A stretch of DNA of 64,000 nt from Thiorhodovibrio winogradskyi (GTDB taxonomy: Bacteria > Pseudomonadota > Gammaproteobacteria > Chromatiales > Chromatiaceae): the NCBI RefSeq assembly GCF_036208045.1, contig NZ_CP121472.1:4599531-4663530 (forward strand). The letters are read 5' to 3'. This document shows, in pieces, positions 1 through 64,000 of this stretch (position 1 is its first letter; every line of letters begins with the position of its first letter). The position numbers and the translations under genes are program-made. Below the pieces are notes generated by a model. The model worked only from the letters and a program-made list of their open reading frames with translations. It ran no database searches and was not told the origin of the DNA.

Positions 1-379
1 ATTGCGCTTGGCCATGCGTCTTTTTCCCCACCGGTATTCACGACAGGATCTGCGTGAAGCACCATCCCGCATTTTAGACGCCTTGGGCATGGCGGAACAC
101 ATGAAGGCACGCCCTGATGAAATCTCTACAGGTCAAAAGCAGCGCGTAGCCATTGCACGTGCCCTGATCAATCGTCCTAACACCATTTTGGCTGATGAGC
201 CAACGGCATCACTCGACAGAGACACGGCACAGATCGTGATTGATCTTCTGCGGGAAAGGGCAAAAAAAGAGAACGCCCTGGTGCTGATTGTCAGCCACGA
301 TCAACGGCTGTTCACAACTGCTGATCGTGTAATAAGAATGGTGGATGGAAGCATCCTGGCTCAGGACAGCGATACATGA
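1..379 (+). CDS. ABC transporter ATP-binding protein, C-terminal part (cut by window start)
   Basis: This is the C-terminal half of an ABC ATPase that would energise a lipid or lipoprotein exporter. The visible parts are the signature motif STGQKQRVAIARAL, a Walker B segment ending in [11 protein letters not shown], and the H-loop histidine in VLIVSHD. The Walker A loop lies upstream of the window, so the reading frame enters from the left and the first in-window codons are not a start. The family resemblance is to LolD/MacB/DevA ATPases (established family knowledge). It is followed on the same strand by an acyltransferase and a sphingoid-base reductase, which suggests (inference) that the transporter moves a lipid made by those enzymes. 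Confidence 0.85.
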   Translation, partial: LRLAMRLFPHRYSRQDLREAPSRILDALGMAEHMKARPDEISTGQKQRVAIARALINRPNTILADEPTASLDRDTAQIVIDLLRERAKKENALVLIVSHDQRLFTTADRVIRMVDGSILAQDSDT

Positions 380-474
380 GTCCTTGGTCTATCGCTTAAT
401 CATGTTTATTATCCACACTTTGCCCCCTACTGTGGTCATTTACCAATCATCTTCCCACCGAGTTCTCCAAGATC

Positions 475-1194
475 ATGATTTTAAAGAACGGCAAGGACCG
501 AACATACCACTTTTTCCGTTGGGTTTTTGACAGCCGACGCCGAACGGACGCGCTCTACCATGCCGTTTATCTGCCAGTGCGGTTGCTATTCGGCCTAATA
601 GTTAGAGGCGCCGAAAACCTTCCATCGACAGGCCCGGCAATCTTTGCTTTCAATCATGGATCGCATTATGACGGTTTCTTCATGATGTTTGCCTTATACC
701 GGTTTCGACCATATCCACGCGCTCTACCGGTTTATTGGCATGGCATGTTGAGCATGCCGGTGATCAGCAGTTTTCTGCGCGCCCACGGTGGATTTTCAAT
801 TTCGCACGACGCATCACAAGCGCAAACGCGAACAGGGGAAGTCATTGCCATGCGCAACGCCCTGGAGAGTGGCATCCCGATCTTAATGGCGCCTGAGGGG
901 AAACGAAATAGTCGGCTGGGAAGGTTTCAACAAGGGGCGGCGATGCTTTCACTTAACACCGGCTGTCCGATCGTTCCCTGCTCATTGCGCGGTGTTAACA
1001 AGCTTTATGATCAACTGCCATTCCCAAATCGCATCTGCGGACGGGTTGAAGTCTGTTTTCATCCGCCTATCATCCCCAGCGGACCCGTAACCGAACAGCC
1101 TGACATGCTCACCGTGAAATCCCTGACCCAATCGCTTTGGAAAGTGATCGCTTCGGGAATAGATTATCCCGTGGCGACTGAACTGATGGATTAA
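475..1194 (+). CDS. 1-acyl-glycerol-3-phosphate acyltransferase family protein (PlsC-like)
   Basis: The 239-residue protein carries the acyltransferase catalytic block NHGSHYD at about residues 60-66 (NHxxxxD) and a substrate-binding block EGKRN at 141-145, followed by a glycine-rich stretch (GRFQQGAAML). These are hallmarks of the PlsC/LPLAT family, which transfers acyl chains from acyl-CoA or acyl-ACP to a hydroxyl group at the membrane. The usual substrate is lysophosphatidic acid. Its position between an ABC ATPase and a ketosphinganine-reductase-like gene leaves open an acyltransfer step on a sphingoid or other unusual lipid (inference). The ATG at 475 is 9 codons upstream of the conserved region. 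Confidence 0.85.
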   Translation: MILKNGKDRTYHFFRWVFDSRRRTDALYHAVYLPVRLLFGLIVRGAENLPSTGPAIFAFNHGSHYDGFFMMFALYRFRPYPRALPVYWHGMLSMPVISSFLRAHGGFSISHDASQAQTRTGEVIAMRNALESGIPILMAPEGKRNSRLGRFQQGAAMLSLNTGCPIVPCSLRGVNKLYDQLPFPNRICGRVEVCFHPPIIPSGPVTEQPDMLTVKSLTQSLWKVIASGIDYPVATELMD

Positions 1195-1203
1195 ATCCTG
1201 GCT

Positions 1204-2115
1204 GTGACTGCCCCTCACGCATTCATCACTGGTGGCTCCAGTGGCATCGGACTTGCTGTCGCCAAGCGGTTGGCACTCAAAGGCTGGCGCTTATCCCTTC
1301 TGGCGAGGGATGAGCACAAGCTCGAGCAGGCAAAAAACGCCCTAGCACTCTTGCGATATCGCCGCGGGCAGTGCAGCTCAATTAGCGAGCAAATAGGCGC
1401 AGAGCCGTCGGTCCCAATTGATATATTAACACTCAGCGCCGACCTGACCGACCCCGCACAAACGGTCAATGCGGCGCGGCATGCTATTGCCACCATGGGT
1501 GCACCCCAACTACTGGTTAACTGTGCTGGGATGGCCCGTCCTGGTCATTTTATCGAAATGCCCCTCGACATCCATCGACGCACAATGGATGTTAACTACT
1601 TTGGCACACTCACAATGATTCGGGCGCTCGCACCCGCCATGATTGACATGGGTGGGGGAAAAATTGTTTTAATATCCTCAGGCGCCGGACTTGTTGGCAT
1701 TTTTGGGTACTCAGCCTACAGTCCAACAAAGTTCGCGGTACGCGGACTTGCGGAAGTGCTGCGCGCGGAACTCAAACCCTTGGGCATCAGGGTGTTTGTT
1801 GTCTATCCACCCGATACTGACACACCCCAACTCGCTGAGGAAAACAGGTACAAGCCCCCCGAGACGCGCGCCATCACCGGTTCGGCGACAACACGCAGTG
1901 CCGAGATGGTCGCTGCAGCCATCCTGTCAGGCATCAACAAAAACCGTTTCCTGATCGCCCCAGGATGGGAAATGGCGCTACTCGCCCGACTACACAGTCT
2001 TCTTGGCCCGGTCATTCATCGTTATGTCGATTCAGTTATCCGCCACAAGCGCGCGCTGCAAGCCAAACAAACCACGTTATTAGGTATCTTCAATGTCCGG
2101 CGGCGTAGGCCTTGA
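1204..2115 (+). CDS. 3-ketodihydrosphingosine reductase-like short-chain dehydrogenase
   Basis: The 303-residue SDR protein starts at a GTG nine bases after the acyltransferase stop, so the two are probably cotranscribed. It has the NADP-binding motif TGGSSGIG (9-16), NCAG (106-109), and the catalytic Ser near 158, Tyr172 and Lys176. The diagnostic block YPPDTDTP at 201-208, followed by AEENR.KP.ETR, is characteristic of eukaryotic 3-ketodihydrosphingosine reductases (KDSR/TSC10 family). That enzyme reduces 3-ketosphinganine to sphinganine with NADPH. The reaction is inferred from the family; no serine palmitoyltransferase lies inside the window. A C-terminal amphipathic or hydrophobic stretch (LLARLHSLLGPVIHRYV) could be membrane-associated, as in KDSR. 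A generic SDR function is the alternative. Confidence 0.82.
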   Translation: MTAPHAFITGGSSGIGLAVAKRLALKGWRLSLLARDEHKLEQAKNALALLRYRRGQCSSISEQIGAEPSVPIDILTLSADLTDPAQTVNAARHAIATMGAPQLLVNCAGMARPGHFIEMPLDIHRRTMDVNYFGTLTMIRALAPAMIDMGGGKIVLISSGAGLVGIFGYSAYSPTKFAVRGLAEVLRAELKPLGIRVFVVYPPDTDTPQLAEENRYKPPETRAITGSATTRSAEMVAAAILSGINKNRFLIAPGWEMALLARLHSLLGPVIHRYVDSVIRHKRALQAKQTTLLGIFNVRRRRP

Positions 2116-2271
2116 TCATTACCCAGGCCGTCAAATCCGCCGCTTAAGTAGGCACGTCATCCTAGCCTATCAAACCAAAGCTGGAAGCCCTGATTAGGTT
2201 ACGTGTGAATTCCTTTGGCCCTGTTTATGATCAAGATCGGCAGGGTAATGCTTTAAAGTGTTGTGAGCCAT
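2116..2271. other. convergent intergenic spacer
   Basis: This spacer separates the plus-strand lipid genes from the minus-strand kinase gene. I see no gene in it and no strong T-tailed hairpin. Confidence 0.5.
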
Positions 2272-3783
2272 TCAACCACAAATAACCCTCGCCAATCCTC
2301 TTTTGACCTCCATTTGGATGGGCGCATAGTCGACCCGCTCTCCGTCCACCGCTAAAATACCCCGACTGGTTAAGGGTTCCAAGCGAAAACAACTTACTTT
2401 ATAATACTCGACTCTCGGTAAAAAAACATGCTCCCCGTGAGCAGATTTCAAAAATGCCAACAGTAAATTTAATTTAGAAATTCCTCTCCGCACCAAGATG
2501 ACATCCAGATTGCCATCCGCCAAATGAGCGAAGGGTGCCGCGAGTATATCGTGAGACGCGTACGGAATATTCATTGCCCAGAATAACACAAAGTCATCTT
2601 CAATTAAATGCCATTCGTTCTGGGACGATTGAATAAGCTTTCGCGATGATGGGTTTTCCGACCTATTTTCATAACCTCCAGGTTGCAAATAAGATGAGCG
2701 TTTAGCGAATCGTTCACATGTTCCAGCCACGGTTAATTCATCTATTACCGGGATATAGGAAAACCTCGCGGCATAATGCCGCAATTGCCAAATTCGCAGC
2801 AAGGCATAAATATCCATTCGCAAAGACCCTAAATTTCTCAAGCGTTCTGATTCAATATCTACGTCGCTAATAATTGCCCACCCAAGGGACAAGAAACTAT
2901 AATAAGACTGTTCATTTTGCTGGACCAGCGCAAGATCCAGAGGTCGTTGTTTTCCTTTGGCAATCAAAAAGGCGGCACTCACCGCATCGTAGGGTTCACC
3001 GGCTATTTCCAACAGGGTTTTAGCCAAACCAGATCCGGTTCCAGCGGGAATGACTCCGATTGGCTTGAGAATCGCTTGTTGCCAGTCGGTCCGGCTCATT
3101 AGACCATTAATGGCCTCGTGCATACTGCCATCTCCTCCGACCAGGACAATTTCATCGATTGCCGATAAATCAATTTGACTCAATGTGAGTTGAATCTGGC
3201 CGGCATGACCGGTTTCCGTCACGGAATACTCCAGATCACTATGATCAAGGATCGGCCGGATGCGAGCGAAAATTTTGCGGCCTTGCTTTTGCCCGCTCAT
3301 GGGATTAATAAAGATCTTTAAACGACGCCTACTCGGAGCACTTTGGTATTCTCTAGATTTACCCTTCAGGATGTTTTGAATAGCCTTAAGCCAGCGCGAT
3401 CGCGCTTTCTCATCTGGGCAGGAAAAGTAATAGGTTTTCAGCAACCTGTGCCGTTCTTTTCTAAAACCAAACCATCGCCAACGCGTCACCAAGGGACAAG
3501 TATGAATCCGAAAACAAGACTGGGACACCGCGACCCTTTCAGTTGTTTCAACACCACGGCCATTCTCATGGGGACCCGGTTTAAAGGTCGGTGGACATAC
3601 CGAGTTATCGGCGATAACTCCGATGACCGAAGCGAAATCGACCGGTATTATTTTTGCGGATTCTGGCAAAACAATACAATCTTCGGTTAAATAGCCAAGC
3701 GCATAGCCCTCCGTTGGTTCTGATAAATACCTTGAGAATTCGACCATGCGAATCATTTCCGAAAATTGTGGGTGATCCTTCAT
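2272..3783 (-). CDS. eukaryote-like sphingosine kinase / diacylglycerol kinase-family protein
   Basis: The 503-residue lipid kinase has the DAGK-catalytic motifs in order: IFINPMSG near 157-164, the nucleotide-binding GGDG at 216-219, and PIGVIPAGTGSGLAK at 241-255. It then has features that separate eukaryotic sphingosine kinases from bacterial YegS/DgkB enzymes: PLDLALV at 281-287, a SFLSLGWAIISDVDIESE segment at about 296-313, an R..GS.R..IYAL run, and the C-terminal VDGERV. The N-terminal 140 residues end in a stretch (YYFSCPDEKARSRWLKAIQ) resembling the end of a PH domain, as in plant-type kinases. It should phosphorylate a sphingoid base or ceramide with ATP at the membrane. The adjacent ketosphinganine-reductase-like gene supports this. 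The exact lipid substrate is unproven. Confidence 0.82.
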   Translation of the reverse strand: MKDHPQFSEMIRMVEFSRYLSEPTEGYALGYLTEDCIVLPESAKIIPVDFASVIGVIADNSVCPPTFKPGPHENGRGVETTERVAVSQSCFRIHTCPLVTRWRWFGFRKERHRLLKTYYFSCPDEKARSRWLKAIQNILKGKSREYQSAPSRRRLKIFINPMSGQKQGRKIFARIRPILDHSDLEYSVTETGHAGQIQLTLSQIDLSAIDEIVLVGGDGSMHEAINGLMSRTDWQQAILKPIGVIPAGTGSGLAKTLLEIAGEPYDAVSAAFLIAKGKQRPLDLALVQQNEQSYYSFLSLGWAIISDVDIESERLRNLGSLRMDIYALLRIWQLRHYAARFSYIPVIDELTVAGTCERFAKRSSYLQPGGYENRSENPSSRKLIQSSQNEWHLIEDDFVLFWAMNIPYASHDILAAPFAHLADGNLDVILVRRGISKLNLLLAFLKSAHGEHVFLPRVEYYKVSCFRLEPLTSRGILAVDGERVDYAPIQMEVKRGLARVICG

Positions 3784-3992
3784 GGTTTTTTTTCAACAAT
3801 CCAAACAATTTAGGACAGCATTGTGAAAGCTCCCAGGTATAGCGTGGAATAAGCGATAACGGAAAAACCCCATCGACCTGCCCCTACAATTTATTAAATG
3901 CCCAGACTATACGCAAATCCAAATATTCTGAAATAAGCCACTCTAGATTATAAGCCGACCAATTCACATCAGAGAACATCCAGCGCAAGCCA
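3784..3992. promoter_or_regulatory. divergent intergenic region between lipid-kinase and CarS-like genes
   Basis: About 200 AT-rich bases lie between two divergent genes, so promoters for both must lie here or nearby. I cannot assign -35/-10 boxes with confidence. Confidence 0.4.
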
Positions 3993-4559
3993 ATGCCACC
4001 GCAAATATCACAACTCTTGCCGCAACTTTTCCAGGATACCTCGAATATTTTTTGGTTAATGTGTCCATTATTAATGGCTGGCATTCTCGAAGCTCTTCTT
4101 TGGAAAACCACCCTTTTTGAACCCTTAAACATTCCCATCAACCAGTTCTTATTTGGCACAAACAAAAGATGGCGGGGGTTGGTCAGCCTACCGCTAACTC
4201 ATGCGGCAAGTGTTTTTTTATTCCAACATATGGAGCCAATGTTAATCAAAGACCCACCACAAAACTGGGTTCTTTTATCATCTTTTAACTGGCTAGAATA
4301 TGGATTGTTAGTTGGATTTGTGTTCAACTTATCGGAACTACCGAATTCTTACTTTAAACGACGATTAAAAATTCCCTCTGGTGACGAAAAAAGTATCCCA
4401 TTCTTCCTTGCGGACAACATGGACTCGACCTATGGTACTTTATTATTATGGTATTTTTACTTTCAATTGCCATTGCATCTCATTTTAACGGGCTTAATCG
4501 TCACCCCCTTATTATTTATGACCGGAACTTGGATTAGGAAAAAATTGCGCTTGAAATGA
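3993..4559 (+). CDS. CDP-archaeol synthase-like integral membrane protein (CarS/DUF46 family)
   Basis: The 188-residue protein has about five hydrophobic segments. It carries the family blocks NKRWRG at 57-62, LPNSYFKRRLKIPSG at 116-130 and DNMDS at 141-145, which match the pattern of CarS (KTWRG, SFxKRRxGxxxG, DQxDx). CarS is a CTP-dependent cytidylyltransferase in the CDP-alcohol lipid pathway, best known for archaeal CDP-archaeol. Bacterial homologues exist, with mostly unknown substrates. Its divergent arrangement with a sphingosine-kinase-like gene suggests it activates a phosphorylated lipid with CTP (inference). The sequence is AT-rich compared with the main part of the window. Confidence 0.7.
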   Translation: MPPQISQLLPQLFQDTSNIFWLMCPLLMAGILEALLWKTTLFEPLNIPINQFLFGTNKRWRGLVSLPLTHAASVFLFQHMEPMLIKDPPQNWVLLSSFNWLEYGLLVGFVFNLSELPNSYFKRRLKIPSGDEKSIPFFLADNMDSTYGTLLLWYFYFQLPLHLILTGLIVTPLLFMTGTWIRKKLRLK

Positions 4560-4772
4560 CTCCTCGAATTTCTTATTGTGCTCTAATACCAAAAACAGGA
4601 AAATCCCGGCCAAGTTGCTAATCTAGATGAGCCACTAAAGCCAGTTCAGCGTCAGGGTGAAAACTCTGGGAGTTCAAAGCAACACCGTCATTCCTAACCG
4701 GATGGTGGCGGCACCTCGCTCAAACAATCAGTCTAGTGGGGCACGCTGCGTTATATTGTTCTAATTAGAATT

Positions 4773-6260
4773 CTACTGATTATAAGTACGCCGGTAATAT
4801 CCACGATAGGGCACATATTTTTCCTTGATCAACAGCTTCAATCGTGCAAGGCGGGAACCTGTCGCCAGACTGTCAAGTTGGCGCGTAACATAATATGGCA
4901 GGTTATTCTCGATATCGGCCACATAGTCACAGGGTGGCAGCGTAATCGACTGGTAACGACGCGCGGCAACGCATATTCGCTCTGGGCTATCAACCAGAAT
5001 CAGACCGTAAAATGATGCGTCTTGCACGAAAATCAGGTGTTCAGGCGGACTGAGGAGAACACGTTCGCCTTCTGGCATCGCTGTAAGATCGGTGGAGATA
5101 TCACCCAACCGGTCAAAAATAGTAAGATTAGCCGGTAGATCTAGAGAATTGACAACAGTGTAAATGGTAAGCCGAATGGAAAATAGTAGAACCCAGGTCG
5201 CGATACAAGTCGCGAACAATATGTCTCGTCCTATCCCGGCCGTCGCCAATTGATTCTGCACAAGTACGAGGAGCAGACCAAGAAGCACGAATAGAGGGCT
5301 TGCTGATTGCGCATACACATATTGCCCGGAGGCTAGGTACAAGACGAGAAGAACCAGGAAAACATAACTGGTGCATACTAATATCTGGATGCGTGAGTTC
5401 AGTTCCAAACGTGATAGTAGGATACCAAGCAAGGTCAGCGGAAGAAGCGCGACGAAACCCACAACAAAGAAAAGCGAGGCGGATTGATTTCCCTCCCCAA
5501 TCCGCTGTAACAGTGAGCTGAAGGAGAAAATGAAGCGAAACTGATCTAGCGTCACCGGCGACGCGAACAAATAAAAGACGATAGTCAGACTAAAACTGCT
5601 AACAAACACGGTCATGCGGCGAAGGTTAAAATCAATCCAAGGGTACCTCGTGTCAGTCGGGAGCAAGAACAGACCCGCAAGAACCAGAAATCTTGGGCTG
5701 GCAAGGACTGCTAGCGAGAAGAGCGCTCCGGACAGACCGAGACGAAGTGTCGATTGACTTGCGTTGTTACGAGTTGTAATCCAATAGTAAAAGCTGCCGA
5801 CGCAAAAGGCTGTGCTGAGGGTTTCCGGACGTGGAATAAACAGATGAGCCGCCACGCCATCGGCAAGAATGAAAAACATTGTTCCCAACATGCCCGGCGG
5901 AATATTTTCATACTGCGCACTGTTGTTACCATGGACTTCACAATGCCCCTTGGCATGATGTCGGCCGATATGATAGAAGCCAATGACCACGCACAATCCG
6001 CAAAACAATACAACGGCATTACCAAAAACTAAAAAAAATGACTCGCTCCCACCAAGGCGGAAATAGAGCCCAAGAACATCCCAAAGCAGCGGGGTGTGAT
6101 GCTCGAAGAAATCCTCGAAAGGAATCAATTCCCCCTTCTCAATGAGCCAAGCAACGTGCAGGTGCCAGATCCCATCGTACGATGGATCCTGTAAACTGAT
6201 GATCAGTAGCCAGGTGACAACCAATGCCCAATAAAGCCTTGCTAGATTTTTATTAGACAT
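4773..6260 (-). CDS. multispanning membrane protein, GT39/ArnT-like putative glycosyltransferase
   Basis: The 495-residue protein has roughly ten hydrophobic segments and a soluble C-terminal tail of about 120 residues. Near the N terminus, an acidic loop between the first two membrane segments (YDGIWHLHVAWLIEKGE, then EDFFEHHTPLL) resembles the catalytic first periplasmic loop of polyprenyl-phosphate-dependent glycosyltransferases (PMT/ArnT class). It is the last gene of a minus-strand set with a GtrA-like flippase and a UGM-like flavoenzyme, a common arrangement in polysaccharide decoration loci. The sugar donor and acceptor are unknown. I rate the fold as likely and the enzyme activity as probable. 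Confidence 0.6.
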   Translation of the reverse strand: MSNKNLARLYWALVVTWLLIISLQDPSYDGIWHLHVAWLIEKGELIPFEDFFEHHTPLLWDVLGLYFRLGGSESFFLVFGNAVVLFCGLCVVIGFYHIGRHHAKGHCEVHGNNSAQYENIPPGMLGTMFFILADGVAAHLFIPRPETLSTAFCVGSFYYWITTRNNASQSTLRLGLSGALFSLAVLASPRFLVLAGLFLLPTDTRYPWIDFNLRRMTVFVSSFSLTIVFYLFASPVTLDQFRFIFSFSSLLQRIGEGNQSASLFFVVGFVALLPLTLLGILLSRLELNSRIQILVCTSYVFLVLLVLYLASGQYVYAQSASPLFVLLGLLLVLVQNQLATAGIGRDILFATCIATWVLLFSIRLTIYTVVNSLDLPANLTIFDRLGDISTDLTAMPEGERVLLSPPEHLIFVQDASFYGLILVDSPERICVAARRYQSITLPPCDYVADIENNLPYYVTRQLDSLATGSRLARLKLLIKEKYVPYRGYYRRTYNQ

Positions 6261-6296
6261 GTAAGTATCTTCAGCTGTTGGCAGTCCAATTGCCTG

Positions 6297-7907
6297 TCAC
6301 TGTGGTCTGACGGACTCATGGTATCGCTGCTCGGTGTTAACTGACCAAATGTTTGATTTCTCTTTTATTCCGGCCAGAATATTGTCAACTGCGGTCATAG
6401 CCGCCAGCATCGAATGGTCCTGATTATTGTATCTGTGCATACCATTGCGGCCTATCAGAAACAAATTCTCAATTGGGTCAAGGTAATCACGGATCTCAGA
6501 AAAATTGTCAAAGGTGCCGAAATAAGCAGGATAAGCCTTGGGTACACGGATTACAGTATAATCAAGAAGATCATTTTCATCCGCCATCCCTAAGGTGCTT
6601 AGTTCAGAGATTGCAAGCTTGGCCATCTCATCGTCCGGCAACCGCCAAATCCTATCGTCCTCGTTGGCGAAATATTCCAAGCCGAGCCACAAATGATTCC
6701 GGTCCGCGACCAAATATGGACTCCAATTGTTGAAGATTTGTATCCGCCCGACCTTGACCTCTGGCTCCTGGATATAAATCCAGTTATCACGAATCCATTC
6801 CCCTTCTGTGTTTACCAAGCGGTTAGTCGACGCTTTCACAGGCCGAAGCAACAAGCCTACCGTAATGAAATCACGGTAAAGAAGCCCATTCGCAATTGTT
6901 TTTATCTGTTCAGGTGGTGGGGGATGAATTTGCTCAATGAGTTGTTTTACCGGCAAAGTCGAGATAAACCAATCCCCAGTCATTATGCGCCTGGTTCCGG
7001 TTGGCCCAATAACCGTGATGGATGAAATTTTACCAGAGGGAATTTGGTGCAGCTCCGCGACGGAGGTACGCAAATGAATCTCTCCGCCCATTTTTTCGAC
7101 AAGTTCAGCGACTCGTTCCCAAAGTTGGCCCGGGCCAAGTTTGGGATACAGAAATCGCTCGATCAGGCTGGTTTCGATTTCTCTTCCCGGCTGTGTCTTG
7201 CTCTTAGGCATCAGACTGCGGACAGCGTGACTGAGGAGATTGAATATCGAAACACCCTTAATTCTTTGAGCCCCCCAATCTGGAGAAATCTGGCGGCACG
7301 AAACACCCCAGACTTTCTCAGTGTAATCGCGAAAAAAACTCTCATACAATGGCCAACCAAAACGATTGACCAAAAAATCCTCAAGCGTTCGCTCCGGCAT
7401 GATCGGGAAAATTTTTTTTTCAATATAACCAAAAAGTATGGTGACCGCGGTGGTGAACCCAAATTGCCGCAGCGCCTTGAATGATGGACGAAGCGGATAA
7501 TCAAATAGATGACCACGAAACAGAATGCGGGATAACCGGGATCGAACCAGCATGACCAAGTCGGTTGTTTCCGGATCTGGCCCCACGGGATCTATTTGCA
7601 ATGCCCCATGAGAGACTTGACTGCGATCCGCTTGATTCAATTTCTCAAGAGAGGAAACCCCCTGTATTGGGAGTATACCCAGCCACCAGTCAAGCACGCG
7701 CTGAGATTTGGAAAAAAATCGATGTCCGCCAATATCAATACGATTTCCCTTATAAACCACAGTGCGTGATATACCCCCAAGGCATTCACCAGCCTCAAAA
7801 AGCACAGGCTTGATGTTGGATCGGCTCGCCAACTCATACGCCGCAGTCAGGCCGGCGGGACCACCGCCGATAATGATGGCGATTTGTTGTGACCCGGTAT
7901 TAGACAT
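6297..7907 (-). CDS. FAD/NAD(P)-dependent oxidoreductase, UDP-galactopyranose-mutase/amine-oxidase-like
   Basis: The 536-residue flavoprotein begins with a Rossmann dinucleotide motif [12 protein letters not shown] (about 14-25). It continues with an acidic ribose-binding residue in LFEAGE and the GGISRT.....IDIGGHRFF pattern typical of UDP-galactopyranose mutase-like and protoporphyrinogen-oxidase-like proteins. The C terminus keeps the FAD-closing segment [18 protein letters not shown]. Family members of this size occur beside GtrA and glycosyltransferase genes. It likely acts on a nucleotide or lipid-linked sugar in the cytoplasm, but the substrate is not predictable from sequence. The start ATG is 62 bases after the stop of the upstream GtrA gene, which supports one operon. 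Confidence 0.72.
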
Positions 7908-7969
7908 GGTTAAAGACCCTCTCGGTTCTTAAAACTACTCTCGCGCACATGTGGGGAAAGTTTCGTGAT

Positions 7970-8482
7970 TCAATCATCAATACCAGTCGCTACTGGGGGC
8001 GCAATTACTTTCTGTCGGAAGCTAATCATCTTGTGCGCCGGATAGGAGTAAAGAGAAACCACCGCAACCGCGGCGACGTGACTCATCAACTCAACATTGT
8101 TTCTAAGTTCCCGCGGGACTGAAAACTCAGCAAAAACCGACAACAAATAGTTACGAAACAAAGTAGCAATAAGCGCGGTAACCCCTAAACCGATCATGGA
8201 GACGAAAATAAATGCGTGTATTTCATGAGCCAAAGAGCGGTTGCTTCTACTAAAAGTGTATATTCTGTTTAAATAGAAGCTGGCAAGCATTCCGATTAAA
8301 AAGGCAAAGGCTATCGATACAGGGTAGCGCCAATCTTCCCGAAACCCAAATGCGGCATAAAACACATACCCCGCTACGATATTTAGTCCAGCCGCAATGC
8401 CCGAACACTGGATGAATCGGCTAAATTCATGGACAAAGATCGCACCTCGCGCCTTGATCATCTGCTGCGTCGAGACTTTCAT
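7970..8482 (-). CDS. GtrA-like family membrane protein
   Basis: The 170-residue protein has four hydrophobic segments and the GtrA-family pattern: RFIQCSGIAAGLN near the N terminus, then a central FYLNRIYTFS motif that matches the family's N(R/K)xxTF. GtrA proteins are small membrane proteins thought to help move undecaprenyl-linked sugars across the inner membrane. It is the first gene of the minus-strand operon with the UGM-like flavoenzyme and the GT39-like protein, which fits a glycan-modification pathway. Confidence 0.8.
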   Translation of the reverse strand: MKVSTQQMIKARGAIFVHEFSRFIQCSGIAAGLNIVAGYVFYAAFGFREDWRYPVSIAFAFLIGMLASFYLNRIYTFSRSNRSLAHEIHAFIFVSMIGLGVTALIATLFRNYLLSVFAEFSVPRELRNNVELMSHVAAVAVVSLYSYPAHKMISFRQKVIAPPVATGIDD

Positions 8483-8504
8483 GAATAAATACCAATAAAC
8501 TGAG

Positions 8505-8755
8505 CCATAATCCCATTTCTACTCTGCATCCAATAGCCGATAGATCAGCAGAAAATCCGCCTCCAGTGCCTCGGGCAGGCGGATTATATAGTCGATCAGG
8601 CGGAATCACTTTTCAATCAGCGCGCACTCGTAGCCGCACTCTTACTTCAGGCAGATCAAGCGGAATTTCCAGTCTTTCAGCGTCTGCGCATCGTCGGTGA
8701 CCTTGGCACCTATCCGCGCATCTTCCCTGTACCACCAATCACCATGATGGGACAG
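8505..8755 (-). pseudogene. remnant of Rpn/PD-(D/E)XK-type gene
   Basis: Reading the minus strand in one frame gives a recognisable but stop-riddled segment: LKDWKFRLI, then a stop, ECGYE, another stop, FRLIDYIIRLPEALEADF and a stop after LLDAE. The pattern WKFRL...YERGY...FR(F/L)IDW..RLPEALE is typical of the C-terminal half of Rpn-type putative nucleases/transposases. No open frame survives, so it is dead. Confidence 0.5.
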
Positions 8756-9153
8756 TATCTCAGCAGATCCTAGGCGCTGTATACAGTCCTAGCGGTGCTG
8801 GGGCCGGAAGATATGGATAATTGTAAGGACTCAAGGTTATCCTCCAAATCCAATGAAAAAAATGCTCACGGTCGAGAGCTAAATACGACAGTAATTAAGT
8901 AAACGGAGAGTAAGCCGGGAACTTGTCCGCGTTTAGGTCAAGCTTTGTTTTCTCTGTTTCCGCCTGGTTTCATCGTGGCTTGAAAAGAATTCGAACCTGG
9001 TACCTTTAATCTGCCTATCTGCCCAGCAGCCTTCGATGATACATCTGTCATGTGCGGCGATGAAGCCGCGCGCAGCCGCGTCGCTGTCCTCAAGGGGACG
9101 TCGGGCGTAGTGTCCTCGACGGTACGACTTTCACGAATCAACCTCCTACACCG
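8756..9153. other. intergenic stretch without recognisable gene
   Basis: About 400 bases lie between the Rpn remnant and the hcp operator. Short open frames on both strands have no recognisable motif. A TTCGAA-containing segment near 8990 resembles a T-loop core but has no pairing arms. Base composition changes here from the AT-rich left end to the GC-rich remainder. Confidence 0.4.
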
Positions 9154-9169
9154 CTTGACTCAAGTCAAG
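9154..9169. promoter_or_regulatory. FNR/DNR-type operator upstream of hcp
   Basis: The sequence CTTGACTCAAGTCAAG has perfect six-base arms (CTTGAC/GTCAAG) around a 4-base spacer. It fits the CRP/FNR-superfamily pattern TTGAY-N4-RTCAA used by FNR, DNR and NnrR regulators. Its right end lies about 130 bases before the hcp start. NO- or oxygen-responsive control of hcp through such sites is well established in other bacteria. A broken CRP/FNR gene lies directly downstream of hcp. Confidence 0.65.
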
Positions 9170-9299
9170 GCTAAGTTCGGTGTCGGGCCGCAGACTCCCT
9201 CCCGTGCTGATCGTGCGCCTACCGAACGGCGTGGCGCGCTCCAGGCAGCCTGTTCAAAATACACCAAAACGCTACTAAACCATATCGGGAGTCTACTTA

Positions 9300-10592
9300 A
9301 TGTTCTGCAACCAATGCGAGCAAACCTTTCGTAACAGCGCCTGCGTCAACAGCCCAGGCGTGTGTGGCAAGAACGAGGATGTCCAATCCTTGCAAGAGCT
9401 GCTGATCTTTGGCCTTAAAGGCATGGCCGCCTATGCACATCACGCCCGCCGGCTCGGCCAGTCGGATGAAGCCGTCTCAGCCTTCATCGAAGAGGCCCTG
9501 TTCGCCACCATGACCAATGTCAACTTCGACGAAGACACCCTGCTCACGTATTGCCTGGAGTGCGGCGAGAAGAATCTGCGTGTGATGCAGATGCTCGATG
9601 AGGGCCATATCGCCACTTTCGGCGCGCCGCGCCCGACACCGTTACGCGAAGGCACCCAGGCCGGCCCAGGCATTCTGGTCACCGGCCATGATCTGCTCGA
9701 TCTGTGGCAATTGCTCGAACAGGTTAAAGGCACCGACATCAAGGTCTATACCCACGGCGAGATGATGCCGGCGCACATGTACAGCAAATTCCAGGAGCAT
9801 CCCAATCTCGCCGGTCATTATGGCGGCGCCTGGCAGGATCAGAAAAAGGAATTCGCCGCCTTCCCCGGCCCCATCGTCGGCACCACCAACTGCGTGCTGA
9901 TTCCGCCCGACAGCTACCGTGATCGGCTATTCACCACCAATGCCGTCGCCGTGCCTGCCGGGCAGCACATCACCGATGGCGATTTCAGCGCCGTGATTGC
10001 CGCCGCGCGCGCCTGTCCGCCCTGTGAAGAGCGCCTGGGCGCCGAGCAGCCGGTCGGCTTCCATCGCCAGGTGATTCTGGAGCAGGCCGGGCCGATTCTG
10101 GAGGCGATCAAGGCCGGCAAGATCAGCCATTTCTTTGTCATCGGCGGCTGCGATGGCGCCGAGAAGGGGCGGAATTATTTTACTGACTACGCCGCCGCCA
10201 CGCCGGAGGATTCATTCATTCTCACGCTCGGCTGCGGCAAGTATCGCATTCGCGATCATGTGTATGGCGAGCATCTCGGCCTGCCGCGTCTGCTCGACAT
10301 GGGGCAGTGCAATGATGCCTATGGCGCCATCATGGTCGCGGTGGCACTGGCCGAGGCACTAGACTGCACAGTGAATGATCTGCCGCTGACCCTGGTGATC
10401 AGTTGGTTCGAGCAAAAAGCGGTGGCGGTGCTGCTGACGCTGCTGTATCTGGGCGTGAAGGGCATCAACTTAGGCCCGCAGCCGCCGGCTTTCATCACGC
10501 CCAATATCTTTGCCCGGCTGCAAGCGGCTTATGACCTGCGCCTGACGAATGGCGATCCGCTGGAGGATCTGAAACTGGCCTTGGCCGCCTGA
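9300..10592 (+). CDS. hcp: hybrid-cluster protein (hydroxylamine reductase), short form
   Basis: The 430-residue protein begins with the cluster-binding cysteines Cys3, Cys6, Cys15 and Cys22. It keeps hybrid-cluster blocks such as TTNCVL, GGCDGAEKGR, LGCGKYR and GQCNDAYGA. Hcp acts in the cytoplasm as a nitric oxide/hydroxylamine reductase and protein S-nitrosylase. Typical class I and II Hcps are about 540-550 residues. This one is about 110 residues shorter: the N-terminal cysteine motif runs directly into the second helical repeat (NEDVQSLQELLIFGLKGMAAYA), as in class III proteins. GGGAG ahead of the ATG serves as ribosome-binding site. An FNR/DNR-type palindrome precedes the gene. Confidence 0.93.
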   Translation: MFCNQCEQTFRNSACVNSPGVCGKNEDVQSLQELLIFGLKGMAAYAHHARRLGQSDEAVSAFIEEALFATMTNVNFDEDTLLTYCLECGEKNLRVMQMLDEGHIATFGAPRPTPLREGTQAGPGILVTGHDLLDLWQLLEQVKGTDIKVYTHGEMMPAHMYSKFQEHPNLAGHYGGAWQDQKKEFAAFPGPIVGTTNCVLIPPDSYRDRLFTTNAVAVPAGQHITDGDFSAVIAAARACPPCEERLGAEQPVGFHRQVILEQAGPILEAIKAGKISHFFVIGGCDGAEKGRNYFTDYAAATPEDSFILTLGCGKYRIRDHVYGEHLGLPRLLDMGQCNDAYGAIMVAVALAEALDCTVNDLPLTLVISWFEQKAVAVLLTLLYLGVKGINLGPQPPAFITPNIFARLQAAYDLRLTNGDPLEDLKLALAA

Positions 10593-10615
10593 GCGTCCAG
10601 AACCTTGCCAAGGCC

Positions 10616-11383
10616 ATGCCTCCAGACACTCGCGCGATCGCCAGCCTGGCGTTACTGTAGACCATCCCGGTCTTCGCCAGCGCACCGCGCGCGGCCTTGC
10701 GTTTTCTCGCCGCCGGCTGTCATCCGCGCCAGGCGCACCGTGGTCAAGTACTGTGCAACCGCGGCGAGCGCCTGGAGGGCTTCCATATCCTGGAGCATGG
10801 CCGGGTAAAAACTGGCGCTGCTCTCGGCCGATGGGGATGAGCGGGTGCTGGAAATCCTCCGGCCCCCACGCACCTTTGGCGAGGCGGCGGCCTTTCTCGG
10901 ACAACCCTGCGCACTGCATGTCGAAGCGCTGAGCGATGCCCGGCTGCTTTTTATCGACGTCCGCCAGGTGCGCGCCACCATTTTGCGCACTGGCCCGAAG
11001 TCGCCAAGCTGATGCTTCGCCTGGTAGCCGAGCGCGCGCAGCGGTTGCTGATCGATCTCGAGGCCTGTTGCCTGCACACGGCCGCCCAGCGGGTCGTCGC
11101 CTTGCTGCTGCGTGAGGCGAGCCCCAGCGTCACGGCGCCGGACAGCGCCCAACTGGAGTTGCTGGCGTCGAAGATTTTGGTCGCATCCAGCCTGAACCTG
11201 TCGTCGGAAACCTTCTCCCGCGAGCTACACGCATTGGCGCGGTGCGGACTGATCCGGGTCGAGCGGCGGCGGATTCAAATTCCCTCACTGGCGCGCTTGC
11301 GCCAGTTGGGCGGGCTCCCCGTGGCGGATATTGCCTGCCCAGACCGCGCGCCTCTGTTCGCTGCGGCCAGCGCCACTGGCTGA
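10616..11383 (+). pseudogene. CRP/FNR-family transcriptional regulator, disrupted
   Basis: Piecing frames together gives a regulator of about 250 residues. It has a cyclic-nucleotide-binding-type domain (GERLEGFHILEHGRVKLALLSADGDERVLEIL.P..FGEAAAF) and a C-terminal Crp-type helix-turn-helix (SLNLSSETFSRELHALARCGLI, then RIQIPSLARLRQL). It is broken by an in-frame TAG after 14 codons, a frameshift near 10808 after GRVK, and another near 11000. It starts 24 bases after hcp, so it was probably the DNR/NnrR-like regulator of hcp, whose promoter carries a matching palindrome. Several independent lesions make a single base-calling error unlikely. Confidence 0.8.
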
Positions 11384-11435
11384 GATGTCTTTGTGTTTTT
11401 GTCAATTAAAGCCCGAATGACGGATCAAACTTAAT

Positions 11436-12506
11436 GTGGATCAAGACCAACCGGGCAATCCGGTCTATGTTTCCTGCCCGCTCAGCAACGAGGTGCTGTC
11501 GGGCGAGCGCGATATCGACAACCTCACCTTCGACTACCGGGGCCTGAGCCGGCGCGGCATCTCGATGATGGGCGATGAAATCGTCGAGATCGACTCGGTC
11601 AAGCACGCGGTGGTCGGCAAGGGCGGTGCCGTCTACAACTACGATAAACTCATCCTCGCGCCCGGCGTGTCTTTCGACTTCGGCGCCATCGACGGCATGA
11701 GCGCCGAACTGGCCGACACCCGCATCCAGCACGCCTGGAAAGCCGGCGCCCAGACCCGACTGCTGCGCCAGCAGCTCAAGGCCATGCCCGATGGTGGCCT
11801 GTGCGCCATTGTCGCGACGCCCAATCCCTTCCGCTGCCCGCCCGGCCCCTATGAGCGGGCGGCGCAGATCGCGCTCTACTTCAGCCACCACAAGCCAAAA
11901 TCCAAGGTGATGATTTTCGACGCCAAGGACGCCTTCTCCAAGCAGGCGTTGTTCCAGGCCGGTTGGAAGGAACACTACGGCGACATGATCGAATGGATTC
12001 CAGCCGCCGCTGGCGGCGAGATCGAAGCCATTGATGCCGACAGCATGACCCTGACCGGTGTGGTCGAGGACTTTCACGCCGATGTGATCAGCCTCATCCC
12101 CCGGCAGCGCGCCGCCGAGCTGGCGTTCGCCAACGGGTTGACCGATGCCAGCGGCTGGTGCCCGGTCGATCAGCAGACCTTTGCGTCCACCCAGCATCCG
12201 GATATCCATGTGATCGGCGACGCGGTGATCGCCGGTGAAATGCCCAAATCCGGCTATGCCGCCAACTCCCAGGGCAAGGTGTGCGCCATGGCGGTGGTCG
12301 CCGCCCTCAATGGTCAGCCGGCCCCAGCGCCCTCCTAGGTCAACACCTGCTACAGCATTCTGGCACCCAATCATGGCATCTCGGTGGCCGGTGTCTATGA
12401 GCTCAAGGACGGCGAGATCGTCTCGGTGCCGGGCGCCGGCGGCCTGTCCGATCCCCAGGCCGACGCGCGCACGCGGGCGATCGAGGTGCAATTCGCGCTT
12501 GGCTAG
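11436..12506 (+). pseudogene. fccB: flavocytochrome c sulfide dehydrogenase flavoprotein, truncated and interrupted
   Basis: The open frame matches FccB from about its residue 50 onward (NPVYVSCPLSN..L.G.RDIDNLTFDY). It keeps both redox-active disulfide positions: FRCPPGPYER, and CYS in the C-terminal domain (NTCYSILAPNHGISVAGVY). The N-terminal FAD-binding GxGxxG segment and export signal are missing. An in-frame TAG at 12336-12338 separates the last 56 codons, which are still recognisable FccB C-terminal domain. FccB oxidises sulfide in the periplasm together with cytochrome FccA. No fccA is present here. Confidence 0.85.
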
Positions 12507-12535
12507 TATCGCAACATCACGGCGAATATGTTCAA

Positions 12536-12549
12536 TTGAGATAAATCAA
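12536..12549. promoter_or_regulatory. FNR-type box 1 upstream of HAO-like gene
   Basis: TTGAGATAAATCAA matches the FNR consensus TTGAT-N4-ATCAA at nine of ten fixed positions. It lies about 200 bases before the multihaem cytochrome start. Confidence 0.55.
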
Positions 12550-12585
12550 TTTCCGCCATTTTCGCATCCCCTGCGCCGCGCATTC

Positions 12586-12599
12586 ATGAGGTAAATCAA
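12586..12599. promoter_or_regulatory. FNR-type box 2 upstream of HAO-like gene
   Basis: ATGAGGTAAATCAA matches eight of ten fixed positions of the FNR consensus. It sits 50 bases (nearly five helical turns) downstream of box 1, so the two may face the same side of the helix. Confidence 0.45.
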
Positions 12600-12752
12600 G
12601 ATTCGTCGCCCGATTCTGGCGCAGAGTCCCGAGTCAGGGTGAGCCGTCGCCTCGTCTTCGGCGGACGCGCGCCCTTGCCCTGAGCGCCCCAGAAAAATGA
12701 TCGACTGAATGATCGACCCATCGACCAAACAAGAATGATTGAGGAGTCCACC

Positions 12753-13932
12753 ATGTTGAAAAAACTGAATAGCCCAAGCGCCCCCGACCTGCCGCGCTTC
12801 AGTCGCCTGTGCGCCTGGCTGTTTGGCGGCCTTATCCTGCTCTTCACCATCCAAGCCCTGGCCGTGCGGCCCGCCGGTCAGCCCGGTGTTGATTGGGGCG
12901 ACCCCCGGGGTCAGGAATGTATCGACTGCCACATGACCAAGAATCCCGGTTTGTATTGGGGGTGGAATCACAGCCAGCACGGCCAGAACGGGGTTACTTA
13001 TCTGGATTGCCATGAGGCGCAGAGAGACGACATCGACGCCTGGCGCCACGAGGATACCTTTGTCTCCATCGTGGTCACGCCCAAGGATTGCGCCAAGCGT
13101 CATCAAAAAGAGTTCGAGGAAATGGACGGCTCCCATCACGCCAAAGCTGGGCAGATTCTCTGCTCGCTCGACAACCTGCTCGGCTAGGTCATCGGCGGCC
13201 CGGCGGCGGTGAATGCCGGCTGCAAGCAATGCCATGGCGGGGAGTTGGAATTCATCACCGAGGGCAAACGCAAGGACAAGGGGCGGCCCAAACCGGGCAA
13301 TTGGCCCAATACCGGCATCGGGCGCATCAATCCCGACGGCAGCCTGGGCGCCTGCACCGCCTGTCATGGGCGTCATCGGTTCAGCAAGGCGCAGGCGCGC
13401 ACGCCGGATACCTGCGGCAAATGCCATGTCGACCCGGATCATCCTGGAAGAGATCTGCGTCGCCTGCCACGAAAGAAGCGTGATTGATGGCCACTACGCG
13501 CAGTTCGACAATGTGGTCGATCTCTACAACGACAAGTTCGCCAAGCCGATCGCGGCGGTCATGTCGGACTTGAAGGACAAGGGCTACATCACGCCAGCGC
13601 CATTTGATGAAAAGATCGAGTGGACCTGGTGGGAGATCTGGCACCACGAGGGTCGGCGCGCCCGCCATGGCGCCTCCATGAGCGGTCCCGACTACACCTG
13701 GTGGCACGGCATGTACGAAGTCGCCCAGCACACCTACTTCAAGTGGATTCCCGAGCTGAAGGACGTGGTGAGCAAAAAAGACGGCAATGACGCCTATGCG
13801 ACCGCGCTGCTTGAGGAGCACTTCAAGCCCATTGAAGGCCACGATTGGTACTTCAACGGCATGAGCAAGGATCAGCTCGAAACCGTGCGCAAGGGCTTCG
13901 AGGCCAGGTACGGCGAGGGGTCGTTGAAATAG
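12753..13932 (+). pseudogene. hydroxylamine-oxidoreductase-like multihaem cytochrome c, decayed
   Basis: The ATG at 12753 has a GAGGAG ribosome-binding site. An N-terminal membrane anchor or signal is followed by haem motifs CIDCH, YLDCH, CAKRH, CKQCH, CTACH, CGKCH and CVACH, and a C-terminal domain (EWTWWEIWHHEGRRARHG...GPDYTWWHGMYEVAQHTY) typical of the HAO octahaem family. Two motifs have lost a cysteine (YLDCH, CAKRH). An in-frame TAG occurs at 13185-13187 (...DNLLG, stop, VIGGP...), and the frame shifts near 13440 with apparent loss of intervening sequence. About 390 codons remain. HAO-family enzymes interconvert hydroxylamine, NO and nitrite in the periplasm. The neighbouring hcp and FNR boxes fit reactive-nitrogen metabolism. 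Confidence 0.78.
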
Positions 13933-13957
13933 CCATTCGCTCATGCCAACCACCACG

Positions 13958-14006
13958 GTGGGAGCGGCTTCAGCCGCGAGCGCATCGCGGCAAAAGCCGC
14001 TCCCAC
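13958..14006. repeat. REP-like palindromic element
   Basis: A 49-base element begins GTGGGAGCGGCTTCAGCC and ends GCCGCTCCCAC. Its 22-base arms pair with two mismatches around a short loop. It has the form of repetitive extragenic palindromes common in Gammaproteobacteria and lies between the broken cytochrome and the TPR gene. Confidence 0.7.
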
Positions 14007-14039
14007 TCCTAATAAACCCCATTTCCGCGGGACGCTGCC

Positions 14040-14483
14040 ATGCACAAAAAACTTCGTGTGATTTCTCTCGGCAGTCTGCTGATGTTGAGCCTGGTCTCAG
14101 CCGCGACCGAAAGTATCACCGTGATGGTCGAGCAAGCCGAAACACAGCTTCAGCGCGGCGAGACCGAGGCCGCCATCGCCACGCTCAAGGGCGCAATCAC
14201 GGCCGACCCCAGCTCGAGCCTCGCCCACACCCGACTCGGCGGTGCTTATCTGCTCAATCAGGACTACCGCGCTGCCGTCGATCAATTTCAACAGGCCATC
14301 AGCGCGGACAACCAGAATGCCAGCGCCTTCATCGGCCTTGGCATGGCCTACATCCATCTCAAACAGACCGGCCCCGCCAAGGCGGCGCTTGGCGAAGCCC
14401 GGCGCCTAAAGCCTAGCCAGCGCGCCGACATCGACGCGCTGCTCGGGCAAATCGAGCAGCGCGCTTCCGCCCATCATCCCTGA
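14040..14483 (+). CDS. exported tetratricopeptide-repeat protein
   Basis: The 147-residue protein has an N-terminal signal peptide (MHKKLRVISLGSLLMLSLVSA). About three TPR units follow, recognisable by the pattern A....G....A...L..A...DP and A...LG..Y......Y..A...F..A. TPR proteins scaffold protein assembly. Its location after the HAO-like cytochrome suggests a periplasmic assembly or maturation role for that cytochrome (inference). The gene looks intact although the cytochrome is broken. Confidence 0.75.
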   Translation: MHKKLRVISLGSLLMLSLVSAATESITVMVEQAETQLQRGETEAAIATLKGAITADPSSSLAHTRLGGAYLLNQDYRAAVDQFQQAISADNQNASAFIGLGMAYIHLKQTGPAKAALGEARRLKPSQRADIDALLGQIEQRASAHHP

Positions 14484-14719
14484 GCGGGTCGCGCCGGCGC
14501 CAATGCCCGCGCCCTTGCGCGAAAACGCAGTGAGATACGGGTGCCCCGAGCCAAGATGCCCGGTTGCCTGTTATCCAGCTCAGTTGCCGACTGAATGCAC
14601 ACTTCTCCTTCGAGACGGTTGGCGCGCTCGCGCATGATGCCGAGCGCTAGGGTCGCAGCCATCAGCAATCCCATGGTCAGTAACAAGGAAGCTCGCCAGG
14701 AGGTCGAAGTCAGAGGCAT
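14474..14719 (-). CDS. small hypothetical membrane-anchored protein
   Basis: An 81-residue frame has one N-terminal hydrophobic segment (SLLLTMGLLMAATLALGIM) and an arginine/alanine-rich tail. It lies downstream of the nrsF-like gene on the same strand. I do not recognise it, and it may not be a real gene. Confidence 0.25.
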   Translation of the reverse strand: MPLTSTSWRASLLLTMGLLMAATLALGIMRERANRLEGEVCIQSATELDNRQPGILARGTRISLRFRARARALAPARPAQG

Positions 14720-14800
14720 TTCAACAGTCCAGGCGACAAGGCATTCACGGCGTTCAATCGCTCAACCCATCCGCCGTGGTGAAAATCGTCGTTTTTTCGA

Positions 14801-15436
14801 TTACCAGCGCAACAGCCATGGACCCATCAGCGCGCCTAGGCCGCCGGCCAGGGCGATGCCCAGACTGTACCAGAGGGCCACGAAAGCCGCCGAGAGTTCG
14901 ATGCACGACAGGGCATAGGCCATGGCGCCGACGGCCCCGGCCAGCAGCCCGGCCGCCAAACCAGCCGCGCGTGCTTGGGTCGGGGCCAGGCCGCGCAGCG
15001 CCCAGAGCGCGCCGGCCAGGGTGGGCAGAGACAACAGGAGCACATTGACCGGACAGCGCGCCCAGGAGTGCCCCAGCAACGCGGCCAGGCGCTCGGAGGC
15101 GGGCGCGGCCAGCAACGTCGTCAGCCCGAGCAGAGCCATCAGGATGACAACGGCGACGATACTGATCACAGGCCCGCCGGTGCGCGCCACCGGTCGCGCC
15201 AGTCGCGTGGTGAGCCAGAGCGCGCCGCTGGCCAGTCCGCCGGCATAGGCGAGCTTGATCCAGGGGGCCGGCTCGGCCCACAGGCTGGCCGGGATCGGGC
15301 CGAGCAGCACCAGGGTCGCGGCGATGCTGGCCAGCCATCCAAAGGGCACGACCGCGCCGATGCGCCGGGCCGGGAGCGCACGCGGCGCGGGACCGGCCTC
15401 GGTGGCGAGCAGATCGATTAAGTGGCTGGTTTTCAT
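14801..15436 (-). CDS. NrsF/DUF1109-type anti-sigma factor
   Basis: The 211-residue protein has six hydrophobic segments and a short cytoplasmic N terminus (MKTSHLIDLLATEAGP), the architecture of NrsF/DUF1109 anti-sigma factors. Its start codon overlaps the stop of the sigma-factor gene by four bases, so the pair is translationally coupled. It should hold the sigma factor at the inner membrane until a stress signal (metal or oxidative stress in known systems) releases it. A cysteine pair in known NrsF proteins senses the signal; here cysteines are visible in WARCPVN and ALSCIEL. Confidence 0.8.
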   Translation of the reverse strand: MKTSHLIDLLATEAGPAPRALPARRIGAVVPFGWLASIAATLVLLGPIPASLWAEPAPWIKLAYAGGLASGALWLTTRLARPVARTGGPVISIVAVVILMALLGLTTLLAAPASERLAALLGHSWARCPVNVLLLSLPTLAGALWALRGLAPTQARAAGLAAGLLAGAVGAMAYALSCIELSAAFVALWYSLGIALAGGLGALMGPWLLRW

Positions 15437-16014
15437 GGGGTCTTCCTCACAAGATTCGAGAGTCGTTTCAGTCCGCGGTGCACCCGCACCTTGAGTGCCG
15501 CGACCGAGATGCCGCTGCGAAGGGAGGCCTCGTCCAGGGTCAAGCCCTCCAGCTTGGTCAGGGTGATCGCCTCGCGCTGGGCTTGCGGCAGCCTGCCAAG
15601 CAGGGTTGCCAGATCGCGCTGCACGGGGAATTCCTCCTCGACGGTTGTCAGCGTCCCTTCGGGGAGATCATCCAACCCCAGATGACGCGCGTCGCGGCGA
15701 CCGCGCCGGCGCCACAGGTCAATCAGCTTATGCCGGGCGATGGCGAGCATCCAGCGGCTGACCGGCACCTTGGGATCGTAGGTGCCGCGTTGCAGGTGAA
15801 TCGCCAGCAGCGTCTCCTGGAGCAAATCCTCGACCTCGTCCGGCAGCCCTTGCAGGCACCGGCGAAACCAGCCGCGCAGGCGCTTGGCGATCTGCTCCAG
15901 CGCTTGCCGATAAGCGGCCTCATCGCCGGTTTGCCCGCGATCCCACAACGGCCGCAGGGCGGCTTCGAAGGCATCGAGCGCATTGGCGGGGCTGTCGGCT
16001 GGGTGCTTGGGCAT
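15433..16014 (-). CDS. ECF RNA polymerase sigma factor, SigF-like
   Basis: The 193-residue sigma factor has region 2 (EVEDLLQETLLAIHLQRGTYDP...SRWMLAIARHKLIDLWRR) and region 4 (LPQAQREAITLTKLEGLTLDEASLRSGISVAALKVRVHRGLKRL). I choose the ATG at 16014 (MPKHPAD). Longer readings from 16050 would start upstream of a clear ECF promoter whose -10 element is at 16032-16035. The gene therefore seems autoregulated. It overlaps the nrsF-like gene, and likely targets are the divergent small secreted protein and DoxX genes. Confidence 0.88.
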   Translation of the reverse strand: MPKHPADSPANALDAFEAALRPLWDRGQTGDEAAYRQALEQIAKRLRGWFRRCLQGLPDEVEDLLQETLLAIHLQRGTYDPKVPVSRWMLAIARHKLIDLWRRRGRRDARHLGLDDLPEGTLTTVEEEFPVQRDLATLLGRLPQAQREAITLTKLEGLTLDEASLRSGISVAALKVRVHRGLKRLSNLVRKTP

Positions 16015-16031
16015 GTCTTTCGATGAAGGAA

Positions 16032-16057
16032 GTCGTTGGCGCGCCATCAAAGGTTAC
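16032..16057 (-). promoter_or_regulatory. SigF-type ECF promoter of the sigma-factor gene
   Basis: On the minus strand the -35 element GTAACC (16057-16052) is followed after exactly 16 bases by CGAC (16035-16032). This is close to the GTAACC-N16-CGAA pattern of SigF/NrsF systems. Transcription would start near 16025, leaving a short leader before the ATG at 16014. Confidence 0.65.
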
Positions 16058-16100
16058 AAGGCGCGCGACAAGCGGTGGACATCTTTTTTCGACCCGCCCT

Positions 16101-16126
16101 GTAACCCTTCGCGCTCTGCCAGCGAC
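16101..16126 (+). promoter_or_regulatory. SigF-type ECF promoter of the secreted-peptide/doxX unit
   Basis: GTAACC at 16101-16106 is followed after exactly 16 bases by CGAC at 16123-16126. The boxes and spacing are identical to the divergent promoter of the sigma-factor gene. Confidence 0.65.
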
Positions 16127-16219
16127 TCGGTCAGTGAGGGCGCGATGCCGAGGCGGATCATCCGCGACCGCGGCACGCGACCCGACATCTGATCAACCAA
16201 AGAACGCTTGGAGTTTCTC

Positions 16220-16507
16220 ATGAACAAAATCCTCATCACCACCGCCGCCGTCATGCTCACCACCTCCGTGCAGGCCGCCGACAGCCTGCGACAGTTCACC
16301 CGTGGCAATCCGGACAGTGACCACCGCGTCGGGTTCTTCCAGACCACGGCGCCGGCCTCCTCCGGTAGCGCAACGGCTTTGGATCACTATCAAGGCCTCG
16401 CCCAGGGCAACCCGGATTTGCTGAGCCTTGGCCAGGGTCGCTCGCCAACGCATGAACGCCCGGACATTTACGGGGTCTTCGGCGGCAGTCCTGATCTGGC
16501 CTATTGA
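16220..16507 (+). CDS. small secreted protein with G(N/S)PD motifs, putative ECF target
   Basis: The 95-residue protein starts at MNKILITTAAVMLTTSVQAADS, a clear signal peptide with an AxA cleavage site. The mature part is short and polar, with three related motifs: RGNPDSD, QGNPDLL and GGSPDLA. The sequence LRQFTRGNPDSD near the new N terminus resembles small exported proteins seen elsewhere in Gammaproteobacteria, but I cannot assign a function. It lies about 85 bases downstream of a SigF-type promoter and ahead of a DoxX gene, so it is probably part of the sigma-factor response. Confidence 0.65.
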   Translation: MNKILITTAAVMLTTSVQAADSLRQFTRGNPDSDHRVGFFQTTAPASSGSATALDHYQGLAQGNPDLLSLGQGRSPTHERPDIYGVFGGSPDLAY

Positions 16508-16559
16508 TCGGATCATTGATCTCATCGCAAGGCAACTTCAGACCCGTATCACTCTTCAC

Positions 16560-16580
16560 CGGGCGGTCGCGCGCCGCCCG
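16560..16580. repeat. GC-rich hairpin between secreted-peptide and doxX genes
   Basis: The arms CGGGCGG and CCGCCCG enclose a 7-base loop with no T-run. It may be an attenuating or RNA-processing hairpin rather than a full terminator. Confidence 0.4.
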
Positions 16581-16642
16581 ATGAAGGGCGGGCTTAACAG
16601 ATCGCACTGAATACCCATTTTATCCGACCCAAGGAGATCATC

Positions 16643-17080
16643 ATGGCAACAACTCTCTCGACAACTTCCAACTTAACACCCGCGCTGCGATTCGCGGACT
16701 TGGCGCCACATGCTCATTGGTTGCTGCGAATCGGCTTCGCCTCGGTGTTTCTGTTTCATGGTATCGGCAAGCTGATGGCGCCGACGCAATTTGCCGACAT
16801 GATGGGACTGGCTTTGCCGGTTGCACTTGCCGTTGCCGTCGCTGAGGTAGCCGGTGGTCTGGGACTGCTCGCCGGCGCCATTCTGCGCCGGGATTGGATC
16901 ACACGCCTGGGTGCGCTGGCGACGGTTCCGGTGCTCATCGGCGCCATTTCGATGGTGCACTGGGGCCAGTGGAGCTTTGTGGCTACTGCAAGCCATCCCA
17001 TGGGAGGGATGGAGTTTCAGGTCAGCTTGCTGTTGATGGCGCTCTATTTTGTTGTTCGCGGCAACACCGATGCACGCTGA
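16643..17080 (+). CDS. DoxX family membrane protein
   Basis: The 145-residue protein has four hydrophobic segments and the DoxX-family N-terminal signature (LLRIGFASVFLFHGIGKLM) followed by EVAGGLGLLAGA. DoxX proteins are inner-membrane components linked to redox or thiol stress, and doxX genes are frequent members of SigF/NrsF regulons. AAGGAGATCATC directly before the ATG is a strong ribosome-binding site. Confidence 0.85.
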   Translation: MATTLSTTSNLTPALRFADLAPHAHWLLRIGFASVFLFHGIGKLMAPTQFADMMGLALPVALAVAVAEVAGGLGLLAGAILRRDWITRLGALATVPVLIGAISMVHWGQWSFVATASHPMGGMEFQVSLLLMALYFVVRGNTDAR

Positions 17081-17214
17081 TCGGTCAGGCTGACCAGGAC
17101 TGACCAAGCCTGTTGGCACAGTGTCTTGACTTGCCTTTCTCCCCAGGCGGGCCCCTTCAGGGCTCACCTTCGATCAATCTGATCATTTCTCCGCCAGATG
17201 ATTATGCGTGCGTG

Positions 17215-17472
17215 GGTTTTGCAGTCCGCCAGTCTGATCAGCACGCTGATCCCTCGGCGCTCGCGTGCCAGACCGAGGCGGAATACGACATGCCCAGCCC
17301 CCAGTCCGGGTTACCGAACCAGGCCACGGTATCCTCAGATATTGGCGAATTTCTTGGTGCCGGCCATCCAGAAGAGGGGCGCGAGGTACAGGCGCAAGGC
17401 CAGCGGGCCGAGAAAATCCAGCGCGCGGGTGATATCGAGCAGGTCTTGCAAACGTCGGGCCATGGTTAGCAT
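17215..17472 (-). pseudogene. second DoxX-like gene, frameshifted
   Basis: The minus strand from the ATG near 17472 reads MLTMARRLQDLLDITRALDFLGPLALRLYLAPLFWMAGTKKFANI and then a stop. Shifting one base restores a DoxX-like continuation (SEDTVAWFGNPDWGLGM). It also loses the expected C-terminal half before the next stop. It faces the intact doxX. Confidence 0.55.
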
Positions 17473-17765
17473 GGGGACTCTCCCTAAGGGTGTCTGGGTG
17501 TTTGGGTGATCAGGATGTCAGGTCTGTCGGAAAAGACCGCTTAGCGCGAAGGTTTCTTTCGCCGGCCATTTGACAGGAGTCTTTTTGAAGCCCGAGGATT
17601 CACGCGACGCGTGCTGCTGGTGTTGGCTGCATTGTATGCACCCCGGCTGAAAGATTTCGCCGGCGCTGGCGGTCTTTATCCATCAGCCCGGCGCGTTTGA
17701 GACAGTGCCAGCCGGGAAGCAGCCAACCCGGAGCGCACCAAGCGAAACCCCAACAGAGGCTACTG
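17473..17765. other. intergenic stretch
   Basis: About 290 bases lie between the divergent doxX remnant and the GMC operon and must contain the operon promoter. No motif could be assigned. Confidence 0.4.
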
Positions 17766-18416
17766 ATGATCCGACGCGACGCACCCACACAGTCACCGGC
17801 CCCTGCGGGGAATCCCCAGGCGGAGCTGCAAGCCTGGCATCAGACGCTCCTCGACCGCCGCGCCTTCCTCGCCCGCTGCGCCGGGGTGACGGTCGCCGGG
17901 CTGTTCGCGCCTCTGCTGGCGCGAGCCGCCACGGGGTCAGCCGCTCAAGGAACATCCTCTCAGCCAGCCAAAGCGCTCAGCGAAGCCGAGCAGTTGGCGC
18001 TGATCGACGCCGTGCAGCAGCATCTGTTCCCCTCAGAATCCGAAGAGCCCGGCGCGCGCGAGATCAACGCCCTGCCCTTCCTGCGCTTCGTACTGAAAGA
18101 TGCCAAGACCGACTCCGATGAGCCGGCCTTTATCCTGAATGGCGCCGGCTGGTTGGAGGACCTGAGCCGGCAACGCACCAGCCAGTCCTTCCTCGCCCTC
18201 GACAGCGCCGCGCGTGAGTCCCTGTTGCGCGAGACCGCCGCCAGCGAGGCCGGCGAGAATTGGCTGTCCACCCTGCTGTTGTATCTCATGGAAGCCCTGC
18301 TGACCGATCCGGCCTATGGCGGCAATCCCGATGGCATTGGCTGGCGCTGGTTGGAGCATATCCCCGGCTATCCGCGCCCGGATGCCGCGACCATCTACCC
18401 GAGGCTACCGCGATGA
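17766..18416 (+). CDS. gluconate 2-dehydrogenase subunit 3 family protein, GMC-dehydrogenase small subunit
   Basis: The 216-residue protein has a twin-arginine-like export signal (DRRAFLARCAGVTVAGLFAPLLARAA, arginines at 31-32). It continues with the family pattern LSEAEQLALIDAVQQHLFP and a C-terminal GG.P...GW.W.E..PG.P segment. Small subunits of this family escort the FAD-containing GMC subunit across the membrane as a complex. The ATG at 17766 is preferred over an upstream one because the signal sequence then lies near the N terminus. Its stop overlaps the start of the GMC subunit (ATGA). Confidence 0.85.
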   Translation: MIRRDAPTQSPAPAGNPQAELQAWHQTLLDRRAFLARCAGVTVAGLFAPLLARAATGSAAQGTSSQPAKALSEAEQLALIDAVQQHLFPSESEEPGAREINALPFLRFVLKDAKTDSDEPAFILNGAGWLEDLSRQRTSQSFLALDSAARESLLRETAASEAGENWLSTLLLYLMEALLTDPAYGGNPDGIGWRWLEHIPGYPRPDAATIYPRLPR

Positions 18417-20113
18417 CCGCAAGCAACACCGACACCGATTGCGATGTCTGCATCATCGGCAGTGGCGCCGGCGGCTCGCCCGTGGCCTGGCGGCTGGCCA
18501 AGGCCGGTCAGTCCGTGATCGTGCTGGAGAAAGGCCCCTGGCTTGAGGATCAACACTTTCGCAAGGATGAACTGGCCTGCTGCCGACGTGCGGTCTACAC
18601 CCCCGAGAAGCGCCTGGAGCCCCACGTGGTCGAGGACCGCGACGCCGATGGCGCCTGGGTGGCCAAGTCCACCGCCGAGTCCGGCTGGGACTTCTGGAAC
18701 GGCAACCTGGTCGGCGGCTCCAGCAATTTGATGAGCGGCTTTTTTCATCGGCTCAAGCCGGTGGATTTTCGCCAACTGGAGGAACTTGGCCCAATCGCGG
18801 GCGCCAACCGTGCCAACTGGCCGATCGGCTATGCCGATCTTGAACCCTATTACGATCAGGTCGAGCGCTTGGTCGGTATCTCCGGGGCGGTGACCGAGCA
18901 TCCGAACCTGGAGCCGCGCTCCAGCGCCGATTTTCCCTATCCACCGACACTGGAACATCCGGTGTCGGCCTGGATCGACGACGCCTGCGAACGCCTCGGC
19001 TATCACGCGCTGCGGGTGCCGCGCGCCATTCTATCGCGTGGGGCGCTGGGCCGGCGTGCCTGCGAGTATTCCGGCTATTGCGGCAGCTTTGGTTGTTCCA
19101 GCGGCGCCAAGGGCGGGGCGCGCGCGGCCTGGCTGACCCCGGCGCTGGCCACAGGGCGCTGCGATATCCGCCCCCGCGCCCAGGTGCTGCGGTTGTTGAG
19201 TGATGCGCGCGGCCGGGTGACCACCGCCGAATACGCCGATGCCGAGGGCAAGGTCCGACAAATCACTGCCAAGCGTTTTGTGGTGGCTTGCCAGGCGGTG
19301 GAGACCAGCCGCCTGTTGCTCAACTCCCCGGGGCCGAAGTTTCCCAATGGTCTGGCCAACAACTCCGGTCAGGTCGGGCGCAACCTGCTGTTCTCCGCCG
19401 GCGGCTCCGGCTCGGGCGATTTGGAATACGCCGCCCTGGGCGCGGAGCGCGCGGTGGCGCTCAAGACCATGGGACCTTTCGTCAATCGCGCCCTGGATGA
19501 CTGGTATCTAATCGAGGACAAGGGCTTCGCGGGCGCGGGGAACGAGCACCGGTACAAAGGCGGCATTGTCGAGTTCCTGCTCGCCCATCCCAATCCCACC
19601 GGTCTGGCCAATCGTGCTAAGTGGCGCAATGGCGAACTGGTCTGGGGCTTGCCACTGAAGCGCCGCTTGGAACAGTGGTTTCGCACCGACCGCACCCTGC
19701 GTTTCGAGGTGTTCTGCGACTGGCTGCCAACCGATGATTGCTTTGTCAGTCTGGACCCCAAGGTCAAAGACCGCTGGGGCCAACCGGTGGCGCGCATCCG
19801 CATCGGCCATCACCCCCATGATCTGCAAGTCGGGCGTTATCTGGCCGACAAAGCCGAGCGGGTCCTGAAGGAACTGGGCGCGGCGCGGGTGCGCTCCAGC
19901 ATCAGCGGTGCGCCACCGCCCAATCTGATGGCCGGCGGTTGTCGCTTTGGGACTGATCCCAAGACCTCGGTGCTGGACGCCGACTGTCGCGCCCATGAGG
20001 TCGAGAATCTCTTCGTCACCGACGGCAGCTTCATGCCCACCGGCGGCAGCGTGCCCTATACCTGGACCATCTATGCCAATGCGCTGCGGGTGGCGGAGGG
20101 GATGTTGGGATGA
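18413..20113 (+). CDS. GMC-family FAD-dependent dehydrogenase, large subunit
   Basis: The 566-residue flavoprotein begins with CDVCIIGSGAGGSPVAWRLA (dinucleotide motif near 15-21). It has the GMC block GNLVGGSSNLMSG, a cysteine-rich CEYSGYCGSFGCSSGAKGG segment as in gluconate/sorbitol dehydrogenases, and the C-terminal VTDGSFMPTGGSVPYTWTIYANALR. It oxidises a sugar or alcohol in the periplasm and passes electrons onward. The usual third, cytochrome c subunit is not adjacent. The ATG at 18413 overlaps the small-subunit stop. The next frame also overlaps by four bases. Confidence 0.88.
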   Translation: MTASNTDTDCDVCIIGSGAGGSPVAWRLAKAGQSVIVLEKGPWLEDQHFRKDELACCRRAVYTPEKRLEPHVVEDRDADGAWVAKSTAESGWDFWNGNLVGGSSNLMSGFFHRLKPVDFRQLEELGPIAGANRANWPIGYADLEPYYDQVERLVGISGAVTEHPNLEPRSSADFPYPPTLEHPVSAWIDDACERLGYHALRVPRAILSRGALGRRACEYSGYCGSFGCSSGAKGGARAAWLTPALATGRCDIRPRAQVLRLLSDARGRVTTAEYADAEGKVRQITAKRFVVACQAVETSRLLLNSPGPKFPNGLANNSGQVGRNLLFSAGGSGSGDLEYAALGAERAVALKTMGPFVNRALDDWYLIEDKGFAGAGNEHRYKGGIVEFLLAHPNPTGLANRAKWRNGELVWGLPLKRRLEQWFRTDRTLRFEVFCDWLPTDDCFVSLDPKVKDRWGQPVARIRIGHHPHDLQVGRYLADKAERVLKELGAARVRSSISGAPPPNLMAGGCRFGTDPKTSVLDADCRAHEVENLFVTDGSFMPTGGSVPYTWTIYANALRVAEGMLG

Positions 20114-20607
20114 GCGAGATCGACACGGGCATGATGGCCCACAGTATTCAACTGGCGGTGGCGCCGGTGTTCCTGCTGACCGGCATCGGCGCCTTGCTCG
20201 GGGTCATCGACGGGCGCATCGCGCGCGTCAGTGATGACTGCTTGCCTCTGGTGGCTGTGCAGGATCCACTCACCTTGGCGCCGCATTCGGAGCCCGAGCC
20301 GGATCTGATGCTGCTGCGCCCGCGCGATGATTTTTATGAGGGCGCGAATCCGACGCCCGCCGATACCCTGCTGGTGATTGAAATTTGCGACAGCTCGCTG
20401 CGTTACGACCGCGAAGTCAAGGTGCCACTGTACGCCGCTCAAGGTGTCCCCGAGGTCTGGCTGGTGGATCTTCAGCACCGCCGCCTGGAACTCTATCGGG
20501 AAGCCTCCGCCGATGGGTATCGGCTGATGTTGCGCCCCGCGCCGGGCGAGGTGGTCGCGCCGGTGTTGTTGCCAGATGTGCGCCTGCGCGTCGATGAACT
20601 CTGGTAG
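20110..20607 (+). CDS. chimera: DUF2721 N terminus joined to Uma2-family nuclease-like C terminus
   Basis: The first ~35 residues (MAHSIQLAVAPVFLLTGIGALLGVI..RIAR) match the N terminus of DUF2721 membrane proteins. The remaining ~125 residues are the C-terminal part of a Uma2-family PD-(D/E)XK-like protein (PEPDLMLLRPRDDFY, LLVIEICDSSLRYDREVKVPLYA..GVPEVWLVDL). Both halves are truncated relative to their families, so a deletion probably fused two unrelated genes in frame. The Uma2 acidic residues D, E and the EVK lysine remain. Whether the product is functional is unknown. Its start overlaps the GMC stop (ATGA). Confidence 0.7.
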   Translation: MSEIDTGMMAHSIQLAVAPVFLLTGIGALLGVIDGRIARVSDDCLPLVAVQDPLTLAPHSEPEPDLMLLRPRDDFYEGANPTPADTLLVIEICDSSLRYDREVKVPLYAAQGVPEVWLVDLQHRRLELYREASADGYRLMLRPAPGEVVAPVLLPDVRLRVDELW

Positions 20608-20779
20608 CCTTTTCTTTTGGGCGGTAAGCACCAGGTTCTTTTCCACCTCCAGCACCGATCCCCGCCGTCACGGAACGCCCATGGTCGTCGTTCTTCGGCA
20701 GCTTCAGCCAAAAAACACCTTGCTCGCCGTGTAGCCAATGCGTACCTTGGCTCGGGTGGCGAGGAAGAAGCCCAGCGCC

Positions 20780-20990
20780 AGCACTTTCATGACTTCCTCG
20801 GCGCCCAGGCTGCGCCCGAAGACGTGATGCTGTGTGCGTCGCCGGAAGAAGGCCCGGGTCGCCAGCAGAGGATATTGGCCTCCAGTTCCTCGCCGATGGC
20901 CACCACCGCCACGTCGTGGTTGCCGACGCCGGCCTCGCGCAGGGCCTGTTCGTCGTGCCCCATGCGACTGGGCAACCGCCGTCCGCTCCG
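20780..20990 (-). pseudogene. possible remnant of TrkA/KtrA-type potassium-channel regulator
   Basis: The minus strand reads MGHDEQALREAGVGNHDVAVVAIGEELEANIL, which resembles the NAD-binding TrkA-N domain (ATDEQALREAGV..ADVAVVAIGENLEASIL). No full-length frame continues on either side. It lies directly upstream of, and divergent from, the trkH gene, whose partner such a protein would be. Confidence 0.45.
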
Positions 20991-21083
20991 ACCCGCGCGA
21001 CGCAGTGCGTTCGCACTGAAGTATCGCCGTGGCGGTAGAATCCTCGCTCGTCTCTTTAATCATCGGATGTCGAGTCACCGGCC

Positions 21084-22529
21084 ATGCATTGGCGCGCGAT
21101 TTTTCGCCTGTTCGGCGTGCTGTTTCTGTTCTACAGCCTGAGTTTTCTGCCGTCGCTGGGCATCGCCTGGCTGTACCGCGACGGCCAGATCCAGGTGTTC
21201 GCGGCGTCCTGGCTGCTGTCGGCGATCCTGGGGGTGCTTTTGTGGCTGCCCAATCGCAATGATCCGCGGGCGCTCTCGGTGCGCGAGGCGTTCTTCGTGG
21301 TAACGCTCTTTTGGGCACTGCTCGGGGCCATCGGTGGTTTGCCCTTCGTGCTGGGGCTGCATCTGTCTTTTACCGACGCGGTGTTTGAGTCCATCTCCGG
21401 TTTCACCACCACGGGCGCCACCGTCATCATTGGGCTTGATGCCTTGCCGGCGTCGATTCTTTATCACCGCCAGCAGATCCAATGGCTCGGCGGCATGGGC
21501 ATGATCGTGCTGGCGGTGGCCATTTTGCCGCTGATGGGCGTGGGCGGCAGTCAGCTCTATCGCGCCGAGTCCTCCGGGGTGGCCAAGTTCGAGAAGCTCA
21601 CCCCGCGTATCGCCGAGACCGCGCGATCGCTGTGGGGACTCTATGTCGGCCTGACGCTGGCCTGTGCGCTGGCCTTCTGGGGCGCGGGCATGACGCTGTT
21701 TGATGCCGTCGGTCATGCTTTCGCGACTGTCGCCACCGGTGGATTCTCCACCCATGATGCCAGCATGGGCTGGTTTGACAGCCCGCTGATCGAGAGCATT
21801 GCCATTGTCTTCATGCTCGCCGGCGGGGTGAACTTCGCGGTGCATTTCATTGCCTGGCAGCGGTTCGATCCGCTGGCCTATGGACGCGATCCGGAGGTGC
21901 GGGTCTACGGCTGGCTGTTTCTCGGCGGCAGTCTGTTCGTGGCGCTGAGCCTGGTGTGGACCCACGCCTATGCCAGCTTTGGCGAATCGCTGCGCCATGG
22001 CGCCTTTCAGGTCGCCTCCATCCTCATCAGCACCGGCTTTGGCACCGCCACTTTCGGCGATTGGCCACGACATATTCCGCTCACCCTGATCATTTTGTCG
22101 TTCATCGGCGGCTGCATCGGCTCGACCGCCGGCGGCATGAAGGTGCTGCGGATTCTGCTCATGACCCGTCAGGGCGTGCAGCAATTGTTTCATCTCGCCC
22201 ATCCGCGCGCCCAAATCAGCCTCAAGCTCGGCGGTCGCCCGGTGGATCAGGACACCCAGTTTTCCATCTGGGGCTTCGCGGTGCTCTATACCTCCGTGAG
22301 CCTGCTGCTGACCGTGGGGATGATGGCGCTGGGGCTGGATTTCATCAGCGCGGTCGGCGCCGTGGTGGCGACCATCAATCTGCTCGGTCCAGGGCTGGGT
22401 GAGGTGGCCGCCAGTTTCGCCACGGTCGATGACGCGGTGAAATGGCTGTCGGTCTTCGCCATGCTGGTCGGGCGCCTGGAGGTCTTTACCCTGCTGATTT
22501 TGTTCCTGCCGGCTTATTGGCGGGGGTGA
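21084..22529 (+). CDS. TrkH-family potassium uptake protein
   Basis: The 481-residue membrane protein has the four-repeat TrkH/KtrB layout. The selectivity-filter segments are visible as SGFTTTGAT, ATVATGGFST, STGFGT and NLLGPGLG. It imports potassium across the inner membrane with a cytoplasmic TrkA/KtrA-type regulatory partner. A partner remnant lies just upstream on the opposite strand, so an intact partner would have to be encoded elsewhere. Confidence 0.92.
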   Translation: MHWRAIFRLFGVLFLFYSLSFLPSLGIAWLYRDGQIQVFAASWLLSAILGVLLWLPNRNDPRALSVREAFFVVTLFWALLGAIGGLPFVLGLHLSFTDAVFESISGFTTTGATVIIGLDALPASILYHRQQIQWLGGMGMIVLAVAILPLMGVGGSQLYRAESSGVAKFEKLTPRIAETARSLWGLYVGLTLACALAFWGAGMTLFDAVGHAFATVATGGFSTHDASMGWFDSPLIESIAIVFMLAGGVNFAVHFIAWQRFDPLAYGRDPEVRVYGWLFLGGSLFVALSLVWTHAYASFGESLRHGAFQVASILISTGFGTATFGDWPRHIPLTLIILSFIGGCIGSTAGGMKVLRILLMTRQGVQQLFHLAHPRAQISLKLGGRPVDQDTQFSIWGFAVLYTSVSLLLTVGMMALGLDFISAVGAVVATINLLGPGLGEVAASFATVDDAVKWLSVFAMLVGRLEVFTLLILFLPAYWRG

Positions 22530-22649
22530 TACCGGCGCCTGAGTTCAGGACAAGGGTATGCGGCGGCTGGGGCGACCGGTCATGCTGGCTGACAGCCGGG
22601 AGTTGCGCAGCGTAGAATGAGCGCCATTGCGGGTTCGCAGGGGTCACCG

Positions 22650-25600
22650 ATGAACGACACAGATATCAACGCCTTCATCGCGCGCTGGGGCGGCGGGGTC
22701 AGCCACGGTGGCAACGAGCGCGCCAACCTGCAGCTGTTCCTGACCGAATTCTGCACCCTGCTCGATCTGCCGCGGCCCGACCCGGCGCGCGCCGACAACA
22801 GCCAGAACGCCTATGTCTTCGAGCGCTCCGTGACCGAGCACAAGGCCGACGGCAGCACCACCCCACGGGCGCTTGATCTCTACCGGCGCGGCTGCTTCGT
22901 GCTCGAAGGCAAGGACACCGGCAAACAAACCGGCAGTGACGGCTGGGACGCGGCCATGGTCAAGGCGCATAAGCAGGCCGAGCATTACGTCAAGGCGTTG
23001 CCCGCCGCGGAAGGCCGGCCACCCTTTATCATCGTGGTCGATGTGGGGCGCGCCTTCGTGCTGTATTCGGAATTCACCTGCACCGGCGGCAACTACGTCC
23101 CCTATCCCGATCCGCGCGCTTACCGCATTGGCCTGGAAGATCTGCGCTCGCAGGACATCCGCACACGCCTGCGCGCCCTGTGGCTCGATCCGCTGAGCCT
23201 GGACCCAAGCCGCCGCGCCGCGGAGCTGACATGGAAAATCGCCGCCGCCCTCGCCCGCTTGGCAAAATCGCTCGAAGAGAGCGGGGCGGGCGCCGAACGC
23301 GTCGCCGGCTTTCTGTCGCGCTGTCTGTTCACCATGTTTGCCGAGGATGTCGAGCTGCTCCCGGCCAACAGCTTCTCCGCGCTGCTCGGGCGCCTGCAAC
23401 AACAGCCCGAGGCCTTCCCGGACGCGCTCAAGAGCCTGTGGCAGAGCATGCACAGCGGCGGCTTTTGCGGTGTCCTCACGACCCAGGTGCTGCGCTTCAA
23501 TGGCGGCCTGTTCGAGGACGCCGACCCCCTGCCACTCACCGCCGAGCAAATCGGCCAACTGATCGACGCCGCGCGCGCCGACTGGCGCGAGGTAGAGCCG
23601 GCCATCTTCGGCACTCTGCTTGAGCGCGCCCTCAACCCGCGCGAGCGCCATAAGCTCGGCGCTCACTACACCCCGCGCGCCTATGTCGAGCGCCTGGTGA
23701 TGCCCACGGTCATCGAGCCGCTGCGCGCCGACTGGGAGCTGGTGCAGGTCGCGGCCCGGAATTACCAGCGCCAGGGCAAGCCGGAGGCGGCGCTGGCCGA
23801 AGTCAAGAACTTCCACGGCCGGCTCTGTGTGACCCGGGTGCTCGACCCGGCCTGCGGCAGCGGCAATTTCCTCTATGTCGCCTTGGAGCACATGAAGCGA
23901 CTTGAGGGCGAGGTGCTCAACCTGCTGCGTGACTTAAGCCCGCAAAGCCAGATGGACAGCGAGGGCTTCACCGTCGACCCGCATCAGTTCCTCGGCCTGG
24001 AGGTCAACCCGCGCGCCGCGCGCATTGCCGAGATCGTCCTGTGGATCGGCTTCCTGCAATGGCACTTCCGCACCCATGGCCAGGTCAATCCGCCCGAGCC
24101 GGTGCTGCGCGACTTCAAGAACATCGAATGCCGCGATGCCCTGATCCAGGCCCAGGCGCGCGAGCCGCTGCTGGATGAGCAAGGCCAGCCTGTCACCGTC
24201 TGGGATGGACGCAGCGTCAAACCGAGCCCCATCACCGGCGAGCCGATTCCCGACGAGCGCGCGCGCCTGCCGGTTTACCGCTATCTCGAACCGCGCCGCG
24301 CCGAGTGGCCGCAAGCGGATTTCATCGTCGGCAATCCGCCCTTCATCGGCGCCGCCGCCATGCGCCGCGCCCTGGGCGACGGCTATGTCGATGCCGTGCG
24401 CACCGTCTATAGCGGCCAGGTGCCGGACTCGGCGGATTTTGTCATGTACTGGTGGCAGATCGCCGCCGAGAAAGTCAGGAAGGGCGAGGCGCGCCGCTTC
24501 GGCTTCATCACCACCAACAGCCTTCGCCAGACCTTCAACCGCCGGGTACTCGAGCCGCATCTCAATGATGCCAAGTCGCCCTTGTCGCTGGTGTTCGCGG
24601 TGCCGGATCACCCCTGGGTGGAGGCCAGCGACGGCGCGCAAGTGCGCATCGCCATGACGGTCGGCGCGCCGGGTGAGCAACAGGGGCTGCTGCGCAAGGT
24701 GACCGCCGAGCGTTCGGGGGAGGAGGATGCACGGGCCGTTGAACTGAGCGAGCGCGAGGGTAAGCTGTTTGCGGATCTGGCGATTGGGGCGGATGTGGCG
24801 GGATCATCGCCGCTTATCGCAAACTCATCAGTAGCATCGAGAGGTGTGCAACTGATCGGATCTGGATTTATCGTCAACGGGGAAGAAGCTCTAGCGCTTG
24901 GTCTGGGTCATGAACCGGGCATGGAAGCGGTGATTCGCGATTACCGCAATGGTCGCGATCTCACCCAGAGCCCGCGCGGGGTGAAGGTCATCGATCTGTT
25001 CGGACTGGATGTCGAGCAGGTCCGTCAGCGGTATCCGGCCATCTATCAGCGCGTGCTGGAACGGGTGAAGCCGGAGCGGGATCAAAACAATCGCGCATCC
25101 TATCGCAATCACTGGTGGATTTTCGGCGAGCCACGGAAGGACTGGCGCGCGATGAGCGCCGGATTGAGCCGCTACATTGCCACCGTTGAAACGACCAAGC
25201 ACCGCATTTTCGCTTGGCTCGACGCCAACATCCTGCCCGACAACATGCTGGTCAATATCGCCAGCGATGATGCCTTCCTGCTTGGCGTGCTCTCCAGTCG
25301 CCTGCATGGCATCTGGGCGCTGGCAACCGGCGGTCGTCTTGGGGTCGGCAATGACCCGCGCTACAACAAAACCCGCTGCTTCGAGACCTTCCCCTTCCCC
25401 GTCGCCGGTGACACCCAAATCGCCACCATCCGCGATCTCGCCGAGCAGATCGACGCCCACCGCAAACGCCAGCAGGCCAAGCATCCCTCGCTCACCCTAA
25501 CCGGCCTCTATAACGTCCTCGACGCCCAGCGCCACCAACGGCCGCTGACCGAAAAGGAACAAGCCATCAACAACCATGGCCTGGTCACCCTGCTGCGCGA

Positions 25601-26132
25601 ACTGCACGACCAGCTCGATGCCGCCGTCTTCGCCGCCTACGGCTGGCAGGATCTGGCCAAAAAGTTGGTAGGCCGCCCCGGCGCCACCTGTCCCTGGCCC
25701 GACAAACCTGCCGAGCAGACCGAAGCCGAGGAAGAACTGCTCACCCGCCTGGTCGCCCTGAACGCCGAGCGCGCCGCCGGGGAAGCCCAAGGCGCCATCC
25801 ACTGGCTGCGCCCCGATTACCAAAACCCGGAAGCGCCGACCACCACCACCGGCGAACAACACACCGCCGACCTCGACACTCCTGCTCCCGAGACCAGCAG
25901 CGCGAAGTCGAAACAGGGCAAAATGAAATTCCCAAGCCTGCGCGCCGGGATGCTGGCGCAAGTCGCCGCCGTCAAAGACATGCTCGGCAAGCAGGCGCGC
26001 AGCCTCGACGAGTTGACAGAGGAGTTCACCGAGCCCAACAAAAACCGCCCCAAGATCGCCGACATCCTCGCCACCCTCGAATCGCTGGGCTTCCTGCAAC
26101 GCGAGGGCGAGCGCTACCGGCTCACGCGCTAA
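22650..26132 (+). CDS. MmeI-like class I DNA methyltransferase with nuclease domain (type IIG/IIL restriction-modification)
   Basis: The protein has about 1160 residues. Its N-terminal domain contains an Asp76...Glu86-Gly-Lys88 arrangement (DLYRRGCFVLEGK) consistent with a PD-(D/E)XK nuclease. A helical connector leads to the methyltransferase with DPACGSGNFLYVA (SAM binding) and VGNPPF (catalytic motif IV for N6-adenine), followed by a specificity-type region (NRASYRNHWWIFGEPR) and a C-terminal winged-helix tail. The single-chain design matches MmeI-like enzymes that both methylate and cleave. I choose the ATG at 22650, which has AGGGG at good spacing; another ATG lies at 22617. A toxin-antitoxin-like pair and a GmrSD-like remnant follow. 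Confidence 0.87.
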   Translation: MNDTDINAFIARWGGGVSHGGNERANLQLFLTEFCTLLDLPRPDPARADNSQNAYVFERSVTEHKADGSTTPRALDLYRRGCFVLEGKDTGKQTGSDGWDAAMVKAHKQAEHYVKALPAAEGRPPFIIVVDVGRAFVLYSEFTCTGGNYVPYPDPRAYRIGLEDLRSQDIRTRLRALWLDPLSLDPSRRAAELTWKIAAALARLAKSLEESGAGAERVAGFLSRCLFTMFAEDVELLPANSFSALLGRLQQQPEAFPDALKSLWQSMHSGGFCGVLTTQVLRFNGGLFEDADPLPLTAEQIGQLIDAARADWREVEPAIFGTLLERALNPRERHKLGAHYTPRAYVERLVMPTVIEPLRADWELVQVAARNYQRQGKPEAALAEVKNFHGRLCVTRVLDPACGSGNFLYVALEHMKRLEGEVLNLLRDLSPQSQMDSEGFTVDPHQFLGLEVNPRAARIAEIVLWIGFLQWHFRTHGQVNPPEPVLRDFKNIECRDALIQAQAREPLLDEQGQPVTVWDGRSVKPSPITGEPIPDERARLPVYRYLEPRRAEWPQADFIVGNPPFIGAAAMRRALGDGYVDAVRTVYSGQVPDSADFVMYWWQIAAEKVRKGEARRFGFITTNSLRQTFNRRVLEPHLNDAKSPLSLVFAVPDHPWVEASDGAQVRIAMTVGAPGEQQGLLRKVTAERSGEEDARAVELSEREGKLFADLAIGADVAGSSPLIANSSVASRGVQLIGSGFIVNGEEALALGLGHEPGMEAVIRDYRNGRDLTQSPRGVKVIDLFGLDVEQVRQRYPAIYQRVLERVKPERDQNNRASYRNHWWIFGEPRKDWRAMSAGLSRYIATVETTKHRIFAWLDANILPDNMLVNIASDDAFLLGVLSSRLHGIWALATGGRLGVGNDPRYNKTRCFETFPFPVAGDTQIATIRDLAEQIDAHRKRQQAKHPSLTLTGLYNVLDAQRHQRPLTEKEQAINNHGLVTLLRELHDQLDAAVFAAYGWQDLAKKLVGRPGATCPWPDKPAEQTEAEEELLTRLVALNAERAAGEAQGAIHWLRPDYQNPEAPTTTTGEQHTADLDTPAPETSSAKSKQGKMKFPSLRAGMLAQVAAVKDMLGKQARSLDELTEEFTEPNKNRPKIADILATLESLGFLQREGERYRLTR

Positions 26133-26170
26133 AAGGGCAATCGAACGGAACACCAAAGTAGATCAGACAA

Positions 26171-26419
26171 ATGAACAATGACTTACTACAACGCATCACC
26201 GTTGATCCACGCATCTTCGGTGGCAAACCCATCATCCGTGGGCGACGCCTAGCCGTGGAGCATGTTCTAGGTATGCTCGCCGCGGGAGATGACATCGACA
26301 TCCTGCTCGAAGGCTATCCCTGGTTGGAGCGCGAGGACATTCTGGCTTGCTTGGCGTATGCCCATCGGCTCGTTGAGCACGAGCGGGTTGAACCTCTGAT
26401 GGTCGATGCGGCCGCATGA
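26171..26419 (+). CDS. DUF433 family protein, putative antitoxin
   Basis: The 82-residue protein has the DUF433 pattern ITVDPRIFGGKPIIRGRRLAVEHVLGMLAAG, then YPWLEREDILACLAYA. Such proteins are helix-turn-helix antitoxins paired with DUF5615 PIN-like toxins. The next gene overlaps it by four bases. Confidence 0.85.
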   Translation: MNNDLLQRITVDPRIFGGKPIIRGRRLAVEHVLGMLAAGDDIDILLEGYPWLEREDILACLAYAHRLVEHERVEPLMVDAAA

Positions 26420-26775
26420 AGCTGCTGCTGGATACCTGCGTTTGGGGCGGCGCCGCGGCATTCCTTGCAGCCGCCGGTCATGATGTGCGCTGGATGGGAG
26501 ACATTGAACCCGACCCCGGCGATGAAGCCATCATGACACGCGCGTTCAGCGAGGCGCGCGTCCTCGTTACATTGGACAAGGACTTTGGTGAGCTTGCCAT
26601 TGTTCACCGTCGTCCGCACTGCGGAATTGTAAGGCTTGTCGATTTACCAGCCCGCCAACAGGGGGCCTATTGCGCAGCCGTCGTCGAGCGTTATGCCGCT
26701 GAACTCGCCCAAGGTGCCATCTTGACCGTCACAGCCGAGCGCGTGCGGGTTCGCGGCGGGACTCACCATGACTGA
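26416..26775 (+). CDS. DUF5615 PIN-like protein, putative toxin
   Basis: The 119-residue protein has the PIN-like acidic pattern: LLLDTCVW near the N terminus, DVRWM.D near residue 30, DEAIMTRAFSEARVLVTLDKDFGEL in the middle. DUF5615 proteins are predicted ribonucleases and toxin partners of DUF433. The overlap with the upstream antitoxin gene and with the next frame shows a compact unit. Confidence 0.85.
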   Translation: MKLLLDTCVWGGAAAFLAAAGHDVRWMGDIEPDPGDEAIMTRAFSEARVLVTLDKDFGELAIVHRRPHCGIVRLVDLPARQQGAYCAAVVERYAAELAQGAILTVTAERVRVRGGTHHD

Positions 26776-28138
26776 GCAGAATCAACCAAAATCCATCGAA
26801 GCCCGCGCCCGGACTGTCCGCGAGCTTCTCGATAAGGCCAAGTACACCATCGACTTTTACCAGCGGGAGTACGCCTGGGAGGAGCGGCAAGTCCGGGAAT
26901 TGGTCGACGATCTCACCGGCAAGTTCCTTGACCACTACGACTCGGGTCATGCGCGCCCCCAGGTCGAGCACTATGGTCACTATTTCCTCGGCTCGGTGGT
27001 TCTCAGTCACAAGCGCGGTCAGCGTTTCATCGTCGATGGCCAGCAGCGCCTTACCACGCTGACGCTGCTGCTGATCGAGCTGTACCATCGTCAAGGCGAG
27101 CGTGCCGATGGGGTCAATGTGCGCAACCTGGTCTTCTCCGAGAAATACGGCCACAAGAGCTTCAACCTGGATGTGCCAGACCGCGAGCCGATCATGCGCG
27201 CCTTGATGGACGGTCAGGATGCACAATTTGATGTCAGTGAGGCGACGCCGTCGGTCGTGAATATCCAGGCCCGGGCGGCCAAGTTTCAATGCCGACCGGG
27301 GTTTTACGCTGCAAACTCAGCTTATGTTGGCGCCGCTCTCCTCCGAGGATTCCAAGGACACGGCTCGGCGCAAAATCGCGCTGGTGGCAGACTTCGTCGA
27401 TATTTGGCTGGCGCGCCGCATTTGGTGTTTTCGCACCATCAGTTACTCCTCGGTCAAGTACACGATATTTCAGCTCACCAAGGCGTTGCGCGGCCGGGAT
27501 ATCAGCGACCTCGCGGCCTTCCTGCGGGCGGAATTGGATGCTCAGAAGGAGAGTTTCGCGAGCGCCCCGCAGTTTCGGCTGCACGCGCAAAATTATCGCC
27601 AGGTTCGCCACATCCTTGCTCGCCTGATCTGGATGGCGAAAAGCCACCCGTCTATGAGCCCATCGCCACCATTGATGAAGAGGAAGCAGAAGCAGAAGCC
27701 GGTAACCGTCCTGATCGCTATGAAGCCAGGCTCGCCTTCTGGACCAAGCTACTCGACCACGCCAAGACTCAGTCTGATTTGCACGCGAGAATCTCCCCCG
27801 GCAAATACCACTGGGCTGGGGCTCGTCGCCACGGTGTCTGGTGGAACTACTGGGTCACGATGGCGGAGACCCGGGTGACCATTTACATCGATGGCCCCGA
27901 TGCCGCTGCGAACAAGACGGTCTTTGATGCGCTCCATGATGGCCATCGCGACGAGATTGAATCCGCCTTCGGTGGCCCACTGGAGTGGCAGCGCCTCGAC
28001 GAGCGCCGCGCCTGTTGGATCGGAACCAAGTTGGAAGGTGGCTGGGTCGATGAATCAACTTGGGATGACGTCATTAAAAAGGCTGTGGATGCTATGACCA
28101 GGCTCTATGCCGCGGCATCGCCTTGTCTCGATCAGTAG
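26768..28138 (+). pseudogene. GmrSD/DUF262-type gene with DUF4268 end, disrupted
   Basis: The N-terminal part is a DUF262 domain (YTIDFYQREYAWEERQVRELVDDL, then FIVDGQQRLTTLTLL). The C-terminal part resembles DUF4268 (VTIYIDGPDAAANKTVFDALHDGHRDEIESAFG). Between about 27290 and 27660 the original coding sense moves to another frame, where IWCFRTISYSSVKYTIFQLTKALRG and FRLHAQNYRQVRHILARL are readable. The open 456-codon frame is therefore a frameshift artefact across a broken gene with missing segments. DUF262 proteins include the GTP-dependent type IV restriction component GmrS, which suits the adjacent methylase. Confidence 0.75.
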
Positions 28139-28233
28139 AAGAAACGGTCGGCGATTTCGGCGAGCACGCCATCGCACGGCCAACTCCGGTCGACTCCGGT
28201 TTTTTCGTGGTTCGCTTGGCTCCCTGGCCATGC

Positions 28234-28812
28234 TCAATCCTTCCAAGGCCCGAGACCGGGAATCTCGACCTGACCCTCGGCGAAAATTCCATTCTCCGCG
28301 CCGATGTGGCAGCGATTGCACTGACTGAAGCTACCGACCTCTGGATTGTCCATGACCAGACGCGCCGGAACCTGATGGTGCTTGCGGATGAAATACGGCG
28401 TCTCGGTGATGCGCGGCAGACTGGCGTCAGATCGCGCCGCACCCGGCACGGCAAAGGCTCGCTCGCGGATTCGCGCTGATGTGTCGGCCGCATTAGCCAT
28501 CAGATAAGCCCGCAACTCGGCGGCCAGGTCATCCGCCAGCGAGGCGTCATCGCCATAGTGATTGGCGAGTGACTCGGGCGCCAGGATGTGCTTCCAGGAG
28601 TCCGCCGGCAGGACGCCGGGCGGATAAGCCAGATGACAGGAACCGCATTCCTCAAGATAGGCCGGCTGGGTGGCGGGCGCGATGTTCGGGAACATCCGCA
28701 ACCAACTGCGCCAATCGCGCGTCTCGCCGTCTGCGGCCATCACGGCAGTTCCGGCCGCGCCGAGCAACAGACCCGCCAGCGCAAACAGGGGGATGGAAGG
28801 GCGTTTAGGCAT
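28234..28812 (-). CDS. diheme cytochrome c (DHC), copy 1
   Basis: The 192-residue periplasmic protein has a signal peptide ending in AVMAADG. It has an N-terminal haem motif CGSCH with the surrounding ECGSCHLAYPPGVLP, a central YGDDASL motif, and a C-terminal CNRCH. This is the DHC family that partners the oxygen-binding SHP protein and a cytochrome b. It lies downstream of the cytochrome b gene on the minus strand. A paralogue with the same landmarks is encoded divergently at 30083. Confidence 0.88.
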   Translation of the reverse strand: MPKRPSIPLFALAGLLLGAAGTAVMAADGETRDWRSWLRMFPNIAPATQPAYLEECGSCHLAYPPGVLPADSWKHILAPESLANHYGDDASLADDLAAELRAYLMANAADTSARIRERAFAVPGAARSDASLPRITETPYFIRKHHQVPARLVMDNPEVGSFSQCNRCHIGAENGIFAEGQVEIPGLGPWKD

Positions 28813-28850
28813 GTATCGACTCTCCAGCTCCAGCTTATTGCAGCAGGCAT

Positions 28851-29477
28851 TTATTCACTCTCTGCGCGCTTGTAACCGCTGATCATGCCGCCAATCAGAT
28901 TCTCGCGATGCAGCAGACTGGAGGCGAGCACCCCAACCACATGGATTAGGATCAGAGCGAGTGTGAGGTTGGCCAGCACCTCATGGGCCTCTTCCAGCAC
29001 ATTTCCCAAGAAGGGCGGCAGACCGCGCATCACCCCGGCCAGCGGACCGGCGAATTCCTCAGCGCCATAGAGCGCCAGACCGCTGATTCCGGTGGCGGCG
29101 ACACAGGTCAGAAGCAGCACAATCATGGCGCCACCCGCCGGGTTGTGGCCCAGATAACGCGGCGCCCGCAAGCGCAAGACATCGCGCAGATACGCAAGCA
29201 CGGCGCCAGGGCTGCGGACAAAGTCGCTGAAACGCGCGTGACGCGTGCCGATCAGCCCCCAAACCAGGCGCACACTGATCAGGACGAGCACCAGATAGCC
29301 GGCCCAGACATGGACGCCGAGAAGATCGTCCTCGACGATAAAGGCGGTGGCAAACCCCGCCACTAATGACCAATGAAAGATCCTGACCAGCGGATCCCAG
29401 ACGCGAACCCGCTTAAGGGTCTCGAGGCCGGGGCTAGTGGCAGGGGTGGCGGTGTTATTCAGCTCTTCGTTCGACAT
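28851..29477 (-). CDS. cytochrome b561-type membrane protein
   Basis: The 208-residue protein starts at MSNEEL (ATG 29477), preceded at some distance by GGAAG. It has four hydrophobic segments with histidines suited to bind two b haems (DPLVRIFHWSLV, GVHVWAGY, EEAHEVLANLTLALILIHVVG). This prokaryotic cytochrome b561 family passes quinol electrons to periplasmic cytochromes. In the SHP locus it is the natural donor to DHC, whose gene follows 38 bases downstream. Confidence 0.88.
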   Translation of the reverse strand: MSNEELNNTATPATSPGLETLKRVRVWDPLVRIFHWSLVAGFATAFIVEDDLLGVHVWAGYLVLVLISVRLVWGLIGTRHARFSDFVRSPGAVLAYLRDVLRLRAPRYLGHNPAGGAMIVLLLTCVAATGISGLALYGAEEFAGPLAGVMRGLPPFLGNVLEEAHEVLANLTLALILIHVVGVLASSLLHRENLIGGMISGYKRAESE

Positions 29478-29697
29478 GTTATCGGTTCTTCCATACAGGT
29501 TTGATAATGAGTTCGTCGGTTCGAGCGAATCGACGCCTTGGCCGAGAAGAATAACCAAGAGCGCCTGACCGAAGGCTGACGACGGCTGTCAGCCTTTTGT
29601 CAGGGTATCCTCAGTACGCTGTCGCCACAGCCTGCAAGGACCACCAGGAAACCCTGACTGGAGCCAGGTTGACTGCCAACCAACGGAGAACCGACCA

Positions 29698-30066
29698 ATG
29701 AAACGACAGCTTGCCACTGCCCTGCCCACAGTCCTGTTCAGTGCCAGCATGCTGATCCTGTCTGCCACCCCCTGGGCGGCCGATCCCGCCGCTGGAGCAG
29801 CCGGTTGGCTCAAGGAATACCCCCAGGCCGATGGTTCCAAGCCGCGCAGTTGCACAACCTGTCATGGTCGCGATCTGACGCAACCGGGACAGCATGCCAA
29901 CACCGGCAAGGTCATCGAACCCCTGGCCCCCTCGGTAAATCCGCAGCGCCTCACCGATGCAGCCAAGATCGAGAAATGGTTGCGGCGCAACTGTCGCTGG
30001 ACCATCGGGCGCGAGTGCACCGCCGACGAAAAAGCCGATTTCATTGCCTACATCAAGACCCAATAA
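29698..30066 (+). CDS. SHP-like monohaem cytochrome c (DUF1924)
   Basis: The 122-residue protein has a signal peptide ending near AADPAA and one haem motif CTTCH at 52-56. The C-terminal segment KWLRRNCRWTIGREC supplies Asn98, the position of the unusual asparagine haem ligand, and a likely Cys99-Cys107 disulfide. SHP (sphaeroides haem protein) binds oxygen, NO or other small ligands when reduced. It is encoded with a diheme cytochrome and a cytochrome b561, as here. The gene heads a plus-strand operon with DHC copy 2, a PepSY protein and a two-component system. Confidence 0.85.
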   Translation: MKRQLATALPTVLFSASMLILSATPWAADPAAGAAGWLKEYPQADGSKPRSCTTCHGRDLTQPGQHANTGKVIEPLAPSVNPQRLTDAAKIEKWLRRNCRWTIGRECTADEKADFIAYIKTQ

Positions 30067-30082
30067 GCAGGAGGATCGACCC

Positions 30083-30664
30083 ATGAGCCCCTATAGATTC
30101 AAATCTGTTCTGACACTTTTGGTCACCGGCACGCTGGCCGTGAGCAGCGCCCACTTGGCGTTCGCCGATGATGATGACGATGACCATGAACGCGGCAAAG
30201 ACGACTGGTTCGAGTCGCGTCAGGCGCCGGTCGTCAACGCCACTTACAGTGAGGAATGCGGTTCCTGCCACATGGCCTATCAGCCCGGTCTGCTCCCGCC
30301 GCAGGCCTGGGCCAGGATCATGACGTCGGATGCGCTGATCGATCACTACGGTGACGATGCCAGCCTGTCCGAGGAACTGCGCGCCGAGATCAGCGCCTTC
30401 CTGGCGGCCAATGCCACGAATGTGTCGCAGCAGATGATCCCAGGCGATGCCAGCAATCCGGGCGCGACCTCTGGTGGTCTGCCGCGCATCACCGCAAGCG
30501 CCGAGTTCAAGGATGAGCACGACGAGATACCGGCCCGCCTGGTGACAGGCAACCCGGAGGTCAACAGCTTCAGCCAGTGCAACGCCTGCCATCAAAAAGC
30601 CGCCGAAGGCAACTATGACGAACGCTGGATCGACATTCCGGGCCATGGTCCCTGGAGGGATTGA
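30083..30664 (+). CDS. diheme cytochrome c (DHC), copy 2
   Basis: The 193-residue protein has a signal peptide (ending AHLAFAD), an aspartate-rich start of the mature chain (DDDDDDHE), and haem motifs CGSCH and CNACH. It is clearly paralogous to copy 1 in its landmarks (EECGSCHMAYQPGLLP, HYGDDASLSEELRAE, NPEVNSFSQCNACH, GHGPW). Paired with SHP as electron donor, it starts 16 bases after the SHP stop with GCAGGAGG as ribosome-binding site. Two DHC copies at one locus are unusual. Confidence 0.88.
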   Translation: MSPYRFKSVLTLLVTGTLAVSSAHLAFADDDDDDHERGKDDWFESRQAPVVNATYSEECGSCHMAYQPGLLPPQAWARIMTSDALIDHYGDDASLSEELRAEISAFLAANATNVSQQMIPGDASNPGATSGGLPRITASAEFKDEHDEIPARLVTGNPEVNSFSQCNACHQKAAEGNYDERWIDIPGHGPWRD

Positions 30665-30687
30665 GCCCATGCGCAATGCAGGACACC

Positions 30688-31062
30688 ATGACGCGAATCT
30701 TAATCATGCACCCCGCCATCTTGATTGGATTACTCAGTCTGCTGCCGCTTCAGGCTGGCGCCGACGATCACGACGATCCGGCGGATAACGCCGGGACCAC
30801 CAGGTATGAGCAGCCGCAGGATCACCAGCGCGCGCGCGCAGCCCGTCTGCGCGGCGAGATCCGGCCGATTGCCGAGATCCTGCATCAGATCGGCGCACAG
30901 ATCCCGGGGGAGGTCATCGGGATCGAACTCGAACGCGACAAGCACGCCGGCCAGCGGGTCTGGCTCTACGAACTCAAGATCCTGACCCCAGACGGGCGCC
31001 GGTTGGAGGTTGAGATCGACGCCCGCGAGGGTGAAATCCTGGAATTGGAGGATGAGGACTGA
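30688..31062 (+). CDS. PepSY-domain periplasmic protein
   Basis: The protein has about 124 residues, with an export signal (MTRILIMHPAILIGLLSLLPLQAGA) and a PepSY-like tail (IELERDKHAGQRVWLYELKILTPDGRRLEVEIDAREGEILELE). PepSY proteins often accompany two-component systems and may act as inhibitors or sensors. I choose the ATG at 30688 because AGGA sits at suitable spacing. The stop overlaps the start of the response regulator by one base. Confidence 0.82.
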   Translation: MTRILIMHPAILIGLLSLLPLQAGADDHDDPADNAGTTRYEQPQDHQRARAARLRGEIRPIAEILHQIGAQIPGEVIGIELERDKHAGQRVWLYELKILTPDGRRLEVEIDAREGEILELEDED

Positions 31063-31739
31063 TGCGCCTGCTCCTGGTGGAAGACGACGATCAGGTCGCC
31101 GAGACGGTGATGGCCGGTCTGACGGCCGCCGGCTTCCTGGTCGAGCGCGCGCGCGACGGGCGCGAGGCCTGGTTCATGGGTGATACCGAACCCTATGCCG
31201 CCGCCATCCTCGATCTTGGGCTGCCCGGACTCGATGGCTTGTCGGTACTGCGTCAGTGGCGCGCCGCCGGTCAGCGGCTGCCGGTGTTGATCCTGAGCGC
31301 GCGCGGTGACTGGACTGAGCGCGTTGAGGGCATCGAGGCCGGCGCCGATGACTATTTGCCCAAACCCTTTCGGCTCGAAGAACTGCTCGCGCGCGTGCAG
31401 GCACTGATCCGCCGCGCCGCCGGACAGCCAGCACCCGTCCTTGTCCATGGTCTCTTTCGGCTGGATACCCGACGCCAGAGCCTGAGCCACGATGGGCGAG
31501 CCATTCATCTCTCGCCCCAGGAATACCGTCTGGTCAGCTATCTGATGCAGCAGGCCGGGCGCGTCGTCTCGCAACAGGAATTGACCGAGCAGCTCTATGC
31601 GCAGGATTTTGAGCGTGATTCCAATTCGGTGGAAGTGCTGGTCGGGCGGGTCAGGCGCAAGTTGGGCGCCGGGCTGATCCAGACCCGACGCGGTTTCGGC
31701 TATCTGATCGAGACAGATGACGCCGCGCCCGCCCCATAA
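31062..31739 (+). CDS. OmpR-family response regulator
   Basis: The 225-residue regulator has a receiver domain with acidic pocket EDDD (7-10), phosphoacceptor Asp51 in ILDLGLPG and Lys101 in LPKPF. A winged-helix DNA-binding domain follows (LSPQEYRLVSYLMQQAGRVVSQQELTEQLY...VEVLVGRVRRKLG...TRRGFGYLIE). It is encoded between the PepSY gene and the sensor kinase. Its kinase is interrupted by an IS, so it may be uncoupled from its normal signal. Confidence 0.93.
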   Translation: MRLLLVEDDDQVAETVMAGLTAAGFLVERARDGREAWFMGDTEPYAAAILDLGLPGLDGLSVLRQWRAAGQRLPVLILSARGDWTERVEGIEAGADDYLPKPFRLEELLARVQALIRRAAGQPAPVLVHGLFRLDTRRQSLSHDGRAIHLSPQEYRLVSYLMQQAGRVVSQQELTEQLYAQDFERDSNSVEVLVGRVRRKLGAGLIQTRRGFGYLIETDDAAPAP

Positions 31740-31764
31740 TCCTGCATGCTGGGTTCACCCTCGC

Positions 31765-32544
31765 ATGAAACACCGCTCGCTGCGCGCCCGACTCTGGATC
31801 AGCGCGCTGATCTCAATCACCCTGGCGCTGCTGATCGCCTGGCTCGGGCTGGCGAATCTCTTCGAGCGCCATGTCGAGCGTCATCTTGGCGCTGAATTGG
31901 AGGTGCGGCTCAATCAACTCGCCGCCGCCGTCGAGATCGCCCCCGACGGCTCGATTCGTCTGACCCAGGAACCCCGGTCTCCCGCTTTCGCGCAACCCCT
32001 GAGCGGCCACTACTGGCAGATCGACCGCCTCGGTCAGGCCGGTGTGCTGCGTTCGCGCTCGCTGTGGGATGAGGTCATCACTCTGCCAAAGGACGTACTC
32101 AGACCGGGTGTGTTGCATGCCCATCGTCTATCGGGGCCGGACGGACAGTCGCTGCTGGTGCGCGAGCGAATCATCCGGGTCGGATCAGGCCCCGCGGCCG
32201 TCGAACTGCGGTTGATTCTCGCCCAGGATCGCGCCGAACTCATCCGTGCCCGCGCCAACTTCGCCGCCGACATGCGGCCCTATCTCGGACTCATCGCGCT
32301 GTTGCTGACCCTGGCGACGCTGATCCAGATCCAGACCGGGCTGGCGCCCCTGGAAGCCTTGCGCAGCGAGATCGGCGCCGTTCGCGACGGGCGCGCCGCA
32401 CGGCTCGCGGCACAGGCGCCCGCTGAGGTCCAGCCGCTGATCGCCGAACTCAATGCCCTGCTCGAAGCGCGCGCAAGCTCCGTCGAGCGGGCGCGTGCCT
32501 GGACCGCCGATCTCGCCCACGGCCTCAAGACGCCGCTGAGTGTC
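31765..32544 (+). pseudogene. sensor histidine kinase, 5' part, interrupted by IS
   Basis: This is the N-terminal half of a PhoQ-like kinase: two membrane segments (residues ~8-30 and ~170-190) around a periplasmic domain, then the dimerisation/phosphoacceptor helix with ARAWTADLAHGLKTPLSV (His in DLAHGLKTPL). The coding sequence is cut after 32544 by an insertion. It resumes at 34974 with the duplicated target bases, so both halves together form one disrupted gene. Confidence 0.9.
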
Positions 32545-34973
32545 AGACAACCTGATCTCAGGGAATTTACGCTGAGCCCAATTTCAGCACCAGGCGCAGA
32601 TTGGTGCGGGGAAAAACCGTCTCGGTTTCATTCAGCTCCTCACAGAGTTTTGCAATGACCCGATCATTCGCCGCATTGGCGGAATGATGCAGTCGTACGG
32701 TCAATGTGCCCGCCTCTAGATCGGGAATTAAATCCGCCTCGGTGGTATAGAGCGCTCGCAATAAGGCGCGTGCCTCATCGGGACGCGTCAAATGCTCGCG
32801 CAAGCTATTGGCCATGGCTGTCTCGGCGCGATAGGCAATCATCTTTACTGTATCGATCAGTTGTTTGCTGCGCGTTGCCAGCTGACGAAAGCGCGCCTCT
32901 TCAGGCAGCTCCTCAATACGGATGTGCTTCGGAGTGTCCTTGCGCTGTGCCTTGAGCTGATCGAGGTCCTGTTGCAGCGTTTCGATCTCCTCCTGCAGTG
33001 CGGCTTTTTTGCGCACAAAGGGCTCGACATGCGTGGGCTCGATGGTGTCATCGAGCGTCATCTCCCCGAAGCGTGCCAGACGCCGGGTGAGTTTTCCGGT
33101 TACGGAGCGAACCTCCCCATCGAGCTGGCGGTAGTCAGGGTTCACCACCTCGATGGGGTCGGAAATCGCCTCGGTGCGATAGTCGACCAAGCGGTCTAGA
33201 GAGAAGTGTTGGCGGGCATACTTGAAGAAGTTTTCCTGAGACCAGCGGGCGAACATGGCTGCCGCCAGGGGGGCCCCATCGCTGCGGTAGTCCGTGCTCA
33301 GGATCGCGGTCTGATGGGCGCGTTCAGTCAATTTGCGCAGCTCTCTGACCCATAACCCATTGCTCAAGCGCGTCCCCCGTTCGGCCAGATCCATGGTCAC
33401 CAGCTCGCCGCTGGCCAACCGCACCCGCGTGGCGGCAAACTCCTCCTCGGACCAGGGATCGCCGGGGAATTTGTGGTAGGTCAAACAGGCAATGCGCAGC
33501 GCTTTCATCCGGTTGAAAAAATCTGGCGAATAGCCTTCACGATCAAAGACAATGGTGAAGCGATGGGCCAATGGATCGTCCGCTGGTGGATCGGCAAGGC
33601 GGGCCGCGGGCAACGAGTGCTCCAATTGCGGCACGATCTTGTGCTCAATGGTCTGAATCAGTCCAGGGTCGACCGCCTGGTTGATGACCAAGAAGGGCTG
33701 ACCATCCATGGCATTGACCCAGTAATCGGTCGTGGCGCGCAGACACAGCCGCTCACGGGCGACTTAGTGACGGGGCAGTTTGGTTTGGCTGCCGTGATAA
33801 ACGCGCACATGACCATCGATGTAAAGGACGCCCGCTTGGTCCGGTGCTGCCGCCATCCATTGCGCGCACAAGGCCGCTCCCCACAGGGCCGCCCCATCGC
33901 CTTGGGAGAGCAGATGAATCTTGATGCGCAGGGTGCGCACTTCGGGAATCCGATCCAAACCCAGCAGTTTGCCCCATTCCCCGGGGGCGCTATAGCGCAA
34001 CGATTCGATAAAAGGCAGGCGGGCTAAGGCCATGAAGCCAAGCAGCAGCAAGAGGCTATCGAGACCGTAATACCCTTTGGGCAATTCCAAATGGCCCTCA
34101 AGATGATCGAGTAAACCGACGGCGAGCAAGGCGGGCAGCGCGCATAGCAGTCCGCCATTGGGAACATCCAGCGCCGGGGTGAAGTCCGGGGCCACGGCGT
34201 CGAGCTCACCGATGCTGGCCGCAAGCCGGCCTTCGACATCGCTGGCTCCCATGCCCATCGCAGCGGCTTGGTCGAGCGTGGAGCGCTCGCTTTTGCAGGT
34301 CAGCGCCTGACTTTGGGGGGCGCTTTTCTCGCTCCGATGCAGGCGTCCGGCACGAATCGCCTTGGAGAAGGTGTCGCGCTTGATGTCTAACCGGTCAGCC
34401 ACCTGCGAGGGCTCGAGACCTTCGTCGAGCAGTTGCTGGGCTTCGGCGAGCACTGCGGGGGTCAAGATGGCCGGTCCGCGGCGCTTGCGCGGTTGGTAAA
34501 ACCCCTTGGGGCCCTCGCGGCGATAGCGCTTCACGGCGCGCTTGAGACTGATCTTGGAGACGCCAAAGGCACGGATAATCTGCGCTTGGGTGGCCAGGCC
34601 ATTGACGCAGAACTGCGCGGTAATCATGCGAAAGGTGGCGATATCGTCTTCGTCATGGCGAAAGACGGGAAGGCCGAAGTAGAAGTAGATGACCTCACCG
34701 TCTTCTTTGCTGAAAGCCAAGTTGGCGGTGATCTCTGTGACTCCATGGGGAAATAACGGCAACTGCATTTGTGGCATTGGTTTGGACGCAAGGCGCAAGT
34801 GGGATTTGGGCGCGGCGGCCTCCGCCACACCGCTAACAGGGTATCTTCGCAAAATCCGGCAGCGATGTGACCTTGCGACCGGCTCGGTCCCGGTGTGGCT
34901 TTCTAATAGGCCGATTCAACACGATTTTTCCGCCAGTCAAGTCAAATCAAGCGGCAGGTCGAGATCAGGTCAT
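32545..34973 (-). mobile_element. insertion sequence in the sensor-kinase gene, about 2.43 kb
   Basis: The element splits the kinase gene and is bordered by direct repeats CTGAGTGTC (32536-32544 and 34974-34982), a 9-base target duplication (8 is also possible). Subterminal inverted repeats ACCTGATCTC (32550-32559) and GAGATCAGGT (34961-34970) lie at the two ends. It carries one large minus-strand transposase gene. The uninterrupted kinase sequence can be rebuilt by joining PLSV directly to LAADAEHL. Confidence 0.88.
32567..34852 (-). pseudogene. large IS transposase (about 760 codons) with one internal stop
   Basis: The N-terminal portion (34852 to 33764) contains two helix-turn-helix segments (QIIRAFGVSKISLKRAVKRYRREG and PSQVADRLDIKRDTFSKAI). 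After KLPRH a TAA stop at 33764-33766 interrupts the frame, which continues open as VARE.LCLRATTDYWVNAMDGQPF to 32567. Possible acidic catalytic residues are in YIDGH, the later VFDREGY and further C-terminal glutamates. The same domain order occurs in the second IS at 53.6-55.8 kb. The family is not one I can name. A coiled-coil-like insertion (EEIETLQQDLDQLKAQR) lies near the end. Confidence 0.75.
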
Positions 34974-35573
34974 CTGAGTGTCCTGGCTGCCGATGCCGAG
35001 CACTTGCGTCAGGCCGGCCAGCCGGCCCTGGCCGAGGACCTTGATCAACTCGCCCTGACCATCCGTCGGCGCGTCGAGCGCGAGTTGATCCGCGCGCGCG
35101 TGCGCTCCGGTCATCCGCCGCACAACACGCGCACCGAGGTGGTCGAGAATCTTGAGCGCTTGCTCCGCACCCTAGGGCGCACGCCCGCTGGCGAACGCAT
35201 CGACTGGCACATCCTGGCCCCGGATCGGGTCGAGGTGGCGCTGATAGCTGGGGATCTGCTCGAACTGCTCGGCAATCTGCTGGAAAATGCCGCGAAATGG
35301 GCCGGTGAACGGGTCGAGATCCAGGTATTGACCTCAGCGGACGGACGGGTCGAGATCCGGATTGCCGACGACGGTCATGGCGTCGCGCCCGCGCACTGGT
35401 CGCGACTCGGCGAGCGCGGCCTGCGACTCGACGAGCAGCAGGCGGGCACCGGCCTGGGGCTGGCCATCGTGCGCGACGTGGTCGAGGCTTATGGCGGCAC
35501 GCTCGGCTTCGGTCGCGCTGAGTTGGGCGGCCTGTTGGTTTGGGTCAGACTGCCGGGGATGCTATCCGCCTGA
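34974..35573 (+). pseudogene. sensor histidine kinase, 3' part
   Basis: This is the continuation of the kinase beginning at 31765. After the target duplication it reads LSVLAADAEHLRQAG..., then the ATPase domain with the N box (ELLGNLLENAAKWA), G1 box (IADDGHGVAP) and G2 box (GTGLGLAIVRDVVEAYGG). The ATP-binding lobe is intact but separated from its phosphoacceptor histidine by the IS. Confidence 0.9.
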
Positions 35574-35627
35574 ACCCGGCTCGTCGATCCCCAGCCAACG
35601 ACAGCGGCCGACGCGAGCGACCGGTGA

Positions 35628-35888
35628 GTGGGGAGTGTGGCCTATCGGCTGTTTGATCGAGTCGGGCTACTGGCGCACGCTGACAAGCGCGCCGATGCCC
35701 TCTCTGGCGGTCAACGCCAGCGCGTCGGCATCGCCCGCGCCTTGGCGCAACAGCCGGAGCTATTGTTGGTGGACGAGCCGACCGCCAGCCTGGATCCCAA
35801 GACCAGCCGCCAGATCATGCGGCTGATCGTGGAAATCTGCGTCGAGCAGAAAGCAGCGGCTGAAAAGGTTTGGCGCTCGCAAGGCTGA
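35628..35888 (+). pseudogene. PhnC-like ABC ATPase fragment
   Basis: About 70 codons match the middle of an ABC ATPase ([43 protein letters not shown]), with the SLDPK.SRQIM style of phosphonate-import ATPases. Walker A and the H-loop are both missing, and the last residues run into unrelated sequence. It is a remnant only. Confidence 0.7.
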
Positions 35889-35986
35889 TCCTGACAAAAC
35901 AGTCAGCCCAGCGGCCAAATATCCGGCCATCCAGTCGGCCAGATTTTCCTTTCGAGGCGCGTTAACTCGCTGTTATAGTGCTTTTT

Positions 35987-37261
35987 ATGAGCACTGAAAA
36001 AACGGCTAAAAAAGCGGACAAAAAAGCGGCCAAGCAAGCGGCTGACCTTGCTTTAGGATACCCATCGGCGCCTGATCGCGGCGAGCAACCGGCGCTGATG
36101 GAACCCATGCGCATTGGCGCCGGGTCACGGCATCGGGACGCCTTGACGGATCTGGCAGTCGAGCTGGCGGCCCGCGCGGCCAGCTTTCAGCGCAGCCTGC
36201 CCGAGGGCGTGCTTGACGCGCTGGCCGATCTGGTGCGGGCAATGAACTGCTACTACAGCAACCTGATCGAGGGTCATGACACCCACCCGATCGACATCGA
36301 GCGCGCGCTCAATGCGGATTACAGCGCCGATAGCGACAAGCGCAATCTGCAACTTGAAGCCCGCGCGCACATTGCTGTCCAGCAGTGGATCGACCAGGGC
36401 GGGCTGAGGGGCCGTGCGTTCGACCTGGACGCCATCCGCGAGATGCATCGGCGCTTCGGTGAGCTGTTACCCGATGCGTTGCTACTGGTGGAGAACCCGA
36501 TCACCGGGGAGCAAAGTGTGATGACTCCCGGCGCGCTGCGCCAGCGCGATGTGCGGGTTGGTCAGCATGTGCCGGTCAGTCCGGGTGCGCTCAAGCGTTT
36601 TTTGGAGCGCTTTGCTGCTGCATACGCTGGGCTTGGCAAGGCGGAGAGCATTTTGGCGGTAGCGGCGGCGCATCATCGATTCTTGTGGATTCATCCCTTT
36701 CTCGATGGGAACGGCCGGGTCGCGCGACTAATGTCGCAAGCGGTGCTGCAAGAGCAGCTGGGCACCAGCGGCATCTGGTCGATTGCGCGCGGTCTGGCGC
36801 GTCAGGTCGAGACCTACAAGGCCCATCTCGCCGCGTGCGATCAGCCCAGGCGCAACGACCTCGATGGCCGTGGTCACCTGAGCGAAGAGGCCCTGGCGGC
36901 GCTCTCGCGCTTTTTTCTTGAAACCTGCCTGGATCAAATTGCCTTCATGGAAACCCTGGTGCAACCTGATCAACTCAAAGGCCGCATCATGCAATGGTGT
37001 GAGGACGAAAGCCGCGCGCGCCGCCTGCCCCCCAAGGCTGGGCGCATTCTGGAGGCCATCCTCTACCGTGGCCAATTGCCACGCGACGAATTGCCCGAAC
37101 TGCTCGATACCAGCGACAGAAACGCCCGGCGTCTGGTAGCGGCCTTGGCGGATCAGGGCGTGCTGCGCTCTACCAGCTCACGCGCGCCGCTGCGCCTGGC
37201 ATTTCCCGCACGACTGGCCGCGCGCTGGATGCCAGGGCTATTTCCGGAACCTGCCGCGTGA
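35987..37261 (+). CDS. Fic-family protein (AMP-transferase fold)
   Basis: The 424-residue protein has the Fic active-site loop HPFLDGNGRVAR (HPFxxGNGRxxR) and an N-terminal inhibitory helix SNLIEG at 91-96 ([S/T]xxxE[G/N]), so it is a class II Fic protein. Fic enzymes transfer AMP, or related groups, to target hydroxyls, and the helix keeps them off until released. A lysine-rich N terminus precedes the domain, and a C-terminal winged-helix (RDELPELLDTSDRNARRLVAALADQGVL) may bind DNA. I choose the ATG at 35987; a GTG lies three codons earlier. Confidence 0.9.
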   Translation: MSTEKTAKKADKKAAKQAADLALGYPSAPDRGEQPALMEPMRIGAGSRHRDALTDLAVELAARAASFQRSLPEGVLDALADLVRAMNCYYSNLIEGHDTHPIDIERALNADYSADSDKRNLQLEARAHIAVQQWIDQGGLRGRAFDLDAIREMHRRFGELLPDALLLVENPITGEQSVMTPGALRQRDVRVGQHVPVSPGALKRFLERFAAAYAGLGKAESILAVAAAHHRFLWIHPFLDGNGRVARLMSQAVLQEQLGTSGIWSIARGLARQVETYKAHLAACDQPRRNDLDGRGHLSEEALAALSRFFLETCLDQIAFMETLVQPDQLKGRIMQWCEDESRARRLPPKAGRILEAILYRGQLPRDELPELLDTSDRNARRLVAALADQGVLRSTSSRAPLRLAFPARLAARWMPGLFPEPAA

Positions 37262-37450
37262 TCGCGCTTGTTGTGAGTGCCGATTGCGCCCTTTTTTGTC
37301 CTGGTTTCACCTCAGGGCGGCATCTTGGTGGCGAGTCTGTTTGCCGCGCTCGCTCAGATCATCTATTACCTCAGCCTGATAGTCGATACGACTGGCAAGC
37401 GGCGCGACTGATGGTCAAGGGGTCCTCTCCAACGGCGGAAGGAGTGTCCG

Positions 37451-38125
37451 TTGAATACATCCGATCCCGCTCTCCGACGCTTGCCGACGGCGCAGACCCT
37501 GGTTGGCGACGGCGCGATTCGGATGGCACCCTTGCTCGGCTTGCCGCAATTGCTTGCCGAGCTGGGCGTGGATCCGGATCAGACCATTCGTGAAGGCGGC
37601 GGCGACCTGGCCGCTTTCGATGATGCGGACAAGACCATTCCTTTTCCCGCGCTCGGGCGTTTGCTCGCGCACTGCGCCCGGGTGACCGCTTACCCGCATC
37701 TGGGGCTGGAACTCGGGCAGCGCCTCGGGCTTGATGTACTGGGACTGATCGGCGCGATGGCACGGGTCGCGCCCGATCTGGGCACGGCGCTGCGCTTGAT
37801 CATTCTGCACCTGCATCTGCATGATCGCGGCGCCGTGCCGCTGCTGTGGGAGCGCGGAGACCAGGCACGGCTGGGCTATGTTATCCACTGGCCGGATGTG
37901 CCGGGCATCGAGCAGATTTACGACGGCGCGCTAGCGATCAGCTACAACCTGATTCGCGCCCTGGCCGGCCCCAGCTGGCGGGCGAGCGCTGTCTGGTTGT
38001 GTCGGCCGTCGCCTGAGCAACCGGCTCCCTATCAGGCGCATTTTCGCGCGCGGCTGCATTTCGCCGCGTCCTTTGTCGCCGTGGGGCAACTGACGCTTCC
38101 ATTCACGTCGCGACAGCGCGGGTGA
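37451..38125 (+). pseudogene. AraC-type regulator, N-terminal domain only
   Basis: The frame opens with TTG after AAGGAG. It encodes the ligand-binding domain of AraC regulators of the PF12625 type (GDGAIRMAPLLGLPQLLAELGVDPD, ALRLIILHLHLHDRGAVPLLW, IYDGALAISYNLIRALAGPSW). The DNA-binding helix-turn-helix domain is missing: the frame ends in TSRQRG shortly after the conserved part. A complete paralogue with matching blocks is at 47871-48989. The fragment may still bind ligand but cannot act as a normal regulator. Confidence 0.75.
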
Positions 38126-38342
38126 AATGTGAAATCGCCAAAAAATGTCGTGAAATGTCAATCAAAACGCCCTTCGATTCGCGATAATCGCGACCGCGCG
38201 GACCATTGACCTTTGTCATTCATCGCCGGGGGCTGGTCTTCTGACCCCGGATGCTCTGTTCGACGCCCTGGCCGCAGAGATCGCATTCGATGGCGTGCGC
38301 TGATCCTTCGGACCATCCAACCACCTCAGTTAAGCTAACCCA
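38126..38342. other. intergenic stretch after the AraC fragment
   Basis: This stretch begins with near-repeats of GTGAAATGT (GTGAAATGTGAAATCG, then CGTGAAATGTCAAT). I see no gene. The missing end of the AraC gene is not present here. Confidence 0.4.
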
Positions 38343-39455
38343 ATGCCGCTGAAGCACCTCGCCGGCTTAATCACCATCACGGCCACTTTGCTTGCCCAAG
38401 GCTGCGCCACACCGCTACCGCAGTTGGTCGGGATCGACAACCCGAGGTCGCCGGTGGCGTCCATACCCGACCTGCGTCGGCACCGCACCTTCATTATTAC
38501 GACGCGGGCAGCGACCGAGGAGGTCGGGGCCTTCTTCTCCGGCGAGCGCGCGCCGGAATTGGGCCTTGCCTCGGTCGATGTCACAGTTCCGCCGAATCAC
38601 GTGGTCGGTCAGCTTGAGCGACCCAAGCAGCTTCCGCCCGACCCACGCAAAGAGTTTGCGATTATCAATCCGACGGTGTATCGCACCGATGCGTCCTTCA
38701 TCGCCGAGATTGACCGCGAACTCGCCACCCGTGCGGTCGGCCAGCGCACCCTGCTGCTCTTTGTGCACGGCTACAACACCACCACCAGCGACGCGCTGCT
38801 GCTCCTGGCACAATTCGTCGATGACACCGGCTTTCAGGGCGTGCCGGTGCTTTTCACTTGGGCGTCGGCGGCCAAGCTGGAGCGCTATGTTTACGATCTG
38901 AACAGCGCCCTCATCGCCCGCGGCAAGATCAAGGACATGGCCGATATCCTGGTGCGCACTCAAGCGGAGAGTGTGAATATCTTCGCGCATTCGATGGGCA
39001 CCTTCCTGACCATGGAAGGGCTGGTCGATGCCCAGCAGGCCGGCACCCTCGGCCGCCGCGCGACCATCAATCACATCATTCTCGCGGCGCCCGACATCGA
39101 CCTTGACCTGTTTCGCACCCAACTCGCCCAACTGGCCCCAGCGATTCGCAAGAAGATGTTCCTGCTGGTCTCCAAGGACGACATCGCGCTGAATCTGTCG
39201 CGCCGGATCGCCGGCGGCGTGCCGCGCGTCGGCGCTGCCGATGCCGAGCTACTGGAGCCGCTTGGCGTGACCGTCATCGACCTGTCCGAGATCAACAACT
39301 CCAGCTCCGGCAGCCACTCTAAGTTCGCCGGTTCGCCCGAGGTGGTGCAACTGATCGGCGCTGGGCTGAATTCCGCCGGGCGCTTCGGTGAAGCCAACAC
39401 GCCCGGTCTCAATCAGCTTCTCTCTGGTGTGCCGATCCGCATTCTCGGGAACTGA
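38343..39455 (+). CDS. lipoprotein alpha/beta hydrolase (DUF900)
   Basis: The 370-residue protein starts with a lipoprotein signal (MPLKHLAGLITITATLLAQGCAT, lipobox AQGC). The hydrolase core shows LLLFVHGYNTTTSDALLLLAQF, a nucleophile elbow variant FAHSMGT in which the first glycine of GxSxG is alanine, and NHIILAAPDID. DUF900 proteins are predicted serine hydrolases of unknown substrate. It is 52 bases upstream of the arylsulfatase gene on the same strand, which suggests a shared locus. Confidence 0.82.
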   Translation: MPLKHLAGLITITATLLAQGCATPLPQLVGIDNPRSPVASIPDLRRHRTFIITTRAATEEVGAFFSGERAPELGLASVDVTVPPNHVVGQLERPKQLPPDPRKEFAIINPTVYRTDASFIAEIDRELATRAVGQRTLLLFVHGYNTTTSDALLLLAQFVDDTGFQGVPVLFTWASAAKLERYVYDLNSALIARGKIKDMADILVRTQAESVNIFAHSMGTFLTMEGLVDAQQAGTLGRRATINHIILAAPDIDLDLFRTQLAQLAPAIRKKMFLLVSKDDIALNLSRRIAGGVPRVGAADAELLEPLGVTVIDLSEINNSSSGSHSKFAGSPEVVQLIGAGLNSAGRFGEANTPGLNQLLSGVPIRILGN

Positions 39456-39507
39456 TTGCTTGATCCAATTCGCACAACCTAATCGACACGCCGCCGAGGA
39501 AACGCGC

Positions 39508-41427
39508 ATGCCGAACGCTGTTGATGTCCCGATCACGACAGGAGCACAGGCCGTGAGACAGTGCTGGATTCACCTCAGAAGCCGAACCGAACGACCGGAG
39601 GCGAGGCGCCCGTCGCGTCAAGCGGCGCTCCGGTTGCCGGGTCTCTTCGCGCTCATCGGCCTCCTGGCCGCCTGGATCATCCCACCCGACGCCGTCTTCG
39701 CCGCGGACGCTGACCGCCGCCTGAACATCATCCTCATTCTCGGCGACGACCTGGGCTTCTCCGACATGGGTTCCTTTGGCGGCGAGATCACGACGCCAAG
39801 CCTCGACGCCCTGGCCAACGACGGGGTGCGCTTCACCAACTTCTACACCCACGCGACCTGCTCGCCCACGCGCTCGATGCTGTTGAGCGGCGTCGACACG
39901 CACCTCAACGGCCTCGGCAACATGGACGAGTACACCGCGCCCAACCAGCGCGGCGTGCCCGGCTACGAGGGTCACCTCAACAACCGGATCGTCACGCTGC
40001 CGCAGTTGCTGCGCGACGCCGGCTACCACACCTACATGGTCGGCAAATGGCATCTGGGCAAAGAGCCGGATCAGATCCCGGCCGCGCGCGGCTTCGAGCG
40101 CGATTTCTCGCTGCTCGACGGCGCCGGCAGCTACTGGGACATGAAGAGCTTCACCGCCGCGAACCCGAGGTCGACCTTCACCGAAGACGGGCGTTACCTC
40201 ACCAAGCTGCCCAAGGACTATTACGCCACCAAGACCTACACCGACAAGCTCATCGGGTTCATCGACGCCAACCGGGGCAGCGGCAAGCCGTTCTTCGCCT
40301 ACGTCTCCCACCAGGCGCCGCACGATCCCTTCCACCTGCCGAGGGAGTGGCGCAACCGCCACGTCGGCGCCTACGACCAGGGCTGGGACGCGGTGCGGCA
40401 GGAGCGGCTCCAGCGTCAGATCGACCTCGGCATCATGCCGCCGGGCACTGAGCTTGCCGAGCGCATGTGGTTCATCCCCGATCCCATCGTGCTGGCGCCC
40501 GCCAGCCGGGCCATGCTCGGCAAGAAGATGGAGCTCTACGCCGGGATGATGGAGAACCTCGACCACCACGTCGGCCGGCTCGTCGACCACCTGAAGAAGA
40601 TCGGCGAGTACGACAACACCATTTTCATCGTCTTCGGCGACAACGGCGCGGAGGGAACGGATCTGTTCGAGATGATCGCCGGCTCCCCGGGTTCGCGCGA
40701 CTTTCTCTTCGGCGCCATCAACTGGTCGCAGACGCATCCCAATGCCTGGGGCGACCCCGGCTCCTATGTCGGCTACGGGCCGATGTGGGCGCAGGTGTCG
40801 ATGACGCCTTTCAGCCAGTACAAGGGCTGGACCGGGGAGGGCGGCATCCGCAACGCGCTCATCGTCAGCGGCCCGAACGTCAAGCGGCCCAAGGGCAGTA
40901 TCAACACCGCGGGAATCATGCATGTCGCCGACCTGATGCCGACCTTGCTTGAAGTCGCCGGCGCCCGCTATCCGAAGACGCATGAAGGACGCGAACTGCC
41001 GCCCCTGCTCGGCAAGTCGTGGAATCGGATGCTGGCGGGCCAGGCGGAATCGCCCCGGACCGCCAAGGACTACCTCGCCTGGGAAATCTTCGGCAACCGG
41101 GCGGTGCGCCAGGGCGACTGGAAGATTCGTTGGGAGCACAAGCCGCTGGGCAAGGGCGAGTGGGAACTGTTCAACCTCAAGACCGATCCGGCTGAACGCC
41201 AAGACCTCGCCGCCGAGCGCCCGGACAAGCTGAAGACCCTGCTCGCGCGCTGGGACCACTATGTGAAGGCCAACAACGTGATCCTGCCGCGCCGCAACAT
41301 CTTTGAGACCCTGGAAGATCAGCTACCGCCGCGCGTCCCCGACGATGCCGGCTACCCGCCGCTGATCTACCAGCGCCAGTTCGAGCCGCCCAAGGACATG
41401 CTGGCCGAGCCTAAGCCCAAACCCTAA
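39508..41427 (+). CDS. exported arylsulfatase
   Basis: The 639-residue protein has an N-terminal extension and a hydrophobic export segment ending VFAADAD. The sulfatase metal site follows in ILILGDDLGFSDMGSFGG, and the active-site motif CSPTR (C-x-P-x-R), whose cysteine is converted to formylglycine by a sulfatase-modifying enzyme. Further on are GKWHLG and FGDNGAEG, both sulfatase signatures. It hydrolyses sulfate esters in the periplasm. The ATG at 39508 follows GAGGAAACG. Its stop lies within the first unit of a tandem repeat. Confidence 0.92.
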   Translation: MPNAVDVPITTGAQAVRQCWIHLRSRTERPEARRPSRQAALRLPGLFALIGLLAAWIIPPDAVFAADADRRLNIILILGDDLGFSDMGSFGGEITTPSLDALANDGVRFTNFYTHATCSPTRSMLLSGVDTHLNGLGNMDEYTAPNQRGVPGYEGHLNNRIVTLPQLLRDAGYHTYMVGKWHLGKEPDQIPAARGFERDFSLLDGAGSYWDMKSFTAANPRSTFTEDGRYLTKLPKDYYATKTYTDKLIGFIDANRGSGKPFFAYVSHQAPHDPFHLPREWRNRHVGAYDQGWDAVRQERLQRQIDLGIMPPGTELAERMWFIPDPIVLAPASRAMLGKKMELYAGMMENLDHHVGRLVDHLKKIGEYDNTIFIVFGDNGAEGTDLFEMIAGSPGSRDFLFGAINWSQTHPNAWGDPGSYVGYGPMWAQVSMTPFSQYKGWTGEGGIRNALIVSGPNVKRPKGSINTAGIMHVADLMPTLLEVAGARYPKTHEGRELPPLLGKSWNRMLAGQAESPRTAKDYLAWEIFGNRAVRQGDWKIRWEHKPLGKGEWELFNLKTDPAERQDLAAERPDKLKTLLARWDHYVKANNVILPRRNIFETLEDQLPPRVPDDAGYPPLIYQRQFEPPKDMLAEPKPKP

Positions 41428-41476
41428 ACCTGACATCAAGCCTAAACCTGACATCAAGCCTAAACCTGACATCAAG
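41423..41476. repeat. three tandem copies of an 18-base unit
   Basis: The unit CCTAAACCTGACATCAAG occurs three times without mismatch (41423-41440, 41441-41458, 41459-41476). It begins at the arylsulfatase stop codon. Read in the +1 frame each unit would encode PKPDIK. Confidence 0.95.
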
Positions 41477-41491
41477 ACGGAGAGAGCCTTC

Positions 41492-42497
41492 ATGCCCGAG
41501 GAGACCCATACAATCACGCGCGCCCACGGAGTGCGCCTGTTCGCCAGCGCGCTCTTCGCCTTAAGCGCGCTCGGCCCGCTCGCCGCCCAGGCGCAGACCC
41601 CGGCGCGCTTTTATCTCGACACCCTGTCCGGCGCCACTGCGGTGCCTGTCATCGTCGAGTCGGTCAACGGCAACACCAACCCCTTCGATCCGGCCCATAG
41701 CGTCCTGCCCGGCGCGGACTTCGACGCCACCCTGGCGATGGTTGGCTACGCCAGAACCTTCACGCTGTTCGACCGCTCGGCGCTGGCCGCCATCATCCTG
41801 CCGATGGGGCGGATCTCGGGTGATGTCACCCTGGGCGGGCGCACCTTCAACCAATCAGCCAGCGGCTTTGGCGATCCGATGCTCGAGTTCGCCATCAATC
41901 TGATCGGCCCGCCGGCGCAGAAGAACCTCCCCGATGCCATGCGCTACGAGCCGGGCTTCTCGCTCGACCTGCTTACCGACCTGGCCCTGCCGATTGGCGA
42001 ATACAACAAGGATCAAGCGCTGAACATCGGCCAGAATCGCTGGTACGGGCGTGTGGGGATGCCGATGACCTGGCAGCTCGGCGCCTGGGTGCCGGGCCGA
42101 CGCACCACGCTGGAGCTGCTGCCGTCGGTCCGGCTGTTTGGCGAGAACAGCGATTTTGTCGGGCAAAGGCTAGAGACCGACCCCATGTTCCAGCTCGACG
42201 CCCACCTCACCCGCGACCTGACCGAACACCTCTGGGGGTTCGCTCGACGCCGTCTGGTTCAATGGTGGCGAAGCGACCATCAACGGCGTGAAGGGGGATT
42301 CGACCGACACCTTCGGCCTCGGCCTTACCTTGGGCTATAGCATCAACGATAACTTGCAACTCACCTTCGGCTACAAGTCCACGCTCAACGACAACAAACC
42401 CGGCGACATGCAGATGGACAGCTTCAACTTCTCGCTAGTGTTTGGCTGGCATCCGCTGGTCGAGGGGTCGCGGCGGTTGAAGGAGAACCACCAGTAA
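41492..42497 (+). pseudogene. outer-membrane transporter (MetA-pathway type), single frameshift
   Basis: The protein would be 334 residues: signal peptide ending AAQAQT, then beta-strand-rich sequence with YARTFTLFDRSALAAIILPMG and GFGDPMLEFAINLIG, resembling PF13557 outer-membrane proteins. The frame shifts at a run of five G (42234-42238). With one G fewer the sequence reads LWGSLDAVWFNGGEAT and continues to the natural end LKENHQ at 42497, with FGLGLTLGYSINDNLQLTFGYK as the final strands. It is either a base-calling error or a real inactivating or phase-variable indel. Confidence 0.8.
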
Positions 42498-42707
42498 TCG
42501 GGTGTTGGCGGTCGATTCATCGCTTGCAAATGCCCCCAGCGCGATTTGACGCGAAGTCCGGGCTGATCCATCCGAGCGGCCGCGTGGTCATCGCCACCCA
42601 GATCGACACCCCTTGGTGCAGGTGTGCCGGGGACTTGACAGCTAGCGATTTGAACGACTCCCGTCAAGTGACTTGCCTTCGTACCTCAGAGGCGTATGCT
42701 GTCGAGC
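42498..42707. other. intergenic stretch before toxin-antitoxin pair
   Basis: It contains a short frame reading ARFDAKSGLIHPSGRVVIATQIDTP that I cannot place in any family. It is probably a remnant. Confidence 0.35.
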
Positions 42708-43031
42708 ATGTTCAGCGTCATCGAAACCCCGCTGTTTTCCAAGCTCTGGCCGCGCTACTGGCGCGAAGAAGAGCGCGGCGCCTTCGCGGCTTTCCTGGCC
42801 GCCAACCCGTTGGCGGGCGATGTGATTCCCGGCACGAATGGCTTGCGCAAAGTCCGCTGGAGTCGCGCCGGTTCCGGGAAATCAGCCGGGGTACGGGTGA
42901 TTTATTACACCCAGCTTGAGAACGGCGCGCTGATCCTGCTGGTGCTCTATGCCAAATCCGAACGCGGCAACCTGTCCGCAAGCCAACTGCTGGAGATCCG
43001 ACATGCCATCGACCGCTCAACCACTCACTGA
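42708..43031 (+). CDS. RelE/HigB-type toxin
   Basis: The 107-residue protein reads MFSVIETPLFSKLWPRYWREEE with a central GLRKVRW..AGSGKSAGVRVIYY and VLYAKSERGNLSASQLLEIR. This is the pattern of RelE/HigB ribosome-dependent mRNA endoribonucleases. An alternative ATG lies 4 codons earlier. It overlaps the antitoxin gene by 29 bases, the toxin-first order typical of higBA-like pairs. Confidence 0.88.
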   Translation: MFSVIETPLFSKLWPRYWREEERGAFAAFLAANPLAGDVIPGTNGLRKVRWSRAGSGKSAGVRVIYYTQLENGALILLVLYAKSERGNLSASQLLEIRHAIDRSTTH

Positions 43032-43314
43032 TGCCGAGCTGGACGCCTTCGAGGACGGGCGCGACTTGGGCGAAGACCTGCTCGAATCCATCCGCCAGAT
43101 GAAGGCCGGCCAGGGAACCCTGGTGTACTCACCGGTTATCGCCGCGCGTCAACAGGCGGGGTTGTCGCAATCCCAGTTTGCCGCCTTGCTCGGGGTGTCG
43201 GTGCGCACCTTGCAGGGGTGGGAACAGGGCAAGCGCCAGCCTTCCGGGGCCGCCCAGACCCTGTTCAAGGTCGCCGCGCGCCATCCTGAGGTGTTGCGCG
43301 AGTTGGCACAGTAG
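43003..43314 (+). CDS. HigA/XRE-type antitoxin
   Basis: The 103-residue protein has a C-terminal helix-turn-helix (ARQQAGLSQSQFAALLGVSVRTLQGWEQGKRQPSG). It is the DNA-binding antitoxin of the upstream toxin and probably represses its own operon. Confidence 0.9.
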   Translation: MPSTAQPLTDAELDAFEDGRDLGEDLLESIRQMKAGQGTLVYSPVIAARQQAGLSQSQFAALLGVSVRTLQGWEQGKRQPSGAAQTLFKVAARHPEVLRELAQ

Positions 43315-43957
43315 CCAGCACGAACCACGCCCGGCCATCAGAAGCGCAGCCGCCGAGAGTCGCTGTTCACCACGGCCTGGTCCGGCAGCTGACCGGCGAC
43401 GAAGATCACGGCGTGCAAACTGCTCACCGATCGCTGAGGTTCCACCAATGAGGAGTGTCCGCATCATGGGCTATGGCTCTAATCGAAGGAATCGGTTGCT
43501 GTCCGGGATCGAACGGCCTCTCGCCGAACAGGCTCATTTGGCTTCAGATCAGCCATGGCTACTCGAATGTTACATGTTTCGATGGATAATTTACTCGAAG
43601 TCAGCCGTGATCGCGGCAGCGAGAAATCCAAGCTCAACGTGTAAAGGCCAAGCGCGATTCCTGCCAGGCGCTTGGCATGTGCCGCCGTTCCCCAGGATAT
43701 GATCGCACGGCTGCGCCATCGCCCGTTCGAGCTGATGGACACCCTTGAGAAAATCCGCGATGCGTTCGTTCAGACGTTCGCGGTCCATAATCCTCTCGGC
43801 TCGGCATTGAATCGATTCATCATCATACCGCAACCCCCACTGAGGCCAGAAGGAACAACCGCATTCGTCAGGGCTGGAGTGCAGTAAGCGGATTCACTTT
43901 ATCTGGCGCCGGGGCGGAGCCTCGGCACGAGGAATGCGCGCGACGCGACGGCGTTTT
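43315..43957. other. 640-base region with gene remnants
   Basis: No intact gene. On the minus strand around 43700-43790, MDRERLNERIADFLKGVHQLERAMAQP resembles the N terminus of HepT-type nucleotidyltransferase-partner proteins, but the frame soon becomes unrelated. Other frames have no recognisable motif. Confidence 0.4.
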
Positions 43958-46225
43958 TTACGGACTGCGCGCTGCGGGGTTGGCCGGTGTTTGTTGCGGC
44001 AACCGGCGAGCATACTCAAGCGCCTTGGCATCCTCGCCGATCTGGCGATGGTAGTTCACTAAAGCAGACAAAATGTCCAGATTGGCAGGGCTTTGCTGAT
44101 CCAGGCGTTCGAGCACCTGAATGGCTGCCGCTATCTGGTCGTTCGCTTGCAAGGCCACGGCATGGACATAGCCGTAACGCAGGTTATTCGGCGCGAGTTC
44201 GGCGGCTTTGGCCAGCGCGACCAAGGCCGATTCAAGCCGCTGCTGGCGCACCAACGACAGACCCAGCGCATGGTGTAGATCGGCGCTGTCGGGATTGCGG
44301 GTCAGCCCCTGCCGCAACAGGCGCTCGGCGGCTGGCTCCTGCCCGCGTTCACTCAGTAATAGCGCCAGGTTGACAGAGGCCGGAACAAACTGGGGTTGCT
44401 GCGCAATGGCTTGGCGATAGGCCTGTTCGGCTTCTTGATAACGGCCTAAGTCAGCGTATAGCACGCCCAGGTTCACCTGGGCTTCGGGACGCTCGGCGTT
44501 AAAGGTCTGGACCGCGATGTATTCCTCGATGCCCTGAGCGAGCCGTTCTTTCTCTTGCGGCGTGAACGCCTCGGTTGGCAGGCCAGCGAGCAACCGGGCG
44601 GCTTCGATGCGGATGGCTTTGTTTGCATCACCAAGCAGCGGGACGGCGAGCCGCCGCTGTGTCGGCCCAAGTGTTGCCAATGCATGCAGCGCGCCGAGCC
44701 GCAGCAAGGGGTCTGGCGAGTTGAGACTCTGTTGCACCTGGGTCAGCATGGCGTTGTCGGGATAGTCAGCCAGCGCCTGCAACGCCGTGGCGCGGGTGAT
44801 CGCCGGCTGCGCTGGATTGGCGGCGATGGCTTGCAGCATCTGGCCGGCGGCGGGATGCCCCGCGCGCGCCGCCTGCATGGCCTGCGCTGATTGCGCTAAT
44901 GGCTGCGGCGCTTCGCCATACCAGGTCGCGGTATGCCGCGCAGCCCAAGCGTCGGTTTGGTCCGCGTGGCACTGGGTACAGGCGTTCGGCGTACCCATGG
45001 TCAGGGACAAATCCGGGCGCGGGATGCGGAAGCTGTGATCGTGGCGGGCATCCACCACCATGAAGGTGGTCGGCGGCATGTGACATTCGATACAACTGGC
45101 CCCGCGCGAGTCGGGCGGATGAAAATGATGCGCGGTGCTGGCGTAGCGCGCCGGGGCATGGCATTGGACGCAGGTGGCGTCACCACCTGGCACGCGCAGA
45201 TCAGCGGCATGAGGATCATGGCAATCGGAGCAGGTGACGCCGGCCTGGTGCATCTTGCTCTGCAAGAAGGAGCCCCAGACATAGACCTCATCCTGCATCT
45301 GGCCGTCCGGATAATAGAGCCCTTCGGTTAGGAGCGCGGGCTGGAAGCCATCCAAGAACGGCTGCCCGGCGACCATGTCATCGGTCATCTGGCTGCGCCG
45401 ACTGTGACAGCGGGCACAAACATGGATCTCCTTGGCGCTCGTGCGTGGCTTGGAGCGTTTGGGCAAGCCGGTGTCCGGATCGATCCGCCAGGCGACCCCG
45501 GCGCGTTCGTCAAACCGGACGGTCAGGCCATACTCCGGGATGTCCGATGTTTCACCGCGCCCGGTTGCGGCGGCCCACTCCAGATGTCGGGAGCCAGGGC
45601 CATGGCATGCCTCGCAGGAGACATCGATTTCGGACCAGGTGGAGTGATAGCTGTCGCTGGCAGGGTCATAGCCCTTGCGCAGATTGGTGGAATGGCAATC
45701 CGCGCACATGAAATTCCAGTTCAGATTTGGCCCGGTCCAGTGCAGCACATCATCATGGCGCACCGGATCGTCAGGATGCAGATGCATCCAACGCTGGCCG
45801 CCCTCGGCCTCGGGGCGGCTGTCCCAGGCGATATCGAGCGCTTGCAAGCGTCCACCAGGGAAAGCGATCAGGTATTGTTGCAGCGGATAAACGCCGAAAG
45901 TGTATTTGATCGGGTAATCGTGCAAGGCGCCATCCGGTCCCTCGGTGCGCACCATAAAAACGCCATCCTGGCGGTAAAAGCGCGAGGTGACGCCAAATTG
46001 TTCAAAGCGGGCATCATCGAAATCCCCCAGCACCGAGGTGTCGCTTGCCTCCTGCATGGCTAGGTCATGGTGAGAGCCGCTCCAGCGGGCGTTCTCTTCG
46101 GCATGACAGGTCGCGCATTGAGCACGCCCGACGTAGGTCGGCTCGGCGTCGGCGGCGGCGTGCGCGGCCCAGGCGAGCAGGACGCCGGTCAAGATGCATC
46201 TGATCGTATAATGCTTAAGATGCAT
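43958..46225 (-). CDS. octahaem cytochrome c with TPR C terminus
   Basis: About 755 residues from the ATG at 46225 (MHLKHYTIRCILTGVLLAWAAHAAADA, a signal peptide). Eight haem motifs occur: CATCH, CADCH, CEACH, CARCH, CSDCH, CVQCH, CIECH and CTQCH. They are followed by HEAT-like helices and TPR units (QVNLGVLYADLGRYQEAEQAYRQAIAQQP and more). This fits periplasmic multihaem reductase-like proteins of unknown substrate with a scaffold domain. The open frame continues upstream into a truncated DUF1254 gene, but the signal peptide here marks the natural start. Confidence 0.82.
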   Translation of the reverse strand: MHLKHYTIRCILTGVLLAWAAHAAADAEPTYVGRAQCATCHAEENARWSGSHHDLAMQEASDTSVLGDFDDARFEQFGVTSRFYRQDGVFMVRTEGPDGALHDYPIKYTFGVYPLQQYLIAFPGGRLQALDIAWDSRPEAEGGQRWMHLHPDDPVRHDDVLHWTGPNLNWNFMCADCHSTNLRKGYDPASDSYHSTWSEIDVSCEACHGPGSRHLEWAAATGRGETSDIPEYGLTVRFDERAGVAWRIDPDTGLPKRSKPRTSAKEIHVCARCHSRRSQMTDDMVAGQPFLDGFQPALLTEGLYYPDGQMQDEVYVWGSFLQSKMHQAGVTCSDCHDPHAADLRVPGGDATCVQCHAPARYASTAHHFHPPDSRGASCIECHMPPTTFMVVDARHDHSFRIPRPDLSLTMGTPNACTQCHADQTDAWAARHTATWYGEAPQPLAQSAQAMQAARAGHPAAGQMLQAIAANPAQPAITRATALQALADYPDNAMLTQVQQSLNSPDPLLRLGALHALATLGPTQRRLAVPLLGDANKAIRIEAARLLAGLPTEAFTPQEKERLAQGIEEYIAVQTFNAERPEAQVNLGVLYADLGRYQEAEQAYRQAIAQQPQFVPASVNLALLLSERGQEPAAERLLRQGLTRNPDSADLHHALGLSLVRQQRLESALVALAKAAELAPNNLRYGYVHAVALQANDQIAAAIQVLERLDQQSPANLDILSALVNYHRQIGEDAKALEYARRLPQQTPANPAARSP

Positions 46226-46717
46226 GGCGTTCTCGATGACGAAAGCGGTCATTCTGGCGCCTTCTGGTGCCTGAGTGCCGGTGGTTCGCCAACCCGGAGA
46301 AGCGAAAACATCAGTCCACATGTCGAGCATGGGCAGCAGGTAGTACCGGCCATCGGTATCCGGTGCGGAGACGATCAGCGGTTCCTTGGTCAGGTCCAGC
46401 CAGGCGACGGAATAGAGCGTGTCGAAGTTGACGCGCACGACGACTTTCAAATCGGCAGGCGGATACTCCGGGACGCTGACAAACATGTTCATCGGCCCCT
46501 TGGCGAACTCTTTGCCGGGTTCAATGTTGGTGCTTTGCAGACGGGTAATATCCATCGATACCAGCGGATAGAAGTAGAGGTAGGCGTCCACGGCGATGGC
46601 ACGCGCCTCCTCTGCGCTGATCTTGTCTTGGGCGTGAGCTTGGATCTGTGGCAGCGCAAGCAGCGCCGTGATGCACCCCAGCGTGACGAGACTTGTGAGT
46701 CTTGTGCGTTTTGTCAT
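46226..46717 (-). pseudogene. DUF1254 protein, N-terminal fragment fused in frame to the cytochrome
   Basis: From the ATG at 46717 (RBS AGGGG) the protein has a signal peptide ending QAHAQD and a DUF1254 core (ISAEEARAIAVDAYLYFYPLVSMDITR, VNFDTLYSVAWLDLTKEPLIVSAPDTDGRYYLLPMLDMWTDVFASPG). It ends near GWRTTGTQAPEG, where normal DUF1254 proteins continue for more than 250 residues. The frame then passes straight into the cytochrome gene. A deletion is the simplest explanation. Confidence 0.78.
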
Positions 46718-46863
46718 CTTGTGGCCCCTTTGGTGTTGAATCGAATTGAAAACTGGGCAGCTAGCGCCAGCCGTAACCGGCCGGCTTTGGATAACCATCA
46801 TCAAACATTTGTTTTTCATTAAGTCTTTCGGAGACTACGCACAAATTTGAGACACTACCCAAG

Positions 46864-47709
46864 TTACCACCTGAAGCTGACGCCGAGTCCGGGACCCTGC
46901 AGCGTCATATCCGCATCCAGCTTGTCGAAGTCGTAGGACAAGGCCCGATAGGCGAGGGTCACATCCCCCCAGTCGAGCCGATAACCAATCCCCAGCATGG
47001 CTTGCCAAGTGGTGTTGGAGGCTCCCGTGCCCAGGTCGGCGTAGAAAGGCACGAACCACTGGGTGCCAGGAAACAGAATCTCGCCGCGCAGGCCGACAAG
47101 GCCATCCCAACCGTCTTGATCTATCGACACATCCTGCTGGCGAGAGACCCGGCCAAGCGGCCCTTGCACACTGAGTTTGATGTTGCTGTCGAGCGACAGA
47201 TAGCGCGCGCCGGCCATCAGATCGAGCGAGAAGTCGCTGCGGTCGATGACCTGGTAACCGCCAGCCAGGGTCCAGACGGTGGCGCTGAGTTCGATCCTTG
47301 CTTTACGCTCGATCTGGGAGTTCAGAAAACCCGCGGGGCCGGTGACATCACGCACCTTGGTGTCTTTGTCGCCAAAGCTGGTGTAGAGCACATCGGTGTA
47401 CAAGGACCAGCGCCCCTTGCGCGCCTCCCCCATAGCCATGAAGGCCATGTCGAGATTGCTCAGGTAGCTATCCGGGCTGGTCGAGGCCCTCAGGCTGACA
47501 GGACCAACCGTCGAGCCATCCGGCAGTCGCAGACTGGATGGATTGGCAGTCGCGTTTGCATCGAGCGCGGGCAGCCACAGGTAGGGGGTGACGCGGAACT
47601 GCCAGCCGCTGTCATTGCTGCTCTCGGCGACTCCGGCGGTGGACACCGAGAACAGGCACGCCGCCGTGAGCCAGGGGATGGAGCGATATCGGGGACGAAA
47701 GGAAGGCAT
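46864..47709 (-). CDS. outer-membrane beta-barrel protein
   Basis: The 281-residue protein starts at MPSFRPRYRS (ATG 47709, GGAG ribosome-binding site). It has a signal peptide ending AGVAES and alternating beta strands (WQFRVTPYLWLPALDANA; MAFMAMGEARKGRWSLYTDVLYTSFGD; TVWTLAGGYQVI; GARYLSL; GLRGEILFPGTQWFVPFYADLGTG) and ends GLGVSFRW with a terminal aromatic residue as in porin-like barrels. Function unknown; it is in the sulfatase/DUF1254 region. Confidence 0.8.
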   Translation of the reverse strand: MPSFRPRYRSIPWLTAACLFSVSTAGVAESSNDSGWQFRVTPYLWLPALDANATANPSSLRLPDGSTVGPVSLRASTSPDSYLSNLDMAFMAMGEARKGRWSLYTDVLYTSFGDKDTKVRDVTGPAGFLNSQIERKARIELSATVWTLAGGYQVIDRSDFSLDLMAGARYLSLDSNIKLSVQGPLGRVSRQQDVSIDQDGWDGLVGLRGEILFPGTQWFVPFYADLGTGASNTTWQAMLGIGYRLDWGDVTLAYRALSYDFDKLDADMTLQGPGLGVSFRW

Positions 47710-47870
47710 GGGTGACTCTCCGGCGCAGCAAATCGCAGCGGCCAAAACACGCCGTGATACCGAGGATGAATCGCCGATTATTCGCCCCGCGCACCCGCTT
47801 GAAAATCACAATTCGCGACAAATTGCGATCCGTCACTCCCTGATCTCAAAACCCCTGGAGAAACAAGAAC

Positions 47871-48989
47871 TCAGATCCGCTGCGATGGATGCTTATCGAC
47901 GCGGCCCGGATCGGTCTCGGTGGGTCGCGCTTTCCGCCATGCACCGGCTGTCATGCCAGACCACTGACGAAAGGCGTGCGAGAAGGGCCCGCTGCCCGCA
48001 TAGCCAAGCAAATAGGCAATCTCGCTGACGGGCAACTGGGTATCGCGCAACAACTGTCGCGCCAGATCATGGCGCGCCTGAGCCAATAACGCCGCGAAGG
48101 TCACGCCTTCTTCGCGCAGTCGCCGATTGAGGGTTCGCGGATGCATGGCGAATAGCTGCGCCACATCCGCCCGCTCAGGGCCAGCGCGAGTACCGCAAGA
48201 TCCGGCCACCAGCAGGCGCAGCAGCACAAGGCGCACCTCGTCGGCCAAGCCCAGATCGCTGATTGCACCCAGGGATTCGAGGTCCGACTTGGCCTTGGCA
48301 TAGGCGCGCGCATCCGCGTCCATGCAAGGGCGCTTGAGATCGGCGGTCGGAAACACCACCGCCGCCTGCTGCGCGCCGAAACGCAGCGGCGCGCGAAAGT
48401 GCTCCCGAAAAGCCGCACTGTCCACGGGCGGTTCGCGAAAGAAGCGGACTTCGCTCGCCTGCCAGTCCGGGCCGGCCAGCTCGCGGAACATGTTCCAGGC
48501 GATGGCCAGGGCGCCATCGTAGACATGATCCGTGCCAACCACATCCGAGCACCACAGAGTGTAACCAAAACGCGCCTGATGTCCGTCCACACAGAGATAG
48601 GGAATGGCCCCCCGGTCATGCAGGTGCAAGTGCAGGATCAGGGTGCGCAAGGCCAGTCCCACCGTGGGCGCCAGGCGCATGGCGCGACCAACGGCGCCGA
48701 CTACATTCAGTCCCGCCCCTTGGCCGAGCGCGAGACCCGGATAGGCGCAGGCGGTATTCGTCGCGACATACGCCAGCAGGCGACCCACGGCGCTGAAGGC
48801 AATGGTGTTATCCGGGTCGCTGAACAACTCCGGACGGCAGCCACAGCCGCGAATCACCGCGTCCGGGTCCAGCCCCTCGCGCGCCATCAGTCGCGGCAAA
48901 TCCCGCACCACGGCCATACGCACCATGCCGTTGCTCGCCAGGCCCAGTGCCGCCAGCCGGCAGGCGGGGGAAATCGCTCGTCTGGGCAT
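47871..48989 (-). CDS. AraC-family transcriptional regulator, complete
   Basis: About 372 residues from MPRRAIS; a further start lies at 49052. The N-terminal PF12625 domain reads GMVRMAVVRDLPRLMAREGLDPD, ALRTLILHLHLHDRGAIPYLC and VYDGALAIAWNMFRELAGPDW. The C-terminal helix-turn-helix reads VAQLFAMHPRTLNRRLREEGVTFAALLAQARHDLARQLLRDTQLPVSEIAYLLGYAGSGPFSHAFRQWSGMTAGAWR. It probably regulates the adjacent outer-membrane and DUF1254/cytochrome genes. A paralogue fragment lies at 37451-38125. Confidence 0.9.
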   Translation of the reverse strand: MPRRAISPACRLAALGLASNGMVRMAVVRDLPRLMAREGLDPDAVIRGCGCRPELFSDPDNTIAFSAVGRLLAYVATNTACAYPGLALGQGAGLNVVGAVGRAMRLAPTVGLALRTLILHLHLHDRGAIPYLCVDGHQARFGYTLWCSDVVGTDHVYDGALAIAWNMFRELAGPDWQASEVRFFREPPVDSAAFREHFRAPLRFGAQQAAVVFPTADLKRPCMDADARAYAKAKSDLESLGAISDLGLADEVRLVLLRLLVAGSCGTRAGPERADVAQLFAMHPRTLNRRLREEGVTFAALLAQARHDLARQLLRDTQLPVSEIAYLLGYAGSGPFSHAFRQWSGMTAGAWRKARPTETDPGRVDKHPSQRI

Positions 48990-49209
48990 CGCGTGAATTC
49001 CGCTTCTTTGATCAGATGACGGTAGGGGTTCAATGACGATGAGATTGCGCAAACGGGCCTGCTGGACTGAGAATGACGGAGCAACGCCGCTTGATCACTT
49101 GAATCTTAGTGCTCAATCCCGCGACAAATCTACCTTTTCGTGCCATCCGCGTTTTTAACACAAGAATCCAGACACCAAGCCCGCCCAATCGCCACCGGAA
49201 GCCACCGCC

Positions 49210-50787
49210 ATGCGCTTTTTCAACACCGAAGGCCCAGTGCGCCCCGAGATGCACTATGTGCTGCCGCCACTCGGGCGCTGGGATCTGGACGAAGTGCTGC
49301 GGATGATCGCGCAGCAAAAATATTTCCTGCTCCACGCCCCACGCCAGACCGGCAAAACTTCCTGCCTGCTGGCGCTGATGGAACGGCTCAACCGCGAGGG
49401 ACACTATCTGGCGGTCTATGCCAATCTCGAAACCGCCCAGGCGGCGCGGGAGAATATTGAACTGGCCATGACCGACATTGTGCAGACCATCGCCGATGAA
49501 GCGCGCGCGGACACCGGCGAACAGGGCTTGGCGGAACTGGCGGACGACGTGCTATCAAACAACGCCCCCACCCGCGCCCTGCGTGCCTTCCTTACCCAAT
49601 GGTGCGAGCGCAGCTCCCGCCCGCTGGTGCTCTTTCTCGATGAGGTCGATGCCCTGGTGGGAGACACCCTGGTCTCGCTGCTGCGCCAATTGCGCGGCGG
49701 CTATCGTCAGCGTCCCCGCTCCTTTCCCAATACCATCGTGCTGTGCGGCGTGCGCGATCTGCGCGACTATCGCATCCACGCCAGCTCCGAAGACGGCCCC
49801 ATCACCGGCGGCAGCGCCTTTAACATCAAGGCCAAATCCCTGCGACTGGGCGATTTCAATGCCGAAGAGGTCAATACTCTGCTCACCGAGCACACCCAGG
49901 AAACCGGGCAGATTTTTACCCCCGAGGCCCTGGTGCGGGTCTGGACGCTCACTCAGGGGCAACCCTGGCTGGTCAACGCCCTGGCTTACGAGTGCTGTTT
50001 CGAGCTGCCCGCCGGGCGTGATCGCGCCCATCCCATTTGTGTCGATCTGATCGATCAGGCCAAGGAAAATCTGATTCTGCGCCGGGTCACTCATCTTGAT
50101 CAGCTCGCCGACAAACTGCGCGAGCCCCGGGTGCGGCGTATCATCGAGCCGATGCTGGCGGGCAATGCGCTCGGCGAGATCCCCGCCGACGAGCGCGATT
50201 ACCTGATTGATCTCGGCCTATTGCGACGCGTCAATGGCGGCGGTCTGACCGTGGCCAACCCCATCTATCGCGAGGTGCTGCCGCGCACCCTGGCCAGTGG
50301 ACCGAACGATGCCATGCCGCAGATCCGCCCCACCTGGCTGACCGCGACGGGTGAACTCGACGCCGAGATGCTGTTCGATGCCTTTCTCGCCTTCTGGCGC
50401 CAGCATGGCGAGGCGCTGCTCGGCAGTGCGCCCTATCACGAAATCGCGCCCCATCTGGTGCTGATGGCCTTCTTGCAGCGGGTGGTCAAAGGCGGCGGCG
50501 GCACACTGGAACGGGAATACGCCATCGGGCGCGGGCGCATGGATCTGTGCCTGCGCTACGGACGCCTGACCCTGGGCATGGAGCTGAAGGTTTGGCGTCC
50601 CGGCGCCGCCGATCCGCTCACCGAGGGACTCACGCAGCTCGATGAGTATCTGGCCGGCTTGAACCTAGACAGCGGCTGGCTGGTGATTTTCGACCGCCGA
50701 CCGGGCATCCCGCCGCTGACCGAGCGCCTGCGCAGCGAGGACACCCAGACCCCGAGCGGCCGCGCGGTGCGGCTGGTGCGGGCTTAA
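49210..50787 (+). CDS. AAA-type ATPase with C-terminal nuclease-like domain
   Basis: The 525-residue protein has Walker A APRQTGKTS at 43-51, Walker B PLVLFLDEVDAL near 140-150, and a sensor-type CGVRDLRDY. The C terminus has a PD-(D/E)XK-like arrangement (REYAIGRGRMDLCLRYGRLTLGMELKVW: D...ExK). This layout is common in ATPase-nuclease proteins of unknown role, often in several copies per genome. A fragment duplicated from its own coding region lies downstream of the stop. Confidence 0.8.
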   Translation: MRFFNTEGPVRPEMHYVLPPLGRWDLDEVLRMIAQQKYFLLHAPRQTGKTSCLLALMERLNREGHYLAVYANLETAQAARENIELAMTDIVQTIADEARADTGEQGLAELADDVLSNNAPTRALRAFLTQWCERSSRPLVLFLDEVDALVGDTLVSLLRQLRGGYRQRPRSFPNTIVLCGVRDLRDYRIHASSEDGPITGGSAFNIKAKSLRLGDFNAEEVNTLLTEHTQETGQIFTPEALVRVWTLTQGQPWLVNALAYECCFELPAGRDRAHPICVDLIDQAKENLILRRVTHLDQLADKLREPRVRRIIEPMLAGNALGEIPADERDYLIDLGLLRRVNGGGLTVANPIYREVLPRTLASGPNDAMPQIRPTWLTATGELDAEMLFDAFLAFWRQHGEALLGSAPYHEIAPHLVLMAFLQRVVKGGGGTLEREYAIGRGRMDLCLRYGRLTLGMELKVWRPGAADPLTEGLTQLDEYLAGLNLDSGWLVIFDRRPGIPPLTERLRSEDTQTPSGRAVRLVRA

Positions 50788-50798
50788 CGGGGCGTGCT

Positions 50799-50829
50799 GA
50801 CACCGGCGAACAGGGCCTCGCGGAACTGG
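50799..50829. repeat. duplicate of an internal segment of the AAA-ATPase gene
   Basis: These 31 bases match 49510-49540 inside the upstream gene at 29 of 31 positions. They mark a short residue of a paralogous gene or a local duplication next to transposon debris. Confidence 0.8.
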
Positions 50830-50870
50830 CCCTTAGTCGATACTTGTCCCGTCCCAGCAGTATCTGTGCT

Positions 50871-51775
50871 GGTTGATGCAAGCTCGGCGCAAGAATATGG
50901 AACGCATGGCCGAGGTCGTTCCCGACGGCGACGAGCAACAGTTACAGCATTTCTTGTCCGAATCTCCGTGCTCTGCGCGCGAGGTGCTCGATCACGTCGC
51001 CCAAGAAGCCGATTGCCTGCTCGGGGGCTTTGGCGATTCGGCGCTGTTACTCGAGGAATCGGGGTTGACCAAGAAAGGCCGGCATTCTGTTGGTGTGGCA
51101 CCCCAATGGAACGGGCGCCTGGGCAAAGTTGACAACTGCCAGGTCGGTGTTTTCACCGCACTGTGCCATGGGGATCGTGCCGCGCCGATTGATGCGCGCT
51201 TGTACCTGCCCAAGGCTTGGACGGACGATCCCAAACGCTGTCGCCGGGCTGGGGTGCCGCAGGCCGAATAGGTGGCCCGCAGCAAGGCGCAGTTAGCGCT
51301 GCAGAGCGTGCGCCATCAGCGTGCCCGCGGGGTGCGGTTCAATTGGCTACTAGTTGATGGCGGATATGGCAAAGAGCCCTGGCGGCTGCGTGCCCTGGAT
51401 GGCGATGGTGAGGTGTTCATTGCCGATGTGCACCCTAGTCGGATCAGGGATCAGCACATCTATCTTGAGAACCCGAAACCACAGATTCCCGAACGTTCTT
51501 TCCGGCGCGGACGTCAACCCAAGCGCCTGGTGGCTCAGATCGCCCTCGTTCGTGTTGATGAGTGGGTCGCCGCGCAACCCGACACTGCCTGGCAGCGGGT
51601 TACGCTGCGCGATAGCACCAAGGGGAGCTGCGAGTCGAAACGCTTCATCGGCGCGAATGGGTCTGGGATGGCGAAGAGTCTGAGGCACACCACTGGCATC
51701 TGGTATGCATGAGCATCCAAATTGCGGGAAATCGGGCTTCTGGTGAGCACGATATTTGAGGGTCGCTTTGCTAAG
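50871..51775 (+). pseudogene. IS701-type transposase, disrupted
   Basis: The DDE-type transposase sequence is clear: RKNMERMAEVVPDGDEQQLQHFLSESPCSAREVLDHVAQ, LEESGLTKKGRHSVGVAPQWNGRLGKVDNCQVGVF, LYLPKAWTDDPKRC, then after a TAG stop at 51269-51271 it goes on with VRFNWLLVDGGYG. A further frameshift lies near 51630, after which GELRVETLHRREWVWDGEE is readable. Both start and end are degraded. Confidence 0.8.
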
Positions 51776-51939
51776 ATGCTGGTTACACGAAGATAATCAC
51801 TTTCAGTGAAGGAAGGAGTGACCATCTTCATCATCGGTGCCGGAACGACGAATCAAGAGGTTACAGTGGCTCCCGCATTTAATTGCCTTGTAGACCGGCC
51901 GCCACTCCGCACTTCTCCCCCCCGAGGGGGCGGCGTGGT
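51776..51939. other. intergenic stretch with GC hairpin
   Basis: A C-run/G-run hairpin (CCCCCCCGAGGGGG near 51917-51930) lies in this stretch. I see no gene. Confidence 0.4.
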
Positions 51940-52730
51940 TCATAAGGGGTTGCCGCGCACCCGCAACTCGAGAGTAATCAGCGCACCTGGGCCGAAGTCG
52001 ACCAGGCCGTCATCGATGGCTTTGTCGAGGTCAAAGTCCTCGGCAACCCGCGCCGCTTCGTCGATTAGCCGCGCACGAGTCAGCCGATGCAAGGCATAAA
52101 ACTGCACATGGGCGGGCTCGTCATTCTTGAGCGCCGCCAGATAGGTCACGGGTCCACGCTGCACCAGCGCCTGTGGATGAAGATGCGGCTGACTGGTCTC
52201 CCCGGACGATTTTCGGTGCTTCACCACCAGCACCCGCCGCTCCGCCACCGCGCTGATCACGGTGCCAAGAATACGTGGGCAGACCTCCGCCGGAGTCAGC
52301 CGGTAGTCCGCAGGCAGCACACGCAGCCGCTGCTCATCGAGTTCCGGCACCAGCTTGGACACCAACAGCTTGCGCCACAGGGCATCGAGTCGCACCCTGG
52401 GCAGCAGATCGGCCACAGCTTCGTTGATGACCTGCCGCGTGTAGGCCATGACGCTTGGATCATCATCGCCTGCTTCCTCCACACGTCGATAACGCAGCGG
52501 CTTTCCACCCGGATTAAACGGCTTGATCCGTTCGTCCCGCACCAGCTCGGCCAGATCACGCTGGAGCCGCCGTCGCCGCGCGCCGGGCGAGGAATCCCGG
52601 CCGTACTCATCCGCCAGCTGATCCTCCAAGCGACCGACATCCGGACAGCCCTCTCGCGCCGTCCGCGGTGGCGGAATCCTGTCAAACAGCGCCTGCAAGC
52701 GCTCGATACGCTCGAAATGGGTTGCACTCA
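51940..52730 (-). pseudogene. WYL-domain transcriptional regulator, C-terminally truncated
   Basis: About 262 residues from MSATHFERIERLQALFDRIPPPRT. The N-terminal winged-helix-like region is followed by a WYL-type domain (VLVVKHRKSSGETSQPHLHPQALVQRGPVTYLAALKNDEPAHVQFYALHRLTRARLIDE). The frame stops abruptly at LELRVRGNPL, where family members usually continue for another 60-80 residues. WYL proteins sense nucleic-acid-like ligands and regulate defence genes in many bacteria. Its position behind a PP2C gene suggests an operon. Confidence 0.6.
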
Positions 52731-52789
52731 TGCCGGAGACTCTCATGGCTGAAGATGATGACATGAGTATAGGACAGACTCTGACGCAA

Positions 52790-53272
52790 TAGGGAAAGCT
52801 GCCGCCATTCCCCTTCCGCAGTGATGCAGTAAATGCGAGACTCGCCGACATTGAGCGCGCTGAAGTGCCCGTCGCGCCATTGCAGCAGCGCGAGCGTGGT
52901 GGCGCTGGGGTTGAGCGAAGTGCGCGGCGATAGATGTCGGCACAGTCGCGGGTGGATGGATCGGCGTAACGCACGCGGACCGGTCCAGCCGTCCTGGAGT
53001 TGGTCGAGCGCGCTTGCCTGGTCTTCGTCGGCGGGATCCATTGTCATGTCTCGCAGAACCCTGCTGGCCAGTTGCGGCTTGAAGCTGGCCGCGACGCCAT
53101 CGGCGACCGCGCAGATCCCGCCATCGGATGCGATCGATTCAGCCCGTGGTAGGAGATCCAGCGCTTGCCAGACTAGGCCCCCAGCCAGCAAAGCATCCTG
53201 CTGTTGGCGCGGCCCCAGTCCCCGATGTTGGACCATCGCCAATGCTAGGGGTTGTTTGTTCTGAACAGGCAC
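52790..53272 (-). pseudogene. PP2C-type protein phosphatase, C-terminally truncated
   Basis: From the GTG at 53272 the protein reads VPVQNKQPLALAMVQHRGLGPRQQQDALLAGGLVW, ICAVADGVAASFKPQLASRVLRD, LALLQWRDGHFSALNVGESRIYCITAEGEWRQLS. This is the PP2C order: an N-terminal metal-binding segment, a variant of the DGMGG loop (DGVAAS) and the NVGDSR-like motif (NVGESR). The last ~70 residues, with the final metal-binding aspartates, are absent. The gene is cut off just before the WYL gene. Confidence 0.6.
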
Positions 53273-53333
53273 GATGATGTCTCTCCGGTGCTTGTGACAA
53301 CCTGCTGCCATCCGCGACCGTCAATCTCCGGCG

Positions 53334-53600
53334 ATGGTCAGCACCAGCACACGGCGTCCAGGGCGACAATTGGAATTGGGAAACACGGGCGCCATCGGCC
53401 GGGCTGTAGTCGGCAGGCGCTCACTGAGGCGATCCATGAACTCAGTGAACTCCTGGATGTTGCAGTCGTAATCGCCATAGAGAAAAGCCATGGCACCCTG
53501 GGGTCGTTTGGGTTGCAGTGTCTGCCATAGACGGTCAAACGCCCGGTTACAACGGTCGAGCTGATTCCAGAATGTCGCCGCGCTGCGCGCCTGCGCACCC
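53334..53600 (-). pseudogene. fragment of an unidentified protein truncated by the IS
   Basis: The minus strand has an open frame AATFWNQLDRCNRAFDRLWQTLQ..RPQGAMAFLYGDYDCNIQEFTEFMDRLSERLP...RRVLVLTIAGD, followed by a stop. It begins next to the transposase gene of the second IS. I do not recognise the family. Its operon mates are the PP2C and WYL genes. A gene order of this kind with PP2C suggests a regulatory or secretion-linked locus, but this is speculative. Confidence 0.4.
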
Positions 53601-53604
53601 GCGC

Positions 53605-55880
53605 TCCTGCCTACAGGGCTTCATGTATATCGCCAATGTCAAAGCCAATCGGGCTTCGCTCCAGGTACAGCAGTCCCATGGTCAGGCGCAGTAGGCTAAT
53701 TTGCCGCAGGATCCAGCGTTGCGGGAGGATGTCGATCACGGCGCCAAATGACGGAGTCCAGACCTCCCAATATCGCCCCAAAAGGCCCCTGATTTTTGGA
53801 CAGCGCCCAAAGCGGCACCGCATCAAAGCGGCGCGTCGCAAACCTCGATGCGCAGCCACTTCCCCCCGGGAGCGGTAATCGCTCAGGGTGCTGACATCGA
53901 CGCGCTCGGGTAACTGATCGCGTTCGTCCTTCAGCCGCGCCAGCTCCGCCTCGGCGGCGGCGATCTCCGCGGCGATGCGCTGGTGTTTGCTGTTCGCGCG
54001 CAAGGTCCCGTCTTTCTTGATCCCAGGCTTGCACTTGGTTTGTTGCTTGTAGAGGCGGTTGAGCTGGGTCTTGATGGCTTGGCATTGTGCATCGATGGCC
54101 TTGATCGCCGGATTGGCAATGTCCTGTTTCTCGCTCTCACTCACCCCAAATCCCGGATGGTAATGATAGGGGTGACGCTCCTGGAGGTGCTTGAAGGACT
54201 TCTCCGAGGCGCCCCAGCGACTGAGCATGGCGGTGGCGATCGCCACCGGCGTTAGCCCCAGGGCGCCATCCCAGCACACCACACTGGTGCGATGCCCGGT
54301 GCGCAGATTCCAGATGACGACCCGGCGCAGTTTGAACGTTGGCTCAGACTCCGCTGCGCAGGGCGCGGGCTTCAGGGGATCGGTGCAGGCCTTCTCCTCC
54401 TCGAGCAGCCGGTACTCGGTCCCGTTCAACGTGAGCGTCTCGGTAAAGCTCCCCGCCTCCAACCCACGCAAGCGCGCCGCATCGGCGTTCTTCTCCCAGG
54501 TCACAAAGGGCGTGTCGGTGGCGACCAGGGTGGAGAAGAACTCCAGCCCGTCGCCTTCGCGGTCAAACACCTGCAAAGGCATCACGCCCAATCCCTGCTC
54601 ACGCGCATACTCGCCCAAGGCGAGAATGCGCCCGCGCAGATCGCCTTTGCCTTCCTGAATCTCAAAGCACACCACCCGCCCGCGCGCATCGCAAGTGACC
54701 AGATTGGTCTGCCCGGGCGTGGGCATGCGCCGCTGGGTATGGTAGCTGGCATGAACCTTGTGCATGCCGGTATAGGGCAGCAGATGCCCATCGGTGAACC
54801 ACACATCCGTGCCGACCAAGCCGCGCTGGAGCTGGTCGTCGGAAAACGCCGCCACCAGCACGGCGGCGCGGCCATGCTTGGCGACCTCATGGAACCAGCC
54901 CCAAAGGGTTTCCAGGCACGCCAAGGTGCCAATCCCCAAGATCCGCCCGGCCTCGTCACGGCGCACGTGCTTGAGCTGCTCGATGGAGCGGATGTTACAG
55001 ACACCCATGAGGGCGAAGACCATGAACAGCTTCCAGCCGTTGCCGAACAGGCGCATTACCCCGCTCAACCAGTGCCATTGGCTGATCAGGACCATGAGGA
55101 TGGGGAAGATGCCGGCATAGCGGCTTTCTTCCCAGTCATGGTTCTGGGCATAAGGACGCTCGCTTGCCACCACCTCGGTCGGCTGCGATTGAGGTGGTGT
55201 CGCCTGCGCGCCAGCCAGGGCCGCACTCAGGGTTTCTTCGATCGCCGGCTCTTGGAGTTCATAGGTCGCCTCCCCGTCCCAGTCCAGCTCGGCCTGTGCC
55301 TCACCTTCGGCCTGCTCACGCTTGGCGCGGCGCAGCGCTTCGAGCTCGCGGGCCTTGGAGCCAGGACGGTGCTTGTTGACGTTGAGATGGCGATGGAGTT
55401 CCTCGTCCTTGCTTTTCGCGGGACTGTAGCCGTGCAAGAGTCCCTGCACGCCGAATTCCCGGTAGCTCTCGCGGTAGTTGTGCAGGGTCTGGCGACTGAG
55501 CTGCAAGGCATCGGCCAAGCGGCTCTGATTGACGCCTTTTTGCATCAGTTCCACGGCCAAGAGGCGACGTTCGGCTTTGTCGCGCAGGTTGACTTGTTTG
55601 ATCGGGGTGCCGCGATGGTAGAGCGTGCCGAGCGCGCGCGGGCCATGGGGCAGATGCAGTGCATAGCCACCACCAAGCTCGAAACGCACCGCGCGATCCA
55701 GCGCACCCGCCGGCTCGGCAAGCAACTCGATTTGGGTCACCAGGGAAGCTCCTTCAGAGGGGTAAAACCACTTCACCCGATCATGCCAAGATTTCTTTTA
55801 TTTTTCCAGATTTATTTTGATATAAAACGGTTATCTGATTCAGCGTTTGTCCAAATAACGCCTTTTTGACGTCGGGCGGA
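53605..55880 (-). mobile_element. second large insertion sequence
   Basis: The element carries one 721-residue transposase gene on the minus strand. It lies between the truncated PP2C/WYL-locus gene on the left and a truncated RND gene on the right. Its exact ends and target duplication could not be determined by eye. Confidence 0.65.
53611..55776 (-). CDS. large IS transposase (721 residues)
   Basis: This open frame has the same layout as the interrupted transposase at 32.6-34.9 kb. Helix-turn-helix (NQSRLADALQLSRQTLHNYRESYREFG), linker with charged segment (LEALRRAKREQAEGEA), and a core with VWFTDGHLLPY, LQVFDREGDGLEFF and TPFVTWEKN; the first two Asp positions correspond to YIDGH and VFDREGY of the other IS. 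A C-terminal coiled coil follows (KHQRIAAEIAAAEAELARLKDERDQLPE). The second IS copy is intact. Confidence 0.8.
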   Translation of the reverse strand: MKWFYPSEGASLVTQIELLAEPAGALDRAVRFELGGGYALHLPHGPRALGTLYHRGTPIKQVNLRDKAERRLLAVELMQKGVNQSRLADALQLSRQTLHNYRESYREFGVQGLLHGYSPAKSKDEELHRHLNVNKHRPGSKARELEALRRAKREQAEGEAQAELDWDGEATYELQEPAIEETLSAALAGAQATPPQSQPTEVVASERPYAQNHDWEESRYAGIFPILMVLISQWHWLSGVMRLFGNGWKLFMVFALMGVCNIRSIEQLKHVRRDEAGRILGIGTLACLETLWGWFHEVAKHGRAAVLVAAFSDDQLQRGLVGTDVWFTDGHLLPYTGMHKVHASYHTQRRMPTPGQTNLVTCDARGRVVCFEIQEGKGDLRGRILALGEYAREQGLGVMPLQVFDREGDGLEFFSTLVATDTPFVTWEKNADAARLRGLEAGSFTETLTLNGTEYRLLEEEKACTDPLKPAPCAAESEPTFKLRRVVIWNLRTGHRTSVVCWDGALGLTPVAIATAMLSRWGASEKSFKHLQERHPYHYHPGFGVSESEKQDIANPAIKAIDAQCQAIKTQLNRLYKQQTKCKPGIKKDGTLRANSKHQRIAAEIAAAEAELARLKDERDQLPERVDVSTLSDYRSRGEVAAHRGLRRAALMRCRFGRCPKIRGLLGRYWEVWTPSFGAVIDILPQRWILRQISLLRLTMGLLYLERSPIGFDIGDIHEAL

Positions 55881-55949
55881 AATGTCCAAAAAACGTCGGG
55901 TAAGACGGAGATTCAAGCGCTTACGTGGGAGGAAAAATCTGGACCTGGG

Positions 55950-56480
55950 AGGTCTGGACATAGAGATTCTAGTGCGCCAGGCGGCGGCGGATCGCGCCAG
56001 CCTAGCCTATCTGGCCCAACAGACCATCCAATTGCCCACCGGCGAGCGCGTGCCCCTGGATGCGGTGGCCAGCGTGCGCGAACAACGCGATTGGGCGCGC
56101 ATCACCCGCATTGATGGCCAACGCAGGGTGACGTTGCAGGCCGAAGTCGATGCCCGCCAGGCCAGCGGTCAGGCGATTGTGGCCGATCTGCGGGCGCGCT
56201 GGCTGGACGACTTCCAGGCCCGGCATCCCGAGGTGCGGGTGAGCTTCGAGGGGCAGTTGGCGCGCTCAGCGGAGACCGATGGCTCAATCCGGCGCGGGCT
56301 GCTGATCAGGCTGCTGCCGCTGCTCGCCGAGACCAGCACCCAGGCCGACGCCATCAAGCCGCTGGTGGTCTCGGTGGTGTTCGGGCTGCTCAGCGCCACG
56401 GTGTTGGTGCTGCTGGTTCTGCCGGCGCTCTATGTGGTGTCGGCGGACTGGGGGGGGGGTGGGTGGCCGGCAGGAATCAA
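55950..56480 (+). pseudogene. RND efflux pump permease, C-terminal remnant
   Basis: The sequence reads EILVRQAAADRASLAYLAQQTIQLPTGERVPLDAVASVREQRDWARITRIDGQRRVTLQAEVDARQASGQAIVADL, then GSIRRGLL, and finally LLAETSTQADAIKPLVVSVVFGLLSATVLVLLVLPALYVVSAD. The first part is the AcrB-type periplasmic subdomain and the last part its final membrane helix. The intervening helices are missing, so an internal deletion is present as well as the loss of the N-terminal half at the IS. A run of ten G starts at 56450. Confidence 0.8.
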
Positions 56481-56546
56481 ACGAAGCCGGTCACTGATGC
56501 TTGACTTCCCCCTTCCCCCTTCTATCTTCCCCCTTCCCCCTTCTCC
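56450..56546. repeat. G10 run and TTCCCCC tandem tract
   Basis: A run of ten G occupies 56450-56459. At about 56504-56546, a CTTCCCCC/TTCCCCC pyrimidine tract is repeated four times. The latter includes the stop region of the minus-strand ArsR-rhodanese gene. Confidence 0.85.
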
Positions 56547-57190
56547 ACTGGCCACCCGGCCTGGCGCCATTCCGGCAGGCCGTTTTCCAGTCGGCGGGCG
56601 TTGAACCCGGCCTGGCGCAGGCGGGCGACCGCATCGAAGGAGAGCACACACCAAGGGCCGCGGCAATAAGCGACGATCGCGCGCTCGGGCGGCAGGTCGG
56701 TTAGATGATCCTCAAGGGCGTCGAGCGGCACATTGAGCGCACCCGGGACATGGCCTTGGGCGTATTCCTCGGCCGGGCGCACGTCGATGACCGTCACCAG
56801 ACCAGCGCGCACCCGATCAAGCAAATCCGCCGCCGGCAGCGGTTCCAGATCGTCGCGGGCGCGCAGATAGCTGACCAGTAACTCACCCACAGCGCGGTGA
56901 CGACTTTCGGCCAAACCCCGCAAGGCCGCCACGGCCGCTAGCACCTGGTCGTCAGCCAGCCCGTAGCGCACATGCTGGCCATCGCGCCGCGCCTGTGCCA
57001 GCCCGGCGGCCTTGAGCTGCTGCAAGTGCTTGGAGGTATTGGCGACACTCAGCCCCGAGAGGCGCGCCAGTTCATCGACAGGACGCTCACCCTGGGCGAG
57101 ATAGTCGAGCAATTCCAGCCGCGCAGCGCTACCGAGGGCGCGGGCGATGCTGGCGAGTTGCTCAAACAGTGCTTGTTTGGGGGGGGACAT
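56522..57190 (-). CDS. ArsR-type repressor fused to rhodanese domain
   Basis: The 222-residue protein has an ArsR/SmtB winged helix (RALGSAARLELLDYLAQGERPVDELARLSGLSVANTSKHLQQLKAAGLAQARRDGQHVRYGL) and a rhodanese domain (VTVIDVRPAEEYAQGHVPGALNVPL, active-site loop YCRGPWCV). ArsR-rhodanese fusions couple a DNA-binding repressor to a thiol-reactive cysteine. It is divergent from the arsenosugar genes and probably represses them. The catalytic Cys is in CRGPWC. Confidence 0.88.
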   Translation of the reverse strand: MSPPKQALFEQLASIARALGSAARLELLDYLAQGERPVDELARLSGLSVANTSKHLQQLKAAGLAQARRDGQHVRYGLADDQVLAAVAALRGLAESRHRAVGELLVSYLRARDDLEPLPAADLLDRVRAGLVTVIDVRPAEEYAQGHVPGALNVPLDALEDHLTDLPPERAIVAYCRGPWCVLSFDAVARLRQAGFNARRLENGLPEWRQAGWPVEKGEGGR

Positions 57191-57305
57191 GGGAAGAAGT
57201 TTGAAGTTTGAAGAGGAAAGTTTGAAATTGAAGGGCTGAGCTTGGTATGTGCGTTGTCTCGCTCCATCTGCGAGATTTCAACCTTTGTTTTCTGTTTGGC
57301 GCGCC
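57191..57305. promoter_or_regulatory. divergent promoter region with GTTTGAA repeats
   Basis: Four near-repeats of GTTTGAA (57192-57227: GAAGTTTGAAGTTTGAAGAG, then AAAGTTTGAAATTGAAG) lie between the ArsR-rhodanese gene and arsS. They could be operator half-sites for the ArsR protein, though direct repeats are not its usual form. Confidence 0.45.
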
Positions 57306-58295
57306 ATGCTTGATACCCTCCCGCATCTCCAACCCGGCGATTTTCCGTCCATCCTGCGCGAGCAGCCCTTGACCCTGCAAGTCAATCTCGGGTGGCTGTG
57401 CAATCAGCAGTGCCGGCATTGTCACGTCGGCGCGGGGCCGAAGCGGCGGGAAATCATGGATCGGGATACCCTGGAACTGGTCATGGCCACGCTTGAGCGC
57501 GGTGATTTCCAGACGCTGGATTTGACTGGCGGCGCGCCCGAGCTGAACCCTGGCTTTCGTGATCTGGTGTGTCATGCGCGCGCGCTCGGGCTCAGAGTAA
57601 TTGATCGCTGCAACCTGACGGTGCTGAGCGAACCCGGACAGGAGGATCTGGCCGACTTCCTCGCCGATCAGGGCTGTGAGCTGGTTGCCTCCTTGCCCTG
57701 TTATCTGGAAACCAATGTCGATGCCCAGCGCGGGCGCGGGGTGTTCGAGTCCAGTCTGACCGGTCTGCGCCGACTGAACGCATTGGGTTATGGCGATCCG
57801 ACCAGTGACCCGAACAGCGCGCTGGTACTAGATTTGGTCTTCAACCCCCAGGGGCCGGAGCTGCCGCCACCCCAGGCGGAGCTGGAGGCGGATTATCGGC
57901 GGGAGTTGTTCGACAAATTTGGCATTCGCTTCAACCGGCTACTGACCCTAGCCAATCTGCCGGTGGGGCGCTTTGGCAGCTTGCTGTTATCGACCGGCGC
58001 CCTCGAGGGCTACATCGAACGTCTGCGGGCCGCTCATCGCGCGGAGAATCTGGCCAATGTGATGTGCCGCTCGCTGATCAGCGTCGATTGGCAGGGCTGG
58101 TTGTACGACTGCGATTTCAATCAAATGCTGGGGCTGCCGCTGGGCGGGACCAAGTGGGATGCCGAGCGCCCGCATCTGCGCGATCTGCCCAACCGCGCGC
58201 TCGTCGGCGCGCCCATCGCGGTGGCCAATCACTGCTATGGCTGCACCGCCGGGCAGGGATCGAGCTGCGGCGGCGCTCTGTCCAGAAGTTTCTGA
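57306..58295 (+). CDS. arsS: arsenosugar biosynthesis radical SAM protein ArsS
   Basis: The 329-residue protein starts at MLDTLPHLQPGDF. It has the radical SAM cysteines C32-x3-C36-x2-C39 (LCNQQCRHC), the LDLTGGAPELNP motif, and a C-terminal cysteine-rich end (CRSLISVDWQGWLYDCDFNQMLG, HCYGCTAGQGSSCGG). ArsS transfers the 5'-deoxyadenosyl group to dimethylarsinite, the first step to dimethylarsinoyl-sugars. The stop overlaps the start of the next glycosyltransferase. Confidence 0.9.
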   Translation: MLDTLPHLQPGDFPSILREQPLTLQVNLGWLCNQQCRHCHVGAGPKRREIMDRDTLELVMATLERGDFQTLDLTGGAPELNPGFRDLVCHARALGLRVIDRCNLTVLSEPGQEDLADFLADQGCELVASLPCYLETNVDAQRGRGVFESSLTGLRRLNALGYGDPTSDPNSALVLDLVFNPQGPELPPPQAELEADYRRELFDKFGIRFNRLLTLANLPVGRFGSLLLSTGALEGYIERLRAAHRAENLANVMCRSLISVDWQGWLYDCDFNQMLGLPLGGTKWDAERPHLRDLPNRALVGAPIAVANHCYGCTAGQGSSCGGALSRSF

Positions 58296-59020
58296 TGCCG
58301 GCCACCGCTGGAGCGGCCCAGTCCGTGCGCCTTTCCATCATTACGCCGACGCTGAACGAAGCCTCGGCGATCTCCGCACTGCTGGGCGATTTGGCCCCGC
58401 TGCGCGCCGCCGGCCACGAACTAATCCTGGTCGATGGCGGCAGCAGCGACGCCACCCGGGCGCTGGCCGAGCCGCTGGTGGATCGGCTGCTCGACGCGCC
58501 GCGCGGGCGCGCCGCACAGATGAATGCCGGCGCCCAGGTTGCCACCGGCGAGCTGCTGTGGTTTCTGCATGCCGACAGCCGGGTACCGGCCGCCGCTGCC
58601 GAGGCGCTACTCGCCGCCGCTCGGGCAGGGGGGCGCCCAGGGATGCGCCCAGTGGTGCGCTGGGGACGTTTTGATGTGCGGCTATCCGGGCGCCATCCGC
58701 TGCTGCGGGTGATCGAGCGCGCGATGAATCTGCGCTCCTGCCTGAGCGGAATCGCCACCGGCGATCAGGGCCTGTTCGTCACCCGCGCGGACTTCACCGC
58801 CGTGGGCGGTTTTCCCAACATCCCGCTGATGGAAGACATCGCTCTGTCGCGACGCCTGCGCCGGCTGGCGCGACCCCTGTGCCTGCGCCCGGCCTTGATC
58901 ACCTCCAGCCGACGCTGGGAATCGCGCGGGATTCTGCGCACCATGGTGCTGATGTGGCGGCTGCGGTTGGCCTATGCCCTGGGCGCTGATCCGGCACGGC
59001 TGGCGCGGTTGTATCGGTGA
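58295..59020 (+). CDS. TIGR04283 family arsenosugar glycosyltransferase
   Basis: The 241-residue GT2-type protein has SIITPTLNEASAISALLGDL, LILVDGGSSDATRALAEP, GRAAQMNAGAQVATGELLWFLHADS (DxD variant HADS), FPNIPLMEDIALSRRLRR. It belongs to the TIGR04283 group that co-occurs with ArsS. The ATG at 58295 shares a base with the arsS stop codon (TGATG). The glycosyl donor and acceptor remain inferred. Confidence 0.88.
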   Translation: MPATAGAAQSVRLSIITPTLNEASAISALLGDLAPLRAAGHELILVDGGSSDATRALAEPLVDRLLDAPRGRAAQMNAGAQVATGELLWFLHADSRVPAAAAEALLAAARAGGRPGMRPVVRWGRFDVRLSGRHPLLRVIERAMNLRSCLSGIATGDQGLFVTRADFTAVGGFPNIPLMEDIALSRRLRRLARPLCLRPALITSSRRWESRGILRTMVLMWRLRLAYALGADPARLARLYR

Positions 59021-59027
59021 TCAGCGC

Positions 59028-59669
59028 ATGCGCTCGGGTTGCACACTAATCGTATTTGCCCGCGAGCCGGTACCGGGTCGGGTCAAGACCCGCTTGATTC
59101 CGGCGTTGGGCTCCGAAGGTGCGGCGCGCCTGTACCGGCGGCTGCTCGGCATGGCGTTGCAGGCTGGAAGCGCGAGCGCTTGCGCGCGCCTCCAGCTCTG
59201 GTGTGCGGGAGTGGAGGATCAGGCTGGAGATGCCGGCGATGCGAGCAGCCTCTGCACGCGCCTCGCCGCCGCTCATGGCTTCAGCTTCCATCCTCAGCCC
59301 GAGGGCGATCTCGGCACGCGCATGGCCGCCGCGCTGGACGCCGCCCTGATCGAGAGCGACCGCGCGGTGCTGATCGGCAGCGATTGCCCGGATTACGCGC
59401 CAAACTATCTCGACGCTGGCTTCGCGGCTTTGGACGACCATGACGCCGTACTCGGCCCAGCCGCCGATGGTGGCTATGTGCTGATCGGCTTGCGCCGCCC
59501 GGCTCCCGAGCTGTTCACCGGCATCACCTGGGGCAGCGCCTCGGTGCTGACGGAAACCCAGGTCGCGCTCCGAGAAGCCGGCCTCAACTGGTTTGAATTG
59601 CCAACCCTGCGCGATCTCGACTGCCCCGCAGACCTCGGCCACTGTCTCGACCTGCTTGATCATCGTTAA
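59028..59669 (+). CDS. TIGR04282 family arsenosugar glycosyltransferase
   Basis: The 213-residue GT-A-like protein reads LIVFAREPVPGRVKTRLIPALG, GDLGTRMAAAL, VLIGSDCPDYAP, VLGPAADGGYVLIGLRRP, TETQVALREAGL, the TIGR04282 pattern (related to CofC/GlmU-like nucleotidyltransferase folds). It is the usual companion of ArsS and TIGR04283. The gap to the preceding gene is seven bases. Confidence 0.9.
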   Translation: MRSGCTLIVFAREPVPGRVKTRLIPALGSEGAARLYRRLLGMALQAGSASACARLQLWCAGVEDQAGDAGDASSLCTRLAAAHGFSFHPQPEGDLGTRMAAALDAALIESDRAVLIGSDCPDYAPNYLDAGFAALDDHDAVLGPAADGGYVLIGLRRPAPELFTGITWGSASVLTETQVALREAGLNWFELPTLRDLDCPADLGHCLDLLDHR

Positions 59670-59696
59670 GGGGATCACCAACAAGAGGGCAACCCA

Positions 59697-60068
59697 TTGA
59701 ATACGCACAACCAGCTGGTCTTCGTTTACAACGCCGATAGTGGCCTCTTTAACACAATGGCCGACATCGGCCACAAACTTTTCTCACCCGCGACCTATTC
59801 TTGTGACCTGTGCGCCATCACTCATGGCCTGCTGAGCGAGCGCGCCGAATGGCGTCGCTTCATTGAGTCCCTGGGCGCGCCTTGCGAGTTCCTGCATCGC
59901 GATCAGTTTCGCGCGCGCTTCCCCGATGCGCGGGCGCCTCTCCCGGCGATCTTCCGTTGGTGCGAAGGGCTGCTTTTACTCTGCGCCGACGCGACGGCCA
60001 TTGCCGCCTGCGAATCGCTTGCGGATCTTCAGGCGCTGATCCTGGGGCACTGCCTGGACGAGCGCTAA
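59697..60068 (+). CDS. small conserved protein of the arsenosugar operon
   Basis: The 123-residue protein opens with a TTG (RBS AGAGGG) and reads QLVFVYNADSGLFNTMADIGHKLFSPATYSCDLCAITHGLLSER. I recognise this as a conserved protein found next to similar genes but without a known function. The CDLC cysteine pair could bind metal or arsenic (inference). Confidence 0.7.
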   Translation: MNTHNQLVFVYNADSGLFNTMADIGHKLFSPATYSCDLCAITHGLLSERAEWRRFIESLGAPCEFLHRDQFRARFPDARAPLPAIFRWCEGLLLLCADATAIAACESLADLQALILGHCLDER

Positions 60069-60384
60069 ACCAAGAGCGATGTGGTCGAGTCAGACGAACC
60101 CTAGGTGGCTTTCTCGCGGTCTGTCTGCGCCGGCCTGATGCCGAATGGCATTTCCGGGCAACTGGTGCTGGCCAAGCTCGGGCGACTATAGTGGACCCCA
60201 ATTTTAGGACAGTCATTTAAGTTAGCCCCGTCTCATCTGAGAAGGCCTGGAAAATACCTGGAGAGAGCAGATCAGCGAGAGACAACGCAAGACCTTCACT
60301 GCCGCATTTCCCTCATTCCCACGCTCCAGCGGGCCGAGACGCGACACTGGAGGGTGGGAGCCAGAGACACGAGAACCGCTCCTA
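60069..60384. other. intergenic stretch with IS-end-like and repeat-like sequence
   Basis: The stretch includes GTGGACCCCAATTTTAGGACAG (near 60190-60212), which resembles the terminal repeat of IS3-type elements, and CATTCCCACGCTCCAGCG (near 60313-60330), a short half-palindrome. No intact gene is present. Confidence 0.4.
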
Positions 60385-60971
60385 CTCCTCCCCATCGTAG
60401 GAGAAGATATCGATCTTGCGCTCTAGGCCCATGATGTGTTGCATGAGCCTGGGGGAGATTTAGCTGGTGGCGACCATGAGCGATGGCTCGACGCCTTCGC
60501 GCGCCCGGTAATCATCGGCACTCTAATAGATGCGGTCGATGTCTTTGGCATGCATGCGCGAGGTGATTTCGAGCAGGATATGTTCGCCGTTGCGGATGAT
60601 GACATCGGCCTGACGGTCACCATAGTCGCCCTCGCGCACCTCGATGCCATCGATTTTGGACAATACGGCATGAATGGTGGCGCGAAAGGTGCCCTCGTTA
60701 TAGATGCCCCAGCGCCCGCCGAAAGCGGCGATTTGGTCGCCGACGTATTTGAAGCCCGCGGCCATTTGTTGGCGAGTTCTACCACCCTGGTCTCGGTGCG
60801 CTGCTGGGCGCGTGCGAGTTCTTGTTGAGCGTGGGCGAGTTCAGCCACCACGGCTTTGAGCTCGGTGAAATCCTGGTGAGTCACGGGTGATCCAGTCACG
60901 CGCTTGTCAATCATGGCCATGACTTGCTGGCGCATGGTGGGGGTTAGCTCTGTTGAGTGTTCGATGATCAT
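60385..60971 (-). pseudogene. DUF3782-type PD-(D/E)XK-like gene, disrupted
   Basis: From the ATG at 60971 a coiled-coil-rich start (LKAVVAELAHAQQELARAQQRTETRVVELANK) changes frame near 60765 and continues as MAAGFKYVGDQIAAFGGRWGIYNEGTFRATIHAVL, REGDYGDRQADVIIRNGEHILLEITSRMHAKDIDRIY, then two stops before GLERKIDIFSYDGEE. The D...E-I-(T/K) order is nuclease-like. One frameshift and two stops make it a pseudogene. Confidence 0.7.
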
Positions 60972-61596
60972 GTCAGGCGGTATCCATGTTCAAACAGGCT
61001 TTGCACGGAAGCAAAGAGAATCTTGTCACGGCAGCGGGCTTGGTGGCAAGGCTCACCGATTCTCTATGTGCCCATCAATAGCATTCCGCAGTCAGTCCTC
61101 GCACGCGAATACGACAACCCCGTCGTGGCCGTGCACGGCTCAGGTTCAGCACCACAGGCAATCAACGAGCGAAACCGAGCAGCGCCGTTAAGTACCACCA
61201 ACCTCCGGAAGCACCCTTGGCACCGGCCTGGCCCCCCCCCGCGCCCTAGCTCCAACGCTCCAGCTCGGGAGCACCTCCGGAACCGCTCCAGGGCTTCTTT
61301 CCAGGGGCTGTCGTAGTCGGGTTTGTCGGCTGGTGTCAGCAGCTTGGGTGTCGGCTGTCATGAGGGGACTTTAGCCGATTGGGAGACGACAGGTGAGGGG
61401 TAGGTGCTGGTCGGAGGGAATTGAGTATATGTCCCCGGGATTAGGAATTGGCATAGATGTCCCCGGAATTCCGGAGAATAATTCAACCCTGGCCCCTTTG
61501 ATGGTTCCGGTCATCGCTGATCGTCGCACAACGCTGCCCGCCACTGCAGAAATGAATTCGACCCTGGCCCGTTAGATTCTGGCCCGTTAGATTGCG
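60972..61596. other. repeat-rich intergenic stretch
   Basis: This 620-base stretch lacks a recognisable gene. Its right part contains near-copies of TATGTCCCCGG and CCCTGGCCC units; the left part contains short frames without motif. Confidence 0.5.
61425..61590. repeat. dispersed TATGTCCCC / ATTCRACCCTGGCCC repeat units
   Basis: Two TATGTCCCCGG-like copies (61426-61440, 61455-61474, the latter containing the palindrome CCGGAATTCCGG) are followed by ATTCAACCCTGGCCCC (61481-61496), ATTCGACCCTGGCCCGTTAG (61556-61575) and ATTCTGGCCCGTTAG (61576-61590). Similar units recur at 62711-62760. Confidence 0.7.
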
Positions 61597-62517
61597 TTAG
61601 TGATCTCGGCGCTGCTTGGCCAACCAGGCTTCGATGGTGGCGGAATCAAGCCCCTTGAGCCGCTCCTCCGGATCATAGCGATTGAGCACCTCCTCCGCAT
61701 CAAGCCCCTTGAGCCGATCCTCCGGGGCGTAACATTGCAGGACTTCTTCAGGGTCAAGCTCGCTCAGCGCGCCTTTGAGCCATTCGCGGGCATCGCGGTG
61801 CATGTCTTCTTGTGTGTAGGCCATGTATCCTTCTCCCAGGCGAAAATACCCAATGAGATTGTGCAGGTGAATGCCGATGTCGCTGTGCGAGCGATAACTG
61901 GCAAAGGCCGCGCGCCACTGTGCTTCATCCGTGGCGAACAGGCCCCAGGGCGCGTTGCGCGGGTGGGGTTCGAGTTGGTTAATCACCACCAGACGCATGT
62001 CGCGGGTGCCAAAGCGCAGGTGATAGATTCCCGCTTTCTCGGTCTTTTGACAACTGCCAGATCGCAATTGTTTGACCAGTTGGCGCGGAAAGCGGGTGGC
62101 GATGGCGTAGCAGCGGAAGTCCTCAGCCGGTAATAGCCGGTAGGCTTCCTTGGGCTCCTCCAGCGGTTGGTCTTTGCCTGACTGGCGCTTGCGCAGGGCG
62201 CGCAGGGAGGCGACTTTGCGGTAGGTGACGGAATGACTCAGCAGTTCTTCGGCAAACCAGGCGCTGAAGGGCTCGTCGGCGGCTTTGAAGCTCAGCAGGT
62301 TGTGCTTGGTCAGGTCTTCCAGTCCATCCGGGCAGTCGTCGGCGGGTCTGCTTGTTGCCTGCGGGGATTGCCCCTGTTCGATGATAAGCACATCCAGGCG
62401 CTGGCTACGCAGGGCGAGTTCTTCTTCAGTGCTGACCTGATAGGGCAAACCGATCAGGGCATCGGCTAGGGCTTGGCCGAGAAGTTTGTGCCAGGGGATG
62501 CGTTGGTCGCGATTCAT
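61597..62517 (-). CDS. Rpn/PD-(D/E)XK-like protein with C-terminal leucine-rich repeats
   Basis: The 306-residue protein has an N-terminal nuclease-like fold region (HKLLGQALADALIGLPYQVSTEEELALRSQRLDVLIIEQG; TKHNLLSFKAADEPF) and a C terminus of degenerate repeats: SELDPEEVLQCYAPEDRLKGL, DAEEVLNRYDPEERLKGL, DSATIEAWLAK. The D.LIIE and the later K give a D...E...K order. It belongs to the broad Rpn-like set of recombination-linked nucleases. Function in this host is unknown. Confidence 0.7.
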   Translation of the reverse strand: MNRDQRIPWHKLLGQALADALIGLPYQVSTEEELALRSQRLDVLIIEQGQSPQATSRPADDCPDGLEDLTKHNLLSFKAADEPFSAWFAEELLSHSVTYRKVASLRALRKRQSGKDQPLEEPKEAYRLLPAEDFRCYAIATRFPRQLVKQLRSGSCQKTEKAGIYHLRFGTRDMRLVVINQLEPHPRNAPWGLFATDEAQWRAAFASYRSHSDIGIHLHNLIGYFRLGEGYMAYTQEDMHRDAREWLKGALSELDPEEVLQCYAPEDRLKGLDAEEVLNRYDPEERLKGLDSATIEAWLAKQRRDH

Positions 62518-62862
62518 GGCTGATAGCGGAACCTTAGAGTGTCAACAACACCAATTTCCTGAATCAAGAGTCGCGTTCGGCGTTGTATCACTTCAGCGAT
62601 AAATTGGAACTGTGTTGTCAAGAAAAAACCGCCAATACCAAATCAAGCTAATTCGAGCCAGGCCCTAATTGTTACAAACAGCGATTTTCCTCTTGCATCG
62701 CGGGACGGATCATATATGTCCCCACAAATTGCACAAAAATTAAAGCGACACTGGCCCCATAAATTTGCAGTGATGAGGCAGGGAAATTGAGTAAACTGTC
62801 CCTGAAACTTGGACTGAAACTTGGAACAGCGGGTTTTCGTCACCGCGCCTGACTGCCATGCC
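62518..62862. other. AT-rich intergenic stretch with repeat units
   Basis: The stretch contains TATATGTCCCC and CACTGGCCCC units like those at 61.4-61.6 kb. I see no gene in it. Confidence 0.5.
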
Positions 62863-63714
62863 TCAATGGCGCTCCTCGGCGCCGAGCAAATCCTCAACAC
62901 TGGTCGCATCGAAAATGCCATCAAGCCAGCGCTCAAGCTGTGCCTCGGGGGCGGAGGTGATGCGCTGCGTGGCCCAGGGTTGCAATGGGCCGAAGCGGCG
63001 GGTTAGTTGGCGGTGCAAGGTGTTGGCTTGGCCCTCCGCCTTACCATCTTTCTTGCCCTTGGCAAAGATTGACTGATACGCCTTCGTCTCTTCGATCGGT
63101 GTCACCAGATTCAACATCGTCCAAATCTCCTCTTCGCTTTTGTCTTTGTAGCGCTCGAAAAACCAAAACTCCAGGACATTCGACAGCGTCTCGCGGATGT
63201 CTTCCGCTAGCGGCGCTTGCTGGATGCTCTGCCACAGCGCCGGGGCGCGTTCGCTCAGTTCGGTATCGCTGTCCATCATCAGGGGCGCGAACACCACCAC
63301 AAAGGGGTTGTCCGGCTCGCGTTCGATCAACTGGCGTAGGAAGGTATCGAAGGCGACACACTGAATCGGCGAGCCTGGCGCATGCACCCAGCTTGGGTGC
63401 TGGGGGATGTCGGCGGCATGGAGAAACACGGCGATGCCCAAGACTTCCCGCTCCGGGTGTTCTTCCCCGTAAAGGCCGATTTTGCTGTTTAAATTGTAGA
63501 GCGCCTTGGCCGAGGGCTGGGCTTGGAATTCGACGACATAGGTCGGCCCGTCATGACCCTCGGGCGCGACTAACCCGTCGATCCGGCGTTCGATGTCTTT
63601 GAGGGTGAGCGAGCAGACGCTGTAGGGGCCTTGGAGTTCCATCCCTCCAGTGAGCACCCGGAAGGCTTCGGGGCCACTGCGCAAGAATAGGTAGATGGGG
63701 TGGTCGGTTTTCAT
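62863..63714 (-). CDS. DUF2887-type Rpn family protein with DUF4351 end
   Basis: About 283 residues from MKTDHPIYLFLRSGPEAF. The N-terminal DUF2887 domain has the nuclease-like D...E-x-Q pattern (IDGLVAPEG...TYVVEFQAQ). The C-terminal tail (LHRQLTRRFGPLQPWATQRITSAPEAQLERWLDGIFDATSVEDLLG) resembles DUF4351, which often follows Rpn domains. The start at 63714 fits the conserved N terminus better than one 29 codons upstream. Rpn proteins promote recA-independent recombination, a family property not shown for this one. Confidence 0.78.
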   Translation of the reverse strand: MKTDHPIYLFLRSGPEAFRVLTGGMELQGPYSVCSLTLKDIERRIDGLVAPEGHDGPTYVVEFQAQPSAKALYNLNSKIGLYGEEHPEREVLGIAVFLHAADIPQHPSWVHAPGSPIQCVAFDTFLRQLIEREPDNPFVVVFAPLMMDSDTELSERAPALWQSIQQAPLAEDIRETLSNVLEFWFFERYKDKSEEEIWTMLNLVTPIEETKAYQSIFAKGKKDGKAEGQANTLHRQLTRRFGPLQPWATQRITSAPEAQLERWLDGIFDATSVEDLLGAEERH

Positions 63715-63799
63715 CCGGCGCTGGTCGGGTGTTTCTCTGCAATCGATTGAAGGTCTCGCGTGCAGCATAGCAAAACTTGTCCAAACGAAATAAGCAGGC

Positions 63800-63910
63800 A
63801 ACGACGATTAGGAAGCCCGGGTGGTCATCGGCATTCACCTGCCCGACTTCGATCTGTTCAAAGAAGAGCATGGAGACAAAGATGACACCCTCCGGCGCTT
63901 CGACAGCTAG
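63800..63910 (+). pseudogene. short Rpn/PDDEXK-transposase remnant
   Basis: The plus strand reads ARVVIGIHLPDFDLFKEEHGDKDDTLRRFDS and then TAG. IxIHLxDFDLF is a conserved block of PDDEXK transposase-like (Rpn) proteins. No larger frame survives. Confidence 0.4.
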
Positions 63911-64000
63911 AATCACCAGCATGCCCGCAGCCTCGGGCACCTCATGAAGCTACCATCCGCGCAACGCTCCTTGGATACTGGCCACGCCCGCCCAGCCGAA

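Follow-up and report, generated by a model that had tools for sequence, protein, structure and literature searches.

The window, a 64,000-nucleotide stretch of the Thiorhodovibrio winogradskyi genome, opens on a group of lipid genes. All five proteins named in an initial annotation were confirmed in place by the window's open reading frames and by Pfam; the genes are genuine, and the system is larger than the window showed. The window start falls inside a tight operon of eight genes on a single strand, with intergenic gaps of -4 to 95 bp, whose 5′ end lies a further 12.6 kb upstream. In order, the operon encodes an alpha-oxoamine synthase (AOS), a one-module type I PKS, a DevB-like adaptor, two DevC-like permeases, a DevA-like ATPase, a PlsC-type acyltransferase and a KDSR homologue. 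The first five genes lie upstream of the window (genome positions 4586890-4599182, operon strand), so that the serine palmitoyltransferase (SPT) and the ABC permease, which the initial annotation had suggested looking for upstream, have their counterparts there in an SPT-family AOS and ABC permeases. Within the window lie the 3′ part of the DevA-like ABC exporter ATPase gene (1-379, plus strand; gene start at genome position 4599199; TIGR02982), the gene for the PlsC-type enzyme of 239 aa (475-1194, plus strand; PF01553, 72.6 bits), which is 95 bp 3′ of the DevA-like gene and 9 bp 5′ of the KDSR gene, and the KDSR gene itself (1204-2115, plus strand; 303 aa).

Convergent with the KDSR gene is that of a sphingosine-kinase-type lipid kinase (SphK) of 503 aa (2272-3783, minus strand), and divergent from the latter is a gene for a CarS-like (CDP-archaeol-synthase-like) membrane protein of 188 aa (3993-4559, plus strand). 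The 209-bp intergenic stretch between these two divergent genes (3784-3992) would offer room for a shared control region. The AT-rich stretch continues with three minus-strand genes, which encode a protein without a Pfam match (4773-6260), an FAD-dependent oxidoreductase (6297-7907) and a GtrA-like protein (7970-8482); these are unproven, candidate members of the lipid system only. No capsule genes were recognised by eye in the open reading frames around the cluster. The lower G+C content noted initially is real, with 46% in SphK and 39% in CarS versus 59.5-67.1% in 2-kb blocks from 10001 to 60000. Transfer, which had been suggested from the AT-richness, fits this composition and also the results for two genomes of the same genus, in which no SphK, CarS or close AOS was found. 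The operon was probably acquired.

The PKS is a reducing type I enzyme of a single module, comprising KS, AT, DH, ER, KR and ACP domains, each with its motifs. No SAM motif was found with the pattern used and no thioesterase appeared in the Pfam table, so release of the chain by the adjoining AOS would fit. The AOS did not reach the cut-offs of the NCBIfam SPT equivalogs (221, 276 and 316 bits versus 670, 500 and 640). In the AOS tree, which left out loci L082-L084 and L088 and did not have PfSgaB among its rows, it fell in a clade of 33 of the 39 rows (100/100), apart from the SPT and KBL/AONS controls; the same clade includes the AOS of Pseudomonas, Paraburkholderia, Shinella and Sinorhizobium meliloti plasmids. 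The best solved relative of the SDR encoded at 1204-2115 was TSC10 (8jat; 100.7 bits, the next being 81.2), and in the tree it shared a clade (99/97) with TSC10, three proteins from cyanobacteria and two from rhizobia. TSC10 sits on a long branch in this tree and is itself without an exact PPDTDTP; the tree took in ten of the 12 loci (all but L066 and L068) and left out the Pseudomonas plasmid, where the SDR search found no match at 1e-8. The KDSR block PPDTDTP..EN..KP.ET is present in the window SDR as VVYPPDTDTPQLAEEN, one letter different from the block of the cyanobacterial genome G836. The KDSR identity proposed initially thus passed the tree test, and a generic SDR was rejected by it.

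A PKS beside an AOS, an AOS within the clade and a KDSR homologue were all found, as in PKS-AOS clusters of the Sga/Rkp/Wcb kind. This combination is of a known kind, that of SgaABC from Pseudomonas fluorescens MYb115 (2025), and its layout is similar to those of rkp-1 and wcb; with the PKS present upstream, the pathway is a PKS-type sphingolipid pathway. SgaABC likewise pairs an iterative type I PKS of one module with an SPT-active AOS and has a KDSR homologue; the AOS, SgaB, stands beside such a PKS, forms 3-ketosphinganines and prefers serine, and the products are given, in the accessible part of the report, as C24-C28 sphinganines and presumed phosphoglycerol sphingolipids (PMC12134224). 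Compared by description, the window cluster differs in its gene order, AOS-PKS, and in having SphK, CarS and DevBCA, none of which was seen for MYb115 in that part of the report. SgaC and the window KDSR may also differ, because the KDSR clade with the window SDR did not include the SDR encoded in the Paraburkholderia plasmid cluster. The rkp-1 (rkpA, rkpGHIJ) genes of sinorhizobia and the wcb genes of Burkholderia similarly combine a PKS/FAS-like gene with others for a lipophilic molecule but, unlike the window cluster, are described as located among or near capsule genes (PMC3557214, PMC3908369, as far as the accessible portions go). A literature search for rkpA, rkpG, rkpH and Sinorhizobium together returned no paper. 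Genes for a PKS, an AOS and a KDSR-clade SDR follow one another on a Shinella plasmid and on pSymB of S. meliloti, where the PKS is a 7.5-kb gene annotated as an SDR. By analogy with these close families, the PKS/AOS/KDSR chemistry is well supported and very probably operates here.

DevA, DevB and DevC of the exporter of heterocyst glycolipids were the best NCBIfam matches of the exporter proteins; unlike that system, there are two DevC-like genes, and the matches were below the cut-offs (DevA 266.9/295.8, DevB 116.9/129, DevC 192 and 176/290.35). DevBCA-like genes also lie near the AOS in G198, a genome of the order, and in the cyanobacteria G844 and G842. Judged from these family matches, the DevBCA-like exporter probably exports the lipid.

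The best solved relative of the window kinase, a DAGK_cat protein, was human SPHK1 (160 bits, versus 75 for AGK, 42 for DgkB and 17 for YegS). A scan with two short peptide patterns taken from two sequences gave 14 kinase loci, a lower bound since it missed G677 and G836. The SphK tree (17 rows, one of them eukaryotic), which left out five of these 14 loci (L054-L058) and took in four of 19 plasmid kinases, placed the window kinase with human SPHK1 (100/98), and Foldseek with the kinase model returned SphK1 at E 2e-36. The SphK identity claimed initially therefore withstood the tree test, and YegS/DgkB was ruled out by scores, tree and fold. When numbered by the Asp81 offset, D309 aligns with Asp178 of SPHK1, presumably the sphingosine-binding residue, and D218 aligns with Asp81, for which a catalytic role is described (PMC9045371). 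Judged from its family, SphK is likely to phosphorylate a sphingoid lipid. By description, dhSphK1 of Porphyromonas gingivalis is comparable, being a bacterial sphingoid-base kinase modelled on SPHK1 (PMC9045371). A DAGK-family kinase of Parabacteroides, encoded beside an SPT-like gene, may be kin of dhSphK1; it had a long branch in the tree and was not part of the SPHK1 clade.

SphK and CarS were each found in one of the 210 genomes of the order, both times in the window's own genome. Among 292 cyanobacterial genomes, SphK was found in three (G836, G607, which is the same genome as L045, and G677) and CarS in the same three (58-64% identity; 58-61% by alignment, 61-64% by search); a fourth, weak CarS match in G657 (36%, E 8e-13) was set aside in this count and left out of the context reading. 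AOS at E<=1e-95 occurred in 15 of the 292, including these three, and its context was read in 14 of them, G609 being left out. The naive chance of equal SphK and CarS triples is 2.4e-7 among 292 genomes and 1/455 inside the 15 AOS genomes; the independent events are few, because G607 and G677 are closely related (80% identity in CarS and 63% in the kinase). On plasmids, CarS gave no match at E<=1e-5, and the kinase homologues were distant only (19 records, none covering 80%). In G836, AOS, KDSR and CarS adjoin one another and a CDP-alcohol phosphatidyltransferase gene follows SphK by 86 bp. Of the three cyanobacteria, only G836 showed a KDSR (for G677, on the fetched stretches); G607 had no SDR above about 33% identity. 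On the stretches fetched from the three, the AOS had no PKS match next to it, so the chain there is probably made otherwise.

Taken as a whole, the evidence tips modestly towards an acquired operon for the synthesis and export of a long-chain sphingoid lipid, with SphK and then CarS leading to a head group; a phosphorylated or CDP-activated sphingoid lipid, as guessed in the initial annotation, is still the best reading. The alkyl chain would be assembled by the single-module PKS and stay bound to that enzyme's ACP until the AOS set it free in a decarboxylative condensation, serine being the likeliest amino acid partner. KDSR would reduce the 3-keto group; acylation would fall to the PlsC-type enzyme and export to the DevBCA-like proteins. 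The sphingoid base, free or acylated, would be phosphorylated by SphK; from this phosphate and CTP the CarS-like enzyme would form a CDP-lipid, and a CDP-alcohol phosphotransferase, here perhaps housekeeping PgsA or PssA, would install the phospho head group. Several observations count against this reading. SphK and CarS lie on separate contigs in all three cyanobacteria (draft assemblies), and G000, G607 and G677 gave no match at E<=1e-5 to the CDP-alcohol transferase encoded beside SphK in G836. Among 59 chosen genomes, this transferase was found in G836, with two weak matches in G639 and G183, and none of the three PF01066 proteins of the window's own genome was similar to it at 1e-3.

A further observation, that neither SphK nor CarS is part of the exporter operon, would also be expected of a plain SgaABC-type cluster, in which free, perhaps acylated, sphinganine is exported, SphK serves turnover or signalling only and the CarS-like protein acts on another lipid. 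The available part of the MYb115 report agrees with such a cluster in that sphinganines need sgaAB, with the KDSR homologue proposed for reduction (PMC12134224), and dhSphK1 of P. gingivalis, which makes dhS1P, is modelled as diverting the base from complex lipids (PMC9045371). We nevertheless regard this explanation as unlikely, if the foremost of the alternatives, given that SphK and CarS co-occur with each other and with AOS in two phyla at the thresholds used and that CarS adjoins KDSR in G836.

Somewhat less likely still is that the kinase is a ceramide kinase with a PH domain, as in human CERK, that the second chain comes from the PlsC-type enzyme and that the CarS-like protein acts on two-chain ceramide-1-phosphate. 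Archaeal CarS does work on two-chain lipids. The model of the kinase's N-terminal domain (about 145 aa; pLDDT 54) has strands followed by a helix in PH-like order, and PH domains were among the non-significant Foldseek matches, which does no more than suggest a PH domain; against it, the best match had an E of 0.11. Cyanobacterial enzymes homologous to human CERK, and the PH domain of CERK, are mentioned in the accessible text of one report, which also calls CxxxCxxC absolutely conserved in eukaryotic CERK (PMC10331486). By this motif, on which alone CERK was judged, the window kinase and the three cyanobacterial kinases differ from CERK, since all four lack it.

The CarS-like protein matched PF01864 above the curated cut-off (32.6 bits versus 22), found no PDB relative by sequence search, and has in common with archaeal CarS an NS..KR...G...D..DS block, which we take to be a motif of importance in CarS. 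PF01864 being the CDP-archaeol synthase family, the protein might make CDP-archaeol or CDP-diacylglycerol and stand here by chance, which is improbable in view of its low score against the NCBIfam archaeal equivalog (34 bits, cut-off 148) and of a distribution that matches SphK and AOS. The CTP step on a sphingoid phosphate, which we infer and rate as slightly less likely than not, and the head group are the least supported parts of the preferred reading. Searches of the open-licence literature with CDP-ceramide and CDP-sphingoid terms found no paper, so the step is without precedent there. In Caulobacter, the ceramide kinase CpgB, described as a separate kinase class (PMC10331486), and the CTP:phosphoglycerate cytidylyltransferase CpgD likewise provide a phosphorylated ceramide and a CTP step, but in the available accounts CTP activates the head group (glycerate), whereas here it would activate the lipid if the reading holds (PMC10331486, PMC12275187).

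The SphK and CarS pair is the new element of the cluster. We tentatively propose a new head-group route, common to the host with its PKS-made chain and to a few cyanobacteria with an ACP-bound chain, in which a eukaryote-type SphK would form a sphingoid-1-phosphate, an archaea-type CarS would convert this into CDP-sphingoid (or CDP-ceramide), and the head group would then replace CMP through the action of a CDP-alcohol phosphotransferase. The initial statement that no bacterial pathway with this gene set was described stands for the whole set only: the formation of sphinganine by a PKS and an AOS, together with a KDSR homologue, has been described in bacteria (PMC12134224), as has a dihydrosphingosine kinase in P. 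gingivalis (PMC9045371). No paper describing the exporter, acyltransferase and kinase/CTP set was found in the open-licence literature by searches that did not name the exporter. The 2025 report of bacterial sphingolipids made by a PKS was, to its authors' knowledge, the first example (PMC12134224, accessible part), and the window cluster extends this with genes for an exporter, an acyltransferase and the kinase/CTP pair, hinting at an undescribed bacterial way of attaching head groups to sphingolipids. If the CDP step is true, sphingoid lipids could enter the head-group chemistry of glycerophospholipids, and eukaryotic, archaeal and bacterial lipid enzymes would be joined in one route. Finding SPHK1-type kinases in cyanobacteria and the host genome is also relevant to how the eukaryotic enzyme arose. 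In G708 and G685, which gave no SphK or CarS match, an MGDG-synthase-like glycosyltransferase follows KDSR.

The window sits inside a single 5.48-Mb contig, and its first genes are the tail of a predicted operon, called from gene spacing and shared strand, that begins 12.6 kb upstream. The operon, entirely on the plus strand with intergenic gaps of -4 to 95 bp, encodes in order an alpha-oxoamine synthase (AOS; genome positions 4586890-4588164), a type I polyketide synthase (PKS) of 2532 aa (genome positions 4588227-4595825), a DevB-like adaptor, two DevC-like permeases, a DevA-like ATPase, a PlsC-type acyltransferase and a 3-ketodihydrosphingosine reductase (KDSR) with its 3′ end at window position 2115. 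Convergent with it is the minus-strand gene for a sphingosine-kinase-type lipid kinase (SphK; window 2272-3783) and divergent from SphK, across 209 bp, is the plus-strand gene for a CDP-archaeol-synthase-like membrane protein (CarS; window 3993-4559). All genes named in the initial annotation were confirmed by gene calls, Pfam and PDB searches, the ATPase being represented in the window by its 3′ part, and the reported G+C drop also held: G+C was 46% for SphK and 39% for CarS, whereas 2-kb blocks over the 10-60 kb portion of the window ranged from 59.5 to 67.1%. Together with 60% for the PKS, 57% for AOS and 53-55% for the exporter genes, these values form a gradient, suggesting possibly separate histories for the PKS part and the AT-rich SphK/CarS part. 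The same AT-rich stretch carries a minus-strand trio (window 4773-8482), a protein without Pfam match, an FAD oxidoreductase matching NF005546 at 754.6 bits and a GtrA-like protein, which may be a surface-sugar set. Farther on, at 12735-13932, cytochrome-c-like stretches seen by eye across overlapping frames look as if a multiheme cytochrome gene had been split by a frame change.

The core of the cluster is of the Sga kind, comprising PKS SgaA, AOS SgaB and the SDR SgaC; serine palmitoyltransferase (SPT) activity of SgaB, with serine preferred, has been demonstrated (PMC12134224), and the PKS-AOS layout was known earlier from the capsule loci rkp-1 and wcb (PMC3557214, PMC3908369). Novelty lies in the exporter and in the SphK/CarS pair with its common distribution, which would add a testable new step to this known kind of core.

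The PKS contains KS, AT, DH, ER, KR and ACP domains, with the KS motifs DTACSS, EAHGTGT and KTNLGH and the AT motif GHSVG; a methyltransferase-like stretch was below the Pfam cut-off and without a SAM motif by the pattern used, and no thioesterase appeared in the Pfam table. The AOS scored under the cut-offs of all three NCBIfam SPT equivalogs. In a tree of 39 proteins it fell, on a long branch, within a clade of 33 (support 100/100) as sister to 17 proteobacterial AOS (95/92), while SPT-type proteins of Sphingobacterium and Parabacteroides, one KBL/AONS and three further AOS-family proteins lay outside.

AOS was found at E<=1e-75 in 14 of 210 genomes of the host's order, its own included; both same-genus genomes had none at this threshold, their best matches being 36-38% identical. 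The PKS, whole or in part, adjoins AOS in 12 of the 13 others, and in the remaining one (G198, a 5.4-kb contig) AOS is adjoined by DevB-, two DevC- and DevA-like genes. The fetched AOS stretches of these 13 genomes showed neither SphK nor CarS matches, and no SDR match there exceeded 32% identity. Pfam scans of neighbours in three relatives showed a sulfatase-fold gene and an SDR preceding the PKS (G209), ABC-2 transport genes (G019) and an alanine-dehydrogenase type for the one gene scanned in G187. DevBCA-like genes also lie near AOS in cyanobacteria, at up to 5 kb in G844 and G842 and up to about 10 kb in G685 and G629, but 10 of 14 cyanobacterial AOS contexts had no DevA match above 40% identity, suggesting from gene neighbourhood that product export is a recurrent, not a general, link to AOS.

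In a tree of 20 SDRs, one clade (99/97) united the window SDR with three cyanobacterial SDRs (50% identical), two rhizobial SDRs and TSC10, a KDSR of solved structure; the other 13 SDRs lay outside. TSC10 sits on a long branch (3.8), which leaves its exact placement unsure. Cyanobacterial members of the clade that adjoin their AOS carry the block VVYPPDTDTPQLAEEN.KP.ET in almost the same form. The SDR of a Paraburkholderia PKS-AOS cluster fell among the 13, evidence against a single SDR shared by every cluster of this sort.

The PDB search with the kinase gave SPHK1 160 bits, AGK 75, DgkB 42 and YegS 17, and Foldseek with its model (mean pLDDT 72.6) gave SphK1 2e-36, DgkB 9e-19 and YegS 3e-15. 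In a 17-protein tree, the window kinase and three cyanobacterial kinases grouped with human SPHK1, the sole eukaryote included (100/98); within this group the four bacterial kinases formed a subgroup at 91/91, short of the tool's starred level. In the alignment the window kinase retains the DVD.ESE block around SPHK1 Asp178, which lipid kinases of Agrobacterium and Enterococcus lack; it does not have CxxxCxxC, a ceramide-kinase motif. The N-terminal 145 residues, modelled at low confidence as seven strands and then a helix, had no significant Foldseek match and may form a PH domain. A genome-contig scan found 14 loci encoding relatives, the closest (47% identical) in an uncultured Pleurocapsa (L045, whose genome is G607) and the others 22-37%. 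In Parabacteroides (L145:4669-7026), an SPT-like gene is divergent from a DAGK-family kinase, possibly of dhSphK1 type, that falls outside the SPHK1 clade.

The CarS-like protein was above the Pfam cut-off, far below the archaeal equivalog and without a PDB relative by sequence search. Its alignment with three cyanobacterial proteins (58-61% identity) showed ELPNS..KRRL.IP.GDE and D..DSTYG in common.

SphK was found only in the host itself among the 210 order genomes (E<=1e-15) and among 398 genomes sampled from the phylum (E<=1e-20), and CarS in one of the 210. Among 292 genomes sampled from the cyanobacterial phylum, SphK occurred in three (G836, G607 and G677), CarS in the same three plus one weak match, and AOS (E<=1e-95) in 15 including these three. 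The chance of equal triples is 2.4e-7 under independence, a value too low given the kinship of G607 and G677, and 0.002 among the 15 AOS genomes only. SphK and CarS lie on separate contigs in the three cyanobacterial drafts, so their tie does not look like one-block transfer.

The G836 cluster encodes FAAL, acyl-CoA dehydrogenase, ACP, AOS and KDSR (plus strand) beside CarS, an unmatched protein and MBOAT (minus strand). Directly after its SphK lies a CDP-alcohol phosphatidyltransferase (L078:10638-11309), best matching archaetidylinositol phosphate synthase at 121.6 of 180 bits. Among 59 chosen genomes, this transferase gave only two weak matches besides G836; the window genome, G607 and G677 thus had none. 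AOS is fused to ACP in G607 and G677. KDSR (49-51% identity) adjoins AOS in three of the 14 cyanobacterial contexts read (G836, G708 and G685); in G708 and G685 it is followed by an MGDG-synthase-like glycosyltransferase, and neither has a SphK or CarS match, a pattern suggesting that head groups are added by different routes, with sugar in some genomes and phosphate plus CTP in others. In two cyanobacterial loci (L119:9496-15151 and L121:11807-17153), genes for a FAAL-ACP-AOS fusion (verified by Pfam for L121 only), KDSR and such a glycosyltransferase stand in a row, likely a glyco-sphingolipid route.

The initial annotation proposed a phosphorylated or CDP-activated sphingoid product; its genes were right and its product near the mark. 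A dihydrosphingosine kinase (PMC9045371) and a ceramide kinase (PMC10331486) are already known from bacteria, and the ceramide kinase paper also mentions cyanobacterial homologues of human CERK; in Caulobacter the head group is what CTP activates (PMC12275187). In the open-licence literature, no paper was found under CDP-ceramide or CDP-sphingoid terms, and nothing was on topic by title for SphK in connection with either cyanobacteria or gene transfer in bacteria. Bacterial CDP-diacylglycerol and PGP synthases can accept CDP-archaeol (PMC7852524), so housekeeping PgsA or PssA could complete the lipid in the window genome.

PKS-AOS pairs also occur among or near capsule genes on plasmids of Pseudomonas (L133) and Paraburkholderia (L134), in Shinella (L135), on S. 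meliloti pSymB (L136) and in L030; several of these loci carry an LTA-synthase-like or sulfatase-fold gene, and L133 has Kdo genes. Group 2 capsules have a lyso-phosphatidylglycerol anchor. Phosphoglycerol sphinganine would resemble it, and by this analogy the capsule-linked PKS-AOS clusters may make capsule anchors.
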